Source of the DNA: Sedimenticola sp.
Lineage (GTDB): Bacteria; Pseudomonadota; Gammaproteobacteria; Chromatiales; Chromatiaceae
DNA: 64,000 nucleotides
Reading direction: 5' to 3'
Assembly (NCBI GenBank): GCA_026992075.1
Contig: JALXAM010000036.1
Span: 62,001 to 126,000 of the forward strand
The notes under the pieces were generated by a model. That model was not told where the DNA came from. It saw nothing but the letters and a program-made list of their open reading frames with translations, and did no database searches. The position numbers and the translations under genes were made by a program. Shown one piece after another: positions 1 through 64,000 of this stretch. Positions within the stretch are counted from its first letter, which is position 1. Each line of letters starts with the position of its first letter.

Positions 1-384
1 GCGCAGGAGCCCCCCGGGACGCTGGAAGACTGGATGGAGGCGGGTCGGGCACTGCAGCGTTTCTGGCTTACCGCCACTCGTCTGGGCCTGCAGTGCCAGC
101 CGGAGGTGACGCCGCTGATTTTCTCTCGTTACGTGGGCGTTTCGAAAAAGTTCACCAGAGACGAGGCGGCATGGAAAGCGGCGCAGGAAGTGCGCCAGGA
201 GCTGTCGCGGTTGTTCGGCCTGGAAGTGGTGGAAAGGGCGGTGTTCCTGGGCAGGCTGGGTCTCGGCCCCCTGCCTGAAGCGCGTTCGGTTCGGAAGCCG
301 TTGCGGCAATTGGTCGAAACCGCTCGGCGGCCCGGGGCAGGGTCGAATCCGATCGAGTCAAACCAGGAGGGGCAGGAAGCGTGA
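1..384 (+). CDS. Nitroreductase-family protein, C-terminal fragment
   Basis: The frame is open from the window edge, so the start lies outside; about 127 C-terminal residues are visible. The segment LQRFWLTATRLGLQCQP resembles the last helix of nitroreductase-fold flavoproteins, including the ThiF/nitroreductase fusions annotated as MoeY. That is a family-level guess because the FMN-binding part is not in view. The tail after about residue 95 looks unstructured. The stop overlaps the GTG start of the GMC oxidoreductase by 4 bp, so the two genes are translationally coupled and probably act on the same substrate class. Confidence 0.5.
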   Translation, partial: AQEPPGTLEDWMEAGRALQRFWLTATRLGLQCQPEVTPLIFSRYVGVSKKFTRDEAAWKAAQEVRQELSRLFGLEVVERAVFLGRLGLGPLPEARSVRKPLRQLVETARRPGAGSNPIESNQEGQEA

Positions 385-1988
385 AGCTGAAAGAGGCTGC
401 CCGCAGGCGCTGGGATGTAGTGGTGGTGGGCACCGGCATGGGTGGTGCCACCTTTGGCTGGGCCATGGCACGGGCGGGCAGATCGGTGCTCTTCCTCGAA
501 CGGGGCAGGAATCTTCTGGGGGAGGAGCGACTGGCAGGCGACTATGCGGAAATGATCGCCCGCGAGCGGAACGAGCCGGTGGAAGAGCTGTTGCCGGCGG
601 CGGGTCGCTGGCATTCGCCCCTGGTGGACCGGTCGGGCCGGCGGGAGAGGGTGTTCGTCCCCTTCGTGGGGTCGGGTACCGGAGGCTCCACCGGGCTCTA
701 TGGCGCGGCGCTGGAGCGACTCTTTCCCGAGGACTTCGAGCCGGGACGACACCATGAGAAAGGGGAGAGCAATCTGCCCGAAACCTGGCCCATTGGTTAC
801 GACGCGCTGCGCCCGTGGTACCGCGAAGCGGAGGCCCTGTACGAGGTGGCGGGCGAAATCGACCCGCTTCGGGCGGATGCACTGGATGCCACGGCCACGC
901 CTCCCCCGCTGGACGAGGTGAACCGCTCCCTGGCGGAGCATCTGGCGGCGAAGGGGCGCCATCCCTACCGGCTGCCCACTGCCTGCCGGGAGGGCAGCAA
1001 CTGCCGGGATTGCCAGGGATTCCTCTGCGCCTCCCGGGGCAAGCGGGACAGCGCCAGTGTCTGCCTGCAACCCGCCATTCTGGAACATGGCGCGGTTCTG
1101 ATCAGTGAATGCGAAGTGCGGCAGGTGGAGGCGGACGAAAAGCAGGTGACGGCGCTGCTGTGCCGCGACCCTACGGGAGAGTACCGGGTGCGGGGCGATC
1201 TGGTGGCGCTGGCGGCGGGCGCGTTGCAGACGCCAGCACTGTTGCTGCGTTCCGTATCCCGTCACTGGCCGGAGGGGGTGGCCAACCGCTCCGGCCAGGT
1301 GGGCAGAAACCTGATGCGCCACGCCATCGACCTCTACCTGGTACGCCCCCCGGGCGGGGTTTCACGTTATCGCAAGCAGTTGGCCTACAACGACCACTAC
1401 CTCACCAGCGAGGGCAAACTCGGTTCGGTGCAGTCCTTCGGCATGCTGCCGCCCCTGCCCATGGTGTTGGAGGAGCTGCAGCGGGACCTTCGCCATGCGG
1501 TGCCCCCCGTCGGCATGCTGCAACCCCTGTTGCGGCCACTGCTGGCAGGGGTGTTGCGGCACACCCTGGAGGGAAAGATGATCCTGGCCGGCATACTCGA
1601 AGATCTTCCCTACCGGGACAACCGGGTGCTGCCGGAGCGGGATGGCGGGTTGGAGCTTCGGTACCGGCTCGGTGACGGGGATCGCGGGCGCCTGCGCCGC
1701 TTCCGCCGCCGGGTGGCCCGGGATTTCCACCCCTGGCCGGTGAAGCGGCTCTCCCAGGCGGAGAACAACCAGCGCATCGCCCATGTGTGTGGAACCTGCC
1801 GGTTTGGAGAGGATCCGGACAGCTCGGTGCTCGACCCATGGAACCGGAGCCACGACCTGCCCAACCTGCTGGTGGTGGATGCCTCCTTTTTTCCCAGCAG
1901 CGGAGGCATCAACCCGGCCTTGACCATCGCGGCCAATGCGCTGCGGGTCGCCCATGCCCTGGTACACCAAGATGGAGCCAGACGATGA
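381..1988 (+). CDS. GMC-family FAD oxidoreductase
   Basis: This 535-residue protein starts with GTG in a 4-bp overlap with the preceding gene. Residues 11-42 form the FAD-binding Rossmann unit (VVVVGTGMGG, then LFLERG). The C-terminus carries the GMC_oxred_C signature (GGINPALTIAANALRVA). The family oxidises alcohols or sugars using FAD; the substrate cannot be read from sequence. A cysteine-rich insert around residues 202-228 (C-x5-C-x2-C-x4-C, then another Cys) is not part of the core fold and could bind metal or an Fe-S cluster; that is inference. No signal peptide is seen, so it is probably cytoplasmic. The methyltransferase start overlaps its stop by 4 bp. Confidence 0.85.
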   Translation: MKLKEAARRRWDVVVVGTGMGGATFGWAMARAGRSVLFLERGRNLLGEERLAGDYAEMIARERNEPVEELLPAAGRWHSPLVDRSGRRERVFVPFVGSGTGGSTGLYGAALERLFPEDFEPGRHHEKGESNLPETWPIGYDALRPWYREAEALYEVAGEIDPLRADALDATATPPPLDEVNRSLAEHLAAKGRHPYRLPTACREGSNCRDCQGFLCASRGKRDSASVCLQPAILEHGAVLISECEVRQVEADEKQVTALLCRDPTGEYRVRGDLVALAAGALQTPALLLRSVSRHWPEGVANRSGQVGRNLMRHAIDLYLVRPPGGVSRYRKQLAYNDHYLTSEGKLGSVQSFGMLPPLPMVLEELQRDLRHAVPPVGMLQPLLRPLLAGVLRHTLEGKMILAGILEDLPYRDNRVLPERDGGLELRYRLGDGDRGRLRRFRRRVARDFHPWPVKRLSQAENNQRIAHVCGTCRFGEDPDSSVLDPWNRSHDLPNLLVVDASFFPSSGGINPALTIAANALRVAHALVHQDGARR

Positions 1989-2875
1989 AACCGGAAAACA
2001 GTGCCTATGACTCCTGCGCCCTCTGCGGCGAACCGGTGAACCCGGAACCCGATTCCTGTTACGGTCGGGCCCGGGGCAACATCGAGGGCTATCTCGATAC
2101 CTACTTCACGCTCTGGAAATGCCCCTCCTGCGGCAGCATCCACAGCCTGGATCCCGTGGATTTCGAGGAGATCTACCGCCGCTATCCGCTCAACGAGCGT
2201 CGTCTCGATCTGTTTGCCCGGGGCACCCTGGGCAACCTGCTGCGCCGGCTCGAATCCCATGGGATGGAGCGGTCCCACCGCATACTGGACTACGGTTGTG
2301 GTAACGGGCTGTTCGTGGAGTTTCTGCGCAAGCGGGGTTACCGGCGGGTGGAGGGTTGGGATCCCTATGTACCTGGCTGGCAGGAGCTGCCGGAAGGCCG
2401 GTTCGACTGGATCGTGGCCAACGACGTGATCGAGCACGTGGAGCAGCCCAGGGAGCTGGTGCGCCATTGCCGGGGATTGTTGGCGCCGGGGGGCAGGTTG
2501 TATGTGGGCACGGCCGATGCCGAAGGGGTGGAGGAGATGAAATCGCTGGAGCGGCACATCATGCGGCTGCACCAGCCCTACCACCGGGTGATCCTAACCC
2601 AGGAGGGGCTGCTGGGGCTGGGGCGCGAAGCCGGACTGGAACAGGTGGCCAGCTGGCGGCGATCCTACATGGACCGCATGGTGCCCTTCAGCAACTACCG
2701 TTTCCTGGACGAGTTCAACCGCGCCCTCGGCCACAACATGAACCGGGCCATGGAACCTGATGCGGGCAGGATCATGGTGAAACGTCCCGGCCTGTGGTTC
2801 TGGGCCTTTTTCGGCTACTTTTTTCCTTCAGCCATGGAACCCGCGGTGATCTGGCAAGAAAAAAGGGGAGCCTGA
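1985..2875 (+). CDS. Class I SAM-dependent methyltransferase with N-terminal zinc knuckle
   Basis: This 296-residue protein starts at the ATG that overlaps the GMC stop (ATGA); the same frame is open further upstream, but coupling supports this start. Two CxxC pairs (C11/C14 and C46/C49) form a likely zinc knuckle. SAM motif I is ILDYGCGNG at residues 100-108, and an acidic motif IVANDVIEHVEQP follows. The layout resembles sugar or small-molecule C-methyltransferases with an N-terminal zinc-binding domain. The acceptor is unknown. It is the last gene of a three-gene operon and ends at a strong bidirectional terminator. Confidence 0.8.
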   Translation: MKPENSAYDSCALCGEPVNPEPDSCYGRARGNIEGYLDTYFTLWKCPSCGSIHSLDPVDFEEIYRRYPLNERRLDLFARGTLGNLLRRLESHGMERSHRILDYGCGNGLFVEFLRKRGYRRVEGWDPYVPGWQELPEGRFDWIVANDVIEHVEQPRELVRHCRGLLAPGGRLYVGTADAEGVEEMKSLERHIMRLHQPYHRVILTQEGLLGLGREAGLEQVASWRRSYMDRMVPFSNYRFLDEFNRALGHNMNRAMEPDAGRIMVKRPGLWFWAFFGYFFPSAMEPAVIWQEKRGA

Positions 2876-2888
2876 GCCCCCCTTTTCT
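2859..2888. terminator. Bidirectional rho-independent terminator
   Basis: A stem AAAAGGGG (2861-2868) pairs with CCCCTTTT (2879-2886) across a 10-nt loop and includes the methyltransferase stop codon. Because the stem itself is A-rich then T-rich, it gives a U-tract in both directions. It lies exactly between the converging methyltransferase and PEP-CTERM genes. Confidence 0.75.
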
Positions 2889-2905
2889 GGAAGTTATGGC
2901 CGTTT

Positions 2906-3727
2906 TCAGCTGGCGGCCTTCTTCCTGCGGGCATAGCCACCCAGGCCCAGCAGGCCGAGGGAAAGGATGGCCAGCGTGGAAGGCTCGGGGATCTGGACGG
3001 AGTCCAGCGTCAGGTCGAGCCGCAATGCCTGCGGATCCCCGCTATTGAGGATGACCTCGATGGCGTTGACCTTGGTGATATCCACGCCCCCCCCCACATA
3101 GGTGCAGTCCACCGTGTTGGGGTCGGCATCGCAGATCGCCTCCCCGATGAAAAACGGGAGGAAAGGAATGGTGGATTTCACTCCGTCCGGGTTGGCAACC
3201 GGGTCCACCTCATGGGCCTGCAGGCTCACGATGCTGTACTGCGTGGCGCTGGTATAAAGGCCAATGGTGAACTCCCAGTCGTGGTCAGCGTCGAGAGTAT
3301 TCAGCACGAACGCTGTATAATTACCGCCATCGGTGAGGTCTACGTCACCCAAGCCGAAGTTAAGGACCGGGCTGTTGTCTGCGCCATCCCATTGGATGAC
3401 TCCGGTGCCGGCGGTAAGGGTGCTAGTGCTGAAGCCCAATGCACCTGCCGCCACACCGATGGTGGCCTCATGCAAAAGATTGTTGTCGGCCGGGTTGTTG
3501 GAAATAACGCCACCCACGAATTCGCCGGTCTTTTCAACGAAAAGATCCCGCTCGCCACCCAGGATATCAGTGCCCAGAGTGGTGACCGATGAAGACACCC
3601 CGCCATCGCCCATGGTGTTGTCAGACAGCTGGGCCTGATCGGTGTCGAACAGGTCGATTGCCGGTCCTGCTTGTGCAGCAGGCGCCAGGATCACTCCCAT
3701 CGCTGCTGCCAGTACGAGTTTTTTCAT
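2906..3727 (-). CDS. PEP-CTERM sorting-signal exported protein
   Basis: This 273-residue protein has a Sec signal peptide (residues 1-20, cleavage after AQA). It ends with the tripartite exosortase signal: PEP at 247-249, a hydrophobic helix at about 251-265, then RRKK at 267-270. Proteins with this tail are processed by an exosortase at the inner membrane and released to the surface or EPS matrix. The start is the ATG before KKLVLAAAMG; an upstream in-frame ATG would bury the signal peptide. The middle has no recognised enzyme domain, only a beta-rich, Asp/Asn-rich sequence with two Cys near residues 199 and 208. It is monocistronic, with its own sigma-54 promoter, 40 kb from the exosortase gene. 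Confidence 0.88.
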   Translation of the reverse strand: MKKLVLAAAMGVILAPAAQAGPAIDLFDTDQAQLSDNTMGDGGVSSSVTTLGTDILGGERDLFVEKTGEFVGGVISNNPADNNLLHEATIGVAAGALGFSTSTLTAGTGVIQWDGADNSPVLNFGLGDVDLTDGGNYTAFVLNTLDADHDWEFTIGLYTSATQYSIVSLQAHEVDPVANPDGVKSTIPFLPFFIGEAICDADPNTVDCTYVGGGVDITKVNAIEVILNSGDPQALRLDLTLDSVQIPEPSTLAILSLGLLGLGGYARRKKAAS

Positions 3728-3831
3728 CTTTCTGCTCCCTGTCTTTTGCGAATGTTCAAGCACTTTGCTTGGTATTTCGGGTTTCGGTTCAATTTTGCGG
3801 TTTGAGGCAAAAGCCTTCGTGGTCAGTATGA

Positions 3832-3847
3832 AGCATCATTCGTGCCA
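3832..3847 (-). promoter_or_regulatory. Sigma-54 (RpoN) -24/-12 promoter of the PEP-CTERM gene
   Basis: On the minus strand the sequence reads TGGCACGAATGATGCT. The invariant GG and GC are exactly 12 bp apart and the first seven bases match the consensus TGGCACG. The predicted transcript would start near 3821 and leave a leader of about 95 nt before the PEP-CTERM start codon. RpoN control of PEP-CTERM genes through PrsK/PrsR is known in other exosortase bacteria. No activator site was identified with confidence. Confidence 0.75.
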
Positions 3848-4003
3848 GGAGAAAAAAATACAATAAAAACAATGGCTTGATTTGATATCTCGCAGTCAGG
3901 GCAGTAGTGGTTCGGCAAATGTGTAAAAAAAACTGACGAGCCTAAGTGGGCACGAGGAGAGCACCGGTGACTTGGAACGGTATCCATGAGCAAAAGCCAG
4001 GAC

Positions 4004-5101
4004 TCAGAAGTGGAAATGCGCTTGCAGCAGGGATCGTACCATTCGGGGTGCTCCCGGCCGGGCGGCCAGCCGCCAGCCCAGGCCGTTTTCTTCCATCACC
4101 TGCATGCTCAGCATCTGGTCCATATTGCTGCAGAGGCCGATCACCGGGATGCCGGCGGCCACGGCCTGGTGACAGCTCATGATGCCGCCGTTGCCGATCA
4201 TCAGCCGGGCCCGTTGGCAGGCGCGCAGGCCGTCCAGATAGGGCGCGTGGTAGAGGTTTCCTCTCACGTCAGGCGCCTTCCCTCCCATGGCGGCGATGAG
4301 GGTGACCGACTGGTTTTTCAGGGCATCGACGATGGCGCGGAATATCCTGGGGTTGCCGGTGCTGCCCACCGCCAGGTAGATGATGGGGCGTCCGGTGGGG
4401 AGGTCTGGCCACCAGGGCGGGTCTTCCACCGGGGGAGCCCAGAGCAGGGGGCCGAGGAAATGGTGGTGTTCGGGCGGTTCCAGCCGGGGAAAATGGGCGG
4501 GATGGTCGGCGTAGAGCACCTCGTCCCCGTCGGTGTAAAAAAAACGGACATCTCCTGGCAGCGGAGGCAGCCCATGGTTTTGTCGAAGCCGGTTGAAAGG
4601 CCTGGCATGGGCGGCGAAGGCGCGGCGGACCAGCCGGTTGAACAGGGGTTTCACAAGAGGGCGGGGAAGCCGGGCCAGCGGCTTCAATACCGGCATGGGG
4701 GGGATCGGCGCATACTCGGGCCGCCAGTAGGCATTGGTCAGGTTCACATAGGGGACGCCCGCCACCCGCGCGCTGATGGAGAGGGAGAGCCTCAGGTCTC
4801 CCATCACCCGGTCCGGTTTCACCTTTCCGATGAGGGCGAGGTCCTCTTCGATGTAGCGCGCCAGCACCTTTTCCGAATAGAGCGGTTTTCCCCAGTCCAG
4901 CGCATGCTGGAACTGTTGCGGCGAGATGCTCTCCAGGGTGTGCACCGGATGGGGGAAATCACCGAGAAACCGGCGGAAGCGGTTTTGTGGGCAGGCCAGA
5001 TGGATTTCCCACTCCGTGGGATCCAGGGTCTTCAGGTAGGCCAGGGGGCGGGCCAGGTGGGCCAGGGTCACCGCTTCGGCGAAAAAGAGCAGGCGCTTCA
5101 T
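4004..5101 (-). CDS. Glycosyltransferase, GT-B fold (GT1/GT28-like)
   Basis: This 365-residue protein has the GT-B two-domain layout. The N-terminal acceptor half begins MKRLLFFAEAVTLAHLARP. The C-terminal half carries LAVGSTGNPR near residue 250 and the nucleotide-sugar site GGIMSCHQAVAAGIPVI at about 315-331, as in MGT/YjiC and MurG-like enzymes. The acceptor could be a glycolipid or another small molecule. It is on the same strand as, and 92 bp downstream of, the exosortase-associated acyltransferase, so the two may form an operon. Confidence 0.75.
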   Translation of the reverse strand: MKRLLFFAEAVTLAHLARPLAYLKTLDPTEWEIHLACPQNRFRRFLGDFPHPVHTLESISPQQFQHALDWGKPLYSEKVLARYIEEDLALIGKVKPDRVMGDLRLSLSISARVAGVPYVNLTNAYWRPEYAPIPPMPVLKPLARLPRPLVKPLFNRLVRRAFAAHARPFNRLRQNHGLPPLPGDVRFFYTDGDEVLYADHPAHFPRLEPPEHHHFLGPLLWAPPVEDPPWWPDLPTGRPIIYLAVGSTGNPRIFRAIVDALKNQSVTLIAAMGGKAPDVRGNLYHAPYLDGLRACQRARLMIGNGGIMSCHQAVAAGIPVIGLCSNMDQMLSMQVMEENGLGWRLAARPGAPRMVRSLLQAHFHF

Positions 5102-5193
5102 CTATTACCCTGTGGAGACATCGTCGATATGGTGACACCATACCTCATTGGGTGATTCCCTCCGGGCCATGCCAGTGATCCCAAAATGGCTGC

Positions 5194-5946
5194 TCAGGCG
5201 GCCCATTCGGTGCCCAGGTAGTCCCTGCGCACGGTGGCATGGATGCGGTCGTAGAGTTGCCGCAGGTCCGGGCGCATGTTTTCCAGGGCGTGCTGGGTGG
5301 TGATGAAGAAAGGGGCACGCTGGCCGTGGTACTCGATGTTCTTTCCGGCCCGCTGGAAGATGATGCCCGAGCGTTTGAGCAACCTGGGCAGGAAGGGCTC
5401 CATCATGGCCAGCACATTGGTTCTTCCGCTCACCTCGGTGAGGGCGGTGGAGGCCAGGAAGGCGGCCACGGCGATGAGCGGAAAGGTGCGAACCTCCTGC
5501 TCGGAGCAGCCCAACGCTTCCACCTCGCCAAAGCGGGTGGCGGCTTCGCCGGCGCGGCGGCGAAAGGCTCCGTCCACGGCCAGCCGGGAGATTTCGCACA
5601 GGGTGTTGCGTTCCAGCCGCTGGTTCTCGAGAAAATTCTTGTCCAGGGCCTGGAGGCAGTATTTTTCCAGAGGCAGAGGCTCGCTATCCAGCGCCGGCAC
5701 CAGGCGCACGCAGCCGGCCGGCATGTTGCTGGAGCGGTGGGTGATGAGGCAGGCCAGGGCGTGGTCGTCGTATTCGTCTTTCTCCTGGTTGTCGGGGAAA
5801 CGCTCCGCCGGCTCATAGCCGAATTCCTGGCAATAGACCCGATAGCGGATATGGTAGGTGGCCTGCCTTTGCTCCTCTGTGGTCGCCAGGCTAACGTCGA
5901 AATAACGGAGAAAAGCCTCCGCCAGCACGACCTTTTTGGTGATCAT
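5194..5946 (-). CDS. PEP-CTERM/exosortase system-associated acyltransferase
   Basis: This 250-residue GNAT-fold protein is related to acyl-homoserine-lactone synthases (VSLATTEEQRQATYHIRYRVYC, then a conserved CEISRLAVD around residue 120). The length and pattern fit the acyltransferase family found only in genomes with exosortase and PEP-CTERM proteins (TIGR03694-like). It probably moves an acyl chain from acyl-ACP or acyl-CoA to an amine; neither substrate is known. It lies between the PEP-CTERM gene and the acetyltransferase/cNMP fusion, a small satellite of the main EPS locus at 30-48 kb. Confidence 0.82.
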   Translation of the reverse strand: MITKKVVLAEAFLRYFDVSLATTEEQRQATYHIRYRVYCQEFGYEPAERFPDNQEKDEYDDHALACLITHRSSNMPAGCVRLVPALDSEPLPLEKYCLQALDKNFLENQRLERNTLCEISRLAVDGAFRRRAGEAATRFGEVEALGCSEQEVRTFPLIAVAAFLASTALTEVSGRTNVLAMMEPFLPRLLKRSGIIFQRAGKNIEYHGQRAPFFITTQHALENMRPDLRQLYDRIHATVRRDYLGTEWAA

Positions 5947-6559
5947 GGCTTGCTCCCCGGGTGCTCATGAGTGGCTGTTGTCCGCTGCAAATCTAGTCTT
6001 CCCCGAGCCGGGCAATGTTGAACCAGCGCAAGCAAATGGGCTCTGGGGCGGCCTGACCCACCGTGAGAGGGTTGATTTGTGAGCTGCGTCTAGAAAAACC
6101 GATAGGAATTTGCGATGGAATTTCCGCTGGCGTGATTTGTCTACCGCCAGATTCCGGGATTACCCTTGGACGCCTCTGAAAATTAATCCGTGAATTTGCA
6201 TCTTGCCCTCCACCAGCCCGATCACTGCATTGCAGTTGTTGCCAATAGCTGGCTATTGGCCGCGAACTTCGCCTTGTACTCGAATCGGAGGAGAGGGCTC
6301 TGTTTCGCTCAGGATTAACAAGAGGTTCCCTCGGGTTTCTCTTCCCGCGCCCTGGGATGAAATGGCCTTCACCAAAAAATCATTTGGATATCAAGGGGAT
6401 GTGAATGTGATCTTGGCGGCATGCCACTTCTTGGGCGGGGGGGTTCCGGTTATCAGGCAATTCCTTAATGTTTTCTCAAGGGAACTGGGGCAAGATAGTT
6501 CGTCCTGAGGGCAGGAGGCCCGGCGGGACGGTTGAAGCTGTTTTCCGGGGACCCAGACC
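5947..6559. other. Intergenic region between divergent acyltransferase genes
   Basis: This 613-bp gap holds MITE copy 1 (6169-6329). The remaining parts (5947-6168 and 6330-6559) contain no plausible gene on either strand and no convincing promoter. A small imperfect dyad (TTCCTT 11 nt from AAGGGAA, about 6461-6484) lies upstream of the fusion regulator gene and could be an operator, but support is weak. Confidence 0.5.
6169..6329. mobile_element. MITE-like element, copy 1
   Basis: This non-coding element of about 160 bp has terminal inverted repeats (left GACGCCTCTGAAAATTAATCC-like; right GGATTAACAAGAGGTTCC). It is flanked by CTTG and CTCG, a near-match 4-bp target duplication. The interior contains a GCCAATAG/CTATTGGC hairpin and the conserved GCGAACTTCGCCTTGTACTCGAA-type stretch seen in the other three copies at 25294, 26521 and 48938. 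It has no reading frame, so it would need a transposase from elsewhere. Confidence 0.75.
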
Positions 6560-7798
6560 ATGGCCATTCTGTTGAAGCTGGCACGAAGCGCGCAAGAGCT
6601 CGATGATGTCTTTCGGCTCAGATATGACGTTTTCGTGTCGGAACGGGGCAAGTTCATAACCGATCCAGACAATCCTCGTATCGCAGACCAGTTCGACGCC
6701 GTGCCCGAGGTGGCCAATGTGGTGGCTTACGACGGTGGGCGGGCGGTGGCCTCCATGCGGGTGAACCGGGACAGCTCCATCGGCCTGCCCGCCGAAGCCT
6801 ATTTCGATTTTTCCCGCGTGCGGGAGCAGCTGCATCAGGAAAGGGCCCGCAGCGGCCGACCGGTGAAGCTGGTGGGCGGTAGCATGCTGGCCATTCGCAA
6901 CGAATATCGAAATCGCCGCAACGTGATCCTGGCGCTGTTCAAGGAGGCAGCGGGCCTGATGCACAGTTGGGGGGCTACTCACGTGGTGGGCTCGGTGCGG
7001 GCCGACACCCTGGGGCTCTATGAAAAGATCGGCTTCCAGGCGCTGGAGAAGCCCAGATACAACGAAGTGATCGGGGATCACCTGGTGCCGATCCTGGCGC
7101 CGTTCGAACGGGTGTTCGAATGGGCTTTCGGCAACATCGGCGGCCGAGTGAGCCATTTCTGGCTGGACAAATTCTCCCCCGACTTCGAACGGCTGCTGCT
7201 CTCACCCGGGGAGGTGCTCTTTCGCCAGGGCGAGGTGGCGCGTCATGCTTACGCGGTGGACGAGGGCTGGATTTCCATCAGCCGGAAGGATCCGGAAGGG
7301 AACGAGATGGTGCTGGCCAACCTCTCTCGCGGGGCGCTCTTTGGTGAAGTGGCCATCTTCGATGGGGAGCGCCGTTCGGCCACCGCCACTGCGCTGGTGA
7401 ACACGGAACTCGTCAGTATCGACCGCCAGCGTCTGCTGGAGACGGTGCGCAGGAATCCGGACAAGCTGGATCAACTGTTGGCCCACTTTGCCCGGCGCAT
7501 CCGTCAGACCGACGATCTGGCCATGGTATTGGCCTTCGCGCCCCGGGCCCGGCGGGTGGAGAAGGTGCTGGAGGAGCTCTGGGAGTGTTCCGTTCCGGAT
7601 CGCAAGGATCCGGGCGTGCGCGTCGCCAGGGTGGGGCCGAAACAGATCGCCAAGAAGGCCCGCGTGCAGGAAGCCGACGTGCGCAGTATTCTGGAGATGC
7701 GCAAGGCGCGGGGCTGTCTCAACTATGGCGACCGCATCATCCGCTTCTACCGCGAGCCCGATTTCGAGATCTCTACCCCTTCTGCGGCCTCCCTTTAA
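6560..7798 (+). CDS. GNAT/autoinducer-synthase-like acyltransferase fused to cNMP-binding regulator
   Basis: This 412-residue protein has three parts. Residues 1-200 are a GNAT/N-acyl amino acid synthase fold (FRLRYDVFVSERGKF; acyl-CoA/ACP site around KLVGGSMLAIRNEYRNRR). Residues about 205-315 form a Crp-type cyclic-nucleotide-binding domain with the phosphate-binding cassette FGEVAIFDGERRSATA at 261-276. Residues about 325-398 form a Crp-like winged helix (GPKQIAKKARVQEADVRSI). It would make or modify an acylated product under control of a bound nucleotide, or act as a regulator that senses an acyl donor. It is divergent from the exosortase-associated acyltransferase across a 613-bp gap. 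The palindrome CCCTTTAAAGGG overlaps its stop. Confidence 0.85.
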   Translation: MAILLKLARSAQELDDVFRLRYDVFVSERGKFITDPDNPRIADQFDAVPEVANVVAYDGGRAVASMRVNRDSSIGLPAEAYFDFSRVREQLHQERARSGRPVKLVGGSMLAIRNEYRNRRNVILALFKEAAGLMHSWGATHVVGSVRADTLGLYEKIGFQALEKPRYNEVIGDHLVPILAPFERVFEWAFGNIGGRVSHFWLDKFSPDFERLLLSPGEVLFRQGEVARHAYAVDEGWISISRKDPEGNEMVLANLSRGALFGEVAIFDGERRSATATALVNTELVSIDRQRLLETVRRNPDKLDQLLAHFARRIRQTDDLAMVLAFAPRARRVEKVLEELWECSVPDRKDPGVRVARVGPKQIAKKARVQEADVRSILEMRKARGCLNYGDRIIRFYREPDFEISTPSAASL

Positions 7799-7858
7799 AG
7801 GGGGGCGATGCCTGTCTGGTAAGAAAATGGAGTTGCTTCGGTGGCTCGTTCGCCGAGC

Positions 7859-8245
7859 TTAGCGGCACGCATCCACCAGTTTGATCCCATAGCGGGCAAT
7901 CATGCCGTCGTTGGTGACCAGCTCCACCCCTTCCGTCTGCGCCTGGGCGATCAGCATCCGGTCGAAAGGGTCGCGGTGCAGCGGGGGCAGGCGACCCGCC
8001 TGCAGTCCATGGAAGAAGCTGATGGAGAGGATATCGAAACCCTCTTCTTCGATGATTTCCTGGAGGTCTTCTGGCACTTCGAGCTTGCCCAAGGCGGTCT
8101 TTATGGCGATTTCCCACGCGCTGGCGGCACTCACGAAAACATCATTGCGTTCATCGGCGATGAGATCACGTGTCCGGGGACCCAGCTGTGGTGAGTCTGC
8201 AAGCCACCACAGCAGTACGTGGGTATCCAGGAGCAGCCTTCTCAT
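7859..8245 (-). CDS. PIN-domain toxin (VapC-like ribonuclease)
   Basis: This 128-residue PIN domain has the acidic metal ligands in place: Asp in LLLDTHVLLWW, Glu in SAASAWEIAIKT, Asp in HRDPFDRMLIAQA and Asp in LVTNDGMI. The family comprises Mg-dependent endoribonucleases that cut tRNA or rRNA when the antitoxin is lost. Its start overlaps the stop of the upstream antitoxin by 4 bp, so it is translated after it in the same mRNA. The target RNA is unknown. Confidence 0.9.
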   Translation of the reverse strand: MRRLLLDTHVLLWWLADSPQLGPRTRDLIADERNDVFVSAASAWEIAIKTALGKLEVPEDLQEIIEEEGFDILSISFFHGLQAGRLPPLHRDPFDRMLIAQAQTEGVELVTNDGMIARYGIKLVDACR

Positions 8246-8481
8246 GGGTCGTTTTCGAAATCGGCCAATACCGATTCGGGTGTTACCTCAAAATCCGGGG
8301 AGATGTGGATCTTGCCCTTGAGCCGCCCTGGTCGCCGCGGTTTCCTGCGGGGCTTGTGCGGCAGCAGATCCAGGTAGGGCTTTCCGGCTTTGGCAATGAC
8401 GATGCGCTCCCCGCGCCAGACCCGTTCGCCCAGCTCGGATAGATGGGTCTTGGCTTCGTGCATGTTCACCTTCGTGCTCAT
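8242..8481 (-). CDS. Phd/YefM-family antitoxin
   Basis: This 79-residue protein has a typical Phd N-terminus (VNMHEAKTHLSELGERV, then a GERIVIAKAGKP strand) that binds DNA. Its basic then acidic C-terminus would wrap the PIN toxin. It is the first gene of a two-gene operon. A promoter with an inverted repeat in its spacer lies just upstream, as expected for an autoregulated antitoxin. No clear Shine-Dalgarno is visible before the ATG. Confidence 0.88.
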   Translation of the reverse strand: MSTKVNMHEAKTHLSELGERVWRGERIVIAKAGKPYLDLLPHKPRRKPRRPGRLKGKIHISPDFEVTPESVLADFENDP

Positions 8482-8507
8482 GGTGCCAGATTTGTCTGCC
8501 GGAATGG

Positions 8508-8536
8508 GTATACGTTAGCTAATCATGGCTAAACAA
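8508..8536 (-). promoter_or_regulatory. Sigma-70 promoter and operator of the toxin-antitoxin operon
   Basis: On the minus strand TTGTTT (8531-8536) is followed after 17 bp by GTATAC (8508-8513). An inverted repeat TTAGC-N8-GCTAA occupies the spacer (8515-8532). A repressor bound there would block polymerase, which fits autoregulation by the Phd-type antitoxin. Confidence 0.55.
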
Positions 8537-8709
8537 GCGGTCCTGGTCAATCGCTGTGCCGGCTGGCCAAGCCTTGTCCAAGAGGTGTTGGTTGGCTATT
8601 AGGTTTTCATTGGGAAAATATTTGTGCTTCGATGTCACCTGATACATCGGATGTTCCGGTGACCAGAAGTTGGATGTCGTGTCGCCGGAAAGAAGGGGGG
8701 GAGGAAAAT

Positions 8710-8786
8710 TGGTCGGAGTGAGAGGATTCGAACCTCCGGCCCCCGCCTCCCGAAGGCGGTGCTCTACCAGGCTGAGCTACACTCCG
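8710..8786 (-). tRNA. tRNA-Pro (anticodon CGG)
   Basis: This 77-nt cloverleaf is on the minus strand. The acceptor stem is CGGAGTG/CACTCCG with an encoded CCA end. The D-arm reads AGCTCAGCCTGGTAGAGC, the anticodon stem is CCGCC/GGCGG with loop TTCGGGA, and the T-arm contains GGTTCGAATCC. Anticodon CGG reads CCG codons, the favoured proline codon of this GC-rich genome. It stands alone between ispB and the toxin-antitoxin operon; no attachment-site repeat was seen. Confidence 0.97.
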
Positions 8787-8805
8787 ATCTGTTCGGGAAT
8801 GATGG

Positions 8806-9774
8806 TCACACGGGGCGGTCGACGGCGAAGTCGGCCAGTGCTGCCAAGGCGCTCTTGAAAGAGGAGGCGGGCAGCGGCTCCAGGGCCTCGATGGCCAGGT
8901 TGGCCTCTTCCCTGGCAAGGCGGGCAGTGTAAGCGATTGCGTCGGTGGATTCAATGGCCTGCATCACCGCATCCACCTGTTCCATCCCCCCTTTTTCGAT
9001 GGCCTCGCGCAGCAGCCGGCGCTGTTCCGGGGTGCCGGTCTCCATGGCCCGGATCAGAGGCAGGGTGGGCTTGCCCTCGGCCAGGTCGTCGCCGATGTTC
9101 TTGCCGATATCGGCGTCGGAGGCGCCATAGTCCAGGGCGTCGTCGATCATCTGGAAGGCGAGACCCAGGTGCAGCCCGTAGTCGGCCAGAGCCTGCTCGT
9201 CACAATCGCCGGCCTCGGCGATGACTCCCGCCAGCCGCGCCCCGGCCTCGAACAGGGTGGCGGTTTTGCGCAGGATCACTTCGCGGTAGCGCGCCTCGTC
9301 GGTATCGGGGTCGTGGCAGTTGAGCAGCTGCAGCACCTCCCCCTCGGCGATGCGGTTGGTGGCATGGGAGAGGATCTCCATCACCCGCATGCGGCCGATC
9401 TCTACCATCATCTCGAAGGAGCGGGAATAGAGGAAGTCGCCCACCAGCACGCTGGCGGCGTTGCCCCAGACGGCGTTGGCGGTCTCGTTGCTGCGGCGCA
9501 TCTCGGAGCCGTCCACCACGTCGTCATGAAGCAGGGTGGCGGTGTGGATGAACTCGATGATGGCCGCCAGCTCCACGTGCTGTTCGCCCTGGTAGCCCAG
9601 GGCCCGGGCGGCCAGCAGCACGATCATGGGGCGCAGCCGCTTGCCGCCGCTGTTGACGATGTAGTGGCCGATCTGGTTGATCAGCACCACGTCGGACTGG
9701 AGGCGGTCGAGGATGAGCAGGTCGGTGGCCCGCAGGTCATCGGCGATGAGCTCGCGGATGGCGGTGAGATCCAT
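8806..9774 (-). CDS. ispB: Octaprenyl diphosphate synthase
   Basis: This 322-residue all-helical trans-prenyltransferase builds the ubiquinone side chain from FPP and IPP. The first aspartate-rich motif is DDVVD (84-88) within LLHDDVVDGSEMRR, the second is DDALD in FQMIDDALDY, and NSGGKRLRP is the IPP site. The small residues just before the first motif fit long-chain products. The usual neighbours rplU/rpmA are absent here. It is followed by the tRNA-Pro gene on the same strand. Confidence 0.94.
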   Translation of the reverse strand: MDLTAIRELIADDLRATDLLILDRLQSDVVLINQIGHYIVNSGGKRLRPMIVLLAARALGYQGEQHVELAAIIEFIHTATLLHDDVVDGSEMRRSNETANAVWGNAASVLVGDFLYSRSFEMMVEIGRMRVMEILSHATNRIAEGEVLQLLNCHDPDTDEARYREVILRKTATLFEAGARLAGVIAEAGDCDEQALADYGLHLGLAFQMIDDALDYGASDADIGKNIGDDLAEGKPTLPLIRAMETGTPEQRRLLREAIEKGGMEQVDAVMQAIESTDAIAYTARLAREEANLAIEALEPLPASSFKSALAALADFAVDRPV

Positions 9775-9846
9775 GGAATGGCATTGGCACCGGGGAACGA
9801 GTGTCCGATGCTAGCGGGAAAGGCGCGCAGTGCCAAGTGCGAACAG

Positions 9847-9877
9847 AAAAAAACCCGGCCACCTCACTGTGGCCGGG
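9847..9877 (-). terminator. Rho-independent terminator of the ampD/btuF-like operon
   Basis: On the minus strand a 9-bp GC-rich stem (CCCGGCCAC/GTGGCCGGG, 9854-9877) with a 6-nt loop is followed by seven T residues. It separates the vitamin B12-binding gene from ispB. Confidence 0.85.
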
Positions 9878-9972
9878 CTGTCGCCAGGCTTGGTCTTGGT
9901 CGTCCCTGGTTCGTCCCTGACGGAACCTCCTGTTCCCTGGCGCCATCCCTGGCTCCCTCATCGGCGACGGCT

Positions 9973-10827
9973 TCAGTTTCCCCCATTTGCCGCGGGTTGT
10001 CTGTCGGCGGTGGCGGAACCTGTTGTAGGCAGATTCCTACAAAGTCGCGCCAGCCCTTCCACCACCCGGGGGCCGGGCCGTTCCAGGGTGGGATCCACCG
10101 GAATCCTGGGGACCCCGGGCAGAAGGCCGGATGCCGGGTTGCCGGTGAGGACCAGCTGGGGCGAACGGGCCAGCAGGCTCTCGCGACTCACGGTGACGAC
10201 CCCCCGTGGCAGATCGGCGAAGAGGTTGTTCAGCCCGGCCCGGCGCAGGGCGTCGTTGAGCCAGTGGTCTCCGCCGATGGTGATCGGCGGCGGGGACCAG
10301 ATCTCGTAGAAGACCCGCAGCGGCGGCTGGTGACGGCGCGCCTGACAGGCCCGGTCCAGTGCTGTCCGGAAGCGTTGCGCGGCGCGACGCCCCCTTTCGG
10401 GCCGGCCGGCCAGCCGTCCCAGCTTCCTCAGCGCGGTGCCGATGTCGGCCAGGCGGCGGGGTTCGCTGCGGTAGACGGGGATACCGCTGCGCTCCAGCCA
10501 GCGCAGGTCCCCGGGCCGGTTGCCCGAGGCCCAGGCGATCACCAGGTCGGGTCGCAGCGCCAGCAGCTGCTCCCGGTCCAGCGGCCCCAGGGCCGAGAGC
10601 CGGGGCACGGACTCCAGCTTGTCCGGGTAGCCGGAAAAATCGGCCACCCCGGCCAGCCGCTCTTCCAGCCCCAGCGCCAGTACCAGCTCGGTGGCGTGGG
10701 GTGCCAGGGTGACGATGCGTCGGGCAGGGGCCAGCAGCTTCACTACATGGCCGGTATCGTCCAGCACCTGGGGTTCACCACCGGCGGCGGAGCCCGCCAG
10801 CAGCAACAGGAGCAGGAGGGTTTTCAA
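9973..10827 (-). CDS. Periplasmic cobalamin/siderophore-type substrate-binding protein (BtuF-like)
   Basis: This 284-residue protein has a signal peptide (residues 1-17) and a class III binding-protein fold: RIVTLAPHATELVLALGLEERLAGV, then RPDLVIAWASGN, then the C-lobe ITIGGDHWLNDALRRAGLNN. Such proteins deliver cobalamin or iron chelates to a BtuCD-type importer. The importer is not in the window, so the ligand is inferred from family resemblance. Its start overlaps the ampD stop by 4 bp, and a strong terminator follows. Confidence 0.8.
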   Translation of the reverse strand: MKTLLLLLLLAGSAAGGEPQVLDDTGHVVKLLAPARRIVTLAPHATELVLALGLEERLAGVADFSGYPDKLESVPRLSALGPLDREQLLALRPDLVIAWASGNRPGDLRWLERSGIPVYRSEPRRLADIGTALRKLGRLAGRPERGRRAAQRFRTALDRACQARRHQPPLRVFYEIWSPPPITIGGDHWLNDALRRAGLNNLFADLPRGVVTVSRESLLARSPQLVLTGNPASGLLPGVPRIPVDPTLERPGPRVVEGLARLCRNLPTTGSATADRQPAANGGN

Positions 10828-11375
10828 CGCCGTTCTTCCAGCAGCCGCCGCAGCCGTTGCCAGTCGAAAGCCGGTCCGGGATCGCTCTTGCGTCCCGGGG
10901 CGATGTCGCTGTGGCCCACGATGCGCTGTGGCGTGATGGCGGGAAACCGGGCCATGATCCAGGGAATCACCTTGGCCAGCATCTGATACTGGGCATCGGT
11001 GTAGGGAAGGTGGTCGGTCCCCTCCAGCTCGATGCCGATGGAAAAGTCGTTACAGCGCTCGCGCCCCTGGAAGCGGGAGACACCGGCATGCCAGGCGCGC
11101 AGGTTCAGGGGCACGAACTGCACCAGCTCGCCGTCGCGGCGGATGAGCAGATGGCTGGAGACCCGCAGCTGGTGGATGTCCTCGAAGCCGGGATGACGAT
11201 GGCGGGGCAGGCGGTTGAGGAACAGTTGCTCGATCCAGGGGCCGCCGAAGCTGTTGGCCGGCAGGCTGATTCCGTGGATCACCAGCAGGTCCACCCCGGT
11301 GCCGGGAGGTCGAGGGTCGCAATTGGGGGAGGGGCAGCGGCGCGCCGCCTTCAGCCAGAGGTCGGGGTCGCTCAT
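10824..11375 (-). CDS. ampD: 1,6-anhydro-N-acetylmuramyl-L-alanine amidase
   Basis: This 183-residue zinc amidase of the N-acetylmuramoyl-L-alanine amidase 2 family removes the peptide from anhydro-muropeptides during cytoplasmic cell-wall recycling. Zinc ligands sit in LLVIHGISLP (His34) and GHSDIAPGRKSDPGPAF (His and Asp). The substrate-pocket motif RFQGRERCNDFSIGIELEG is typical. No signal peptide, as expected for AmpD. The stop overlaps the start of the BtuF-like gene. Confidence 0.93.
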   Translation of the reverse strand: MSDPDLWLKAARRCPSPNCDPRPPGTGVDLLVIHGISLPANSFGGPWIEQLFLNRLPRHRHPGFEDIHQLRVSSHLLIRRDGELVQFVPLNLRAWHAGVSRFQGRERCNDFSIGIELEGTDHLPYTDAQYQMLAKVIPWIMARFPAITPQRIVGHSDIAPGRKSDPGPAFDWQRLRRLLEERR

Positions 11376-11660
11376 GGCAATGGAAAAATCTCGAAAAATA
11401 TTTTTGCTTCGTTTAGACTCAATAACTTGAAGGGGGTTTGTGAAAATTTGGATTAAAAATGGCCGATTCGAGTTCGTGCAAGGAGGCGGGTCTGTATCCT
11501 GCTACACTGGCCAGACCCGCCGTTTACCAGGGGTCACTCCGTTGACCAGGCCGTCCACCAACCGCCTCCGGGGCCAATCCTGTGGGCTCCTTCACTCACG
11601 CAGGAAGGGGATTCTTGCACAATCGCCGCATGGATGCCCGCTTGCAGAAGAGCCGCGTTC
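11376..11660. other. Divergent intergenic region with a hairpin
   Basis: The part nearest ampD (11376-11460) is AT-rich and should carry its promoter, but no clear -35/-10 pair stands out. Further on, GGCGGGTCTG (11485-11494) pairs with CAGACCCGCC (11512-11521) across a 17-nt loop with no T-run. It could be an attenuator or mRNA leader structure for the DUF1631 gene. Confidence 0.35.
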
Positions 11661-13874
11661 ATGGCGAAGCCCTATAAATCGGTATTGACCCGCCATCAGC
11701 TGCAGCAGCTGGCGGGGCTCTTCCTGCGGCGGCTGGAAGCCTGGCTGGAGCCCCGCCTGGGAACCTATTTCGAGCAGCTCCCGGAGCGCTTCCTCAGCTT
11801 GGCCGACGAGGCGGGCAACGATGCGCTGCGCCAGGAATATCAGCATGCTGCGCGGGAGCTGCAGCGTCGCGGGGAAGAACTGGAGCGTACTTTCCACAAC
11901 AACCTGCTCAAGGCCACCGAAGCCTTCTTTCTCCATTACGAGGCCTACCTGGAAGAGTTCATCCATGGGTTCACCGCCAATTCGGCGCGACGGGAGTCGC
12001 TGGAGCTGGTAAACAACGAGAAACTGGAAGAGGATCTGGTGGTGCTGCGCATCGCCTATCGGGCCACCAGCGCGCTGCAGCCGGGCCACAAGGAGATGGT
12101 GGCCTACATGGCTGCCGTGGTGCAGCCCAAGGAGCTGCCGCCCAACGGCACGCCGGTCTCGCCCCAGGTGATGGCCAACTGTCTGCGAATGGCGCTCACC
12201 GACTGGGCCTCGGGGGCGGCCTCCCGCTTCGTCTTCTACCAGGTGTTGGCAGAACGGCTGCTGCCCGATCTGGCCCATCTCTACCCGGTACTGGTGGAGG
12301 CGTTGAAGAAGATGGGGCTGGAGCCGGTGGAGGTGAAGGTCAAGGTCAAGCGCGCCCCCATGCGTCAGCGTTCCCTGCCCTTGCCGCAGCCGGAGCGGCC
12401 TCGTTCTCCCCACCCCGGTGGCGAGCGCAGGGTGGATGGGGAGGAGGCGGCCCTCTTTTCGGTGATCCACCTCATGCGCCAGCTGGGGAAGGAGGATCGG
12501 GAGCTGCTGGGGATGGTGGGCTCCCTGGTGGCCGCCGACGCCCCCGCCGGTAGCGCCATGAAGCCGGAATCCCTGGTGGAGCTGCTGCACGAGCTGCAGG
12601 AGAGCAATCCCCCTGAAGCGGAGGAGCTGGAACAGGCGCGCGTCTTCCAGACCCGGTGGAAACAGGCGCTGGTGACCCGGTTGCGCGAAGCCACCGAGTC
12701 CCGACGGCAGCGGTTGCACCTGTTGGACCAGCAGATTCTGGACATCGTCACCATGCTCTTCGATTTCGTGCTGGACGACACCCTGATTCCCGACTCCATG
12801 AAGGTGTTGTTGGTGCGGCTGCAGGCGCCGGTGCTGCAGATCGCCATCCACGACAAGTCCTTCCTCACCGACAGCCACCACCCGGCCCGCCGGCTGGTGA
12901 ACAATCTCTCCCGGGCGGCGGTGCGCTGGGCAGAGGTGGACGACGCTTCTCCAGACAGCGTCTATGGCATGATCCGCCGTTCGGTGGAGCGCATTCTGCG
13001 CGGTGATGCCCGGGACCTGGAGCTCTACCGGGAGGTGAACCGGGAGTTCGAGTCCTTCCTGGCGCAGGAGGAGCGGGGTGCCCGGGTGGCCGAGGAGCGG
13101 GTCTCCCAGGTGGCCCGGGGCAAGGAGCAGCTGGCGGTGGCGCGGCGGCGGGTGGCCGAGGTGCTGGATGGGCTGCTGGCCCAGCCCATGCCGGAGGTGG
13201 TACGCCAGATCCTGTCGGATGCCTGGCGGGACGTGCTTACCCTGATCCTGCTGCGCGAGGGCGAGGAGAGCGACGCCTGGCGCCACGCGCTGGAGGTGGC
13301 CAGGCGGCTGGCCGACAGCGCCGCCGGCGCGGCTGGCGCGGGCCGGCGGCGGGAGCGCTTCGTGGAGGAGGTGCCACGTTTGCTGGGCGAGCTGCGGCGT
13401 GGCTTTGCCTCCATCTCCTACGATTCGAAGAAGGCGGCGCAGCTGCTGGAACGGTTGCAGAGCTGTCACAAGGCTGCTTCGCAGGGGGCCGGCGTCGTCT
13501 CCATGGCCTGTGGTGAGTCGGTGGCTCTGTCGGAGGCGGACGCCTCCGATGAAGGGGAGCTGGAGCCTTGGTTGCAGCAGGTGGGGGTACTGAAGGAGGG
13601 GGATTGGATTCGCTGGCAGGCACCCGGAGCCGGTGAGCGCCGCGGAAAACTGGCCTGGCGTAGCGAGATCGCCGATCTCCTGCTGTTCGTGGACATGCGT
13701 GGCCGCAAGCTGGCCGAGCATTCCAGCCGGGAACTGGCGATGCTGTTCCGCAGCGGCCAAGCCTCCCTGTTGAGCCACATCGATCAACCCTTCATGGAAC
13801 GCGCCCTGCGTTACCTGCAGCAGCTGCTGAGCCGGCGTGTGGGGCGGGGCGTTCCCCGTATCCTGCCCGCCTGA
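11661..13874 (+). CDS. DUF1631 family protein
   Basis: This large, mostly helical and charged protein of about 737 residues matches the DUF1631 family of gammaproteobacteria, whose function is not established. I prefer the ATG giving MAKPYKSVLTRHQLQQL over one 27 bp upstream, because AGAAGAG precedes it at suitable spacing. Residues about 225-265 are a basic, proline-rich linker. The last 110 residues (VGVLKEGDWIRWQAPG, then LLLFVDMRGRKLAEHSSREL) look like a small beta-barrel, plausibly PilZ-like. No signal peptide or membrane helix. A c-di-GMP link is speculative. Confidence 0.8.
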   Translation: MAKPYKSVLTRHQLQQLAGLFLRRLEAWLEPRLGTYFEQLPERFLSLADEAGNDALRQEYQHAARELQRRGEELERTFHNNLLKATEAFFLHYEAYLEEFIHGFTANSARRESLELVNNEKLEEDLVVLRIAYRATSALQPGHKEMVAYMAAVVQPKELPPNGTPVSPQVMANCLRMALTDWASGAASRFVFYQVLAERLLPDLAHLYPVLVEALKKMGLEPVEVKVKVKRAPMRQRSLPLPQPERPRSPHPGGERRVDGEEAALFSVIHLMRQLGKEDRELLGMVGSLVAADAPAGSAMKPESLVELLHELQESNPPEAEELEQARVFQTRWKQALVTRLREATESRRQRLHLLDQQILDIVTMLFDFVLDDTLIPDSMKVLLVRLQAPVLQIAIHDKSFLTDSHHPARRLVNNLSRAAVRWAEVDDASPDSVYGMIRRSVERILRGDARDLELYREVNREFESFLAQEERGARVAEERVSQVARGKEQLAVARRRVAEVLDGLLAQPMPEVVRQILSDAWRDVLTLILLREGEESDAWRHALEVARRLADSAAGAAGAGRRRERFVEEVPRLLGELRRGFASISYDSKKAAQLLERLQSCHKAASQGAGVVSMACGESVALSEADASDEGELEPWLQQVGVLKEGDWIRWQAPGAGERRGKLAWRSEIADLLLFVDMRGRKLAEHSSRELAMLFRSGQASLLSHIDQPFMERALRYLQQLLSRRVGRGVPRILPA

Positions 13875-13972
13875 CAGGGCTATAATCCCGGCACTTCCCG
13901 AATCGGTTGGGCTCGATCCAACCAACCATCATCCTGCGCCTTGCGGTAATCTTGCGGTAACAAGGAGAGATC

Positions 13973-14317
13973 ATGACTGGAAAAATCACTGACAGCGGCC
14001 TGAAATACGAGGACCTGGAGGAGGGCGAAGGGACAGCGGCCGGTCCCGGCGACCGGGTCACGGTCCACTACACCGGCTGGCTCACCGATGGCAGCAAGTT
14101 CGACTCCAGTCACGACCGCAACCAGCCCTTCCGTTTCCAGCTGGGCAGGGGGCAGGTGATCCGGGGCTGGGACGAGGGGGTGGCCGGCATGAAGGTGGGA
14201 GGCCGCAGGCGGCTCACCATTCCACCCCAGTTGGGCTATGGCGCCCGGGGTGCCGGCGGGGTGATCCCTCCCAATGCCACCCTGGTGTTCGAGGTGGAGC
14301 TGCTCGAGATCTCCTGA
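13973..14317 (+). CDS. FKBP-type peptidyl-prolyl cis-trans isomerase (cytoplasmic)
   Basis: This single 114-residue FKBP domain keeps the active-site pattern [32 protein letters not shown] and [28 protein letters not shown]. With no signal sequence it is cytoplasmic and should help protein folding. A clear Shine-Dalgarno (AAGGAGAG) precedes the ATG. The stop overlaps the nadC start by one base, so the two are coupled. Confidence 0.95.
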
Positions 14318-15150
14318 TGCTTCCCGATCCCGCCTCGATCCGGGCCGACGTGGCCCGCGCCCTGGAGGAGGACGTCGGCAGCGGTGACCTCACCGCCGGG
14401 CTGGTGGAGTCCGCTCCCGCCAGCGCCCGGGTGATCTGCCGCGAGCCGGCGGTGCTGGCCGGTCAGGCCTGGTTCGAGGAGAGCTTTCGCCAGGTGGAGC
14501 CGTCGGTCTCCATTCACTGGTCGCTGGCCGATGGCCAGCGGCTGGCGGTGGACCAGGAGGTGTGCCGGATCCAGGGGCCCGCCCCCGCGCTGCTCACCGC
14601 CGAGCGCACCGCACTCAACTTTCTGCAGACCCTGTCCGGGGTGGCCACGACCACCGCGGCCTACGTGGAGGCGGTGGCGGGTACCGGGACGCGCATTCTC
14701 GACACCCGCAAGACCCTGCCCGGGCTGCGCCGGGCGCAGAAGTACGCGGTGACTTGCGGCGGCGGCCACAACCACCGCATGGGACTGTATGATGCCATCC
14801 TGATCAAGGAGAATCACATCGCCGCCGCCGGCTCCATTGCCGCGGTGCTGCAAAGGGCGCGTGAACTTCACCCCCGCGTCGGGATCGAAATCGAGGTGGA
14901 AGACCTGGCGCAGCTGGAACAGGCGCTGGCCGCTGGCGCCCGGCGCATCCTACTGGACAACTTCGACCTGGAGTCGTTGCGTCGGGCGGTGGCGCTCACC
15001 GCTGGCCGAGCCCGACTGGAGGCCTCGGGGGGCGTGGACCTGGAGCGGGTGCGCGAGATCGCCCGAACCGGGGTGGACGACATCTCGGTGGGGGCCATCA
15101 CCAAGAACCTGCGCAGCGTCGATTTTTCCATGCGTTTCGACGTTTCCTGA
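14317..15150 (+). CDS. nadC: Nicotinate-nucleotide pyrophosphorylase (carboxylating)
   Basis: This 277-residue quinolinate phosphoribosyltransferase converts quinolinate and PRPP to NaMN in de novo NAD synthesis. Family motifs are TAERTALNFLQTLSG, the substrate-binding ILDTRKTLPGLR, GGGHNHRMGLYDAILIKENH, and the PRPP loop around LEASGGVDLERVREIA. Length is normal. The ATG overlaps the FKBP stop (TGATG), which is unusual company for nadC and may be just compact packing. Confidence 0.96.
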   Translation: MLPDPASIRADVARALEEDVGSGDLTAGLVESAPASARVICREPAVLAGQAWFEESFRQVEPSVSIHWSLADGQRLAVDQEVCRIQGPAPALLTAERTALNFLQTLSGVATTTAAYVEAVAGTGTRILDTRKTLPGLRRAQKYAVTCGGGHNHRMGLYDAILIKENHIAAAGSIAAVLQRARELHPRVGIEIEVEDLAQLEQALAAGARRILLDNFDLESLRRAVALTAGRARLEASGGVDLERVREIARTGVDDISVGAITKNLRSVDFSMRFDVS

Positions 15151-15200
15151 ATGACACTTCATGGGCCGGGTCCGGTCGCATCCCGGGTCACGAAAAGCTT

Positions 15201-15224
15201 CCCTCTCCCCCATGGGGGAGAGGG
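15201..15224. repeat. Perfect palindrome of a common dispersed type
   Basis: CCCTCTCCCCCA pairs with TGGGGGAGAGGG, a perfect 24-bp palindrome in the gap between nadC and the second FKBP gene. A longer relative is at 23661-23696. Such CTCTCCC...GGGAGAG palindromes are widespread in proteobacterial intergenic DNA; here it may act as a weak terminator or mRNA stabiliser. Confidence 0.6.
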
Positions 15225-15283
15225 CCGGGGTGAGGGGGGCTGTTGGACATTTTTCCAAGACTATAAGGAGATGTAATCTGAAG

Positions 15284-15967
15284 ATGAAGCGATACCTGAT
15301 GTTTCTCCTGGCTGGCGTCTTCTGCCTGGAATCGCTGCAGGCGGCGGAGCTTGAAACCTTCGACCAGAAACTGAGCTACACCCTCGGGGTGCGCATGGCG
15401 CGCCTGCTGAAGGCAGAGGGAATCGGTGAGCTGGATGGCGCCGCCTTCGGCGCGGCGGTGGCCGACGTGGTCAACGGCCGTCCGCTGCAGCTCAGCGACG
15501 AGCAGATGACCCAGGTGCTTCGCGAGCGGGCCGAGCGGCTGCGCCAGGAGAAGGCCCGGCGGGCAGGGCAGGCGCTGGAGAGATCCCGTGAGTTCCTGGC
15601 GGAGAATGCGAAGAAACCGGATGTCCGGGTGCTGCCGGGCGGCGTGCAGTACCAGGTGTTGAAGGCCGGCCAGGGCGCGTCGCCCACCCTGGAGGACCGG
15701 GTGAAAGTGCACTACGAGGGGCGCACCATCGACGGACGCAAGTTCGACAGCTCCCGGGACCGGGGCCAGCCGGCGGAGTTTTCCCTGAAAGGAGTGATCC
15801 CCGGTTTCGCCGAGGCGCTCACGCATATGAAACCCGGGGCGCGCTGGAAGGTGTTCATTCCACCGGAGAAGGGCTACGGCGAACAGGGTGCCGGCGATGC
15901 CATCGGCCCCAACGAGGCCTTGATCTTCGATCTGGAGCTGTTGCAGGTGCTGCCGAAGGGCCAGTGA
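15284..15967 (+). CDS. FKBP-type peptidyl-prolyl isomerase, exported (FkpA/Mip-like)
   Basis: This 227-residue protein starts at MKRYLMFLLAGVF, giving a signal peptide cleaved near LQA-AEL. An earlier in-frame ATG would run through a palindrome repeat and hide the signal. Residues about 25-105 are the helical dimerisation domain (LSYTLGVRMARLLK, then EKARRAGQALERSREFLAENAKK). Residues about 118-225 are the FKBP domain (VKVHYEGRTIDGRKFDSS, GVIPGFAEALTHMKPG, PPEKGYGEQGAGDAIGPNEALIFDLELL). It should act as a periplasmic foldase or chaperone, complementing the cytoplasmic FKBP 1 kb upstream. Confidence 0.93.
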   Translation: MKRYLMFLLAGVFCLESLQAAELETFDQKLSYTLGVRMARLLKAEGIGELDGAAFGAAVADVVNGRPLQLSDEQMTQVLRERAERLRQEKARRAGQALERSREFLAENAKKPDVRVLPGGVQYQVLKAGQGASPTLEDRVKVHYEGRTIDGRKFDSSRDRGQPAEFSLKGVIPGFAEALTHMKPGARWKVFIPPEKGYGEQGAGDAIGPNEALIFDLELLQVLPKGQ

Positions 15968-15999
15968 GGTTGGTTCGACTGGAGGTTTCCAGGCCAGCT

Positions 16000-16030
16000 G
16001 TAGGGTGGGCAAAGCGCAGCGTGCCCACCG
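16000..16030. repeat. GTAGGGTGGGCAAAGCGCAGC dispersed repeat, half element
   Basis: This is one arm of the repeat seen complete at 18760-18830 and 23706-23777 (GTAGGGTGGGCAAAGCGCAG, then CGTGCCCACC). It lies between the converging FKBP and bamD genes. This motif is common across gammaproteobacteria. Confidence 0.65.
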
Positions 16031-16081
16031 CGCAGAAGCCGACCGCCCCGGCTCACGAGGCTTGGATGACTTTTTACAAGA

Positions 16082-16894
16082 TCAGTTCTTGTCCAGCTGC
16101 AGATAGTCCCAGATCTTTTCCGCCAGAGTCTTGTCGGTCTCCTTCAGGGTGGGGAAATTGCCGCGCTGCTCGTTGTAGGCCAGCACCCGCAGGGCGTCGC
16201 GGTAGAGCTGCTCCTCGCCCATCCTGACATAGGCGATGATCATGATGGTGAGCGCATCCTTCACCGACGGGGTGTACTGATAATGCTCCACCACGTACTG
16301 GGCCCGGTTCACCGCTGCCAGCCATGCACCCCGGTCCAGGTAATAGCGGGCCACGTGCAACTCGTGGCGCGCCAGCATGTTGCGCAGGTAGAGCATGCGC
16401 AGCCTGGCGTCCTTTGCATATTCGGTATTGGGAAAGCGGCGCACCAGCTCGGCGAAGTCGTTGTAGGATTGCTGCACCGATCCCGGATCGCGCTGGGAGT
16501 TGTCGGTGGGCAGGAAGCGGGAGAAGAAGCCCATGTTCTGGGTGAAGTTCACCAGCCCCTTCAGGTAGAGGGCGTAGGCCACCGCCGGGTGGTCCGGATG
16601 GAGGCGCACGAAGCGCTCGATGGCCGCCAGCGCCGAGTCGGGCTCGTCGTTCTTGTAGTAGGCGTAGGCGATGTTGAGTTGCGACTGCAGGGCGTACTTG
16701 CCGAAGGGGTAGCGCGACTCCAGCTTCTGGTAATAGTCGATGGCCTTCTGGTAATTGCCATCGTGCAGCTCCTCGGTGGCGGCGGCATAGAGGCGCTGGG
16801 CGGACCAGCCCTCGGTCTTGTCCTTCTGCTCGGGCAGGAGGCTGCAACCCGCCAGGAGCAGGCTCAGCAGGAGCGGCCAGATGAGTCGTCGCAT
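16082..16894 (-). CDS. bamD: Outer membrane protein assembly factor BamD
   Basis: This 270-residue lipoprotein has a short signal ending in the lipobox LLAGC (Cys17). Tetratricopeptide-like repeats follow (LYAAATEELHDGNYQKAIDYY, then FGKYALQSQLNIAYAYYK). BamD is the essential lipoprotein of the BAM complex that inserts outer-membrane beta-barrels. I use the ATG at MRRLIWPLLL; an upstream ATG adds 15 non-signal residues. It is divergent from rluD across 74 bp, the conserved gammaproteobacterial arrangement. Confidence 0.95.
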   Translation of the reverse strand: MRRLIWPLLLSLLLAGCSLLPEQKDKTEGWSAQRLYAAATEELHDGNYQKAIDYYQKLESRYPFGKYALQSQLNIAYAYYKNDEPDSALAAIERFVRLHPDHPAVAYALYLKGLVNFTQNMGFFSRFLPTDNSQRDPGSVQQSYNDFAELVRRFPNTEYAKDARLRMLYLRNMLARHELHVARYYLDRGAWLAAVNRAQYVVEHYQYTPSVKDALTIMIIAYVRMGEEQLYRDALRVLAYNEQRGNFPTLKETDKTLAEKIWDYLQLDKN

Positions 16895-16968
16895 GTGCCG
16901 GGTGGGGGCGGTTGCAGGTGGGCGGATTATACCCCACATCCCGGTGTGCCGAACGGGGAAGGAAACAG

Positions 16969-17934
16969 ATGACCGAAGCGGAACAGATCAGCCATCGCGC
17001 GGTGATCGGTGCAGCGGAGTCGGGGCTGCGCCTGGATCAGGCATTGGCGCGCCTGTTCGACGACTATTCGCGCAGCCGGCTGCAGGCCTGGATCCGGGAG
17101 GGACGGGTGCGGGTGGATGGCCAGGTGAAGAAGCCGCGCGAAAAGGTGTTCGCCGGCCAGCAGGTGGAGCTGGAAGCGGTGCTCGAACCCCAGGTCCCCT
17201 GCCGTCCCCAGCCCATCCCCCTGGAGATCCTCTTCGAAGATGAAGAACTGTTGGTGGTGAACAAACCCGCCGGCCTGGTGGTCCATCCCGCCGCCGGCAA
17301 TCCCGACGGCACCTTGCAGAACGCGCTGCTGCATTATGACCCCCGCCTGGAGCAGTTGCCGCGGGCCGGCATCGTCCACCGGCTGGACAAGGAGACCACC
17401 GGCCTGATGGTGGTGGTCCGCACCCCCATGGCCTACAGGCGCCTGGTGGAGGCGCTGCAGGCGCGGCGGGTGAAGCGCCACTATAAGGCGCTGGTGATGG
17501 GCACGCCCACCGCCGGCGGCACCGTGGAGGCCCCCATCGGCCGCCATCCGGTACAGCGCCAGCGCATGGCGGTGGTGGAGGGAGGCAAGCCGGCGGTAAC
17601 CCACTATCGAATTGCCGAACGTTTCCTTATCCATGCTCTTCTCGACGTGGAACTGGAGAGCGGCCGCACCCACCAGATCCGGGTCCACATGGCCCACCTG
17701 CGGATGCCCCTGGTGGGCGATCCGGTCTATGGCGGACGGCTGAAGCTGCCGCCCGGCGCCTCGCCCGCCGCCATCGAGGCGCTGCAGAACTTCCGTCGCC
17801 AGGCGCTGCACGCCTTCCGCCTGGCGCTGGCTCACCCGGCAAGCGGCGAGGCGATGACCTGGGAAGCGCCGCTGCCGGATGATTTCCAGGCGCTGTTGGC
17901 CGTTTTGCGCCGGGACCGGGATGAACGGCCCTGA
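16969..17934 (+). CDS. rluD: 23S rRNA pseudouridine(1911/1915/1917) synthase
   Basis: This 321-residue protein has an N-terminal S4 RNA-binding domain (LRLDQALARLFDDYSRSRLQ, to about residue 75) and a RluA-type catalytic domain with HRLDKETTGLMVV carrying the catalytic Asp. ESGRTHQIRVHMAHL follows. RluD modifies helix 69 of 23S rRNA. The start follows a GGAA-type ribosome site; a further-upstream ATG overlaps the bamD promoter. The pgeF start lies inside its last codons (14-bp overlap). Confidence 0.95.
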   Translation: MTEAEQISHRAVIGAAESGLRLDQALARLFDDYSRSRLQAWIREGRVRVDGQVKKPREKVFAGQQVELEAVLEPQVPCRPQPIPLEILFEDEELLVVNKPAGLVVHPAAGNPDGTLQNALLHYDPRLEQLPRAGIVHRLDKETTGLMVVVRTPMAYRRLVEALQARRVKRHYKALVMGTPTAGGTVEAPIGRHPVQRQRMAVVEGGKPAVTHYRIAERFLIHALLDVELESGRTHQIRVHMAHLRMPLVGDPVYGGRLKLPPGASPAAIEALQNFRRQALHAFRLALAHPASGEAMTWEAPLPDDFQALLAVLRRDRDERP

Positions 17935-18655
17935 GCTGATTCTGCCCGACTGGCCCGCGCCATCTAACGTGCGCGCGGTGAGCACCACCCGGCGGGGCGG
18001 CGTGAGCGCGCCGCCCTGGAACAGCCTCAACATGGGCCACCACGTGGGCGATGACCCGGCAGCCGTGGCCGAGAATCGCCGGCTGCTGCAACGGGCGGCA
18101 GGCCTGCCGGGCCCCGTGGCCTGGCTGGAGCAGGTGCATGGTACCCGCATCGCCCTGCCTGGAACGGAACAGGCTTGTGCCGACGGCCGTTTCAGCGACC
18201 GGCCGGGCGAGGTGTGCGCGGTGCTCACCGCCGACTGCCTGCCGGTGCTGCTGTGCAACCGTTCGGGCAGCGCGGTGGCGGCGGTCCACGCCGGCTGGCG
18301 GGGGTTGCTGGGCGGCGTCATCGAGGCGGCCCTCGACTGTTTTCCCGGGGAGCTCTCGGCTATCATGGCCTGGCTGGGCCCGGCCATCGGCCCCAGTGCC
18401 TTCGAGGTGGGAGCCGAGGTGGTGGAGGGGTTCGTGGCAGAGGACCGCCGGGCGGCGGAGTGCTTCCGGCCCGTGGCGGAGAACAAGTGGCTGGCCGATC
18501 TCTACGGGCTGGCTCGATTGCGGCTGGCCCGCGCCGGGTTGATTTCGGTGTATGGCGGCGGTTTCTGCACCTTCACCGAGAAGGATCGTTTCTTCTCCTA
18601 CCGGCGGGAGGACCAGACCGGGCGCATGGCGACCCTGATCTGGCGTGCCGGTTGA
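17921..18655 (+). CDS. pgeF: Peptidoglycan editing factor / multicopper polyphenol oxidase (YfiH)
   Basis: This 244-residue YfiH/LACC1-family protein has the zinc/copper ligands in VLTADCLPVLL (Cys), AAVHAGWRGLLGG (His) and the first His in EQVHGTRIALPG. The C-terminal GGGFCTFTEKDRFFSYRR closes the pocket. In E. coli this protein removes mis-incorporated L-Ser from cell-wall precursors; relatives also act on purine nucleosides. Coupled to rluD by a 14-bp overlap, as in other gammaproteobacteria. Confidence 0.92.
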   Translation: MNGPELILPDWPAPSNVRAVSTTRRGGVSAPPWNSLNMGHHVGDDPAAVAENRRLLQRAAGLPGPVAWLEQVHGTRIALPGTEQACADGRFSDRPGEVCAVLTADCLPVLLCNRSGSAVAAVHAGWRGLLGGVIEAALDCFPGELSAIMAWLGPAIGPSAFEVGAEVVEGFVAEDRRAAECFRPVAENKWLADLYGLARLRLARAGLISVYGGGFCTFTEKDRFFSYRREDQTGRMATLIWRAG

Positions 18656-18659
18656 ACAA

Positions 18660-18830
18660 ACGGGTACCTTGTAGGAGGCGCGTCCCCGCGCCGAACAAGA
18701 GATGACCCGGTTTTTACCTTGGGTTCGCGGCATGGACGCCGCTCCTACGTACAAGAGAGGTAGGATGGGCAAAGGCCGCAGGCCGTGCCCATCATCCAAC
18801 GGCGGGCACGCTGCGCTTTGCCCACCCTAC
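18660..18830. repeat. Cluster of two dispersed palindromic repeats
   Basis: First, GTAGGAGGCGCGTCC (from 18671) and its inverted partner ending GGACGCCGCTCCTAC (to 18748) form one loose palindrome. Second, 18760-18830 is a near-complete GTAGGATGGGCAAAG...CTTTGCCCACCCTAC element (arms 18760-18775 and 18815-18830). Both are the common gammaproteobacterial REP-like types. They fill the pgeF/gcvR-like gap, so the ACT-domain gene probably has its own promoter just after them. Confidence 0.7.
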
Positions 18831-18868
18831 GGCGACTTGTTCGATATAGACGATTGGAGGCTGCCCCA

Positions 18869-19390
18869 ATGAACCACTGGTACATGCTTACCCTCACCGG
18901 CGCCGACCGGCCCGGCATCGTGGCGAAGGTCACCCAGGCGCTCTACGAGCACGGCATGAACCTGGGGGAAGCCTCCATGCTGCGCCTGGGCGGCAATTTC
19001 ACCATCATGATGATGGTCTCCGGCGAGCTGGAGGCGGAGGCACTGGAAGAGGCGCTGCAGCCGGTGGCCCGTTCTCTGGGGCTGAGCCTGCACGTGGACG
19101 AGATGGAGGGGGGGCTCCACCGCCACCTGGTGCCCAATATCATGGTGCGGGTGAGCGGGGCCGACCGCGCCGGCATCGTCGCCCGGGTGACCGGCGTGCT
19201 GGCCGATGCCGGTTTCAACATCCTCGACCTGGAGTCGGACGTTGCCGGCAGCCCGGACAAGCCGGTCTACCTGATGCAGATTGCCGGCATCGCCAGCGTG
19301 CCGCTGGAGACCCTGGAGGCCGCCCTGGCGCCCCTGCGGAAGGAGGGGATCGAGGTGAACCTCTCCCCCGTGGAAACCCTGGTGGGCTGA
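18869..19390 (+). CDS. ACT-domain regulatory protein, GcvR-like
   Basis: This 173-residue protein is two ACT domains in tandem. The first begins WYMLTLTGADRPGIVAKVTQAL and the second NIMVRVSGADRAGIVARVTGVL. This is the layout of GcvR, which restrains the glycine-cleavage activator GcvA. No GcvA is nearby, so it may instead be a general amino-acid sensor. I chose the ATG at MNHWYMLTL because GGAGG precedes it; a longer frame runs through the upstream repeat. It is followed after 6 bp by def. Confidence 0.82.
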   Translation: MNHWYMLTLTGADRPGIVAKVTQALYEHGMNLGEASMLRLGGNFTIMMMVSGELEAEALEEALQPVARSLGLSLHVDEMEGGLHRHLVPNIMVRVSGADRAGIVARVTGVLADAGFNILDLESDVAGSPDKPVYLMQIAGIASVPLETLEAALAPLRKEGIEVNLSPVETLVG

Positions 19391-19396
19391 GCGCCG

Positions 19397-19900
19397 GTGG
19401 AACCCCTGCCCATCCTCACCATTCCCGACGAGCGCCTGAAGCAGGTCTCCGAGCCGGTGGAGCGGTTCGACGACGAGCTGCGCCGCTTCGTGGAGCAGTT
19501 GGAGATCACCCGCCGCCACGGCCCCGCCGCCGTGGGCATCGCCGCGCCCCAGGTGGGGCGTTTCCAACGCATCTGCATCGTGGACTGCTCCATCACCCGC
19601 AAGCCGGTGCCCAACCACGGCCACCTGGTGCTCATCAATCCCGAGATCACCCACTGGGAGGGGTACGAGGTGGGGCGCGAGGGGTGCCTATCGGTGCCCG
19701 ACTACACCGGCAACGTCATCCGCGCCACCCAGATTCGGCTTCGCGCCTTCGACGAGCAGGGCGAGGAGCACGAGTATGAAATGGAGGGTTTCGAGGCGCG
19801 TGCCGTGCAGCACGAGATCGACCACCTCGACGGCATCCTCTTCATCGACCGGGTGGTGAGCCGCCGCACCGATCTCTTCCGGCGCAAGGTTTACAAGTAG
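19397..19900 (+). CDS. def: Peptide deformylase
   Basis: This 167-residue metalloenzyme removes the N-formyl group from new proteins. All three family motifs are intact: GIAAPQ (47-52), EGCLS (95-99, metal Cys97) and HEIDH (139-143). It begins with GTG six bases after the ACT-protein stop. It is not next to fmt as usual, and the sequence ISRRHG/ITRRHG region differs from classical Def, so it may be a second deformylase copy in this genome. That would need the rest of the chromosome. Confidence 0.93.
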   Translation: MEPLPILTIPDERLKQVSEPVERFDDELRRFVEQLEITRRHGPAAVGIAAPQVGRFQRICIVDCSITRKPVPNHGHLVLINPEITHWEGYEVGREGCLSVPDYTGNVIRATQIRLRAFDEQGEEHEYEMEGFEARAVQHEIDHLDGILFIDRVVSRRTDLFRRKVYK

Positions 19901-19903
19901 GGG

Positions 19904-19948
19904 GGTAGGTCGGGCTTCAGCCCGACTGAACAACCACTAGCGTTGGAA
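19904..19948. repeat. Dispersed repeat GTAGGTCGGGCTTCAGCCCGAC, left copy
   Basis: GTAGGTCGGGCTTCAGCCCG begins at 19905. Its inverted copy ends at 20110, so the two copies bracket the palindromic element at 19949-20056. The motif is a common proteobacterial intergenic repeat. Confidence 0.6.
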
Positions 19949-20056
19949 GGCCGGTGACCAGCCCTTGTTGGCGGGGTTTCGGCAGCAGGGATGCTGCCGC
20001 AAAGCCTACATGGATGTATTCACGGCGTCCCCGCCAACAAGGGCTGGTCACCGGCC
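19949..20056. repeat. Palindromic repeat with conserved core and locus-specific arms, copy C1
   Basis: A 28-nt left arm (19949-19976, starting GGCCGGTGACCAGCCC and ending GGCGGGG) pairs without mismatch with the right arm (20029-20056). The core between them contains the GGCAGCAGGGATGCTGCC hairpin and the GGATGTATTCACGGCGT stretch. The core is shared with copies at 56964, 57122 and 58280, but the outer arm sequence is unique to this site. Confidence 0.8.
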
Positions 20057-20134
20057 CCGGGAAAGCGCTGGGACGTTGTTCTTCGTTTGTCGGGCTGAAG
20101 CCCGACCTACCGGGATGAGAGAGGGTGAACGCCA

Positions 20135-20800
20135 ATGAACGTGGAAAAAGCCATCGTCGGCCGCTACTCCTGCCGGGCCTATCTGGACCGGCCGGTGCCG
20201 CGTGAGCTGATCGAAAAGCTGCTGGACACCGCCCGCTGGAGCCCCTCCGGCGCCAACATCCAGCCGTGGCAGGTGGCGGTGGTCGAGGGGAAGACCAGGG
20301 CGCGGCTGAGCGAGGCGCTCGTCGCCGCCTTCGACAGTGGCGCCCGGCCCACGCCCGATTACCAGTACTATCCCCGCGAGTGGGTCGAACCCTACAAGAG
20401 CCGCCGCTTCCAGTGCGGCATGGCCCTCTACCAGGCCCTCGGCATCGAGCGTGACGACAAGGCGCGGCGGCTGGAGAGCTGGAAGGACAATTACCGTTTC
20501 TTCGGCGCCCCGGTGGCCCTTTTCTTCTTCATCGACCGGGTGATGGAGCAGGGTGCCTGGCTCGACATGGGGATGTTCATCCAGAGCCTGATGCTGGCCG
20601 CCCGCGAGCAGGGGTTGGAGAGCTGTCCCCAGGCCTCGGTGGCCGATTACCCGGAGGTGGTGCGGCGGGTGCTGGGATTGGATGACGACAAACTGCTCCT
20701 GTGTGGCCTCTCCCTCGGCTATCCCGACCCCGACCATCCCGTGAACAACTACCGCACCGACCGGGAGCCGGTGGAAAATTTCACCACCTGGTTCGAATAG
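20135..20800 (+). CDS. Nitroreductase family protein
   Basis: This 221-residue flavoprotein shows family motifs for FMN binding (RYSCRAYLDRPV near the start, RWSPSGANIQPWQVAVV, and the C-terminal LCGLSLGYPDPDHPVNNYRTDR). Such enzymes reduce nitroaromatics, quinones or flavins with NAD(P)H; the natural substrate is unknown. It stands alone between repeat-filled gaps, directly downstream of palindromic copy C1. Confidence 0.9.
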   Translation: MNVEKAIVGRYSCRAYLDRPVPRELIEKLLDTARWSPSGANIQPWQVAVVEGKTRARLSEALVAAFDSGARPTPDYQYYPREWVEPYKSRRFQCGMALYQALGIERDDKARRLESWKDNYRFFGAPVALFFFIDRVMEQGAWLDMGMFIQSLMLAAREQGLESCPQASVADYPEVVRRVLGLDDDKLLLCGLSLGYPDPDHPVNNYRTDREPVENFTTWFE

Positions 20801-20924
20801 TTCGGTAGGAGCGCCCTCCCAGGCGCGAACGGGGAGCCGTCACTGGCCGGGCCGTCTGTTCGGCGCGGGGACGCGCCTCCCACGGGAAACGCTGGCGCTG
20901 GCGCGGGGGGCGCCTCCCACGGGG
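20801..20924. repeat. REP-like palindromes upstream of clpB
   Basis: The sequence alternates copies of GTAGGAGCGCCCTCCCAGGCGCGAA and inverted GGCGCGGGGACGCGCCTCCCAC, the same dispersed type as at 18671 and 23850. No gene is present. The likely clpB promoter begins immediately after these repeats. Confidence 0.55.
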
Positions 20925-20952
20925 GTTGATTTGCCCCCTTCCGCCCCCATGT
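20925..20952 (+). promoter_or_regulatory. Candidate heat-shock (sigma-32) promoter of clpB
   Basis: GTTGATT (20925-20931) is followed after 13 bp by CCCCATGT (20945-20952). This compares with the sigma-32 consensus CTTGAAA and CCCCATNT, where the -10 match is perfect. It lies 38 bp ahead of the clpB start. ClpB is a classical sigma-32 target. Confidence 0.6.
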
Positions 20953-20989
20953 GCCTTCTCGTCTTTAGAATTTCGGGAGCCGAACAACC

Positions 20990-23566
20990 ATGCGGATGGA
21001 CAAACTGACAACAAAATTCCAGATGGCGCTGGCCGACGCCCAAAGCCTGGCGGTGGGCAAGGATCACCAGTTCATCGAGCCGGTACACCTGCTCATCGCC
21101 ATGCTCGACCAGGAGGGCGGCAGCATCCGCCACCTGCTCACCCAGGCGGGCGTCAACGTGGACCAGCTCCGCTCCAGCCTGGGCGAGGCGCTGGACCGTC
21201 TGCCCAGCGTGCAGGGGGCCGAGGGCGAGATACACATCTCCAATGATCTCAATCGCCTGCTGAATATCACCGACAAGCTGGCGCAGCAGAAGGGGGACCA
21301 GTACATCTCCTCCGAGCTCTTCCTGCTGGCGGCGGTGGAGGACAAGGGCCAGCTGGGCGAGATCCTGCGCAAGGCGGGGGTCACCAAGGGCGTGCTGGAG
21401 CAGGCCATCGAGAAGATGCGCGGCGGCCAGGCGGTGAACGATCCCAACGCCGAGGAGCAGCGCCAGGCGCTGGAGAAATACACCATCGACCTCACCGAGA
21501 AGGCCGAGCAGGGCAAGCTCGACCCGGTGATCGGCCGTGACGCCGAGATCCGCCGCACCATCCAGGTGCTGCAGCGGCGCACCAAGAACAACCCGGTGCT
21601 CATCGGCGAACCCGGCGTGGGCAAGACCGCCATCGTCGAGGGACTGGCCCAGCGCATCGTCAACGGCGAGGTGCCCGAGGGGCTTAAACACAAGCGGCTG
21701 CTGTCGCTGGACATGGCGGCGCTCATCGCCGGCGCCAAGTTCCGCGGCGAGTTCGAGGAGCGGCTCAAGGCGGTGCTCAACGACATCGCCAAGGCCGAGG
21801 GCAACATCATCCTCTTCATCGACGAGCTGCACACCATGGTGGGCGCCGGCAAGGCCGAGGGCGCCATGGACGCCGGCAACATGCTCAAGCCGGCCCTGGC
21901 GCGGGGCGAGCTCCACTGCGTGGGCGCCACCACCCTGGACGAGTACCGCCAGTACATCGAGAAGGACGCCGCCCTGGAGCGGCGCTTCCAGAAGGTGCTG
22001 GTGGACGAACCCACGGTGGAGGACACCATCGCCATCCTGCGCGGCCTCAAGGAGCGCTACGAGGTGCACCACGGGGTGGAGATCACCGACTCGGCCATCG
22101 TCGCCGCCGCCACCCTGTCGCACCGCTACATCACCGACCGGCAGCTCCCGGACAAGGCCATCGACCTCATCGACGAGGCGGCCTCGCGCATCCGCATGGA
22201 GATCGACTCCATGCCGGAGGAGATGGACAAGCTAGACCGCCGCCTGATCCAGCTCAAGATGGAGCGCGAGGCGCTCAAGAAGGAGACCGACGAGGCGGCC
22301 CGCAAGCGGCTGGAGGCGCTGGAGGAGGAGATCGCCGAGCTGGAGAAGCAGTTCTCCGACCTGGAAGAGATCTGGAAGGCGGAGAAGGCGGCGGTGCAGG
22401 GCACCACCCACATCAAGGAGGAGCTGGAGCGGGCCCGCATCGAGCTGGAGACGGCCCGCCGCGCCGGCGACCTGCAGCGCATGTCCGAGATCCAGTACGG
22501 CGTCATCCCCCAGCTCGAGCAGCAGCTCAAGGCGGCCGCCGAGGCGGAGAAGCAGGAGTTCAAACTGCTGCGCAACAAGGTCACCGAGGAGGAGGTGGCC
22601 GAGGTGGTCTCCCGCTGGACCGGCATCCCGGTGAGCAAGATGCTCGAGGGCGAGCGCGAGAAGCTGCTGCACATGGAGGAGGCACTGAAAAAGCGGGTGG
22701 TGGGCCAGGACGAGGCGGTGAAGGCGGTCTCCGACGCCATCCGTCGCGCCCGGGCGGGGCTCTCCGATCCCAACCGGCCCAACGGCAGCTTCCTCTTCCT
22801 CGGCCCCACCGGGGTGGGCAAGACCGAGCTGTGCAAGGCGCTGGCCGAGTTCCTCTTCGACACCGAGGAGGCGATGGTGCGCATCGACATGTCGGAGTTC
22901 ATGGAGAAGCACTCGGTGGCCCGGCTCATCGGCGCGCCCCCCGGCTACGTGGGCTATGAGGAGGGCGGCTACCTCACCGAGGCGGTGCGGCGCCGGCCCT
23001 ACTCGGTGATCCTGCTGGACGAGGTGGAGAAGGCCCATCCGGACGTCTTCAACGTGCTGCTGCAGGTGCTGGACGACGGCCGCCTCACCGATGGCCAGGG
23101 GCGTACCGTGGACTTCCGCAACACGGTGATCGTGATGACCTCCAACCTGGGTTCCCAGCTGATCCAGGAGATGGCCCGCACCGGCGACTACGAGGCGATG
23201 AAGACCGCCGTGATGGAGGTGGTGGGCCAGCACTTCCGGCCGGAGTTCATCAACCGGCTGGACGAGACGGTGGTGTTCCATCCGCTGGACAAGGAGCAGA
23301 TCCGCAAGATCACCGACATCCAGATCGGTTATCTGCGCAAGCGGCTGGAGGAGCGCGATCTCAAGCTGGAGATCACCGAAGCGGCGCTGGACAAGCTGGG
23401 CGAGGCCGGCTTCGATCCGGTCTACGGGGCCCGGCCCCTCAAACGGGCCATCCAGCACGAGCTGGAGAATCCCCTGGCCCAGAAGATCCTGGCCGGCGAG
23501 TTCGCCCCCGGCGACACCATCAGGGTGGATCTGGCCGGAGACGGGCTCACCTTCAGCAAGGGCTGA
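20990..23566 (+). CDS. clpB: ATP-dependent disaggregase ClpB
   Basis: This full-length 858-residue Hsp104-type chaperone has an N domain (1-150), a first AAA+ module with Walker A GEPGVGKT (206-213), a coiled-coil M domain (about 400-540, rich in Glu/Lys/Arg) and a second AAA+ module with GPTGVGKT (605-612). The arginine-finger region is [16 protein letters not shown]. It rescues aggregated proteins with DnaK. An ATG two codons downstream (MDKLTTKFQ) is an equally good start. It has its own heat-shock promoter and terminator, separate from pgeF. Confidence 0.97.
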
Positions 23567-23591
23567 TCGCAGCTCTTCTGTCCGACGGAAA

Positions 23592-23620
23592 ACGCGCCCC
23601 ATCGTGGGCGCGTGTTTCTT
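23592..23620 (+). terminator. Terminator of clpB
   Basis: The stem ACGCGCCC/GGGCGCGT (23592-23613) with a short loop is followed by GTTTCTTT. A near duplicate of the same hairpin is at about 23823-23846 without a T-run. Confidence 0.75.
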
Positions 23621-23660
23621 TGGAGGCACATCTTCGCGCCGGATCTTTTCAACACCCTCA

Positions 23661-23777
23661 CCCCGACCCTCTCCCGCAGGCGGGAGAGGGTCGGGGGCTG
23701 GAAAGGTAGGATGGGCAAAGGCCGCCAGGCCGTGCCCATCGACCTGTGGTGGGCACGCTGCGCTTTGCCCACCCTAC
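23661..23777. repeat. Two adjacent dispersed palindromes
   Basis: 23661-23696 is a perfect palindrome (CCCCGACCCTCTCCCGC, 2-nt loop, complement). 23706-23777 is the GTAGGATGGGCAAAG...CTTTGCCCACCCTAC element also present at 18760-18830. Both are common intergenic repeat types; the first could back up the clpB terminator. Confidence 0.65.
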
Positions 23778-24015
23778 GATGACTTCAGCAACAGCCGATC
23801 GCGGAATTTCGTCCTTCTGGGAAAACGCGCCCACGACGGGCGCGCTAGTAGGAGGCGCGTCCTCGCGCCGAACCGCTTGGCGTCCGCTCCCTCAGGGAGA
23901 ACGACAGGGGGTGAGGGGGCCAATGATTTGCGGTCGGGAGGCCGCTCCTACTTTCTGATTAAGCAAGTTATAATATAAAATTGCTTTATCCCACCATCCA
24001 TCCAGGAACGGCGCC
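23778..24015. other. Repeat-containing leader before the LysR gene
   Basis: No gene is seen. It holds a second copy of the clpB-terminator stem (about 23823-23846), a GTAGGAGGCGCGTCC repeat from about 23850, and an AT-rich block (23958-23996) that is the best promoter candidate for the LysR gene. Confidence 0.5.
23961..23986 (+). promoter_or_regulatory. Candidate promoter/operator of the LysR gene
   Basis: The perfect 6-bp dyad AAGCAA-N14-TTGCTT flanks a TATAAT (23969-23974), 30-55 bp before the start codon. LysR-type regulators bind interrupted dyads and usually autoregulate, so this may be its own binding site. No good -35 is present, consistent with activator need. Inference only. Confidence 0.4.
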
Positions 24016-24921
24016 ATGGCCGATCGCAGGTTACAGGTCTTCTACACCGTTGCCCGCTTGCTCAGTTTCACCAAGGCGGCCGAAGAGCTGCACATGACTC
24101 AGCCCGCGGTCACTTTCCAGGTGCGCCAGCTGGAAGAGTACTTCAACACCCGCCTGTTCGACCGCACCCACAACCGCATCAGCCTCACCGAGGCGGGCCA
24201 GAAAGTCTACGAATACGCCGGTCGCATCTTCGAGCTCTACAGCGAGATGGAGAATGTGGTGAAGGAGATGACCGGAGACATCGGGGGTGCCATCACCATT
24301 GGGGCCAGCACCACCATCGCCGAGTACATGCTCCCGTCTCTGCTGGGCGATTTCCGCAAGAAGTACGAGGAGGTGGTGATCCACCTGAAGGTCTCCAACA
24401 CCGAGGGGATCGTCTCCATGGTGGAGAACAACGTCATCGACCTGGGGGTGGTGGAGGCGCCGGTGGGTAACAAGAACCTGGTGGTGGAGACCTGCCTCAT
24501 GGACAAGCTGGTGGCCATCGTGCCCAACGACCACCCGCTGGCGGAAAAGGAGGTGGTCACCCTTCCGGAGATCATGGAATATCCCTTCATCTGCCGGGAG
24601 GAGGGGTCCGGTACCCGGGAGGTGATCGAGGACTACATCTGCCATGCCGACGGCTGCAAGGAGGGGCTCAAGATCGCCATGGAGCTGGGCAGCCCGGAAG
24701 CGGTGAAGGGAGCGGTGGAGGCCGGCATGGGAATCTCCATCGTTTCCGAGGCCACCATCGAGAAGGAATTGAAACTGGGTACCCTGGCCAAGGTGGAACT
24801 GGACCCGCCCATGGAGCGCCCCTTCTCCTTCGTGCACCAGAAGCAGAAATTCCGTGTCCGGGTTATGGACAAGCTGCTGGAATTCGCCCGTAACTACTGT
24901 GACCAGGAGCAGATGGCCTGA
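24016..24921 (+). CDS. LysR-family transcriptional regulator
   Basis: This 301-residue protein has an N-terminal winged helix-turn-helix (LLSFTKAAEELHMTQPAVTFQVRQLE, residues 15-40) and a periplasmic-binding-like effector domain (ITIGASTTIAEYMLPSLL from about residue 95). Sequence type is nearest to the CbbR/CysL/YwfM-like group; the effector is unknown. The stop overlaps the next start (TGATG), so the small hypothetical protein is co-transcribed. Confidence 0.9.
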   Translation: MADRRLQVFYTVARLLSFTKAAEELHMTQPAVTFQVRQLEEYFNTRLFDRTHNRISLTEAGQKVYEYAGRIFELYSEMENVVKEMTGDIGGAITIGASTTIAEYMLPSLLGDFRKKYEEVVIHLKVSNTEGIVSMVENNVIDLGVVEAPVGNKNLVVETCLMDKLVAIVPNDHPLAEKEVVTLPEIMEYPFICREEGSGTREVIEDYICHADGCKEGLKIAMELGSPEAVKGAVEAGMGISIVSEATIEKELKLGTLAKVELDPPMERPFSFVHQKQKFRVRVMDKLLEFARNYCDQEQMA

Positions 24922-25313
24922 TGGTCACCTTTCCGGCCCTGGATGCACAGCAGCGCAGGCTGCTGGGATTGCTGGCGCGGCTGGATGAGGCGGGCCGGCG
25001 CAGCCTGATGGATTACGCCGAGTTTCTCGCCAGTCGCGGGGCTCAGGTGGAGACGCCCGCAGAGGAGCCGGTGCCGCAGCAGCCGCTGGAGATCCCCCGG
25101 CCGGCGAAGGAGAGCGTGGTGGGCGCGATGAAACGGCTTCGCCAGACCTATCCCATGTTGAATCCGGACCGGCTGCTGGACGAGGCGGCGGGGCTGATGA
25201 GCGCCCACATGCTGGGGGGGCGTCCCGCGCCGGAGGTGATCGACGAGCTGGAGGCGCTGTTCGAGCGCCATTTCCGGGAGCTGCAGGCAAAAGGGAGCTT
25301 CTCCAATCCATGA
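24921..25313 (+). CDS. Hypothetical protein coupled to LysR; 3' end formed by a MITE
   Basis: This protein of 130 residues has an N-terminal helical segment (RLLGLLARLDEAGRRSLMDYAEFLASRG), a proline-rich linker (about 45-60) and a helical C-terminal half (VGAMKRLRQTYPMLNPDRL, then LEALFERHFRELQAKG). I do not recognise a named family. The last codons (GSFSNP and the TGA) lie inside MITE copy 2, so the original C-terminus was probably different. Its overlap with the LysR gene suggests a partner or sensor role. Confidence 0.7.
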   Translation: MVTFPALDAQQRRLLGLLARLDEAGRRSLMDYAEFLASRGAQVETPAEEPVPQQPLEIPRPAKESVVGAMKRLRQTYPMLNPDRLLDEAAGLMSAHMLGGRPAPEVIDELEALFERHFRELQAKGSFSNP

Positions 25314-25451
25314 ACCTGCATCCAGTACCTCTCCGGCCCGGTTGCTGCGTTGAAGTTCTTGCCGATTACTTGAGTATCGGCCGTGAACTTCGCTTTGTAT
25401 CCGAATCGCAGGGATCCAATCCGTTTCGTCCAGGATTGAATCAGGGGTTCC
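25294..25451. mobile_element. MITE-like element, copy 2
   Basis: The left end GGAGCTTCTCCAATCC and right end GGATTGAATCAGGGGTTCC are the terminal repeats of the family. The flanking tetramers (AAAG/CGAG) no longer match, so this is probably an older copy. Interior motifs (CATGAA, TTGCGTTGAAGTTCTTGCC, TGTATCCGAATC) align with copies 3 and 4. It overlaps the 3' end of the small gene before it. Confidence 0.72.
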
Positions 25452-25465
25452 CGAGGTAGCCCGGC

Positions 25466-26536
25466 ATGCAGCTCATCATCCAGTGGTTCAAGCGCACCTT
25501 TTCCGATCCTCAGCTGGTGGTATTGCTGGGATTGCTGGTGGGCGGTTTCGTCATCGTCCTCACCATGGGCGACATGCTGGCGCCGGTGCTGGCCAGCCTT
25601 GTCATCGCCTACCTGCTGGAGGGGTTGGTGGCGCCGCTGGAGCGCATGGGCATGCCGCGGCTGGTTGCGGTGGTGATCGTTTTCGTGCTCTTCCTCATCG
25701 CCCTGGGGCTGATCCTGTTCGGCCTCATGCCCTTGCTCTCGCGGCAGGTGAGCCAGCTGGTGCAGCAGCTGCCCAACATGATCGCCAAGGGGCAGCAGGT
25801 GTTGATGATGCTGCCCGAGAAATACCCGGAACTGATCACCGCCGACCAGGTACAGGAGGTGATCTCTGCTTTGGGGGGCGAAGCGGGTAGCATCGGCCAG
25901 AAGGTGCTCTCCTGGTCGCTGGCCTCGGTGGTGGGAGTGATCACCATGTTGGTCTACCTGGTGCTCATGCCGCTTCTGGTCTTCTTCTTTCTCAAGGACA
26001 AGAAGCTGATTCTCGACTGGATCTCCAGCTTGCTGCCGGAGGATCGCAAGATCGCGGTGCACGTCTGGCGCGAGGTGGACCGGCAGATCTCCAACTACGT
26101 GCGAGGAAAGTTTCTGGAGATTCTGGTGGTCTGGTCCGCCAGCTATGTCACCTTCGCCTTTTTCGGTCTGCAGTACGCCATGCTGCTCAGCGTGCTGGTG
26201 GGGCTGTCGGTGATCATTCCCTATATCGGCGCCACCGTGGTGACCATCCCGGTGCTGGCGGTGGCCTGGTTCCAATGGGGTTGGACGGTCGAATTCGGTT
26301 GGCTCACCCTGGCCTATTTCGTCATCCAGGCCATCGACGGCAATGTGCTGGTACCGCTGCTCTTTTCCGAAGTGGTGAACCTGCACCCCATCGCCATCAT
26401 CGTGGCCATTCTTCTGTTTGGCGGGTTGTGGGGATTCTGGGGGGTGTTCTTTGCCATTCCCCTGGCGACCTTGGTGAAAGCAGTGATCCAGGCCTGGCCC
26501 AGGCGGGCCGAGGTGGCTAGGGAGCCTCAGATCTAA
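25466..26536 (+). CDS. AI-2E family transporter (PerM/TqsA-like permease)
   Basis: This 356-residue polytopic membrane protein has about eight hydrophobic segments. A long loop between the third and fourth segments (VSQLVQQLPNMIAKGQQVLMML) and the family C-terminal signature (PYIGATVVTIPV, then LLFGGLWGFWGVFFAIPLATL) are present. Members export autoinducer-2 or act as Na+/H+ antiporters; the substrate here is open. The final residues AREPQI and the stop are encoded by the left end of MITE copy 3, so the native C-terminus was changed by insertion. Confidence 0.88.
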   Translation: MQLIIQWFKRTFSDPQLVVLLGLLVGGFVIVLTMGDMLAPVLASLVIAYLLEGLVAPLERMGMPRLVAVVIVFVLFLIALGLILFGLMPLLSRQVSQLVQQLPNMIAKGQQVLMMLPEKYPELITADQVQEVISALGGEAGSIGQKVLSWSLASVVGVITMLVYLVLMPLLVFFFLKDKKLILDWISSLLPEDRKIAVHVWREVDRQISNYVRGKFLEILVVWSASYVTFAFFGLQYAMLLSVLVGLSVIIPYIGATVVTIPVLAVAWFQWGWTVEFGWLTLAYFVIQAIDGNVLVPLLFSEVVNLHPIAIIVAILLFGGLWGFWGVFFAIPLATLVKAVIQAWPRRAEVAREPQI

Positions 26537-26671
26537 TCCATGAATTCGCATCTTGTCCCCTCTCCGGCCCGATTACTGCGTTGAAGTTCCTTGCTATTGG
26601 TTGCGAACTTCGCCTTGTACTCGAACCAGAGGAGTGCAATCTGCTTCGTCCAGGATTAGATCAGGGGCTCC
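26521..26671. mobile_element. MITE-like element, copy 3
   Basis: Terminal repeats GGAGCCTCAGATCTAATCC and GGATTAGATCAGGGGCTCC are flanked by a perfect CTAG duplication (26517-26520 and 26672-26675). The right CTAG is shared with the adjacent five-hairpin element, so the two sit head to tail at one target. There is no coding capacity. Confidence 0.8.
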
Positions 26672-26675
26672 CTAG

Positions 26676-26828
26676 GGAACCCCTGATAAAAGCCATCCTT
26701 GGCTTTATCAGGGCGCGCTGCGCCGCAAACGCGGTTTGCGGCTTGCTATAAAAATCAATCGCTTACAGCGATCGATTTTGCCGGCACATCCTTGTGCCGA
26801 AGGAAGGCCCGAATTTTTCAGGCCTTCC
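26676..26828. mobile_element. Five-hairpin element, copy A
   Basis: This 153-bp element lies between CTAG tetramers (26672-26675 and 26829-26832). Imperfect terminal repeats are GGAACCCCTGATAAAA and the complement of TTTTTCAGGCCTTCC. Five hairpins follow one another: 26682-26712, 26722-26742, 26752-26778, 26782-26799 and 26800-26830. The same order, with related loops but different stems, recurs at 58316-58467. No gene is present between it and prmB; 26833-27000 is AT-richer and should contain the prmB promoter. Confidence 0.7.
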
Positions 26829-27000
26829 CTAGGGTTTCCTGAGACGCAGTTCGGTCTTCATGGCCTGATCCGCATTCATTTCGACTCTCTGTTCCTGAAT
26901 GATGCTCAAAGGCGTCTCGAATTGGCCAGAGTGCTGTTTTCCAAACAAGCAGTAAAATTTCCGATCTCATTCGAATATTGAAATCGACCTGGAGAAGCGT

Positions 27001-27924
27001 GTGGATCTTTCCGCCCCTGATCAGCTGTTTACCATCCGTGACTGGGTGCGCTGGGGTGCCAGTCGCTTCCGCGAGGCGGGGCTCTTCTTTGGCCACGGCA
27101 CCGACGATGCCTTCGACGAAGCGCTGGCGCTGGTGCTGCATGCGCTCCACCTGGAACATGAGGAAGGGCTGGCCTACCTGGATGCACGGCTGACGCGGGC
27201 GGAGCGGGAGCGGGTGCTGGACTATTTCACCCGGCGGGTGGAGGAGCGGGTGCCGGCGGCCTACATCACCCACGAGGCCTGGTTTGCGGGGCTCTCCTTC
27301 TATGTGAACGAGAACGTGCTGGTGCCCCGTTCCCCCATCGCCGAGCTCATCGAGCAGGAATTCGAGCCCTGGCTGGAGGACGAAGGGGAAGGGGAGCTGC
27401 GGGTGCTGGATCTATGCACCGGCAGCGGCTGCATCGCCATCGCCATCGCCCATTACCTGCCCCACGCGCGGGTGGACGCCTCCGACATCTCCCCATCGGC
27501 ACTGGAGGTGGCCCAGGTGAATCGGGACCGCTACCAACTGGAGGGGAGAGTTCGGCTGTTCCGTTCGGATCTTTTCGACGAGTTGCCGGAGGAGCGCTAC
27601 GATCTCATCGTCAGCAATCCCCCCTATGTGAGCAGTGAGGAGATGGCCAGCCTGCCGGAGGAATATGGTCATGAGCCAGCACTGGGGCTGGAGGCGGGAA
27701 GCGATGGCCTGGAGGTGGTGTCGCGCATCCTAGCCGAAGGGGCTCGCTGGCTGCGGCCCGGTGGTATCATGGTGGTGGAGGTGGGGGAGAGCATGGAGAA
27801 CCTGGTTCGCCGTTACCCGCGGGTACCTTTTCTCTGGCTCGATTTCCAGCGGGGCGGTGGTGGAGTCTTCCTGCTCACCGCGGACCAGCTGCAACAGTAC
27901 CAGGAAGAATTCACAGAGGAGTGA
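27001..27924 (+). CDS. prmB: Ribosomal protein L3 N5-glutamine methyltransferase
   Basis: This 307-residue HemK-family enzyme carries the SAM site VLDLCTGSGCIAIAIAHYLP and the catalytic IVSNPPYVSSEEM that holds the target glutamine amide. The N-terminal helical domain (VRWGASRFREAGLFFGHGTDDAFDEA) is the PrmB type. It begins with GTG after a GGAG site. It leads a run of prmB, a small protein, hemN and then moaB. Confidence 0.94.
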   Translation: MDLSAPDQLFTIRDWVRWGASRFREAGLFFGHGTDDAFDEALALVLHALHLEHEEGLAYLDARLTRAERERVLDYFTRRVEERVPAAYITHEAWFAGLSFYVNENVLVPRSPIAELIEQEFEPWLEDEGEGELRVLDLCTGSGCIAIAIAHYLPHARVDASDISPSALEVAQVNRDRYQLEGRVRLFRSDLFDELPEERYDLIVSNPPYVSSEEMASLPEEYGHEPALGLEAGSDGLEVVSRILAEGARWLRPGGIMVVEVGESMENLVRRYPRVPFLWLDFQRGGGGVFLLTADQLQQYQEEFTEE

Positions 27925-27931
27925 TCACGAG

Positions 27932-28258
27932 ATGAGCCTGCGTCGTGCCAAGAGTGCCGAGGAGTACATCGAGTGGGTGAAGAACGCCGTCTTCGAGGTG
28001 GGCGATCTGCGTGACTGCTACGACTACGAGCTGGAGATGGAGGATCTGACCCGTTATCCCATCTGGCTCGATCCCCTGGAGGAGGGCATCAAGGATCTCT
28101 ACAACGCCATGGCGGAGGGGCGCTATGCCTTCGGACGGGAGGATCTGCCCTTCATGGAGATCGTTCATCGTCATGGGGATGAGATCCCTTTCCACACTTT
28201 GCTAAAACAGATCAACGAAACCCACCGCAAGGGGCTCGACGTGGAGGAAGAATCGTGA
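27932..28258 (+). CDS. Conserved hypothetical protein upstream of hemN
   Basis: This 108-residue, acidic, soluble protein has no signal peptide or known motif: SAEEYIEWVKNAVFEVGDLR, then DLTRYPIWLDPLEEGIKDLY. It starts 8 bp after prmB and its stop overlaps the hemN GTG by 4 bp, so it is translated together with hemN. Its close coupling suggests a role in haem synthesis or enzyme maturation, but this is inference only; I do not recognise the family. Confidence 0.75.
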   Translation: MSLRRAKSAEEYIEWVKNAVFEVGDLRDCYDYELEMEDLTRYPIWLDPLEEGIKDLYNAMAEGRYAFGREDLPFMEIVHRHGDEIPFHTLLKQINETHRKGLDVEEES

Positions 28259-29643
28259 AGCAGGAGCAGCAGCTGGTATTGGACGACCAGCTCATCGCCA
28301 AATACGACCAGAGCGGGCCGCGCTACACCTCCTATCCCACTGCGGTACAGTTCCACGAAGGGTTCGGCAACGCCGACTACGCACGCATCGCCCGTGCCAG
28401 CAATGAAAGCGGCCGGCCGCTGTCGCTCTATTTCCACATTCCCTTCTGTGACACCATCTGCTTCTACTGCGCCTGTAACAAGGTGGCCACCAAGGACCGG
28501 AGCAAGGCGCAGGAGTATCTAGATCGGCTCTATCGCGAGATCGCCCTGCAGGCCGAGCTTTATGACGACGATCGGCCGGTGGTCCAGCTCCATTGGGGCG
28601 GCGGCACCCCCACCTTCATCAGTCATGAGCAGATGCGCGAGCTGATGAAGGTCACCGGGGAGCATTTCCGGCTTCTGCCGAATGACCAAGGCGAGTACTC
28701 CATCGAGATCGATCCGCGTGAGGCCACCGCAGAGACGGTGGCGCTGCTACGCGAGATCGGCTTCAACCGCATGAGCCTGGGGGTGCAGGACTTCGATCCT
28801 CTGGTGCAGCAGGCGGTGAACCGCATCCAGAGCCAGGAGGAGACCATGGCGGTGCTCGAGGCGGCGCGTAGGGAAGGGTTCCGTTCGGTGAGCATCGACC
28901 TCATCTACGGCCTGCCGCACCAGAGCCGCGAGCGATTCGAGCGTACCCTGGACCGCATCATCGAGGTGGGGCCGGACCGGCTGTCGGTGTTCAACTACGC
29001 CCACCTGCCGCAGATCTTCAAGCCCCAGCGGCGCATCGACGCCGCCGAGCTGCCGCCGCCAGAGGAGAAGCTGGCGATCCTCCACATGACCGCGCAGAAG
29101 CTGGCCGACGCCGGCTACGTCTACATCGGCATGGACCACTTCGCCCGTCCCGACGACGAGCTGGCGGTGGCTCAGCGCGAGGGTACCCTCTACCGCAACT
29201 TCCAGGGCTACTCCACTCATGCCGACTGCGACCTCATCGGACTGGGCATCACCTCCATCGGCATGGTAGGCAACTGCTATGCCCAGAATCTGAAGGAGCT
29301 GGAGAGCTACTACCAGCGCATAGATGCCGGCGAGCTGGCGGTCTTCCGCGGCCTGGAGCTCACCCTCGAGGACGAGCTACGGCGCGACGTCATCACCCGC
29401 CTGATCTGCAACTTCGTGCTCGATTTCGCTTCGGTGGAGCAGCGCTGGAACATCGATTTCCACGAACACTTCGCCGACGAGCTGGCGCGGCTGGAAGAGA
29501 TGGCCGCCGACGGCCTGCTGGAGCTGGACGACAAAGGCATCCGCGTGCTGCCGGTGGGGCGGATGCTGATCCGCAACATCTGTATGGTGTTCGACGCCTA
29601 CCTGAAGCAGGCGCAGGGGCAGCGCTTCTCGCGCGTCATCTGA
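28255..29643 (+). CDS. hemN: Oxygen-independent coproporphyrinogen III oxidase
   Basis: This 462-residue radical-SAM enzyme converts coproporphyrinogen III to protoporphyrinogen IX without O2. The 4Fe-4S motif C65-x3-C69-x2-C72 lies in FHIPFCDTICFYCACNK, and the N-terminal PRYTSYPTA signature marks true HemN rather than the HemW paralogue. It begins with GTG overlapping the preceding stop. Its presence suggests haem is made under low oxygen. Confidence 0.95.
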   Translation: MKQEQQLVLDDQLIAKYDQSGPRYTSYPTAVQFHEGFGNADYARIARASNESGRPLSLYFHIPFCDTICFYCACNKVATKDRSKAQEYLDRLYREIALQAELYDDDRPVVQLHWGGGTPTFISHEQMRELMKVTGEHFRLLPNDQGEYSIEIDPREATAETVALLREIGFNRMSLGVQDFDPLVQQAVNRIQSQEETMAVLEAARREGFRSVSIDLIYGLPHQSRERFERTLDRIIEVGPDRLSVFNYAHLPQIFKPQRRIDAAELPPPEEKLAILHMTAQKLADAGYVYIGMDHFARPDDELAVAQREGTLYRNFQGYSTHADCDLIGLGITSIGMVGNCYAQNLKELESYYQRIDAGELAVFRGLELTLEDELRRDVITRLICNFVLDFASVEQRWNIDFHEHFADELARLEEMAADGLLELDDKGIRVLPVGRMLIRNICMVFDAYLKQAQGQRFSRVI

Positions 29644-29691
29644 GCCTTCACCGCCTCACGACAACCATTCACTACAAGGGAGGAGCAGGCC

Positions 29692-30216
29692 ATGAGTACT
29701 GCAGAAAGAGATTTCGTGCCGCTGAAGATCGCGGTACTCACCATATCCGATACCCGTACCTTGGAGGAGGACCGGTCAGGACAGGCGCTCCAGGAGATGT
29801 TGGAGGCCGATGGCCACCTGCTGGCCGACCGGCAAATCGTGCCTGATGACATCTATCGCATCCGGGCGGTGGTCTCGGCCTGGATCGCCGATCCCGAGGT
29901 ACAGGTGGTGCTCACCACTGGCGGCACCGGCTTCACCGGCAGGGACGGCACACCGGAAGCAGTTGCACCCCTGCTGGACAAACAGATGCCCGGGTTCGGG
30001 GAGCTGTTCCGGGTGCTTTCCCATGAGGTGATCGGCACCTCCACCCTGCAGTCCCGAGCGTTGGGAGGGCTGGCCAACGGCACCTTCGTCTTCTGTCTGC
30101 CAGGCTCCACCGGTGCCTGCCGGGACGCCTGGAGCAAGCTGCTCTCCAGTCAGCTCGATTACCGCACCCGCCCCTGCAACCTGGTGGAGCTGATGCCGCG
30201 TCTTCTTGAGAACTGA
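29692..30216 (+). CDS. moaB: Molybdenum cofactor biosynthesis protein B
   Basis: This 174-residue MogA/MoaB-fold protein contains the molybdopterin site [19 protein letters not shown] and the late motif [14 protein letters not shown]. It adenylates or handles molybdopterin before metal insertion. A good ribosome site (GGGAGGAG) precedes the start, 48 bp after hemN, so co-transcription is likely. Length is typical of MoaB. Confidence 0.92.
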
Positions 30217-30384
30217 GCAACAGAATGGGGTTGGCTCCAAAGGTAACATGGCGGCTGGGTTTGGGGGCATGCTAGACTTTCTTCCCGATAACGGCTGAAG
30301 GGCGGGGTAAGTCTGGGACCTTTGGGAAAGTGCCGCTCCGATGCCAAAATGCCTCATTCCCAAGTCTCAAGGGAGGACGTTTCA
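30217..30384. other. Leader region of the EPS/exosortase operon
   Basis: This 168-bp non-coding stretch separates moaB from the long EPS operon and must contain its promoter. I see no convincing sigma-70 or sigma-54 element; the GG-N10-GC pattern at about 30242-30257 is a poor RpoN match. A GGGAGG ribosome site (30371-30376) is followed by the GTG start at 30385. Confidence 0.45.
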
Positions 30385-31026
30385 GTGAAGAATTCTTGGG
30401 TTCATTTACACAAGGCCTGGGTGGCTCTGTTGCTGTCCATTGCTTTCCTTCTGTCGGGCTGCTCTTCCACCAAGAGCCCCCATCCACCAGTGGAGCAGGC
30501 GCAGATCAATCCGGATCAGGATTACGACTATCTCATCGGTCCGGGAGATACCGTCGAAATCTTCGTTTGGAGCAATCCGGAGCTCACGGTGACGGTGCCG
30601 GTGCGTCCCGACGGCAAGATCACCACCCGCCTGGTGGAAGACATCCCGGCCAGTGGCAAGACGCCGACCCAGCTGGCACGTGACATCGAGAAGGCCTACT
30701 CGGAGTATGTGAAGAACGCAGTGGTGAGCGTCATCGTCAACGGTTTCGTTGGCGTGCCCTACCAGCAGGTGCGCGTGGTAGGCGAGGCGGCCAAACCACT
30801 CACCGTCCCCTTCCGCAGGCACATGACGCTGCTGGATCTCATGATCGCGGTGGGAGGGCTCACCGATTATGCCGATGGCAACAACGCCGTGCTGATCCGG
30901 GAATACGAAGGCAAGAAGGAGGTGTTCACCGTGCGCCTGGATGATCTGGTGCGGGGGGGTGACATCACCGCCAACGTTCCGCTCTGGCCAGGTGACATCG
31001 TGATCATTCCGGAGTCCTGGTTCTGA
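30385..31026 (+). CDS. XrtA/PEP-CTERM system polysaccharide export lipoprotein (Wza/EpsA-like)
   Basis: This 213-residue lipoprotein has a lipobox LLSGC (Cys26). It carries a Poly_export domain (YLIGPGDTVEIFVWSNPELTVTVPVRPDGKI) and an SLBB-like repeat (VRVVGEAAKPLTVPFRRHMTLLDLMIAVGG). It should form part of the outer-membrane exit for EPS. The GTG start with GGGAGG at 8-bp spacing is better than the upstream ATGs, which would add a 20-residue leader before the signal. It is the first gene of the operon. Confidence 0.9.
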   Translation: MKNSWVHLHKAWVALLLSIAFLLSGCSSTKSPHPPVEQAQINPDQDYDYLIGPGDTVEIFVWSNPELTVTVPVRPDGKITTRLVEDIPASGKTPTQLARDIEKAYSEYVKNAVVSVIVNGFVGVPYQQVRVVGEAAKPLTVPFRRHMTLLDLMIAVGGLTDYADGNNAVLIREYEGKKEVFTVRLDDLVRGGDITANVPLWPGDIVIIPESWF

Positions 31027-31064
31027 TGACGAGAGTCCGGCCAGGGAAATGGGAGTAGGATGAC

Positions 31065-32669
31065 ATGCAGGAGCTACTGAGCCAGCTTACCGAATACCTG
31101 CTGGGAATCTGGCGCCACCGCTGGGTGGCGCTCTTGTCGGCCTGGGTGTTCTCCATCGGTGGCTGGATCTGGGTGTACCAGATTCCGGAAGAGTATCTCG
31201 CCAGTGCCAGGGTCTATGTGGATACCAACCGGGTGCTCAAGCCTCTGTTACGGGGTTTGGCCGTGGACCCCAACACCAAGCAGCGCATCGCGCTTCTCAC
31301 CCGCACCATGCTGAGCCGGCCCAATCTGGAAAAGCTCATGCGCATGACCGACCTGGACCTCAATGTCACCAGTCCGGTGGAAAAGGAAGAGCTTCTGGAA
31401 GAGCTGCGGGAAAATATTCGCATTTCGGCCGACCGGAGGAACTCCTCCCTCTATACCATTTCCTTCCAGCATCCTGACCGCAAGACGGCCAAACTCATGG
31501 TGCAGTCGCTGCTGACGGTCTTCGTGGAGGGTACACTGGGGGAAAAGCGGGAAGAGACGGTAGGCGCCAAGGAGTTCCTGGAAAAGCAGATCGCAGAATA
31601 CGAACAGCGGCTGAAGGAGGCGGAGGCTCGTCGCGTGGCTTTCCGCCAGAAACACATCGACGATCTCACGGGCGACGTGGAGACCTACTATCAGCGGCTG
31701 CAGGAGGCCAAGAAACAGGCCAAGTTGGCCCAGCTCCAATTGAAGGAGCTGGAGAACCGGCGAAACGAATTACAGCGTCAGCTAGAGGATGAAGAGGGCG
31801 ACTCCGAGTCACTGTTGTCCGATCTTCTGGAAGGGGATGACTCCGGATCCACGGAAATCACAACCAGGTTGGATCCACGTATCGAAGCGATGCAGACCAA
31901 GCTGGACAACCTGCTGCTCAAATACACCGAGAAGCATCCCGAGGTGGTCCAGCTCAAGGCGATGTTGGCCGAGCTGCGAGCCAAACGGGCAGCCGAGGTG
32001 CGCCGCTTGGCGCAGAAGCAGCAGAAGGCGGGCGCTTCCCCAGAGCTCCAGGACAACCCGGTCTACCAGCAGGTTCGCGCTATGTTGTCCGAGACCGAGG
32101 CGCGCATTGCCGAACTGAAAATACGAAACCAGGCCTATGCCAACCAGGTGAAGATGCTGGAGGGGAAGCTTGAGAGCATTCCCAAGGTGCAGGCGCAACT
32201 CAAGCAATTGGATAGGGACTACAACGTGCTGGTGGACCGCTATCGTAAGCTCATCGAGCGGCGGGAGTCGGTCTATATTTCGGGTGAGGTGGAGAAACAG
32301 GCTCAGAACGTGAAATTCAAGGTGGTGGATCCGCCTTTCGTACCGCTGGAGCCCACCGAACCCAACAAGCTGCTGCTCAATGCAGGGGTCTTCGTCGCTT
32401 CCCTGGCTGCCGGTGGCGGCCTTGCTTTTCTGCTTGCGTTGCTGCGGCCGGTATTCACCGATCCCCGCACTTTGGCCCGGGTCACTGGCCTGCCGGTGTT
32501 GGGCGTGGTCTCTCTCGTGGCGAGGCCAGAGATGCGGCGAAAGGAGCGTATACAGCATCTGTTGTTTCTCATGGTTTTCTTTTTCTGGATCGGCGCATTC
32601 GTGGGCGTGAACTTGATACAGGGAATAGATCTGCAGTCTCTCAAGGCATTGTTATCCGGGGAAGGGTAA
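31065..32669 (+). CDS. XrtA system polysaccharide chain-length determinant (Wzz/GumC-like)
   Basis: This 534-residue inner-membrane protein has TM1 at about residues 18-37 and TM2 near 430-450, with a further hydrophobic segment at about 500-520. Between them lie a Wzz domain (EYLASARVYVDTNRVLKPLLRG) and a long coiled coil (about 160-400). It sets polymer length with the tyrosine kinase encoded 5 bp downstream. It matches the exosortase-associated chain-length family in length. No kinase domain is fused, so kinase and co-polymerase are separate proteins. Confidence 0.9.
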   Translation: MQELLSQLTEYLLGIWRHRWVALLSAWVFSIGGWIWVYQIPEEYLASARVYVDTNRVLKPLLRGLAVDPNTKQRIALLTRTMLSRPNLEKLMRMTDLDLNVTSPVEKEELLEELRENIRISADRRNSSLYTISFQHPDRKTAKLMVQSLLTVFVEGTLGEKREETVGAKEFLEKQIAEYEQRLKEAEARRVAFRQKHIDDLTGDVETYYQRLQEAKKQAKLAQLQLKELENRRNELQRQLEDEEGDSESLLSDLLEGDDSGSTEITTRLDPRIEAMQTKLDNLLLKYTEKHPEVVQLKAMLAELRAKRAAEVRRLAQKQQKAGASPELQDNPVYQQVRAMLSETEARIAELKIRNQAYANQVKMLEGKLESIPKVQAQLKQLDRDYNVLVDRYRKLIERRESVYISGEVEKQAQNVKFKVVDPPFVPLEPTEPNKLLLNAGVFVASLAAGGGLAFLLALLRPVFTDPRTLARVTGLPVLGVVSLVARPEMRRKERIQHLLFLMVFFFWIGAFVGVNLIQGIDLQSLKALLSGEG

Positions 32670-32674
32670 AGGCG

Positions 32675-33643
32675 ATGAGCATAATCGAAAAGGCGGTGGA
32701 CAAGCTGGGCAAGGAGTCGCAGAAAGGAGGAGCCCAGGAGTCGGGAGAAAAACCCCTTCCCTCCATAGAGGAGAGTTTCACCGGAACCGATGTGACGGGT
32801 GGAATGCCGGTGGAAGATGACCATCGGACCGCTCAGGAGTCAGCGGAGGAGAGTGGTGGTAAAAGTTCCAACCGGGAAATCATCGAGCTTCCGCTGGAAA
32901 AGCTGGCCGGGATCGGGATGATCACTCCCGATCGTCCTCGTAGCCAGATCGCCGAGGAATTTCGCATCATCAAACGTCCTCTACTGCTCAACATCAACGG
33001 CGAGGCGGCTTCCATGGTGGACAACATCAATCTCATCATGGTCACCAGCGCCCTTTCCGGAGAGGGCAAGACCTTTTCCGCAATCAACCTGGCCATGTCC
33101 ATCGCCATGGAACAGGACAAGACGGTGCTCTTCGTGGATGCCGATGTCTCCAAGGCTACGGCGGCCACGTTGCTGGGCATCTCCAGCAAGCGGGAGGGGC
33201 TGATCGATCTGTTGGAAAATCCGGAGATCGAGATGCGGGACGTGATGCTGCACACCAATGTGCCCAACCTGCGTATTCTCACGGCCGGAAGGCTGCATGA
33301 CCGGGCCACCGAGCTGCTGGCGAGCGAGGCGATGCATCGCCTGATGGTGGAGCTGTCTAGGCGTTATCCCGACCGGGTCATCGTGTTCGACTCGCCACCC
33401 TTGCTGCAGAGTACCGAGTCGGTGGTATTGGCCAATCTCATGGGGCAGATCGTTTTCGTGGTGGCCGCGGAACAGACCAGCCAGGATGCGGTGGCGGAAG
33501 CGGTGCATCTGCTGAAGGGTGAGAAGATCATTGGTACGGTGCTCAACAAGAGCCGGCGGAAGGTTACCGGTAGATATGGCTACGGATACGGGTACGGCTA
33601 TGGATACGGAAATTCTCGGGTCGAGCCGGCAGAAGCATTGTAG
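32675..33643 (+). CDS. XrtA-associated tyrosine autokinase (BY-kinase)
   Basis: This 322-residue P-loop kinase shows Walker A SALSGEGKT (125-133), Walker A' VLFVDADV (151-158) and Walker B VIVFDSPPL (235-243). The first 75 residues are a flexible acidic leader. The C-terminus is six YG repeats in a row (Tyr301-Tyr311), the cluster that is auto-phosphorylated to control polymer assembly with the upstream chain-length protein. The repeat uses mixed codons at the DNA level. It ends 10 bp before the outer-membrane protein gene. Confidence 0.93.
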   Translation: MSIIEKAVDKLGKESQKGGAQESGEKPLPSIEESFTGTDVTGGMPVEDDHRTAQESAEESGGKSSNREIIELPLEKLAGIGMITPDRPRSQIAEEFRIIKRPLLLNINGEAASMVDNINLIMVTSALSGEGKTFSAINLAMSIAMEQDKTVLFVDADVSKATAATLLGISSKREGLIDLLENPEIEMRDVMLHTNVPNLRILTAGRLHDRATELLASEAMHRLMVELSRRYPDRVIVFDSPPLLQSTESVVLANLMGQIVFVVAAEQTSQDAVAEAVHLLKGEKIIGTVLNKSRRKVTGRYGYGYGYGYGYGNSRVEPAEAL

Positions 33644-33653
33644 CGGCTTCATC

Positions 33654-35153
33654 ATGAGGAGAATGGATCGAGTTGGTCGCATCGCCATTTCCCTCCTTGT
33701 GGTTGGAGGTCTTTTGGCTACCGCTAAGGCGGCGGAATGGAAATATTCTGATGGCTTACTTCTTGGGGCGGCCTTCACCGATAATGTAAGGCTGTCTGAA
33801 ACCGATAAGGAAAGTTCCCTGGCAGGAGTTCTTACGCCTCATTTTAATATTTCAGGAAAAGGGCGTCGTGTCTCCACTAAGATTTTTGCGGCATTTCAGC
33901 TGGTTACGGATTCGGATAAGGTTTTGTATCCGGATATTCGTGCCAGCCTGAATAGTGAAGTAGTGAAAAAACGATTTTTTGTAGATGCGTTTTTTGATGC
34001 GTATCAAGCTAGCATAGATCCGTTACGGCCTGCAGGATCCCCGATCCACAAAACAGGGAACCTCACCACAAGGTACTCCATCGGCGTAAATCCCTATTGG
34101 AAGGAACATTTCGGCCCTTTTGCTGATTTGCGGATCGATTATCTGTTTGAAAAACAAATCTTCGATGGTGGTAACAGCCAGCCGGATAACAGGGACTTCA
34201 ACGACTTCTATTTCAATTTATCCAGCGGACGGTATTTCAGGACGTTTACCTGGAACATTCGTGGTGCCTATGAAGATACCAAATACCAGGATGACAGCAG
34301 GTCCGATACCACTTTTCGGAGTCTAGATATTTCGTTGGGTTATATTTTGACCCGGCATTTGAAGCCGTACTTTTCTTTTGGAAGAGAATGGAACACCTAC
34401 GAAGGAAGCGGTGGCAGAAGAGGGGGAGACAAATGGCTGGTCGGCACTCGCTGGACACCGAATCCCAGGGTTGATTTGAACGTTGGCTATGGCTACCGCT
34501 TCTTTGGTCATTACCCGTTGGTCGATCTCAGTTACAGGCACCGGCGTAGCGTTTTAAGAATGAGATATACCCAGGACATCGGTTCCGGTTATTACCCCCG
34601 GGGAGGCAGAAACTTTTTCACCAGCAAGAGTCTGCCAGGGACCTCCTCCGCTCTTGCGTCTACTTCCGGTTCAACTGGGGCTGTATCGACTCTAGCTGGC
34701 GGTGTTGGTGGCAGTACGGTCGATGAAGTGGATGGCGCGAACTACAATGGGGCCTACGTGGATGAGCGGCTCCTGCTCGGGTATTTCCTGAAAGGTAGGA
34801 GAACGTCATTTTCCGCTGATGTGGATTATTCGGATAAAAGATATGCAGGGGATACCCCCGACTATTTGAAATGGATTGTTGGGCTGAATATTGGTAGACG
34901 GTTGGAGAAAAATCTTTCCGTGGATGCGCGTACCAGTTTTGAATATATAGATTCTGAAAGCGGGCTGAGAGTGGATACTTGGAGATTTATGTTTGGCATA
35001 AATCGAAGATTGGGGAACTATACCCGTGTCCGGCTTAGTTATACCTATGCAAACAGAGACTCCAATCAAAAAGGTGATAGTTACGACGAAAACCGCTTGG
35101 CATTGACGCTCAACACCTCCCTCTCCAAGCTGGTCAAGCATGCCGACTTTTGA
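33654..35153 (+). CDS. XrtA/PEP-CTERM system-associated outer-membrane beta-barrel protein
   Basis: This 499-residue protein has a signal peptide (cleavage near AKA-AEW) and many amphipathic strands ending in aromatic residues (e.g. FFVDAFFDAYQASID, YFSFGREWNTYEG). It fits the TIGR03016-like family that probably forms the EPS outer-membrane channel. Glycine/serine-rich insert at about 320-360. The coding DNA is visibly richer in A and T than its neighbours. Its 3' end overlaps wecB by 14 bp. Start choice between two ATGs 9 bp apart is uncertain. Confidence 0.87.
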   Translation: MRRMDRVGRIAISLLVVGGLLATAKAAEWKYSDGLLLGAAFTDNVRLSETDKESSLAGVLTPHFNISGKGRRVSTKIFAAFQLVTDSDKVLYPDIRASLNSEVVKKRFFVDAFFDAYQASIDPLRPAGSPIHKTGNLTTRYSIGVNPYWKEHFGPFADLRIDYLFEKQIFDGGNSQPDNRDFNDFYFNLSSGRYFRTFTWNIRGAYEDTKYQDDSRSDTTFRSLDISLGYILTRHLKPYFSFGREWNTYEGSGGRRGGDKWLVGTRWTPNPRVDLNVGYGYRFFGHYPLVDLSYRHRRSVLRMRYTQDIGSGYYPRGGRNFFTSKSLPGTSSALASTSGSTGAVSTLAGGVGGSTVDEVDGANYNGAYVDERLLLGYFLKGRRTSFSADVDYSDKRYAGDTPDYLKWIVGLNIGRRLEKNLSVDARTSFEYIDSESGLRVDTWRFMFGINRRLGNYTRVRLSYTYANRDSNQKGDSYDENRLALTLNTSLSKLVKHADF

Positions 35154-36270
35154 CGGCGCACCACAGGTCCTTTGCGTGGTGGGGGCCCGCCCGAATTTCA
35201 TGAAGATCGCCCCGGTGATGCGTGCCTTCGCGCGTCCTGGTAGCCGGCTTGGTGCGCGCCTGCTGCACACGGGCCAGCACTACGACGAGGCGATGAAGCA
35301 CGCCTTTTTCCAGCAGCTGGGCATTCCCGAGCCGGACGTCGATCTGGAGGTGGGCTCGGGCAGCCACGCGGTGCAGACGGCCGAGATCATGCGTCGCTTC
35401 GAGCCAGTGCTGGACGAACGCCCCCCCGCTGCAGTGCTGGTGGTGGGGGATGTCAACTCTACCATCGCCTGTGCCCTGGTGGCGGTGAAGAAGGGGATCC
35501 CGGTGGTGCACGTGGAGGCGGGGTTGCGCAGCGGCGACCGCACCATGCCGGAAGAGATCAACCGGCTGCTCACCGACCAGATCTCCGATCAGCTCTTCAC
35601 CACCGAGCGCTCGGCACGAGAGAACCTGCTGCGGGAAGGGATCGCCGACGAAAAGATCCATTTCGTCGGCAACGTGATGATCGACACCCTGAAGTTCAAT
35701 CTCCCTCGCGCAACGCCGGCGGAGCGGACGTTGGCCGTCTTTCCCGAGGCAAGGGAGAGGTTCGGCTTGCTCACCCTGCACCGGCCCGCCAACGTGGACG
35801 ATGCTGAAACTCTTCAGCGGCTTCTAAAGGTGCTGGTGGAGATCTCCGGTGAGTTGCCGCTGATATTCCCAGTCCACCCGCGCACCCGCAAGGCCATCGA
35901 AGATGCCGGCCTGCAACCGCTGCTGCAGCGTGGTCGTATTCATCTCATGGAGCCCCTCGGCTACCTGGAGATGCTGGGGCTCATGCAGGCGGCTACCCTG
36001 GTGCTTACCGATTCCGGTGGGATCCAGGAGGAGACCACGGCCCTGGGCGTGCCCTGCATCACCCTTAGGGAAAGCACGGAACGGCCGATCACGGTGGAAG
36101 AGGGGACCAACACCATCACCGGTTCCGATCCGGAAGTCATCCGTGCCACCTTCGACGAGATCCTGAAAACCGGTGGCAAGCGAGGCAGGGTGCCGGAACT
36201 GTGGGATGGCAGGGCCGCGGAGCGTATCGTCGACCAGCTGGAGTCCTGGTTGGCCCCGATTTCCAACTGA
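35140..36270 (+). CDS. wecB: UDP-N-acetylglucosamine 2-epimerase (non-hydrolysing)
   Basis: This 376-residue enzyme interconverts UDP-GlcNAc and UDP-ManNAc. Motifs are VVGARPNFMKIAPV, LHTGQHYDEAM, VHVEAGLRSGDRTMPEEINR and LTDSGGIQEETTALGVPC. It suggests ManNAc, or a derivative such as ManNAcA, in the EPS. No dehydrogenase (WecC) is seen nearby. It sits where exosortase loci usually have an AAA ATPase gene. Overlaps the preceding gene by 14 bp. Confidence 0.95.
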   Translation: MPTFDGAPQVLCVVGARPNFMKIAPVMRAFARPGSRLGARLLHTGQHYDEAMKHAFFQQLGIPEPDVDLEVGSGSHAVQTAEIMRRFEPVLDERPPAAVLVVGDVNSTIACALVAVKKGIPVVHVEAGLRSGDRTMPEEINRLLTDQISDQLFTTERSARENLLREGIADEKIHFVGNVMIDTLKFNLPRATPAERTLAVFPEARERFGLLTLHRPANVDDAETLQRLLKVLVEISGELPLIFPVHPRTRKAIEDAGLQPLLQRGRIHLMEPLGYLEMLGLMQAATLVLTDSGGIQEETTALGVPCITLRESTERPITVEEGTNTITGSDPEVIRATFDEILKTGGKRGRVPELWDGRAAERIVDQLESWLAPISN

Positions 36271-36292
36271 CTCCACCGGCGAAAGGGAAGTC

Positions 36293-37132
36293 ATGATCAC
36301 CAATGCCATGACCGTGGACGTGGAGGACTGGTTTCAGGTCTCCGCTTTCGAAAAGCACCTGGACCGGTCGCAGTGGGAAAGCCTCCCCTGTCGGGTGGAG
36401 GCCAACGTGGACCGGATCCTGGCGTTGTTCGAGCGTCACGGAGTCAAGGCCACCTTCTTCACCCTGGGCTGGATCGCCCGGCGCTACCCGGAGATGGTCC
36501 GGCGCATCGTCGACCAGGGGCATGAGCTTGCCAGCCACGGCTGGTCTCATGTACGGGTCACTCAGCAGGATCCGGACAGTTTCCGCCAGGACGTCACCCG
36601 CACCCGGGCGTTGTTGGAGGATCTGGGTGGGGCGCCGGTGAAGGGTTACCGGGCGGCGAGCTATTCCATCGGCCGTGACAACCTCTGGGCCTGGGACGTG
36701 TTGGCCGAGGCGGGCTATCGTTACAGCTCATCGGTGGTGCCCGTTCGCCACGATCTCTATGGCATGCCCGAGGCCCCCCGTTTTGCCTTCCAGGCGGTGG
36801 AGGGAAGGTTGCTGGAGGTGCCGGTGACCACCCTGGAGGTGGCGGGGCGGAAGGTGAACTTTGGCGGAGGGGGCTGGTTCCGGCTCTTTCCCTACCGGCT
36901 CACCCGCTGGGCGTTCCATCGAGTCAACGGCCGGGAGGGACGTCCCTGCATCTTCTATTTTCACCCCTGGGAGATCGATCCGGCACAGCCCAGGGTGCGG
37001 GGGGTCGGTCCCAAAACCCGTTTTCGGCACTATCTCAATCTGGCGCGCACCGAGGGACGTCTGGAGCGGTTGCTGCAGGATTTTCGCTGGGACCGCATGG
37101 ACCGGATCTTTTTGCAGGAAGGGAGCGCATGA
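36293..37132 (+). CDS. XrtA-associated polysaccharide deacetylase
   Basis: This 279-residue NodB-fold enzyme has its metal-site Asp in MTVDVEDWF (residues 6-14) and the His pair in SHGWSH (81-86). The later motif YRAASYSIG carries the conserved Arg. It should remove N-acetyl groups from EPS sugars at the cytoplasmic or periplasmic face; no signal peptide is present. A GGGAAG site precedes this ATG. It overlaps the FemAB gene by 4 bp. Confidence 0.92.
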   Translation: MITNAMTVDVEDWFQVSAFEKHLDRSQWESLPCRVEANVDRILALFERHGVKATFFTLGWIARRYPEMVRRIVDQGHELASHGWSHVRVTQQDPDSFRQDVTRTRALLEDLGGAPVKGYRAASYSIGRDNLWAWDVLAEAGYRYSSSVVPVRHDLYGMPEAPRFAFQAVEGRLLEVPVTTLEVAGRKVNFGGGGWFRLFPYRLTRWAFHRVNGREGRPCIFYFHPWEIDPAQPRVRGVGPKTRFRHYLNLARTEGRLERLLQDFRWDRMDRIFLQEGSA

Positions 37133-38157
37133 GTCTGAAGATCGGGGAGCTGGAGAGTGGCGGGGAGGCCGCGTGGGAGGCCTTCGTGGCGGCGCATCCC
37201 GAGGCCACCTTTTTTCACCGGGCCGGCTGGCGCACGGTACTGGAGCGGGCCTACCGCCATCCCACCCATTTTCTCCAGGCCGAGCGGGACGGCGTGGTCA
37301 CCGGTATACTGCCCCTGGCGCAGGTGAAGAGCCTGTTGTTCGGCAACAGCCTCGCCTCCACCCCTTTCTGCGTCTACGGCGGCGTGGTGGCCGAGGACAA
37401 GGCCACCGCCGAAGTGCTGCTGGATGCCGCCCGGGAGCTGGCCCGCCGTCTGGGGGTGGATGCGCTGGAATTGCGCAACCGGCGGCCGCTGGAGGGCGAC
37501 TGGCAGGAGAAGGATCTCTATGCCACCTTCCGTAAGCCCATCTCCGCCGATGCCGAGGAGAACCTCAAGGCCATTCCCCGCAAGCAGCGGGCCATGGTGC
37601 GAAAAGGGATCAAGGCCGGCCTGGTGGCGGAGGAGGATCCGGGTTGGGAACGGCTCTACCGGGTCTATTCCGAGAGCGTGCGCAATCTGGGCACGCCGGT
37701 CTTCCCGCGCCGCTATTTCCGCATACTGCGGGAGGTGTTCGGTGACGACTGCCGGGTGCTCATGGTGCGCCATGGGGAGGAGGACATCGCCGGGGTGATG
37801 AGCTTCTATTTCCGCGATGAAGTGCTTCCCTACTACGGCGGCAGCCGGCCGGCGGCGCGTCGGCTCAAGGGCAACGATTTCATGTACTGGGAGTTGATGC
37901 GCCGTTCCGGGGAGGAGGGAATCCGCATCTTCGACTACGGCCGCAGCAAGAAGGGCACCGGCGCCTGGAGTTTCAAGAAGAACTGGGGCTTCGATCCCGA
38001 GCCACTGCATTACCAGTACCATCTGGTGAGGGCGGCGTCGGTGCCGGAGGTGAACCCCGCCAATCCGAAATACCGGCTCTTCATCGAGGGGTGGAAGAAG
38101 CTGCCTTTGCCGGTGGCCAATTTCCTGGGGCCCTTTCTGGCCCGCAATCTTGGCTGA
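37129..38157 (+). CDS. XrtA-associated FemAB-like GNAT protein
   Basis: This 342-residue protein is made of two GNAT folds (FFHRAGWRTVLERAYRHPTHFL near residue 25, then a C-terminal FDYGRSKKGTGAWSFKKNWGF). FemAB enzymes move amino acids from aminoacyl-tRNA; this exosortase-linked branch probably adds an amino acid or acyl group to the EPS. The last base of its stop is the first base of the next ATG. Confidence 0.9.
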   Translation: MSLKIGELESGGEAAWEAFVAAHPEATFFHRAGWRTVLERAYRHPTHFLQAERDGVVTGILPLAQVKSLLFGNSLASTPFCVYGGVVAEDKATAEVLLDAARELARRLGVDALELRNRRPLEGDWQEKDLYATFRKPISADAEENLKAIPRKQRAMVRKGIKAGLVAEEDPGWERLYRVYSESVRNLGTPVFPRRYFRILREVFGDDCRVLMVRHGEEDIAGVMSFYFRDEVLPYYGGSRPAARRLKGNDFMYWELMRRSGEEGIRIFDYGRSKKGTGAWSFKKNWGFDPEPLHYQYHLVRAASVPEVNPANPKYRLFIEGWKKLPLPVANFLGPFLARNLG

Positions 38158-39377
38158 TGAAGCCGCCGCTGCTGTTTCTGAGCCATCGCATTCCCTATCC
38201 CCCCAACAAGGGGGACAAGATCCGCTCGTTCCATCTGCTGGAACGGTTGTCGCGGCGTTACCGTGTTTTTCTGGCCACGTTCGTGGACGATCCCGCCGAC
38301 TGGCGGCAGGTGCCCGAGCTGGAGCGCTGGTGCGAAGCGTATCTGGTGCGTCCCCTGCGCCCGGCGTGGGCGAAACTAGCCAGCCTTCGGGGGCTGCTCA
38401 CCGGTGAAGCGCTCACCTTGCCCTATTACCGGGACGCCAAGGTGGCCGCCTGGGTGCAGGAGCGGATGCGCGAGCAGGGCATTCGCCACCTGCTGGTCTA
38501 TTCCTCCGCCATGGCCCAGTACCTGCCGGATTCCCTTCCTGATGACGGCATCCTGGTGCTGGACCTGGTGGACGTGGACTCGGACAAGTGGCGCCAGTAT
38601 GCCGAGCGCCTGCATTGGCCCATGAGCTGGATCTACCGCCGGGAAGCGGCCCGCCTGCTCGATTTCGAACGCCACGCCAGCGCCCGTTCCACCGCCACCC
38701 TGCTGGTTTCCGAGGAGGAGGCGGCCCTGTTTCGCAGTCTGGCGCCGGAAGTGGCGGAAAAGGTCCATCCCCTGCGCAACGGCGTGGACGTGGAGCGTTT
38801 CGATCCCAGTCATGTTCCATCTTCCCCCTACCGGGGGCCGGGCCCTCACCTGGTGTTCACCGGCGCCATGGACTACTGGCCCAACGTCGATGCCGTCACC
38901 TGGTTTGCCGACCAGGTGCTTCCGCGGTTGCGGCCACAGTTCCCGGGGCTGGAGTTCTACATCGTGGGCAGCCGTCCGGTGGAGGCGGTGCGGGTGCTGG
39001 GTCAGCGGGAAGGAGTGGTGGTCACCGGCTCCGTGGCGGAGATCCAGCCCTGGATCGCACACGCCGAGGTGGCGGTGGCTCCGATGCGCATTGCCCGCGG
39101 TATTCAGAACAAGGTGCTGGAGGCGATGGCCCTGGCGCGTCCGGTGGTGGTTTCCCCCATGGGCGCGGAAGGAATCCATGCCCGGCCGGGAGAGCATTTC
39201 CTGGTGGCTGGAGACGGAGCCACCTTCGCCCGTTCGGTGGCCCACCTGCTGCGTCACCCGGACGAAGCCGAGGCGTTGGGCCGGGCGGCACGGGAACGGG
39301 TGGTGGCGGAATACAGCTGGGATCGCACCCTGGCGCCGCTGGACCGCTGGTTTCCCGGCGGAACCGGAGTGGCATGA
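38157..39377 (+). CDS. Exosortase A-associated glycosyltransferase (Stp1 type)
   Basis: This 406-residue GT-B enzyme belongs to the GT4-like family. The N-terminal acceptor domain opens PPLLFLSHRIPYPPNKGDKIRS. The donor domain contains FTGAMDYWPNVDAVTWF and APMRIARGIQNKVLEAMALARPVV, with the conserved Glu of GT4. Its N-terminal phrase is characteristic of the first sugar transferase of exosortase loci (TIGR03087-like). It begins on the last base of the FemAB stop. Confidence 0.9.
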   Translation: MKPPLLFLSHRIPYPPNKGDKIRSFHLLERLSRRYRVFLATFVDDPADWRQVPELERWCEAYLVRPLRPAWAKLASLRGLLTGEALTLPYYRDAKVAAWVQERMREQGIRHLLVYSSAMAQYLPDSLPDDGILVLDLVDVDSDKWRQYAERLHWPMSWIYRREAARLLDFERHASARSTATLLVSEEEAALFRSLAPEVAEKVHPLRNGVDVERFDPSHVPSSPYRGPGPHLVFTGAMDYWPNVDAVTWFADQVLPRLRPQFPGLEFYIVGSRPVEAVRVLGQREGVVVTGSVAEIQPWIAHAEVAVAPMRIARGIQNKVLEAMALARPVVVSPMGAEGIHARPGEHFLVAGDGATFARSVAHLLRHPDEAEALGRAARERVVAEYSWDRTLAPLDRWFPGGTGVA

Positions 39378-40570
39378 GCGCCGCTTCTTCATCCGTTGAG
39401 CAGGTGCCGCTGGTGGTCCACGTGATCCACAGCCTGGGGACCGGCGGCCTGGAGAACGGCCTGGTCAACCTCATCAACCGCACGCCTTCCCACCGCTATC
39501 GCCACGCCATTCTTTGTCTCACCGAGTCGGGCGGATTTCAGCGGCGGCTGCAGGATTCTTCGGTTCCGGTGGTGGCGCTGCACCAGCCGCCCGGCCACCG
39601 TTTTGGCGACTACCGGCAGGTGTGGCAGATGCTGCGCCAGCTGCGTCCGGCCATCGTCCACACGCGCAATCTGTCGGCCCTGGAGGCGCAGTTGCCCGCT
39701 TTCCTGCTGCCCGGCGTCAGGCGGGTGCATGGCGTGCATGGGCGGGATGTCTTCGATCTGGAGGGCAGGAATCGAAAATACAACCTGTTGCGCAAAGTGA
39801 TCCGCCCCTTCGTGCAACAATACACCACGGTGAGCCGCGACCTGGAACGCTGGCTCATCGAGGTGATCGGGGTGCCGCCCCGCCGGGTGACCCAGATCTA
39901 CAACGGCGTGGACCAGGAGCGATTTCATCCCGTGGAACGACGCCCCCTGGAGCTGGCGCCCCCGGGTTTCCTGGAAGAGGAGAGTCTGGTGGTGGGAACC
40001 GTGGGGCGCTTGGCGGCGGTAAAGGATCAGGCCAGCCTGCTGCGTGCCTTCGCCCGGTTGCGCGAAGGGGCTGGGGACGGCCTGGCGCCCCGACTGCGAC
40101 TGGTGCTGGTGGGGGATGGTCCCGAGCGGTCAGCCCTGGAAAAGCTGGCCGATGAGCTGGGCATCCAACCGGTGACCTGGTTTGCCGGTGATCGGGAGGA
40201 GATCCCGCAGCTGCTGCGGCTGTTCCACCTGTTCGTGCTGCCTTCGCTGGGGGAAGGGATCTCCAACACCATCCTCGAGGCCATGGCCACCGGTCTGCCG
40301 GTGGTGGCCACCAGGGTGGGGGGTAATCCGGAGCTGGTGACTTCGGGAGAGAACGGCCTGCTGGTGCCGGTGGCCGATCCCGCCGCGCTGGCGGACGCCA
40401 TGGGCCGGTTGCTGGCCTCGGAGTCGCAAAGGAGGGCCATGGGGGCCGCCTCCCTGGCGCGGGTGCGACGGGATTTTCACTGGGACAGGACGGTGGCGCG
40501 TTACCTGGGGGTCTACGACCGGCTGCTGGGAAATACGGGCCAATGGGAACGGCAAGAAAAAAGGAACTGA
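39374..40570 (+). CDS. Exosortase A-associated glycosyltransferase (Stp2 type)
   Basis: This 398-residue GT4-family enzyme opens with PLVVHVIHSLGTGGLENGLVNL, the signature of the second XrtA-linked transferase (TIGR03088-like). The donor domain shows VGTVGRLAAVKDQ and LPSLGEGISNTILEAMATGLPV. It overlaps the previous gene by 4 bp. The sugar donor is unknown. Confidence 0.92.
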   Translation: MSAASSSVEQVPLVVHVIHSLGTGGLENGLVNLINRTPSHRYRHAILCLTESGGFQRRLQDSSVPVVALHQPPGHRFGDYRQVWQMLRQLRPAIVHTRNLSALEAQLPAFLLPGVRRVHGVHGRDVFDLEGRNRKYNLLRKVIRPFVQQYTTVSRDLERWLIEVIGVPPRRVTQIYNGVDQERFHPVERRPLELAPPGFLEEESLVVGTVGRLAAVKDQASLLRAFARLREGAGDGLAPRLRLVLVGDGPERSALEKLADELGIQPVTWFAGDREEIPQLLRLFHLFVLPSLGEGISNTILEAMATGLPVVATRVGGNPELVTSGENGLLVPVADPAALADAMGRLLASESQRRAMGAASLARVRRDFHWDRTVARYLGVYDRLLGNTGQWERQEKRN

Positions 40571-40576
40571 CCACCG

Positions 40577-42475
40577 ATGTGCGGTATCACGGGCATTTTC
40601 GATCTGCAGGGTGAACGGGAGATCTCCCGTGAACTGCTCTCGCGCATGAACGAGACCCAACACCACCGGGGGCCGGACGAGGGTGGGCTGCACACCGAGC
40701 CGGGCCTGGGTCTGGCCCACCGGCGGCTTTCCATCATCGATCTCTCCAGCGGTCAGCAGCCGCTGTTCAACGAGGATCACAGCGTGGTGGTGAGTTACAA
40801 CGGCGAGATCTACAACTTCCCCGAGCTCACCCGTGAACTGGAGTCCCTGGGGCATGTGTTCCGCACCCATTGCGACACCGAGGTGATCGTCCACGCCTGG
40901 GAGAGCTGGGGTGAGGCCTGCGTGGAGCGGTTTCGCGGCATGTTCGCCTTCGCCCTGTGGGACCGAAACCGCCAGCAGCTCTTCCTGGCGCGCGATCGAT
41001 TGGGCATCAAGCCACTTTACTATGCGCTGCTGGACGATGGCACCCTGGTGTTCGGCTCCGAGCTGAAGTCGCTGCAGGTTCATCCCGGCCTGCTGCGGCG
41101 GATCGATCCGCTGGCGGTGGAGGAGTATTTCGCCTTTGGTTATGTGCCGGAGCCGCGCACGATCTACCGCGGGGTCTACAAGCTGCCGCCGGGGCACCGC
41201 CTGACCCTGCGCCGGGGCACTTCCATGTCGCAGCCGGAGTGCTACTGGGACGTTCCTTTCCGTTCCCACGGGCCGATGGAGGAGGGGGAGCTCATGGAGG
41301 AGCTGATGGCGCGCTTCGAGGAGGCGGTGAAGATCCGCATGGTGGCCGAGGTGCCGCTGGGCGCTTTTCTCTCCGGTGGCGTGGATTCCAGCGCCGTGGT
41401 GGCGGCCATGGCCGGCTTTTCCGAACAGCCGGTGAACACCTGTTCCATCTCTTTTGGCGATCCGCGCTTCAACGAGGCGAAATATGCCGCCATGGTGGCG
41501 GAGCGGTTCGGCACCGCCCACCGGGTGGAGCAGGTGGACCCGGACGATTTCGATCTGGTGGATCATCTGGCCGACCTCTACGACGAACCCTATGCCGACA
41601 GCTCGGCGCTGCCCACCTACCGGGTCTGCGAGCTGGCCAGGAAAGAGGTGACAGTGGTGCTCTCCGGGGACGGTGGTGACGAGAACCTGGCCGGTTACCG
41701 CCGCTACCGCTGGCACACCTACGAGGAGCGCATGCGCTCCCTGCTGCCGGCTGCGCTGCGCCGGCCGTTGTTCGGCTTTCTCGGCCGGGTCTATCCCAAG
41801 GCGGACTGGGCTCCAAGGATCTTCCGCGCCAAGAGCACCTTCCAGGCCATGGCCCGGGACAGCCTGGAGGGTTACCTGCACAGCGTCTCCATCCTTTCCG
41901 ACGAGATGCGGGGACGGCTCTTCAGTGAAGGGCTCAAGCGTGACCTCCAGGGTTACCGGGCGGTGGAAGTGTTCCGCCGCCACGCGCGCAATGCGCCCAG
42001 CGACCACCCGCTCTCGCTGGTGCAATACCTGGACCTGAAGACCTACCTGCCGGGGGACATTCTCACGAAAGTGGATCGCGCCAGCATGGCCCATGCGCTG
42101 GAGGTGCGGGTGCCCATCCTGGACCACCAGCTGGTGGAGTGGATATCGGGCCTGCCGCCGCAGATGAAGCTGCGCGGCCGGGAAGGCAAGTATCTGTTCA
42201 AGAAGGCCCTGGAGCCGCGGCTGCCCCACGAGATCCTCTACCGGCCCAAGATGGGGTTCGCGGTACCCCTGGCCAGCTGGTTCCGGGGGCCGCTCCGGGA
42301 GCGGGTGCGTGACGCGGTGCTGGGTGAGGCGATGGCCGATTCCGGCCTGTTCGATCGCTCCTACCTGAAGCGGCTGGTGGAACAGCACCAGTCCGGCGTG
42401 CGCGATTACAGCGCCCCTCTCTGGACGTTGCTGATGTTCGAATCCTTTCTGCGGAAGGAGGCACGGGCGTCGTGA
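40577..42475 (+). CDS. Exosortase A-associated amidotransferase (AsnB-like)
   Basis: This 632-residue glutamine-dependent amidotransferase starts MCGITGIFD with the nucleophile Cys2 of the glutaminase domain (1-210). The synthetase domain has the PP-loop SGGVDSSAV near residue 268. In this family the product is probably an amidated sugar acid or peptide on the EPS rather than free asparagine. Only 6 bp from the preceding gene and overlapping the next by 4 bp. Confidence 0.92.
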   Translation: MCGITGIFDLQGEREISRELLSRMNETQHHRGPDEGGLHTEPGLGLAHRRLSIIDLSSGQQPLFNEDHSVVVSYNGEIYNFPELTRELESLGHVFRTHCDTEVIVHAWESWGEACVERFRGMFAFALWDRNRQQLFLARDRLGIKPLYYALLDDGTLVFGSELKSLQVHPGLLRRIDPLAVEEYFAFGYVPEPRTIYRGVYKLPPGHRLTLRRGTSMSQPECYWDVPFRSHGPMEEGELMEELMARFEEAVKIRMVAEVPLGAFLSGGVDSSAVVAAMAGFSEQPVNTCSISFGDPRFNEAKYAAMVAERFGTAHRVEQVDPDDFDLVDHLADLYDEPYADSSALPTYRVCELARKEVTVVLSGDGGDENLAGYRRYRWHTYEERMRSLLPAALRRPLFGFLGRVYPKADWAPRIFRAKSTFQAMARDSLEGYLHSVSILSDEMRGRLFSEGLKRDLQGYRAVEVFRRHARNAPSDHPLSLVQYLDLKTYLPGDILTKVDRASMAHALEVRVPILDHQLVEWISGLPPQMKLRGREGKYLFKKALEPRLPHEILYRPKMGFAVPLASWFRGPLRERVRDAVLGEAMADSGLFDRSYLKRLVEQHQSGVRDYSAPLWTLLMFESFLRKEARAS

Positions 42476-43719
42476 AGATCCTGCATATTCTCGATCATTC
42501 CATTCCGTTGCACAGCGGCTATACCTTCCGCACCCGAGCCATCCTGGAGCAGCAGCATGCGCTGGGCTGGGAGACCGCCCATGTCACCAGCGCCAAGCAC
42601 CGGGCCGTAGAGGCCCTGGAAGAGACGGTGGACGGACTGCACTTCTACCGCACGCCCCCTGCCACCGGTCCCCTGGCGCGGCTGCCGGTACTCAACCAGG
42701 CGGCGGTGGTGAACGGCCTGGCGCGCCGCCTGGACGAGGTGATCCGGCGGGAACAGCCCGATCTGCTCCATGCTCACTCGCCCAGTCTCAACGGACTGGC
42801 GGCCCTGCGGGCAGGGCGCAGGCACGGTTTGCCGGTGGTCTACGAATGCCGCGCCTTCTGGGAGGATGCCGCCGTGGACCACGGCACCAGCCGCGAATGG
42901 GGACTGCGTTACCGGCTCACCCGGGCCCTGGAGACTCATGTCTTCCGCCGGGCGGATGCGGTGACCACCATCTGCGAGGGGCTCAAAGGCGACATCGTTG
43001 CGCGCGGCATTTCCGGGGAGAAGATCACCGTGATCCCCAACGCGGTGGACCTTTCCCGTTTCAGCGACTCCGGCGAGGCCGACCCGGCGCTGGCGGCAAG
43101 ACTGGGGTTGGATGAAAAGCTGGTGCTCGGTTTCCTTGGTTCCTTCTACGCCTATGAAGGGCTGTCGCTGCTGGTGGAGGCGCTGCCGGCGATCCTGGTC
43201 CGGCGGCCCGAGGTGCGCCTGCTGCTGGTGGGGGGTGGTCCCCAGGAGGCGGCGCTGAAGCAGCGGGTGACCGACCTGGGCCTGGAGGAAAAAGTGATCT
43301 TCACCGGCCGTGTGCCCCATGACCAGGTGTCCGGCTACTACCGGCTGGTGGACATCCTGGTCTATCCCCGCCTGAAGATGCGTCTCACCGAGCTGGTTAC
43401 CCCGCTCAAACCGCTGGAGGCCATGGCCCAGGGCAAACTGGTGCTGGCGTCGGACGTGGGCGGACACCGGGAGCTCATCGAGGATGGGGTCAACGGAAGG
43501 CTGTTCCGGGCCGGCGACAGCACCTCCCTTGCCCAGGCCGTGCTCGACATGGCGGAGGATCGGGAAAGCTGGCAGTCGCTGCGCGACAATGGTCGCCGTT
43601 TCGTGGAGAGCGAACGCAACTGGCCCCGCAGCGTGGCGAGGTATCGCGAAGTCTATGCCCGAGCCCTGGGCGGCCTGGAGCCGTTGCCGGCGGAGGGTAA
43701 TGGAGGAGAAACCCGATGA
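42472..43719 (+). CDS. Exosortase A-associated glycosyltransferase (third; GT4)
   Basis: This 415-residue protein has a GTG start overlapping the amidotransferase stop. It opens with MKILHILDHSIPLHSGYTFR, a phrase typical of the TIGR04063-like exosortase-linked family. The donor site is LGFLGSFYAYEGLSLL and KPLEAMAQGKLVLASDVGG. It probably adds a later sugar of the repeat unit. Confidence 0.9.
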   Translation: MKILHILDHSIPLHSGYTFRTRAILEQQHALGWETAHVTSAKHRAVEALEETVDGLHFYRTPPATGPLARLPVLNQAAVVNGLARRLDEVIRREQPDLLHAHSPSLNGLAALRAGRRHGLPVVYECRAFWEDAAVDHGTSREWGLRYRLTRALETHVFRRADAVTTICEGLKGDIVARGISGEKITVIPNAVDLSRFSDSGEADPALAARLGLDEKLVLGFLGSFYAYEGLSLLVEALPAILVRRPEVRLLLVGGGPQEAALKQRVTDLGLEEKVIFTGRVPHDQVSGYYRLVDILVYPRLKMRLTELVTPLKPLEAMAQGKLVLASDVGGHRELIEDGVNGRLFRAGDSTSLAQAVLDMAEDRESWQSLRDNGRRFVESERNWPRSVARYREVYARALGGLEPLPAEGNGGETR

Positions 43720-44582
43720 CGGCGACAGCAGTCCGGTCACAAACTGCGGTGGAGGTCGGGGAATCGCACAACAGGTTCCTGCCATGGCTGTTCGGGGCGC
43801 TCTACCTGGCGGTCTACGGTCCTACCCTGGCGTGGCTCTGGCACCGCTGGACGCTGAGTGTGTGGAACAACGGCCACGGCATCCTCATCACCCTGGTTGT
43901 GGCCTACCTGGTGTGGCAGGAGCTGAAACGGTTTCAGGGGCGCCCGGTGGATGCCAATCCCTGGGGCTTCCTGCTGGTGGTGCCGGCGCTGCTGCTGCAC
44001 ATGCTGGACACGGGGATCCACTCCCAGCTGCTCTCCGCCTTCTCGCTGGTGCTGGGGCTGCCGGGCCTCTCCCTGTTGCTGCTGGGGACGGAGCGCACCA
44101 AGGCCATCATCTTCCCGCTGCTGGTGCTGTTTCTCACCCTGCCCATTCCACTGGCGTTCACCGAGTCCATCCACCTGTTCCTGCGGCAGATAGCCACTGT
44201 GGCATCCGCCTGGCTTCTGCCCCTGGTGGGAATCCCGGTCTTCAGCCACGGCACGGTGCTGGAGACACCCAATGGAACACTGATGGTGGCCGATGCCTGC
44301 AGCGGTTTCTCCACCCTATATGCCACGGTCACCGTGGCCGTGCTCACTGCATACGCCACCCGCAGTCGCTGGCGCAAGGCCCTGGTGCTGGCGGTGGCCG
44401 TGCCGCTGGCCATCGTGGTGAACGTGGTGCGGGTGGTGGTGCTTGCGGTGCTGGTGGACCAATTCGGGCTGGATGTGCTGCGAACTTCGGCTCACGAGCT
44501 TTCCGGGCTGGCCACTTTCGCCGTGGCGCTGCCGCTCATCTTCTGGCTGGGGCATGATTCCCGCGAGGAGGCGCAGGCATGA
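43716..44582 (+). CDS. xrtA: Exosortase (EpsH/XrtA-type transpeptidase)
   Basis: This 288-residue inner-membrane protein has about eight transmembrane helices. The catalytic triad expected for exosortases is present: Cys195 in VADACSGFS, Arg239 in NVVRVVV and His260 in TSAHELSG. It should recognise the PEP motif, cut the anchor helix and transfer the protein, possibly to a glycan or lipid. The Asp-Ala-Cys context and Phe after Gly are less usual than Glu-Ala-Cys-Ser-Gly-Leu in XrtA, so the exact subtype is open. It overlaps genes on both sides by 4 bp. Confidence 0.9.
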   Translation: MTATAVRSQTAVEVGESHNRFLPWLFGALYLAVYGPTLAWLWHRWTLSVWNNGHGILITLVVAYLVWQELKRFQGRPVDANPWGFLLVVPALLLHMLDTGIHSQLLSAFSLVLGLPGLSLLLLGTERTKAIIFPLLVLFLTLPIPLAFTESIHLFLRQIATVASAWLLPLVGIPVFSHGTVLETPNGTLMVADACSGFSTLYATVTVAVLTAYATRSRWRKALVLAVAVPLAIVVNVVRVVVLAVLVDQFGLDVLRTSAHELSGLATFAVALPLIFWLGHDSREEAQA

Positions 44583-45187
44583 TCTCCCAGCGGTACCTGC
44601 CCTGGCTGATCTTGCTGTTCCTGGTGGCGCTGGTGCCCACCGTGATCCACCAGTACCTGGGGCTGAAGGAGGACGATGGCCTGCGCACCGAAAAGATTCC
44701 GGAGCAGCTTGCCGGCTACCATGCCCGGTCCACGGACAGGCGGCGCGCCTGGGGCATGGCCATGTTCGGCAGCCACGACTGGTTCGAGCGCAGTTACGAG
44801 AAGGATGGACACCGCATCCGGCTCTTCGTGGGCCGGGGTTACGACCAGAAGCGCCTTTATCACCACCCGGAGATCGCGCTTTCCCGCGGTGCCGATCTGG
44901 AACCGGGAACCCTGGTGCGACTGGCGGATGGAACCCCGGTGCACCTGATGCGAGAAAAAGATGGTACCGGCCTGGCCGCCTATGTGCTGCTCTATGACGA
45001 CCGTTTCATCGAAGATCCGGTGAAGAATCAGCTCCTGCACGCTGCCTGGCAGCTGTTCCATCCCCGCAGGGCGCTGACGCTTTTCTATGTGGTGGATCCA
45101 ACGCTACCGCGCAATGCCCCGTTCCCTGGGAGTGATGCAGCCCGGTTGCTGCAGGAGGCGATCCGCCATTTCCGAGAGCAGGGCTGA
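44579..45187 (+). CDS. epsI: Exosortase-associated EpsI-family protein
   Basis: This 202-residue protein has one N-terminal membrane anchor (WLILLFLVALVPTVIHQY) and a periplasmic EpsI domain (DRRRAWGMAMFGSHDWFERSYEKDGHRIRLFVG-like region, residues 52-85). EpsI often forms the C-terminal half of XrtA or follows it directly; here it is separate and overlaps the exosortase stop by 4 bp. Its role in EPS export or exosortase function is not established. Confidence 0.85.
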   Translation: MISQRYLPWLILLFLVALVPTVIHQYLGLKEDDGLRTEKIPEQLAGYHARSTDRRRAWGMAMFGSHDWFERSYEKDGHRIRLFVGRGYDQKRLYHHPEIALSRGADLEPGTLVRLADGTPVHLMREKDGTGLAAYVLLYDDRFIEDPVKNQLLHAAWQLFHPRRALTLFYVVDPTLPRNAPFPGSDAARLLQEAIRHFREQG

Positions 45188-45190
45188 GTA

Positions 45191-46396
45191 GTGAAGCCAG
45201 CGCTCATCGTCTTTTCCACCCTGTTTCCCCACTCGGGGCTGCCCGGTGCCGGGCTCTTCGTCCGGGAGCGGATGTTCCGCGTCGGAGAAGTCTTTCCCCT
45301 GGTGGTGATCTCACCCAAACCCTGGTTTCCGGGGCAGGGGCTGATCCGCCGGTTCCGCCCCGGGTTTCGTCCCCCGGCACCGCGCGAGGAGCTGCAGAAG
45401 GGGGTCCGGGTCTACTTTCCGCGCTTTCTTTCGTTGCCGGGGTTAGGGCGGCGCTTTGACGGCTTCTTCATGGCGCTGGGAAGCTATCGCTTGGTGCGTC
45501 GGCTGCATCGCAGTGAAGGTTTCAACATCATCGATGCCCATTTCGCTTATCCGGACGGCTATGCCGCCACCCGGCTGGGGCGTTGGCTGAACCTGCCGGT
45601 GACCATCACCCTGCGGGGTACTGAGGTGCCCCATGCCCGCAAGCCGGCATTGCGCAAGCGCATGCTCCGTGCGCTGCAGGAGGCACGTTGGATCTTTTCC
45701 GTGTCCCAAGCGTTGAAGGAGCACGTGAGCCGCCTCGGTGCACCGGCCGACCGCATCCAGGTGGTGGGCAACGGGGTGGATATCGGAAAATTCCATCCTG
45801 TGCCGAAGGCCGAGGCCCGCCGGGAACTGGGGCTGGATGGGGAGGGGCCGGTGCTGATCACCGTGGGTGGTCTGGTGGAACGCAAGGGGTTCCACCGGGT
45901 GATCGAGCTGCTGCCACGGCTGCAAAAACGGCACCCCGGGCTGCGCTATCTGGTGGTGGGGGGACCCAGTCCGGAAGGGGACTGGAGCCAGCGCCTGAGG
46001 GAGCAGGTAGAGCGGCTGGGCCTGGAAGAGGTAGTGCGCTTCCTGGGACCGGTGGAGCCCCATCGCCTGAAGGTGCCGCTGTCCGCGGCGGATCTTTTCG
46101 TGCTGGCCACCCGCAACGAGGGCTGGGCCAACGTATTCCTAGAGGCGATGGCCTGCGGATTGCCGGTGGTGACCACCGACGTGGGGGGCAACCGGGAGGT
46201 GGTGTGCCGGGAGGAGCTGGGCATGGTGGTGCCTTTCGGGGATGCGGAAGCCCTGCATGACGCTCTGGTCCGGGCGCTGGAGCGGAACTGGGATCGAGAG
46301 GCGATCATCCGTCATGCCCGCGAGAACAGCTGGGACAGCCGCGTGAAGCTGCTGGTGGACGCATTCAACCGGATTCTGGGGGAGAAACCGCAATGA
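45191..46396 (+). CDS. Glycosyltransferase family 4 protein
   Basis: This 401-residue GT-B transferase starts with GTG three bases after epsI. The acceptor half includes IIDAHFAYPDGYAATRLGRWL; the donor half has ITVGGLVERKGFHRVIELL and NEGWANVFLEAMACGLPVVTTDVGG. Unlike the three transferases before the exosortase, its start has no exosortase-specific phrase, so it may be a strain-variable addition to the sugar unit. Confidence 0.92.
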   Translation: MKPALIVFSTLFPHSGLPGAGLFVRERMFRVGEVFPLVVISPKPWFPGQGLIRRFRPGFRPPAPREELQKGVRVYFPRFLSLPGLGRRFDGFFMALGSYRLVRRLHRSEGFNIIDAHFAYPDGYAATRLGRWLNLPVTITLRGTEVPHARKPALRKRMLRALQEARWIFSVSQALKEHVSRLGAPADRIQVVGNGVDIGKFHPVPKAEARRELGLDGEGPVLITVGGLVERKGFHRVIELLPRLQKRHPGLRYLVVGGPSPEGDWSQRLREQVERLGLEEVVRFLGPVEPHRLKVPLSAADLFVLATRNEGWANVFLEAMACGLPVVTTDVGGNREVVCREELGMVVPFGDAEALHDALVRALERNWDREAIIRHARENSWDSRVKLLVDAFNRILGEKPQ

Positions 46397-47742
46397 GCCT
46401 CTATACCGGCCTGGTGGCCAATTTTCTGTTCCCGCTGCACGAACGTCTGAAAGGGCATGACACCGTAGCCGTGCGGCGCCGGATGGAGCGAACCCAGTGG
46501 CTGTCACCGGAGGAGCTGCGGCAGCTGCAGCTGCAAAGGTTGCGCACCTTTCTGCAGGATGTCGCGGTACATGTTCCGGCTTGGCGGGAACGGTTCGAGC
46601 GCCTGCAATTCGATGCCGACAGCGTCGATTCCCTGGATGTCCTGCAACGGTTGCCGCTCACCGACAAGACCTTCATCCGGGAGAACCTGGAGCGCCTCAA
46701 GGCGGATGACGCCCGGGGGCTGGCCCGTTTCAACACCGGGGGTTCCAGCGGAGAGCCACTCATCTTCTACATCGGCAAGGAACGGGTGAGCCACGACGTG
46801 GCGGCCAAGTGGCGCGCCACCCGCTGGTGGGGGGTGGACCTGGGAGACCCGGAGATCGTGGTTTGGGGGTCGCCCATCGAGCTGGGTGCTCAGGATCGTA
46901 TCCGGCAACTGCGGGACGCCCTGCTGCGCACCCGCCTGCTGCCCGCCTTCGAGATGTCGGAACAGAAGCTGGACGATTTCATCCGCCAGATCCGGCGCAT
47001 GCGTCCCCGCATGCTGTTCGGCTACCCCTCCGCCCTGGCGCACATCGCCGCACATGCCGACAAACGGGGGATCGCCATGAACGATCTCGGCATCCGGGTG
47101 GCCTTCGTCACCTCGGAACGGCTCTACGATCATCAGCGTGAAGCAATCAGCCGGGTCTTCGGCTGTCCGGTGGCCAACGGCTATGGCGGACGGGACGCCG
47201 GTTTCATCGCTCACCAGTGCCCCCAGGGAGGCATGCACATCACCGCCGAGGACATCCTGGTGGAGATCGTGGATAGGGAGGGACGGGTGCTGCCACCGGG
47301 TGAGAGCGGCGAGATCGTGGTTACCCACTTGGCGACGCGGGATTTTCCCTTCATCCGTTACCGCACCGGTGACGTGGGGGTACTGGACGATCGACCCTGC
47401 ACCTGTGGCCGGGGGCTGCCACTATTGAAAGAGATCCAGGGGCGCACCACCGATTTCATCGTCGCCCGCGACGGCACCGTGTTGCATGGCCTGGCGTTGA
47501 TCTACGTGCTGCGGGACCAGCCTGGCATCGCGGAGTTCAAGATCGTGCAGGAGAGTCTGGAGTTCACCCGGGTGCAGATCGTGCGTGGGCCGGACTACTC
47601 CAAGCGCTCGGAAACGGAGATCCGGGAGGTGTTCCGCAAGCGCCTGGGCGAGGGGGTGGAGATCGACATCCAGTATGTGGAGCGGATCGAACCGGAGAGG
47701 TCGGGCAAGTTCCGCTACGTGGTGAGCCGGGTGGCGCCCTGA
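46393..47742 (+). CDS. Adenylate-forming ligase, PaaK/CapK-like
   Basis: This 449-residue enzyme of the phenylacetate-CoA ligase family has the phosphate loop NTGGSSGEPLIFY near residue 117 and the hinge YRTGDVGVL. CapK-like members occur in polysaccharide loci and activate a carboxylate for attachment. Here it could load an acyl or amino acid for EPS decoration by FemAB. It overlaps the previous gene by 4 bp and ends the long operon. A short Cys pair (CTCGRG) near residue 337 is conserved in this family. Confidence 0.85.
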   Translation: MSLYTGLVANFLFPLHERLKGHDTVAVRRRMERTQWLSPEELRQLQLQRLRTFLQDVAVHVPAWRERFERLQFDADSVDSLDVLQRLPLTDKTFIRENLERLKADDARGLARFNTGGSSGEPLIFYIGKERVSHDVAAKWRATRWWGVDLGDPEIVVWGSPIELGAQDRIRQLRDALLRTRLLPAFEMSEQKLDDFIRQIRRMRPRMLFGYPSALAHIAAHADKRGIAMNDLGIRVAFVTSERLYDHQREAISRVFGCPVANGYGGRDAGFIAHQCPQGGMHITAEDILVEIVDREGRVLPPGESGEIVVTHLATRDFPFIRYRTGDVGVLDDRPCTCGRGLPLLKEIQGRTTDFIVARDGTVLHGLALIYVLRDQPGIAEFKIVQESLEFTRVQIVRGPDYSKRSETEIREVFRKRLGEGVEIDIQYVERIEPERSGKFRYVVSRVAP

Positions 47743-47855
47743 AGGAGGGTCGGCGGACTCTCTGACGGTTCTGCGAAGAGGTTCCCGGTCCCGGTCTGCC
47801 TTTGCTGTTATAGATATGTCCCAAGAGCGCAACGGAAATTTCGGCAGGGGGCGAG

Positions 47856-48851
47856 ATGGGAAACGGGATCCACACGGCAGCGGCGGCACAGGCCGCCCCT
47901 TTTTTCGCCGACGGACAGGCGGGCTTGATGCCCTTCGCACGGCCCTACAAGGCGACGGTGGCGAACCACGACCAGGTCAGCTTTAACCAGCTCCACGTGG
48001 AGATGGCCCGTAACGCAACGGGCGACTTCAATCCTTTCCATGACGCTATCAAGTGGCAGCTCATCCGAAACAATCGTTTCGGTGCGCCCATCGTGCTGGG
48101 ATTTCAGCTGGAGATGCTATTGGCCCATGCGGTGGCCCAGCAGCGCAGGGAGGCGCTGGCCAACGGCAGTCAGCCATTGCCCGTGCCCCGTTTCGGCTGC
48201 TATCGCTTCACTTTTGCCGAAGCGGTGCGGGTGGGCGAGCCCGTGGAGGTGGAGGTGAAAGCTGCGCACCTGGGGCGTCGCCATGGCGGCATCATCAGCA
48301 ATCGCGTCTTCCTGCGCAAGGAAGGACGCACCGCCGTGGCCGGCCGGGTGGAACACCGGGGTGAGCGGCCGGAAGCGATGCGCCTTGATTTCCGTCCGCC
48401 CGCCGGGTTGGCCGAGTTGCCCGACCACAGCTGGCTGGCGGGTGGCCGCCACTTTCTCAAACACCGTGTGCTCCAGGCCAGCGATGCGAAGAACTTCCTG
48501 GCCGGCTCGCAGATCGCCCCTCATCACTATTTCGACGATCTGGAGGGAAGGGCCCGCTTTCCGGAGCTGTTTCCTCTCTCTCTGGTCTCTTCCGCCCTGC
48601 TCGAGCGGGCCGCCTCCAGTGGGTACGACTTCATGGCAAGGCCCCTGGTCTATGCCGCCCATGATCTGAACATCGACCTGCAGCGCCTGCGGCAGCTCCG
48701 GGATGGTCAACAGCTCCATTTGCTGGTGGAAGGTCCGCTCGCTACCGCCGCTTCGCGGGAGCACCTACGCTACCGCTGTCTTGGCCTGCTTTCACGCGGC
48801 GAGCTGCTGTTCGTCGCCGACATCCGGCTGGCGCCCTTGTCCGAGGGCTGA
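47856..48851 (+). CDS. Hot-dog-fold (MaoC/FabA-like) protein, two half-domains
   Basis: This 331-residue protein shows hot-dog features. The segment ARNATGDFNPFHD (residues about 51-63) matches MaoC-type hydratases; the second half starts near residue 185 (FLKHRVLQASDAKNFLAGSQIAPHHYFDDLE). It may bind or hydrate acyl-CoA. It has its own short leader 113 bp after the ligase gene, with TATAGAT at about 47809 as a weak -10. Together with the ligase it hints at acyl-group chemistry next to the EPS genes. Confidence 0.65.
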   Translation: MGNGIHTAAAAQAAPFFADGQAGLMPFARPYKATVANHDQVSFNQLHVEMARNATGDFNPFHDAIKWQLIRNNRFGAPIVLGFQLEMLLAHAVAQQRREALANGSQPLPVPRFGCYRFTFAEAVRVGEPVEVEVKAAHLGRRHGGIISNRVFLRKEGRTAVAGRVEHRGERPEAMRLDFRPPAGLAELPDHSWLAGGRHFLKHRVLQASDAKNFLAGSQIAPHHYFDDLEGRARFPELFPLSLVSSALLERAASSGYDFMARPLVYAAHDLNIDLQRLRQLRDGQQLHLLVEGPLATAASREHLRYRCLGLLSRGELLFVADIRLAPLSEG

Positions 48852-48937
48852 CAAGGCAGCAACTTCTTCCCGCATCTCCGGGGCCCTGTTGAATTACGGG
48901 ATTCCGCCCTGATTTCCATCATATGAAGTGTCCTTTG

Positions 48938-49097
48938 GGAGCCTCTGATCTAATCCATGAACTCGCATCTTGTCCCCCTCTGGTCCGACTACTGCGTTGA
49001 AGTTCTTGCCAATAGCCTGCTATTGGCTGCGAACTTCGCCTTGTACTCGAACCAGAGGGGTACAATCTGCTTCGTCCAGGACTAAATCAGAGGCTCC
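48938..49097. mobile_element. MITE-like element, copy 4
   Basis: This is the best-preserved copy. Ends GGAGCCTCTGATCTAATCC and the complement of GGACTAAATCAGAGGCTCC are flanked by a perfect TTTG duplication (48934-48937 and 49098-49101). CCCCTCTGGT and ACCAGAGGGG form an inner stem, and GCCAATAG/CTATTGGC caps it. The rest of the 48852-49214 gap has no gene; a GC-rich hairpin (CCGGCGCC/GGGCGCCGG, about 49153-49176) precedes the phosphoribosyltransferase. Confidence 0.82.
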
Positions 49098-49214
49098 TTT
49101 GTTTTCCGGGCGCTCCCGTTACGATTGGCCTGCCTGGTTTCCTTGCTCCCGCCGGCGCCTTTCGTGGGGCGCCGGGCTTGCTTCCGGTGAGGAGGGGTGA
49201 GACGAGGTGCGAGG

Positions 49215-49901
49215 ATGACAGGCAAGGTGGTGGAGATCCCGGAACTGCGGGACCGCCGTTGGGTGTTCGAGGACCGCGCCCACGCCGGGCGGGTTCTGGC
49301 CTCCATGCTCACGGGACTGCGTGACGGGAATGGGCTGGTGCTTGCCATTCCCGCCGGGGGCGTGCCGGTTGCCGCCGCATTGGCGGATGAACTTCGCCTG
49401 CCTCTGGATCTGTGCGTGGTGAGCAAGATCCTTCTTCCCTGGACCACCGAGGCGGGCTTTGGCGCTGTGGCCTTCGACGGCAGCGTCTGGATCAACCAGG
49501 CCTACGTGGACCATTTCGGACTCACGCCCGGCCAGGTGGAACAGACCACGCGGGAGGCGCAGCGCAAGGTGGCGGCCCGGGTGAAGCGGTTCCGGGACGA
49601 CCGGCCCATGCCGGAGATGACGGGGCGGCCGGTGATCCTGGTGGACGATGGTCTCGCTTCCGGTGCCACCATGCGGGTGGGAGTGGAGGCCCTGCGCCGG
49701 CAGGGGGCCGACCAGCTGATCATCGCCGTTCCCACGGCGCCGCCACTCACCGCGCTGGAGCTGGCCGGGGAGGTGGATACCCTTTATTGTGCCAATGTTC
49801 GCGGCGGCGCCAGTTTCGCCGTGGCCGAGGCCTATCGTCGCTGGTACGACGTGAGCGAGGCGGAGGTGGAACAACTCTTGGCAGCACGACAGCGGAGATA
49901 G
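49215..49901 (+). CDS. Phosphoribosyltransferase-like protein
   Basis: This 228-residue type I PRTase fold has the PRPP loop VILVDDGLASGATM (residues about 135-148) and an early AIPAGGVPVAAALADEL phosphate site. Members of this group often neighbour alpha/beta hydrolases, as here, and seldom have a proven base substrate. I use the ATG at MTGKVVEIPEL; a GTG 18 bp earlier sits inside the AGGAGGGG site. Four bases separate it from the hydrolase. Confidence 0.87.
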   Translation: MTGKVVEIPELRDRRWVFEDRAHAGRVLASMLTGLRDGNGLVLAIPAGGVPVAAALADELRLPLDLCVVSKILLPWTTEAGFGAVAFDGSVWINQAYVDHFGLTPGQVEQTTREAQRKVAARVKRFRDDRPMPEMTGRPVILVDDGLASGATMRVGVEALRRQGADQLIIAVPTAPPLTALELAGEVDTLYCANVRGGASFAVAEAYRRWYDVSEAEVEQLLAARQRR

Positions 49902-49904
49902 AAG

Positions 49905-50585
49905 ATGGCGCTGGAGACTTGTGAAATCCTGGTGGAGTCCGAAGGAGTGCCCCTGCCGGCCTTCCTCACCGTGCCACCGGGTGCCACCGGGCTGGTGATC
50001 TTCGTACATGGCAGCGGCAGCAGCCGCTTCAGCCGGCGCAACCATTTCGTGGCGGAGGTTCTGTCCGATTCCGGTCTGGCCACGCTGCTTTTCGATCTGC
50101 TCACTGAGGAGGAGGGCAGGATCGACGCCATCACTGCGGAACTGCGCTTCGATATTCCGCTCCTGGTGCGACGCACCATCGGCACCCTGGACTGGGTTGC
50201 CATGGAGCTCTCTTTCGAATCGCACGGCCTGTTCGGTTCCAGCACCGGCGCGGCCGCCGCCCTGGCAGCAGCGGCGGAACGGCCGGACGCAGTGGCTGCG
50301 GTGGTCTCCCGCGGTGGTCGTCCGGATCTCGCCATGCCGGTGTTGCCGCGGGTGAAAGCCCCTACGCTCTTCATCGTCGGCGGGCGGGATACCACGGTGC
50401 TGGAGCTCAACCGGCAGGCGGCAGCGGCCATGAGCGCCCCCCGGGAGCTGGCCATCGTGCCGGAGGCCAGCCACTTGTTTGAAGAACCCGGCACGCTGGA
50501 GATGGCCGCGGGCCTGGCGCGGGATTGGTTCCTGCGTTACCTTTCGCCGCAGGGCCATGACCATTCGACGGGAGAAACCGCATGA
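49905..50585 (+). CDS. Alpha/beta hydrolase (dienelactone-hydrolase-like)
   Basis: This 226-residue hydrolase has the oxyanion strand LVIFVHGSGSSRFSRRN and nucleophile elbow GLFGSSTGAAAALAAA (Ser within GSSTG). The acid is in IVGGRDTTVLE and the His in VPEASHLFEE. The substrate is unknown. PRTase/hydrolase pairs like this recur in stress-related islands. Its stop overlaps the DksA-like gene by 4 bp. Confidence 0.87.
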   Translation: MALETCEILVESEGVPLPAFLTVPPGATGLVIFVHGSGSSRFSRRNHFVAEVLSDSGLATLLFDLLTEEEGRIDAITAELRFDIPLLVRRTIGTLDWVAMELSFESHGLFGSSTGAAAALAAAAERPDAVAAVVSRGGRPDLAMPVLPRVKAPTLFIVGGRDTTVLELNRQAAAAMSAPRELAIVPEASHLFEEPGTLEMAAGLARDWFLRYLSPQGHDHSTGETA

Positions 50586-50980
50586 CCACACCCCTGAATC
50601 CGGATACGCGCCAGAAGCTGGAACAGCTGCTCGAGGAGCGCGATAAAGAGCTGCGGTCCGAGATCCGCGAGGAGCTGCTGCGAGCCAACAGCGAGCACTA
50701 TGCCGATCTTGCTGGCCAGGTGCACGACCCCGAGGAATCCTCGGTGGCCGATCTGCTGGTGGATCTCAATCTGGCCACCATCGAAAAGCATGTGGCGGAG
50801 TTGCGCCAGGTGGAAACCGCCCTGGCCCGCCTGAAGGAGGGGGAGTACGGGACCTGCATCGATTGCGGCGCGCCCATTGGCGAGGCGCGATTGCTGGCCA
50901 ACCCGGTGGCCCAGCGTTGCATCCGTTGCCAGGAGGTCTGGGAAAAGACCCACGCCGGAACTGAGACGCCGGCGCTCTGA
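50582..50980 (+). CDS. TraR/DksA-family zinc-finger protein
   Basis: This 132-residue protein has a helical hairpin (KLEQLLEERDKELRSEIREELL) and a C4 zinc finger, Cys92-x2-Cys95 and Cys113-x2-Cys116. DksA-type proteins enter the RNA polymerase secondary channel with ppGpp. The acidic loop at the hairpin tip (HDPEESSVAD) is less like the DxxDxA of DksA, so a different target is possible. It lies 3 bp before the chain-length/recombinase fusion gene and is probably co-expressed. Confidence 0.9.
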   Translation: MTTPLNPDTRQKLEQLLEERDKELRSEIREELLRANSEHYADLAGQVHDPEESSVADLLVDLNLATIEKHVAELRQVETALARLKEGEYGTCIDCGAPIGEARLLANPVAQRCIRCQEVWEKTHAGTETPAL

Positions 50981-50983
50981 GGT

Positions 50984-52930
50984 ATGACCCCTCCCAGCGG
51001 TCGCGTGGAGGTGCTGCCCGCTGCTCCCGCCAGAAGTAGCGGGCAGCTGGGCTCGCGGCGGCTGCGGGTGTTTCTGCTGGTGCTGGCGCTCTGTCTGGTG
51101 GTGGGGTTGAGTTGGGATTTCCTGCGGCCACCGCTCTACCGGGCATCGGCGAATCTGCTCACGGTGGCACCTCCCGGGCTGGACGAGCCCGCGGGTGAAG
51201 CGGACCTGCAGCACGTGGCCATCCAGCGCCAGCGGCTGCTGGGGCAGCCGGTACTGGAGGCGGTGGCCCGGAAACTGTCGGAAAAGGATCCCGCCCTGGG
51301 AGAACTTTCCGCCGACCAGCTCCGCGTCTGGATCCGGGTACTGCCGGTTCCCGGTACCAACCTGGTGGAACTGCGGGCCGAGGGAACCGAGCCGCTGTTT
51401 CTCTCGGCGCTGGTCAACACCTGGATCGAAACCTATCTGGAAGAGCGTGCCCGGGAGGTGGCGCGACTGGACGCGGAGACGGTACAGGTGCTGCGCGACC
51501 GTCACCAGGCCATGGGCCGCAAGATCGAGGAGAAGCGCCGGGAGCTGCGGGAGTTCCGGGAACGCCACAGCATTCTCAGCACGGCGCGGGACGAGAACGA
51601 GGTGCTTTCCCGCCTCAAGGGGCTGCAGGAGTCGCTCAATGCCGCCATCGACGAGCGCACCCGGGCTCAAGCCAGGCTGGAGGCCATCAAGGCCGCCATC
51701 GCTCGCGGCGATACGCTGGTTCCCGAAGAGGACAAACGCAGCTATGCGGAGATGGTGAAGCGGGCCCAGGAACTGCGGGAACAGGTGGCGGAACTGGAAC
51801 GCAGGTACACCCAGGCCTACATTCAGCGTTCTGCCTCGCTGCGGGTGATCCCGGAGAAACTGGAGAAGCTGGAGCGCAAGATCCGGGACTATCAGCGCCG
51901 GGGTCAGGCCTACCTGCTGGACAACGCCCGCCAGGAGCTGGTGGCGGCACAAAAGACGGCCGCTTCGCTGCAGCAGCAGCTGAGGGAGATGCAGCAACAG
52001 GCTTCGGAGTTCAGCGCCCGTTTCGCGGAGTACGAGGCCATGCAGGAGGATCTGGCCAGCATGGAGGCGCAGCAGCGGGAGTTGCAGGAGCGGTTGGTGA
52101 AGGTGGAGACCAGCAACCGCAAGAAGTATCCCCAGGTGCAGGTGGTGGAATGGGCCCACCCGCCGGCGCAGCCGGTGGAACCCAAATACTGGCGGGATGC
52201 CGGGGTGATCCTTATCGTCTCGCTGGTGGTGGCATTGCTGGCAGTGTGGTTGGTGGACTTCCTGCGACCGCTGGCGCCGGAGCCTGGACCACCGATGGAA
52301 GTTGCCCTCTATCCCTCCCGTGAGGCGCTGGCGCGGGAGCAGGGAGAGAGGATTTCCTCACTTGAACCGCCACGGCGGCAGCTTCCCGACACCCCACCAT
52401 CGGTGCTGCCCGAGAACGAGATCCGTCTCCTGCTGGCGCAGGAGGATCCCCTGATCCGGCAGCTGGCGGCCCTGCTGCTCACCGGCCTTTCCGCGGCGGA
52501 GATCCTGGCCCTGGAGCCCAGGGACCTGGATCCGGAGAGCGGGGTCGTCCGGGTGCCCTCGGAGCCGCCCCGTGAGCTGAAGCTGGCGCCGGGTGTGCGC
52601 GCTTGGTTCATTCGTGAAGGCAGGCCCTGGCTGGCTTGGCAAGGGCTGGATGCCTTCGACCGGGAAGAGCTGGAGGCCCGGCTGCAGCTTGGCGCGCGGG
52701 AGGCGGGATTGGCCGATGTGGAGCGGGTGAGCGCCGAATCATTGCGCAACCACTATCTGCGCTACCTGTTGGAGCAGGGTCTCCAGGCCAGCGAGCTGGA
52801 GGGGGTGGCTGGCCGGGTGCCGGCACGTTACCTGCTCCAGCTTGCCGCTCATGCGCCTCCCGGCAGCCGCCGCACCTTGGCGGAGGTGTCGCTGACACAT
52901 CCGCTCCTGGAGGGGCCTCAGGTCACCTGA
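50984..52930 (+). CDS. Chain-length determinant fused to a degenerate tyrosine-recombinase domain
   Basis: This 648-residue protein begins like a Wzz/GumC co-polymerase: TM1 28-45, Wzz motif RPPLYRASANLLTVAPPG, a coiled coil of about 150-380, an RPVEPKYWRD-like junction and TM2 407-424. After a proline-rich linker the C-terminus (about 475-645) resembles the catalytic domain of XerC/D recombinases: LLLTGLSAAEILALEPRDLD, then SGVVRVP, then ESLRNHYLRYLLEQGLQASE. Catalytic residues are lost: Ser503 replaces the first Arg, Glu585 the first His and Arg the LGH His; Arg588 is kept. The domain is cytoplasmic, where Wzc carries a kinase. It cannot recombine DNA; it may bind DNA or a protein partner. 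Confidence 0.85.
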   Translation: MTPPSGRVEVLPAAPARSSGQLGSRRLRVFLLVLALCLVVGLSWDFLRPPLYRASANLLTVAPPGLDEPAGEADLQHVAIQRQRLLGQPVLEAVARKLSEKDPALGELSADQLRVWIRVLPVPGTNLVELRAEGTEPLFLSALVNTWIETYLEERAREVARLDAETVQVLRDRHQAMGRKIEEKRRELREFRERHSILSTARDENEVLSRLKGLQESLNAAIDERTRAQARLEAIKAAIARGDTLVPEEDKRSYAEMVKRAQELREQVAELERRYTQAYIQRSASLRVIPEKLEKLERKIRDYQRRGQAYLLDNARQELVAAQKTAASLQQQLREMQQQASEFSARFAEYEAMQEDLASMEAQQRELQERLVKVETSNRKKYPQVQVVEWAHPPAQPVEPKYWRDAGVILIVSLVVALLAVWLVDFLRPLAPEPGPPMEVALYPSREALAREQGERISSLEPPRRQLPDTPPSVLPENEIRLLLAQEDPLIRQLAALLLTGLSAAEILALEPRDLDPESGVVRVPSEPPRELKLAPGVRAWFIREGRPWLAWQGLDAFDREELEARLQLGAREAGLADVERVSAESLRNHYLRYLLEQGLQASELEGVAGRVPARYLLQLAAHAPPGSRRTLAEVSLTHPLLEGPQVT

Positions 52931-53538
52931 AACAGGTATTCCTGAAAGCCGTTTTGCAGCAGCCGCGACTGACGCACCCGGACACCCGGCAGCCACCTTT
53001 CCAGTGTGCGGCGTGAGTGGCGGGGCGTCTGGATGGTGGATCCGGGATCATGCCGCCATTCCATCTGCCCATCCTCCAGCAGCAGGAATTCCCCTGGCTG
53101 CGAGGGCATCTCCCCCCGGGTCTGGATGAAGGCGTGCAGCCAGCTTCCCGGCCCCAGGTGGGGTAGCAAATGGCCCAGCAGCAGGCTCAGCGGCTCCGGT
53201 TCCAGGTAGTCCAGCAGGTTCCAGCAGAGCACCAGGTCGAAACGGGCTTCCGGCGGCAACGGCAGCAGGCGGGCGGGGTCGGGCGGTGGATCCTCTTCCC
53301 GGAGCCGCCAGGCCGGCAGTTCCTCCGCCAGCGCCGCCACCTGCAGCCGGCAGCGGAAGCGGGAAAAGAAGGTCACGTGGTTGCCGGAAGCCCGGGCCAG
53401 GTCGAGGATCCGGTATTTGCGCCCGGGTTCCCGCTCCAGCGACTGCAGAAGCTGGCGAAAAGCGGGCGCGCTCAGCCGTTCCCCGCCGGCTTCCTCCGGT
53501 GTTGCGGGCGGCCTGCTGCTCCGGGAGAAGAGTGCCAT
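52918..53538 (-). CDS. Methyltransferase-fold protein with degenerate SAM motif
   Basis: This 206-residue protein has the topology of a class I methyltransferase. Motif I is ILDLARASGNHVTFF (residues about 44-58) instead of DxGxGxG, followed by RFDLVLCWNLLDYLEPEP and a strand GSWLHAFIQTRG. SAM binding is therefore doubtful. It overlaps the end of the chain-length/recombinase gene by 13 bp in convergent orientation and follows the bactofilin gene by 12 bp on the same strand. Confidence 0.7.
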   Translation of the reverse strand: MALFSRSSRPPATPEEAGGERLSAPAFRQLLQSLEREPGRKYRILDLARASGNHVTFFSRFRCRLQVAALAEELPAWRLREEDPPPDPARLLPLPPEARFDLVLCWNLLDYLEPEPLSLLLGHLLPHLGPGSWLHAFIQTRGEMPSQPGEFLLLEDGQMEWRHDPGSTIQTPRHSRRTLERWLPGVRVRQSRLLQNGFQEYLFQVT

Positions 53539-53550
53539 TCCCGGTCGGAA

Positions 53551-54012
53551 TCAGGCGCTCTTGCTCTTGGGCGTGGTTTTCAGCGCCGGCGCCTCGGGCT
53601 TCGCGTCCATGTCGATGCTGCCCTTGAAAGAGGCTCCCTCCTCGAGGATCACCTTGGGCGCAACGATGTTGCCCCGCACCCGGCCCGAGGCGGTGATGGT
53701 CACCTTTTCGCCGCCGGTGAGATCGCCCACCAGCTCGCCACGCACGGTGATGGTACGGGCGAAGGCGTTGGCCTTGATGCGCCCCTGCTCCCCCACGGTG
53801 AGGTTGTGCGCCTCCAGGTGGATGGTGCCCTCCACCTGGCCCTGGATGAGCAGGTCCTCCTCCCCGGTGAGCTCACCGTTGAGCCTGATGGAAGGGCCGA
53901 TGGTGGTGGTCTGGCCGCCGGCGGAACTCTTGGGTGGGGCCGGTTGCAGTGGCGCGGTAGCGGAGCTCTTCTCCTCCTGCTGCGATGCGGCTTTTTTCGA
54001 TTTGTCGAACAT
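53551..54012 (-). CDS. Bactofilin (polymer-forming cytoskeletal protein)
   Basis: This 153-residue protein has a disordered Lys/Ala/Pro-rich N-terminus (1-40) and a right-handed beta-helix (residues 40-130; repeats such as GELTGEEDLLIQGQVEGTIHLE and GRVRGNIVAPKVILEEGASFKGSI) typical of bactofilins. These self-assemble into membrane-associated filaments that position cell-wall or EPS machinery. The ATG at MFDKSKKAAS has GGAGA upstream. Co-transcribed with the methyltransferase-like gene. Confidence 0.92.
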   Translation of the reverse strand: MFDKSKKAASQQEEKSSATAPLQPAPPKSSAGGQTTTIGPSIRLNGELTGEEDLLIQGQVEGTIHLEAHNLTVGEQGRIKANAFARTITVRGELVGDLTGGEKVTITASGRVRGNIVAPKVILEEGASFKGSIDMDAKPEAPALKTTPKSKSA

Positions 54013-54101
54013 GGATGTCTCCTTGGTGGTGTGAAACGGATCTCTTTTAGCCTTTTTGTCCTGCGCATTTGGTGCGCGGCGTCTCATTTTTCATGCTTCT
54101 G

Positions 54102-55069
54102 TCAATAGAGATGACAGGCCACCCGGTGCGGGATTCCGCCCTCTTTTATCGGCCGCCAATCGGGCATTTCGCGGCGGCACACCGGCATCGCTTCGGGACA
54201 GCGGGTGTGGAAGGGACAACCCGGGGGCGGGTGCAAAGGGGAGGGAATCTCCCCCTGGAGCAGGATGCGCCGGGAGCGCCACTTCGGGTCAGGCACCGGG
54301 ATGGCCGACAGCAGCGCCCGGGTGTAGGGATGGCGGGGGTCGCGATACAGCTCGTCCGTCGGCGCGGTCTCCACCAGCCGGCCCAGGTACATCACCCCCA
54401 CCTGGTCGCTGATGTGCTGAACCACCGCCAGGTCGTGGGAGATGAAGAGAAAGCTGATCCCCAGCTCCCGCTGCAGGCGGGCGATGAGGTTGAGTACCTG
54501 GGACTGCACCGAGACGTCCAGCGCCGAGACCGCCTCGTCTGCGACGATGAACTTGGGGTCCAGGGTCAGTGCCCGGGCGATGCCGATGCGCTGGCGCTGG
54601 CCGCCGGAGAATTCGTGGGGATAGCGGTGCAGCACCTCCGGCCCCAGGCCCACGATGTGCAACAGTTCCAGCACCTTCTCGCGCCGCGATTCCGGGGTGC
54701 CCAGGCGATGCACCTCCATGGGCTCCAGCAGGGTCTGCAATATGGTGCGCCGCGGGCTGAGGGAGGCGTAAGGGTCCTGGAAGATGATCTGCATGTGGCG
54801 ACGCTGGCGGGTGAGCGCACGGCGTTCGAGGGCGGTGATGTCGGTGCCGTCCAGCAGCACCCGGCCGCCGGTGGGCTCGTGCAGGCGCAGGATGGCGCGT
54901 CCCAGGGTGGACTTGCCGCAGCCAGACTCCCCCACCAGGCCGAAGGTCTGGCCCCGCGGCAGGTCGAAGCTCACCCCGTCCACCGCTTTCAGCCAGCCGG
55001 TGACGCGGCGGAAGAAGCCGCCGCGGACCGGGAAGTGCTTGCGCAAATTCCTCACTTGCAGCAGCGGCT

Positions 55070-55073
<4 letters not shown>
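54102..55073 (-). CDS. Oligopeptide/dipeptide ABC transporter ATPase (OppF/DppF-type)
   Basis: This 323-residue ATPase has Walker [14 protein letters not shown], signature [15 protein letters not shown] and Walker [13 protein letters not shown]. The C-terminal oligo_HPY domain contains the Cys-rich [19 protein letters not shown], which can hold an Fe-S cluster. The ATG overlaps the upstream ATPase stop (ATGA); a GTG 12 bp earlier is less likely. It powers uptake with the other ATPase and the two permeases. Confidence 0.95.
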
Positions 55074-56067
<994 letters not shown>

Positions 56068-56071
<4 letters not shown>

Positions 56072-56940
56072 GCGGCCACCTTCTTCGGGTCGAGGGCGTC
56101 CTGGAGGGCGTCGGCGAACATGTTGAAGGCCATCACCAGGAAGAACAGGAAGAGGGAGGCGGTGATGAAGTTGGAGAAGTGGCCCGCCTGCACCTCCTGG
56201 GTGGACTCGGCGATCATCAGTCCCCAGGAGACCCCGTCGGTGACGCCCAGGCCGAGGAAGCTGAGGATCACCTCGGACTTGATGGCGCCGACGAAGACGA
56301 TGGTGGCCTGCACCAGCAGGATGTGGAAGGTGTTGGGGGTGATGTGGCGGAAGATGATGAGGCGCCGGGGCAGACCGATGGCGCGTGCCGCCTCCACGAA
56401 CTCGAAGTTCTTGAGCTTGATCACCTCGCCCCGCACCAGGCGCGCGGTGGTGGTCCAGAAGGTGGCGATCATGGCGATGTGCATGGCATAGGGGTAGCCT
56501 TGGAGGGCGTAGGCCAGGGCGGCGACGAAGAGGTAGAAGGGGATGGCATCCAGCACTCCCATGAGCCAGAGGATGAGCTCGTCCACCCAGCTGTTGGAGA
56601 AGTAACCGGCCAGTGCGCCGAAGAAGCCGCCCAGCAGGGTGGAGAGCACCGCCACCACCAGGCCCACCTCGAAAGCGGTCTTGGTGCTGTAGATGGCGCG
56701 TTCGAAGATGTCCTGACCGATGATGTTGGTGCCCAGCCAGTGATCCGGGCCCGGCGGCGCCCACATGGGGCCGTCCACCTGGCTCCAGCCCTGACCCCAG
56801 AGTCCCAGCCAGACCCCCAGGGCGACGATGAAGTAGAGCGCCACCACCCCCAGCGAGACCACCCCGATACGGTCGCGCCGGAACTTGTACCAGGCCTTGG
56901 CCCAGAGGGAGGTTCGTTCGCTGGAACGATCCCTGGTCAT
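56068..56940 (-). CDS. Oligopeptide ABC transporter permease (OppC/DppC-type)
   Basis: This 290-residue permease has an N-terminal cytoplasmic stretch, six predicted helices and the EAA loop [21 protein letters not shown] that docks with the ATPase. [20 protein letters not shown] is the typical OppC periplasmic motif. I use the ATG at [11 protein letters not shown]; the longer frame reads through a palindromic repeat. Confidence 0.93.
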
Positions 56941-56963
56941 GACGCCGTTTCCTCCGGCCCGCC

Positions 56964-57063
56964 CCTCCCGGCAGTGCCTGGCGGGACCGCTACGAGCACC
57001 TCCCTGTGCGCTCGGCCTCGGCCCTCCCTGGCCTCGGACGTCCCGCCAGGCACTGTCGGGAGG
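56964..57063. repeat. Palindromic repeat with conserved core and locus-specific arms, copy C4
   Basis: Arms 56964-56987 and 57040-57063 pair over 24 nt with one G-T. Arm sequence starts CCTCCCGGCAGTGCCTGG. The core reads in the opposite direction to copy C2 next door and shares CGCTCGGCCTCGGC and CCTCGGACG with it. C4 and C2 fill most of the 310-bp gap between oppC- and oppB-type genes; no gene is there. Confidence 0.72.
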
Positions 57064-57121
57064 AGCTCGGCGCCGAACCGGGTTCCCGCACAAGGGACCC
57101 TGTTCCACTTACGGTTGGTGA

Positions 57122-57225
57122 GAGGTTCCGGGTGGCCGGTGGCGGGGCGTCCGAGGCAGGGATGCCGAGGCCGAGCGTACAGGGATGTATTCACTGCGTC
57201 CCCGCCACCGGCCACCCGGAACCTC
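57122..57225. repeat. Palindromic repeat with conserved core and locus-specific arms, copy C2
   Basis: Perfect 26-nt arms (57122-57147, starting GAGGTTCCGGGTGGCC; complement 57200-57225) enclose a core with GGCAGGGATGCC and ACAGGGATGTATTCACTGCG. The core matches C1 (19949) but the arms do not, apart from the inner GGCGGGG. Confidence 0.8.
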
Positions 57226-57250
57226 GGGATCGGTCTTGGTTCGGCAGGGC

Positions 57251-58204
57251 TCATTTCAGGCTCACCCTCGGGTCCACCACCTTGTAGAGGATGTCGTTGA
57301 GGATCAGCACCAGCACGAAGAGCACCGCCGTGAGCCCCACCACCGCCTTGAGCACCGGCTGGTCCCCGGTGGTGATGGCGTCGTAGGTCACCAGGCCCAC
57401 GCCGGGGATGCCGAAATAGCTCTCGATGAGCAGGGCGCCGGAGACCACCACGAAGGGGATGGAGAACATGATGCGGGTGATGATGGGGATGAGGGCGTTC
57501 TTCAGCACGTGCTTGAACATCAGTTCCATGGGCGGGGTGCCGAAGGCGCGGGCGGTGCGCACGTGGTCGCGCTCCATCTCCTCCACCAGCACGGCGCGGT
57601 AGAAACGGGTGTTGTAGCCCAGGGCGACGAACACCGTGGCCAGGGTGGGCACGGTGACATAGCGCAGATAGTCGCCGAAATCGTAGACGTTCCAGCCCCG
57701 CACCGGGAACCAGCCCAGGCCGTAGTTGGACGAGAAGAGGATCTGGAAGGCGATGATGACGATGAGGAAGCTGATGCTCATGCCCACCACCGAGCCCCCC
57801 ATGATCAGCTTGTCCAGCCAGCGCCCCCGCCGCCAGGTGGCCACCATTCCCAGGGCGACGCCCAGCAGGTTGCCGAGCACGAAGCCGGGCAGGATCAGCG
57901 CCAGCGAGATGGGGATGGTACGCTTGAGGATGGAGCTCACCCGCTCGCCGGTGGAGTCGGAATAGCCGAAGTCCAGGGTGGCCAGCTCCTTCAGATATTC
58001 CAGGTAGCGGGTGAGGAAGGGGCGGTCGTAGCCGAGCTGGTGGCGGATCTCCCGAATCTGCTCCTCCGTGGCGTTCTTGCCGATGAGATCGTAGGTCTTG
58101 TCGGGACCGAAATAGACCATCAGCAGGAAGCTGATGAGGGTCACCCCCAGGATCAGCGGGATCCCGGTGACGAGCTTGCGCAGGGCGTACTGGAGCATCT
58201 CCAT
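57251..58204 (-). CDS. Oligopeptide ABC transporter permease (OppB/DppB-type)
   Basis: This 317-residue permease opens LQYALRKLVTGIPLILGVTLISFLL (family signature, first helix) and has six helices. The EAA-type loop is RTARAFGTPPMELMFKHVLKNALIP and SYFGIPGVGLVTYDA the late motif. It is separated from the solute-binding gene by 351 bp and from the oppC-type gene by 310 bp, both filled with structured repeats, an unusual break in an otherwise tight opp operon. Confidence 0.93.
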   Translation of the reverse strand: MEMLQYALRKLVTGIPLILGVTLISFLLMVYFGPDKTYDLIGKNATEEQIREIRHQLGYDRPFLTRYLEYLKELATLDFGYSDSTGERVSSILKRTIPISLALILPGFVLGNLLGVALGMVATWRRGRWLDKLIMGGSVVGMSISFLIVIIAFQILFSSNYGLGWFPVRGWNVYDFGDYLRYVTVPTLATVFVALGYNTRFYRAVLVEEMERDHVRTARAFGTPPMELMFKHVLKNALIPIITRIMFSIPFVVVSGALLIESYFGIPGVGLVTYDAITTGDQPVLKAVVGLTAVLFVLVLILNDILYKVVDPRVSLK

Positions 58205-58279
58205 GGCGGGCCTATTCTAGCAGCCGACGGAGCTTGAGAGCCCACAGCCCTGGATCATTGCGTCTTGTGTCCCGGGCAG

Positions 58280-58540
58280 GCCGGATTCCTTTCCTTTTCA
58301 GCAGGAACGCCGTAAGGGCACCTCGAAAAATTCGAGGTGCCCGTGCGGGATATGGAAGTCCCGCCGTTTTCAATCACGCAAGTGATTGAAAATGAAGCAA
58401 ACCGGAAACCGCGTTTTCGGTTTGCGTGGAGAAAAATTGCCTGGACGGCAATTTTTCGAGATCCCCCTAAATACCTCCATGTAGGCTTCGCAGCGGCATC
58501 CCTGCCGCCGAGATCCCGCTGAAAAGGAAAGGAATCCGGC
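58280..58540. repeat. Palindromic repeat with conserved core and locus-specific arms, copy C3 (interrupted)
   Basis: Perfect 23-nt arms are at 58280-58302 (starting GCCGGATTCCTTTCC) and 58518-58540. The core, in reverse orientation, contains the CCATGTAGGCTTCGCAGCGGC and GGCATCCCTGCC motifs of copy C1. It is split by a 152-bp insert (58316-58467). Without the insert the core aligns base by base with C1, including GGAACGCCG next to the break. The gap between the oppB-type and binding-protein genes (58205-58555) holds nothing else. Confidence 0.78.
58316..58467. mobile_element. Five-hairpin element, copy B
   Basis: This 152-bp element is flanked by TAA on both sides (58313-58315 and 58468-58470). 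Its ends form imperfect inverted repeats (GGGCACCTCGAAAAATT and the complement of AATTTTTCGAGATCCCC). Five hairpins follow in the order seen in copy A when read on the minus strand: AAAAATTGCC/GGCAATTTTT, GCAAACCG/CGGTTTGC, TTTTCAATCAC/GTGATTGAAAA, GCGGGA/TCCCGC, GGGCACCTCGA/TCGAGGTGCCC. Non-coding. Confidence 0.72.
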
Positions 58541-58555
58541 TCCACGGCACGTCAT

Positions 58556-60361
58556 TCACTCCCCGTCCCTCCCGGGCAGCACGTCCACGTACTTGAGGTG
58601 GAAGCCCCCCACGATGGACTGGTCGGGAAAGCTCACCACCTTCTTGTGCCACAGCAGGATGTAGCGGCGCGACAGGCCGGAGATGGTGACGCAGGCGTCC
58701 TGCACGATCCGGTTCATGCGGCGGTAGATGCGGGTCCTCTCCGGCGAGGGCTGCATCACCGAGCTCTTTTCGTAGAGCCGGTTGTACTCGGGGTCGTCGA
58801 AGTTGGAGGCGTTGGAGCCGGGGGAGCCGTTGGGGCCGTAAAACAGCTGCAGAGTGTTTTCGGCGTCGGGGTAGTCCAGTCCCCAGCCCATGCCCACGAT
58901 CATGATCTTGGCCTGCTTCACCGCCTTGTTGTAGTCGCCGAAGCTGGCGTAGGAGTCGAACAGGATCTTTTCCTTGGGATAGCCGATGCGGGTGAGCCAG
59001 GCGCGGAACTGTTCGAACATCTGGCGCGAAGTCACCGAGGCCACGCCGCCGTAGGTGAGCTCTGGCAGATCGGTGGCGCTCCAGCCCGCCTCCTTCAGCA
59101 GCCGTTTCGCCTTTTCCGGGTCGTGGCGGATCGACTCCCTCGGTGCCTCGGGATCATACTCCGGCACCACCGGCGGGATGATGCCGGGAAAGACCAGGCC
59201 CATGTCGTTGTAGAAGGTGCGGTTGCGCTCGTTCCAATCGAAGGCGTAGCGGATGGCGCAGCGCAGGGCGTGGTTGCGCTTCTCCCGTTCGGGATCCGGG
59301 TTGTAGCCGATCTTCGGATCCTTCATGTTGAAATCGGTGTGGACGAAGCCATTTTCCAGCCCGCTCAGATAGAAGTAGCGCCGGGCATATTGCGGCTTGA
59401 GCACCACCTGCGGCTGCTTTTCCAGCAGCACCTCGTCCAGCAGCTCCCTGGGGATGGTGGCGAACTGGATCTCGTCCCCTTTGGTGAAGGAATTCCAGCG
59501 CGACAGACTCTCCTTGATGAAATGGATCTCCAGGCGGTCCACCAGGGGTGGGACCTTGCCCTGGATCTCCTCGATGCCGTATTTCGCCTGGGTCTTGGGA
59601 TCGTATCCCTCGTAGGCTAGGTCGATGGGCTCCTTCCGATACTTGGGGTTGCGCACCAGCACCGCCCGCACCGCATCGAAGGTCTGCAACCGGAAGGGGC
59701 CCGATCCCACCGGGTGGATGGAGAACTCGCGGCCGTAGTATTCCACCGCCTCGCGCGGCACGATGGCGGAGAAGCCCTGGGCCAGGGTGTGCACCAGCTG
59801 CGGGAAGGGGCGGGTGAGGCGGATGCGGATGGTGTAGCGGTCCAGCGCCTGCAGGCCCGGTACCTCGCGGTCGTAGTCGGCGCCGGCCTTCTTCCACGCC
59901 TCCATGCCCTGGATCCTGCCGGCCCAGAGCCAGCTTCCCTGGGAGCGCATTTTGGGGTCGAAGTGGCGCTTCATGGAGTAGACGAAGTCGCTGGCGGTGA
60001 GTTCGCGCCCTTTTCCGCCGGGGAAGGCCGGGTCGTCGATGAAATGGACTCCCTTCTTGATGCGGATGGTGTAGGTCAGCCCATCCGCCGACACCTCGGG
60101 CATCGCCTCGGCCAGGTTGGGCTTGAGCTGGTAGGGTCGCGCCAGGTACTTGTAGGCGTAGAGGGTGTCGTAGAGGTTCACCACCAGGTGGTTGGCGTAG
60201 ACGGTGGCCGACTGCACCGGGTCCAGACTGGTGGGGCGGCCGCCCAGGGAGTGGCGGTAGACCTTCAGCCCCTCGATGTCCGGCCCGTCGCTGCAGGCGG
60301 ACAGCAGCGCCAGCGCCGCCAGGAGCAGGATGCAACGGAGCAGTCGGGGGAGGATCGGCAT
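58556..60361 (-). CDS. Oligopeptide-type extracellular solute-binding lipoprotein (SBP family 5)
   Basis: This 601-residue lipoprotein has a signal with lipobox LLSAC near residue 23. SBP-5 features follow: YRHSLGGRPTSLDPVQS, TYTIRIKKGVHFIDDPAFPG, HPVGSGPFRL and RHDPEKAKRLLKEAGW. It binds peptides or another oligo-ligand in the periplasm for the B/C/D/F-type complex encoded downstream. Slightly longer than OppA. The start is the ATG at MPILPRLLRC; a further-upstream frame would cover the divergent PHP gene. Confidence 0.92.
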   Translation of the reverse strand: MPILPRLLRCILLLAALALLSACSDGPDIEGLKVYRHSLGGRPTSLDPVQSATVYANHLVVNLYDTLYAYKYLARPYQLKPNLAEAMPEVSADGLTYTIRIKKGVHFIDDPAFPGGKGRELTASDFVYSMKRHFDPKMRSQGSWLWAGRIQGMEAWKKAGADYDREVPGLQALDRYTIRIRLTRPFPQLVHTLAQGFSAIVPREAVEYYGREFSIHPVGSGPFRLQTFDAVRAVLVRNPKYRKEPIDLAYEGYDPKTQAKYGIEEIQGKVPPLVDRLEIHFIKESLSRWNSFTKGDEIQFATIPRELLDEVLLEKQPQVVLKPQYARRYFYLSGLENGFVHTDFNMKDPKIGYNPDPEREKRNHALRCAIRYAFDWNERNRTFYNDMGLVFPGIIPPVVPEYDPEAPRESIRHDPEKAKRLLKEAGWSATDLPELTYGGVASVTSRQMFEQFRAWLTRIGYPKEKILFDSYASFGDYNKAVKQAKIMIVGMGWGLDYPDAENTLQLFYGPNGSPGSNASNFDDPEYNRLYEKSSVMQPSPERTRIYRRMNRIVQDACVTISGLSRRYILLWHKKVVSFPDQSIVGGFHLKYVDVLPGRDGE

Positions 60362-60430
60362 GGTGTCAATGGTCTCGGTGGAGGCAAGGGAGTATAACCA
60401 AAGCGGTGCGAGGTGGTACCATGCGCCACC

Positions 60431-61303
60431 ATGTCGCTCTCCTGGGACTTCCATACCCACTCCGCCGCTTCCGACGGCACCCTGGCGCCGGCGGAGCTGG
60501 TCTCGCGCGCCCGTGAGGCGGGGGTGAAGCGGCTGGCGCTCACCGACCACGACACCCTGGCCGGCCTGCCGGCGGCAAGCGACGCAGCCCGCGTGGTGGG
60601 GCTGGAGTTGGTGCCCGGGGTGGAGATCTCGGTGAGCTGGCAGGGCCACACGGTGCACCTGGTGGGGCTGAATGTGGACCCGGCCGACCCGACCTTGCTG
60701 AAGGGGTTGCGGGACCTGCTCGACTACCGGGCCTGGCGCGCCGAGGAGATCGGCCGCCGGCTGGAGCGTGACGGCATACCCGGCGGTTACGAAGGGGCGC
60801 GCACCTTCGCCAAGGGGGAGCTGGTGGGGCGCACCCACTTCGCCCGCTTCCTGGTGCAGCAGGGCCATGCTCGGGATCTGCGGGAGGTGTTCCGCAAATT
60901 CCTGGTGAAGGGCAAGCCGGGCCACGTGCCGGGGCGCTGGGCGGAGCTGGAGTCGGCGCTGGGATGGATCCACGGCGCGGGCGGCGTGGCGGTGATCGCC
61001 CATCCGGCCCGTTACCGCATGACCCGCAGCAAGCTGCGCAGGCTGCTGGGCGAGTTCCGCGAGCTGGGTGGCGAGGCGCTGGAGGTGGTCTCCGGCAGCC
61101 ACAGCGTGGACGACTGCTTCCTCATGGCTCGCCACGCGCGGGACTTCGGGCTGGCCGCCTCGGCGGGCTCGGATTACCACGGGCCTGAAAACCCCTGGAT
61201 CCAGCTGGGCCGGCTGCCGGAACTGCCCCATGGCTGCCGGCCGGTGACGGAACTGATCGATCGAGTGGACGATGGCGCAATTCTTTCAGGTACATCCGGA
61301 TAA
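60431..61303 (+). CDS. PHP-domain phosphoesterase (YciV/RNase AM-like)
   Basis: This 290-residue PHP-fold hydrolase carries DFHTHSAASDGTL (metal His pair), LTDHDTLAGL, GVEISVSWQGHTVHLVG, VIAHPARY and SAGSDYHG. In E. coli the relative trims 5' ends of 23S/16S/5S rRNA and cleaves 3',5'-nucleoside bisphosphates. The ATG at MSLSWDFHTHS is preferred; a GTG 18 bp upstream is weaker. The end overlaps yciO by 32 bp in another frame, a conserved pairing. Confidence 0.9.
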   Translation: MSLSWDFHTHSAASDGTLAPAELVSRAREAGVKRLALTDHDTLAGLPAASDAARVVGLELVPGVEISVSWQGHTVHLVGLNVDPADPTLLKGLRDLLDYRAWRAEEIGRRLERDGIPGGYEGARTFAKGELVGRTHFARFLVQQGHARDLREVFRKFLVKGKPGHVPGRWAELESALGWIHGAGGVAVIAHPARYRMTRSKLRRLLGEFRELGGEALEVVSGSHSVDDCFLMARHARDFGLAASAGSDYHGPENPWIQLGRLPELPHGCRPVTELIDRVDDGAILSGTSG

Positions 61304-61892
61304 TCCCCAGCCGCGGCTCATCCGCCAGGCGGTGGAGATCCTGCGTTCGGGGGGCGTCATCGTCTATCCCACCGATTCCAGCTACGCCCTGGGCTGCCAG
61401 GTGGGCCAGAAGGAGGCGCTGGACCGGATCCGCCAGATCCGCCGCCTGGACGAGAAGCACAACTTCACCCTGGTCTGCCGGGATCTGTCGGAAGTCTCCC
61501 AGTACACCAAGATCGGCAACACCCAGTACCGGCTCATCAAGAACCTCACCCCTGGGCCCTACACCTTCATCCTCAAGGCCACCAAGCAGGTGCCCCGGAG
61601 GCTGATGAACCCGAAGCGCAAGACCATCGGCATCCGCATCCCCGACAACCGCATCGCCCTAGCGCTGGCGGAGGAGCTGGACGAGCCCATTCTCAGCAGC
61701 ACCCTCATCCTGCCCGGTGACGACACCCCTCTGGCCGACCCCTGGGAGATCAAGGAGCTGCTCGAGCACCAGGTGGACCTCATCATCGACGGCGGCTACT
61801 GCGGCTACGAGCCCACCACCGTGCTGGTGATGGAGGACGACGAGGTGCGGGTGGCGCGCAGGGGGAAAGGGGATGCGAGCCTGTTCGAATAG
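61272..61892 (+). CDS. yciO: Sua5/YciO/YrdC-family protein YciO
   Basis: This 206-residue protein has the family nucleotide pocket GVIVYPTDSSYALGCQVG and the lysine-rich KHNFTLVCRDLSEVSQYTKIGN. It is the YciO paralogue of the threonylcarbamoyl-AMP synthase TsaC. Its exact activity is unsettled. Starts within the PHP gene. Confidence 0.92.
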   Translation: MAQFFQVHPDNPQPRLIRQAVEILRSGGVIVYPTDSSYALGCQVGQKEALDRIRQIRRLDEKHNFTLVCRDLSEVSQYTKIGNTQYRLIKNLTPGPYTFILKATKQVPRRLMNPKRKTIGIRIPDNRIALALAEELDEPILSSTLILPGDDTPLADPWEIKELLEHQVDLIIDGGYCGYEPTTVLVMEDDEVRVARRGKGDASLFE

Positions 61893-61987
61893 GCGCCATC
61901 CACCAGCTCCATCCTGGGCCGGACGTCAGGCCGGCACCAAGCCGCAGCCCGGCCGGGCTGAAACCAGACCTACGGTATAATCCCCCG

Positions 61988-62662
61988 ATGCACGATCTCA
62001 ATCTCATCCAGCAGCTGGCGGTGTTCATCCTGCCGCTGATCTTCGCCATCACCGTCCACGAAACCGCCCACGGCTGGGTGGCGGACAAGCTCGGCGATCA
62101 CACCGCGCGCATGCAGGGCAGGATTACCCTCAACCCCATTCCCCACATCGACCCGGTGGGCACCATCATCGTGCCCCTGGCGCTCTATGCCATGAGCAGC
62201 CTGTCCGGGGGCGGCGGGTTCCTGTTCGGTTGGGCCAAGCCGGTGCCCATCGATCCGCGCAACTTCCGTCATTACCGTCGCGACATGGCACTCACCGCAG
62301 TGGCCGGGCCGGCCTCCAACCTGTTGATGATGCTGGGTTGGGCGGTGCTGTTGCGGCTGGCGCCGGGACTGGAGGCGGTCTCCTCCTGGGTGGCGGTGCC
62401 CTTGGCCTACATGGCGCTGGGCGGTATCTTCATCAATGCCATTCTGCTGGTGCTCAACCTGTTGCCGATCCTGCCCCTGGACGGGGGAAGGGTGCTGGCC
62501 TCCCTGTTGCCACCACGGCTGGCGGTCCCCTATTCCCGCCTGGAGCCCTGGGGACTGTTCATTCTGGTGGGCCTGATGTTCACCAATCTGTTGGGGATCA
62601 TCCTCTGGCCGATGATGAACGCAGCGCAATCGCTCGCCTACGCGGTGGCGGGTATCCTTTAG
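61988..62662 (+). CDS. Site-2 protease family (M50) membrane metalloprotease
   Basis: This 224-residue protein has several transmembrane helices. The zinc site is HETAH (residues 24-28) and the third ligand Asp lies in LPILPLDGGRVL. S2P enzymes cut within membranes; this short type lacks a PDZ domain and is commonly encoded before trpS in gammaproteobacteria. Substrates unknown. A preceding 95-bp gap contains a CCGGCC-rich repeat and TATAAT at 61976-61981. Confidence 0.92.
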   Translation: MHDLNLIQQLAVFILPLIFAITVHETAHGWVADKLGDHTARMQGRITLNPIPHIDPVGTIIVPLALYAMSSLSGGGGFLFGWAKPVPIDPRNFRHYRRDMALTAVAGPASNLLMMLGWAVLLRLAPGLEAVSSWVAVPLAYMALGGIFINAILLVLNLLPILPLDGGRVLASLLPPRLAVPYSRLEPWGLFILVGLMFTNLLGIILWPMMNAAQSLAYAVAGIL

Positions 62663-62687
62663 CCGAGAATCCGGAACCAGGAGATCC

Positions 62688-63905
62688 ATGGAAAACGTAG
62701 CCACACAACATGCGCGGGTGCTCTCCGGTATGCGCCCCACCGGGCGTCTCCACCTGGGGCACTACCACGGGGTGCTCAAGAACTGGGTGGAGCTGCAGCA
62801 TGAGTACCAGTGCTTCTTCTTCGTCGCCGACTGGCACGCGCTCACCACCCATTACGACGATCCCGGCATCATCCCTCCCAGTGTCTGGGAGATGGTGGTG
62901 GACTGGCTGGCCGCCGGCGTCAATCCCGGCGAGGCCACCCTCTTCATCCAGTCGCGGGTGCCGGAGCATGCCGAGCTGCACCTGCTGCTCTCCATGATCA
63001 CCCCCCTGGGGTGGCTGGAACGGGTGCCCAGCTACAAGGACCAGCAGGAGAAGCTCAAGGAGAAGGATCTGGCCACCTACGGCTTTCTCGGCTACCCCCT
63101 GCTGCAGTCGGCCGACATCCTGATCTACCGCGCCGGCCTGGTGCCGGTGGGAGAGGACCAGGTGGCCCACGTGGAGCTCACCCGGGAGATCGCCCGCCGC
63201 TTCAACCATCTCTACGGCCGCGAGCCCGATTTCGAGGAGCGGGCTGAGGCGGCGATGAAGAAGATGGGCAAGAAGAACGCCCGTCTCTACGCCAACTATC
63301 GCAAGGCCTGGCAGGAGCAGGGGGACGAGGAGGCGCTGGCGGCGGCGCGCGCCCTGCTCGAGTCGCAGCAGAACATCTCCCTGGCCGACCGTGACCGCCT
63401 GTTCGGTTACCTGGAGGGGAGCGGCAAGGTGATCCTGCCCGAGCCCCAGGCGCTGCTCACCAAAGCCTCCAAGATGCCCGGGCTGGACGGTCAGAAGATG
63501 TCCAAGTCCTACGGCAACACCATCCCTCTCAATGCAGAGCCGGAGACGGTGAAGAAACAGCTGCGTACCATGCCCACCGATCCCGCCCGGGTGCGGCGCA
63601 CCGATCCCGGCGATCCGGAAAAATGTCCGGTGTGGCAGTTCCACCAGGTCTATTCCGATGAAGAGGTGAAACAGTGGGTGCAGGAGGGTTGCCGCAGCGC
63701 CTCCATCGGTTGCATCGAGTGCAAACAACCGGTGATCGACGCCGTGCTGGCGGAGCTCAGACCCATCCAGGAGCGGGCGGCGGAATATGAAAAGGACCCC
63801 GATCTGGTGCGCAGCATCATCAACGAGGGCTGCGAAAAGGCGCGGGAGGAGGCGCGGGAAACCATGGAGGAGGTGCGTCACGTGATGTCGCTGGACTATC
63901 GATGA
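62688..63905 (+). CDS. trpS: Tryptophanyl-tRNA synthetase
   Basis: This 405-residue class I synthetase carries the HIGH-type motif in RPTGRLHLGHYHGVLKNW and KMSKS in GQKMSKSYGNTIPL. Slightly longer than E. coli TrpS, with an inserted helical region around residues 190-245 as in other members. A clean GGAG ribosome site precedes the ATG. The stop overlaps the scpA start by 4 bp. Confidence 0.95.
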   Translation: MENVATQHARVLSGMRPTGRLHLGHYHGVLKNWVELQHEYQCFFFVADWHALTTHYDDPGIIPPSVWEMVVDWLAAGVNPGEATLFIQSRVPEHAELHLLLSMITPLGWLERVPSYKDQQEKLKEKDLATYGFLGYPLLQSADILIYRAGLVPVGEDQVAHVELTREIARRFNHLYGREPDFEERAEAAMKKMGKKNARLYANYRKAWQEQGDEEALAAARALLESQQNISLADRDRLFGYLEGSGKVILPEPQALLTKASKMPGLDGQKMSKSYGNTIPLNAEPETVKKQLRTMPTDPARVRRTDPGDPEKCPVWQFHQVYSDEEVKQWVQEGCRSASIGCIECKQPVIDAVLAELRPIQERAAEYEKDPDLVRSIINEGCEKAREEARETMEEVRHVMSLDYR

Positions 63906-64000
63906 ACGAAGCGGCACGCCAGTTGCCCCCGGCGGAGGAGCCGGTTCCGCGGCAGCAGGAGATGCCCTTCGCCGTGGTGGAGGGCGAACCCCAGTACGAG
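63902..64000 (+). CDS. scpA: Segregation and condensation protein A, N-terminal fragment
   Basis: Only 33 codons are inside the window. They begin MNEAARQLPPAEEPVPRQ and reach PFAVVEGEPQYE, compatible with the variable N-terminus of ScpA. The ATG overlaps the trpS stop (ATGA). The trpS-scpA-scpB order is usual in gammaproteobacteria; ScpA bridges SMC and ScpB. Call rests mainly on context. Confidence 0.6.
   Translation, partial: MNEAARQLPPAEEPVPRQQEMPFAVVEGEPQYE

Follow-up and report, generated by a model that had tools for sequence, protein, structure and literature searches.

The window analysed here, a stretch of 64,000 nt from Sedimenticola sp., contains four copies of a repeat that we regard as mobile and as carrying a paired, putative CsrA/RsmA-type site, whose stems would be kept by template switching together with selection on the fold of the core strand; we give this reading a probability of roughly 0.58. 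In the proposed mechanism, the core strand would fold into a three-way junction of one long stem and two hairpins with A-N-GGA-N hexaloops, and as RNA the element would present two sites to a CsrA/RsmA dimer, their GGA motifs separated by 20 nt. Spread would take place as DNA inside other repeats, namely REPIN-like pairs in the window's genus and a MITE-like repeat in one genome of another family (G101), with the arms going along. After insertion, template switching between the arms during replication would copy one arm onto the other and would sometimes invert the core, and selection on the core-strand fold would also maintain the structure. Binding of CsrA/RsmA is the most likely function of the repeat. 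The fold, the loops, the insertion, the arm copying, the paired changes and the core inversion appear from comparison of sequences, and from these we infer CsrA binding, transcription and any effect on the host, be it as a decoy or by control in cis.

A search of the window confirmed the four copies at the places given by an earlier reading made from the letters alone (the sequence-only reading), and the common core, which that reading had put at about 50 nt, is 52 nt long. In copy 1, the left arm (19949–19976, plus strand) pairs with the right arm (20029–20056) at 28/28 positions, and the core (19977–20028) has hexaloops AGGGAT at 19987–19992 and ATGGAT at 20010–20015. Copy 2 (56961–57066) has its core on the minus strand with loops AGGGAG and AGGGAG, and its arms, 56961–56987 and 57040–57066, pair at 25/27 positions (93%). 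Copy 3 is again on the plus strand, with arms 57122–57147 and 57200–57225 paired at 26/26 positions and a core (57148–57199) with hexaloops AGGGAT at 57158–57163 and AGGGAT at 57181–57186. The nearly perfect pairing described by the sequence-only reading is seen in copy 4 as well, whose minus-strand arms (58280–58306 and 58514–58540) pair at 26/27 positions (96%). Copy 4 had been listed simply as one more copy; it is real, but its normal core, with loops AGGGAT and ATGGAG, is split into 58307–58312 and 58468–58513 on the minus strand by a 152-bp hairpin array at 58316–58467. TAA stands on each side of this array (58313–58315 and 58468–58470), the first three bases of the second core piece being one of the two TAA copies, and joining the flanks across the insert by a script gave a 52-nt core. 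All 8 loops in the window fit A-N-GGA-N, and RNA fold z-scores for three copies were −10.8, −8.6 and −8.2. A profile-model search of the window also recovered the copies, partly by construction because two window copies were in the alignment of the model.

In the genome containing the window (G000, 2.73 Mb), GGATGTNTTCACGGCG gave 86 matches with at most 2 mismatches versus 1 for the reversed control, and GGATGTATTCACGGCG gave 63 core matches with at most 1 mismatch versus 0 for the reversed control; the further copies taken from the genome scan are those among the matches listed, which include copies in Ectothiorhodospira haloalkaliphila ATCC 51935 and Oceanimonas smirnovii ATCC BAA-899. The arms do differ from copy to copy, as had been noticed, but many copies within G000 fall into subfamilies with recognisably common arms. 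The element was found in 28/114 gamma-proteobacterial genomes sampled (G000 included) at E ≤ 1e-4, up to 37 candidates being scored in each genome. One 92-nt copy searched against plasmid and phage records had no match in either collection, and cargo of phages or plasmids was rejected on the basis of this copy.

The fold was examined in an alignment (A1) of 104 of the 107 non-redundant copies with a 52-nt core, L257, L031 and the second L096 copy being excluded by hand. With no structure supplied, RNAalifold returned for these 104 gapless copies a three-way junction of arm stem, hairpin 1 and hairpin 2, adding two pairs at the base of hairpin 1, and both hairpins have the hexaloop A-N-GGA-N with a C-G closing pair. 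In a structure drawn by hand for the same copies, 95.9% of cells are paired, and both-sided changes occur in 31/33 pairs and affect 965 cells versus 285 in shuffles. Arm pairing in these figures is partly preselected because a copy needed 17 or more of 24 arm pairs to be admitted. Hairpin 1, which was not a selection criterion, has 93.7% of its cells paired and both-sided changes in 7/7 pairs. The long arm stem measures 19–41 bp among the measured copies, mostly 24–34 bp. In the 195 copies with arms, the columns of hairpin 2 read C in 193, A in 192, a variable letter, GGA in 195, a variable letter and G in 195; the letter before GGA differs from the commonest one in 60/195 copies and the letter after it in 37/195. 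Since hairpin 2 was partly included in the search seed, the independent test of the loops is hairpin 1, which has A-N-GGA-N in 179/195 copies, the remaining 16 retaining GGA in a shorter or altered loop in 14 cases and lacking it in 2 (L238 and L078). A looser count of GGA in hairpin 1 gave 181/191.

Single copies show some variation in fold and make-up. In minimum-energy folds, both GGA of copy 2 are in loops, copies 1 and 3 have that of hairpin 2 paired, and copy 3 has that of hairpin 1 paired as well. The partner of the hairpin-2 GGA region in the copies at 19949–20056 and 57122–57225 is the conserved GCGUCC stretch, a pairing that may represent an alternative state. Five loci (L001, L021, L229, L231 and L248) have another hairpin module in place of the left half, with loop letters such as CATGGATG and CAGGGATT. 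The subfamily CGGAGGC...GCCGACG of G000 and its relatives has tandem G.A / A.G mismatches in hairpin 1 (A1 columns 26–27), a pattern associated with sheared G.A pairs.

Passages of PMC7652899 give the CsrA SELEX site as RUACARGGAUGU, with ACA and GGA invariant, the hexaloop of RsmE targets as ANGGAN, and 10–63 nt as the distance between two sites that are bridged by CsrA. Consensus hairpin 2, CUACAGGGAUGUA, matches 11/12 of the SELEX positions, the element has the ANGGAN hexaloop closed by C-G, and in copy 1 the two GGA are separated by 20 nt. The csrA gene was found in 25/28 element-bearing genomes and in 21/21 of those that are clean and have a completeness of 90% or more, while completeness is 67–88% in the three genomes with no match; the gene was likewise found in 19/19 relatives, and its presence is a weak test because csrA is common. 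CsrB/CsrC and RsmX/Y/Z are single-locus sRNA genes with promoters. Like these CsrA/RsmA sponges, as far as the available parts of their descriptions go, the repeat has several hairpins with GGA loops, the ANGGAN hexaloop and a spacing suited to bridging by a dimer. Unlike them, it is dispersed and mobile (the 63 core matches in G000), and it has two sites per repeat unit, a long covarying stem and no Rfam match at gathering score. CsrR1/2 of Alcanivorax is also single-locus according to passages of PMC9788540, and passages of PMC5864184 concern Aln1a-c of Alteromonas.

Only a tRNA was found by the Rfam search of the window at gathering score, and the CsrB/RsmZ sRNA family was rejected, as none of its models matched in the window at that score. 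A permissive search of the copies gave sub-gathering matches, mostly to models of animal and plant microRNA precursors and on both strands, the best being MIR8670 (E 4.8e-7, both strands); others were DUF3800-IV (E 5e-4, plus strand), Ysr224 (E 9e-5 to 0.009, minus strand) and a few more. In the three alignments inspected (MIR8670 twice and mir-584), only the long stem was matched. The core letters did not occur in the literature text searched, and the repeat is not described in the available parts of the literature on CsrA repeats, palindromes, MITEs and sponges, including PMC9788540, PMC5864184, PMC3733652 and PMC3116915.

The element was found inside different larger repeats. Copy 1 lies between two palindromes, 19904–19926 on the plus strand and 20089–20111, inverted, on the minus strand, which are complementary at 23/23 positions and which we take, with passages of PMC3733652, to be REP palindromes of the GTAG type; those passages give REPs as 20–40 bp. 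Inverted GTAG palindromes stand on both sides of 18/53 copies in G000, 10/17 in G002 and 1/82 in named genomes; a further 12/53 copies in G000 have a REP flank on one side only, and 80/82 copies of named genomes have none. Matches to Y1_Tnp were found in G000 (2) and G002 (1), and a search of G008, which has 5 core matches (at most 1 mismatch), gave none. At site 58280, the orthologous gap in G001 and G004 is filled by a REPIN of about 70 bp with no core. The repeat is like a REPIN, or a GTAG REP pair moved by RAYT, in that inverted GTAG palindromes enclose the 18 copies in G000, but the core is not a REP and nearly all copies of named genomes are found outside REPs. The repeat that surrounds the core in G101 is about 365 bp long and has inverted ends resembling ACAGGCTGTTGAAAAA, and versions of 164–167 bp occur without the core. 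These units are flanked by TA on both sides in 7/22 cases and on one side in 11/22, thus TA is not established as the target in G101. Terminal inverted repeats, as in MITEs, are present in both the G101 unit and the 58316–58467 array, which are too short for a transposase gene, whereas the core element has no such fixed terminal repeats, its arms varying in sequence by copy. As a MITE, the core element itself was rejected, since its arms differ between copies.

Arm changes were also followed in a recent burst in G101. This genome is a draft of about 500 contigs with 43 matches to the typed core pattern, of which 39 were usable (the others being near a contig end or identical), and dropping the divergent L395 left 38 copies. 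The 31-bp arm GCCCCGAGAGGCGGGAAGGCCCTCCCGGGGG is common to all of these, no copy having more than 2 changed pairs, and the copies differ at 120/2280 sites (5.3%) in their 60-nt flanks and at 30/2356 in their arms. Seven pair changes are both-sided and all are complementary; when right arms were shuffled among copies the mean was 0.34, and 0/20,000 permutations reached 7. Of the six distinct both-sided changes, four are transversion pairs, one is a transition pair and one is a paired 1-nt deletion. One-sided arm changes make up 16 entries, and for pairs 8 and 6 the one-sided form of a both-sided change was seen in another G101 copy. Among these copies, which were fetched through their cores, 40/46 core differences fall on the three loop N letters and one other site, and GGA was never changed. 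In 8/38 copies the core lies inverted with respect to its flanks, and the six inverted copies listed have four core variants, which makes a single old inversion unlikely; these inversions rest on draft assemblies, most of the retrieved genomes being fragmented like G101, and an assembler could flip a core between perfect 31-bp arms.

The arms common to the burst copies, together with the paired changes, indicate that arms travel along as the element is copied and later change together, and we propose that this paired drift arises because template switching copies one arm onto the other. The sequence-only reading had reasoned that simple copying of the repeat would copy the arms too. This is what the 38 G101 copies with the same 31-bp arms show, so the puzzle that it had seen is resolved. 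Its suggestion of a process that builds a local inverted repeat agrees with the paired changes, the paired 1-nt deletion, the one-sided forms and the core inversion, but such a process would act on resident copies and not at insertion. Passages of PMC8604942 and PMC8794818 describe arm homogenisation with spacer inversion as the footprint of template switching, and the repeat is like these quasipalindromes in both respects, with both-arm changes beyond independence and with spacer inversions as far as the draft assemblies go. The same passages concern yeast coding genes and RNA genes, whereas the present repeat is dispersed and bacterial. Maintenance of stems by template switching is argued from reconstructed RNA-gene histories in parts of PMC8794818, and the G101 burst, with one-sided forms beside completed ones, would be a record of template switching keeping stems paired.

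Comparisons at orthologous sites cover an incomplete set, consisting of the pairs that were found. At site 19949, 14 of 15 genus genomes gave a regional match and the fifteenth gave none; 12 of the 14 have the two flanking genes directly adjoining, with neither arms nor core, and lack the whole inserted unit (19895–20131; REP, arm, core, arm, inverted REP). Arms that predate the core, which the sequence-only reading had named as a finding against it, were hence not seen at this site. The element is present in G000 and G002 as a common 237-bp insertion including the flanking REP palindromes, the two genomes being 92% identical over 1.6 kb around it, and a single arm pair differs, on both sides (G-C to A-T), with 0 one-sided changes. 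In the 57122 copy, 5 arm pairs differ between G000 and G011, 5/5 on both sides and three of transversion type. Of the two alternatives offered by the sequence-only reading, the stem kept while its sequence drifts and the process that builds a local inverted repeat, each holds in part. At site 56961, the core is mostly kept between G000 and G011 and the outer arms are different, with pairing intact in each, and in G012 both elements there are inverted and have other arms. At site 58280, G011 has the same arms without the 152-bp array, with a 10-N assembly gap further in. Free loss of pairing, the other finding that had been named as contrary, is partly seen, as 59/194 core-like matches are without strong arms and arm changes in the orthologous pairs L188/L244 and L219/L242 are one-sided only. 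In two same-site pairs between G000 and G002 (L182/L236 and L184/L243), REP flanks that resemble each other enclose inner elements of different subfamilies, as though copies had exchanged them.

The core strands of the window copies lie in both orientations, on the plus strand at 19949 and 57122 and on the minus strand at 56961 and 58280. Orientation was counted with a codon-scored gene caller on segments beside the element for 164/195 copies, the others having short flanks or being loci outside the groups. The flanking genes are ++ in 48, -- in 33, convergent in 46 and divergent in 35; 33/164 copies have their core strand antisense to the genes on both sides. Relative to genes, the sense strand is in excess by a small margin at most, and it is chiefly this that speaks against a simple function linked to mRNA. 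In the same 164 copies, arm mismatches read on the core strand are of G.T type in 175 cases versus 34 of A.C type (ratio interval 3.5–8.2), and purine-purine mismatches number 115 versus 17 for the complementary classes, suggesting that the fold of the core strand matters. The G.T:A.C asymmetry is still 29:8 where both genes run antisense to the core strand, and it amounts to a weak 30:17 in G000. Single-stranded DNA would produce the same asymmetry, which fits it as well as RNA. The scan for promoter-like (sigma-70-like) sequences near the window copies found none. A role as intrinsic terminator was rejected, with at least 5 T in the 8 nt just 3′ of the right arm in only 2/195 copies; the scans of the window are blind to terminators whose stem has a 52-nt loop.

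The hairpins may instead be single-stranded DNA handles that a transposase of HUH/Y1 or RAYT type recognises on one strand, with the loops as recognition letters and no RNA function. Such handles would fit the absence of a clear strand preference relative to genes, the REP pairs beside many G000 copies and the Y1_Tnp matches in G000 and G002, and G.T and G.A mismatches are tolerated in single-stranded DNA too. This reading nevertheless seems unlikely, because most copies of named genomes have no REP flank and the G101 vehicle is a different one, because G008 has core matches but no Y1_Tnp match, and because the loop letters fit a CsrA site, while we know of no single-stranded DNA handle with these letters. 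Less likely still is a stem maintained, without template switching, solely by selection for RNA structure that passes through G-U intermediates. The strong covariation and the G.T excess are what it would predict, but 5/6 distinct both-sided changes in G101 are transversions or the paired deletion and not G-C to A-T by way of G.U, both-sided changes there are about twentyfold above the shuffle mean, and an inverted core, if not an artefact of assembly, would call for template switching or for recombination at the arms.

Mutation bias by itself might also account for a perfect palindrome with no functional copy, since template switching alone could keep the arms perfect and nearly a third of core-like matches have no strong arms. 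The strand asymmetry of arm mismatches argues against such junk, as does the conservation of the G101 cores, in which GGA never differs and most differences fall at four sites while the flanks differ by 5.3%, again in copies fetched through their cores; we consider it quite improbable. Insertion of the core alone, with arms built from the local flank each time, is the strict form of the second alternative of the sequence-only reading and is the least credible of these explanations, at a very low probability. It would explain why one Thioalkalivibrio genome has near-identical cores with dissimilar arms, and why arms at site 56961 were replaced between G000 and G011 with most of the core kept. 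However, recent G101 copies have common arms and the empty 19949 site holds no arm sequence, so that both G101 and the 19949 copy contradict the building of arms anew at each insertion.

Our preferred reading is the mobile repeat with a paired, putative CsrA/RsmA-type site. If its loops bind CsrA, the repeat would bring the recognition signal of a global regulator to dozens of places per genome, and its spread would be linked to the control of metabolism and lifestyle. A broader and more doubtful claim, which we put forward tentatively, is that mobile repeats spread CsrA/RsmA sites by dozens through many gamma-proteobacterial genomes, the load acting as a dispersed sponge or re-wiring the Csr regulon, and template switching keeping the stems without selection on the stem letters.

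On the plus strand of the window, the array that splits copy 4 shows terminal inverted repeats and a target duplication, as expected of a MITE, and it has 15 further matches in G000 at 93–99% identity, plus one at 83%. It aligns with the 164-bp repeat of G101 as a homologous hairpin array. Twenty array loci for this alignment were hand-picked from the list of matches. Hairpin H2 of the window array (58345–58364) has the loop ATGGAA; in the alignment, the H2 loop contains GGA in 20/23 arrays, counted by eye and with some arrays near-identical, and the stems covary.
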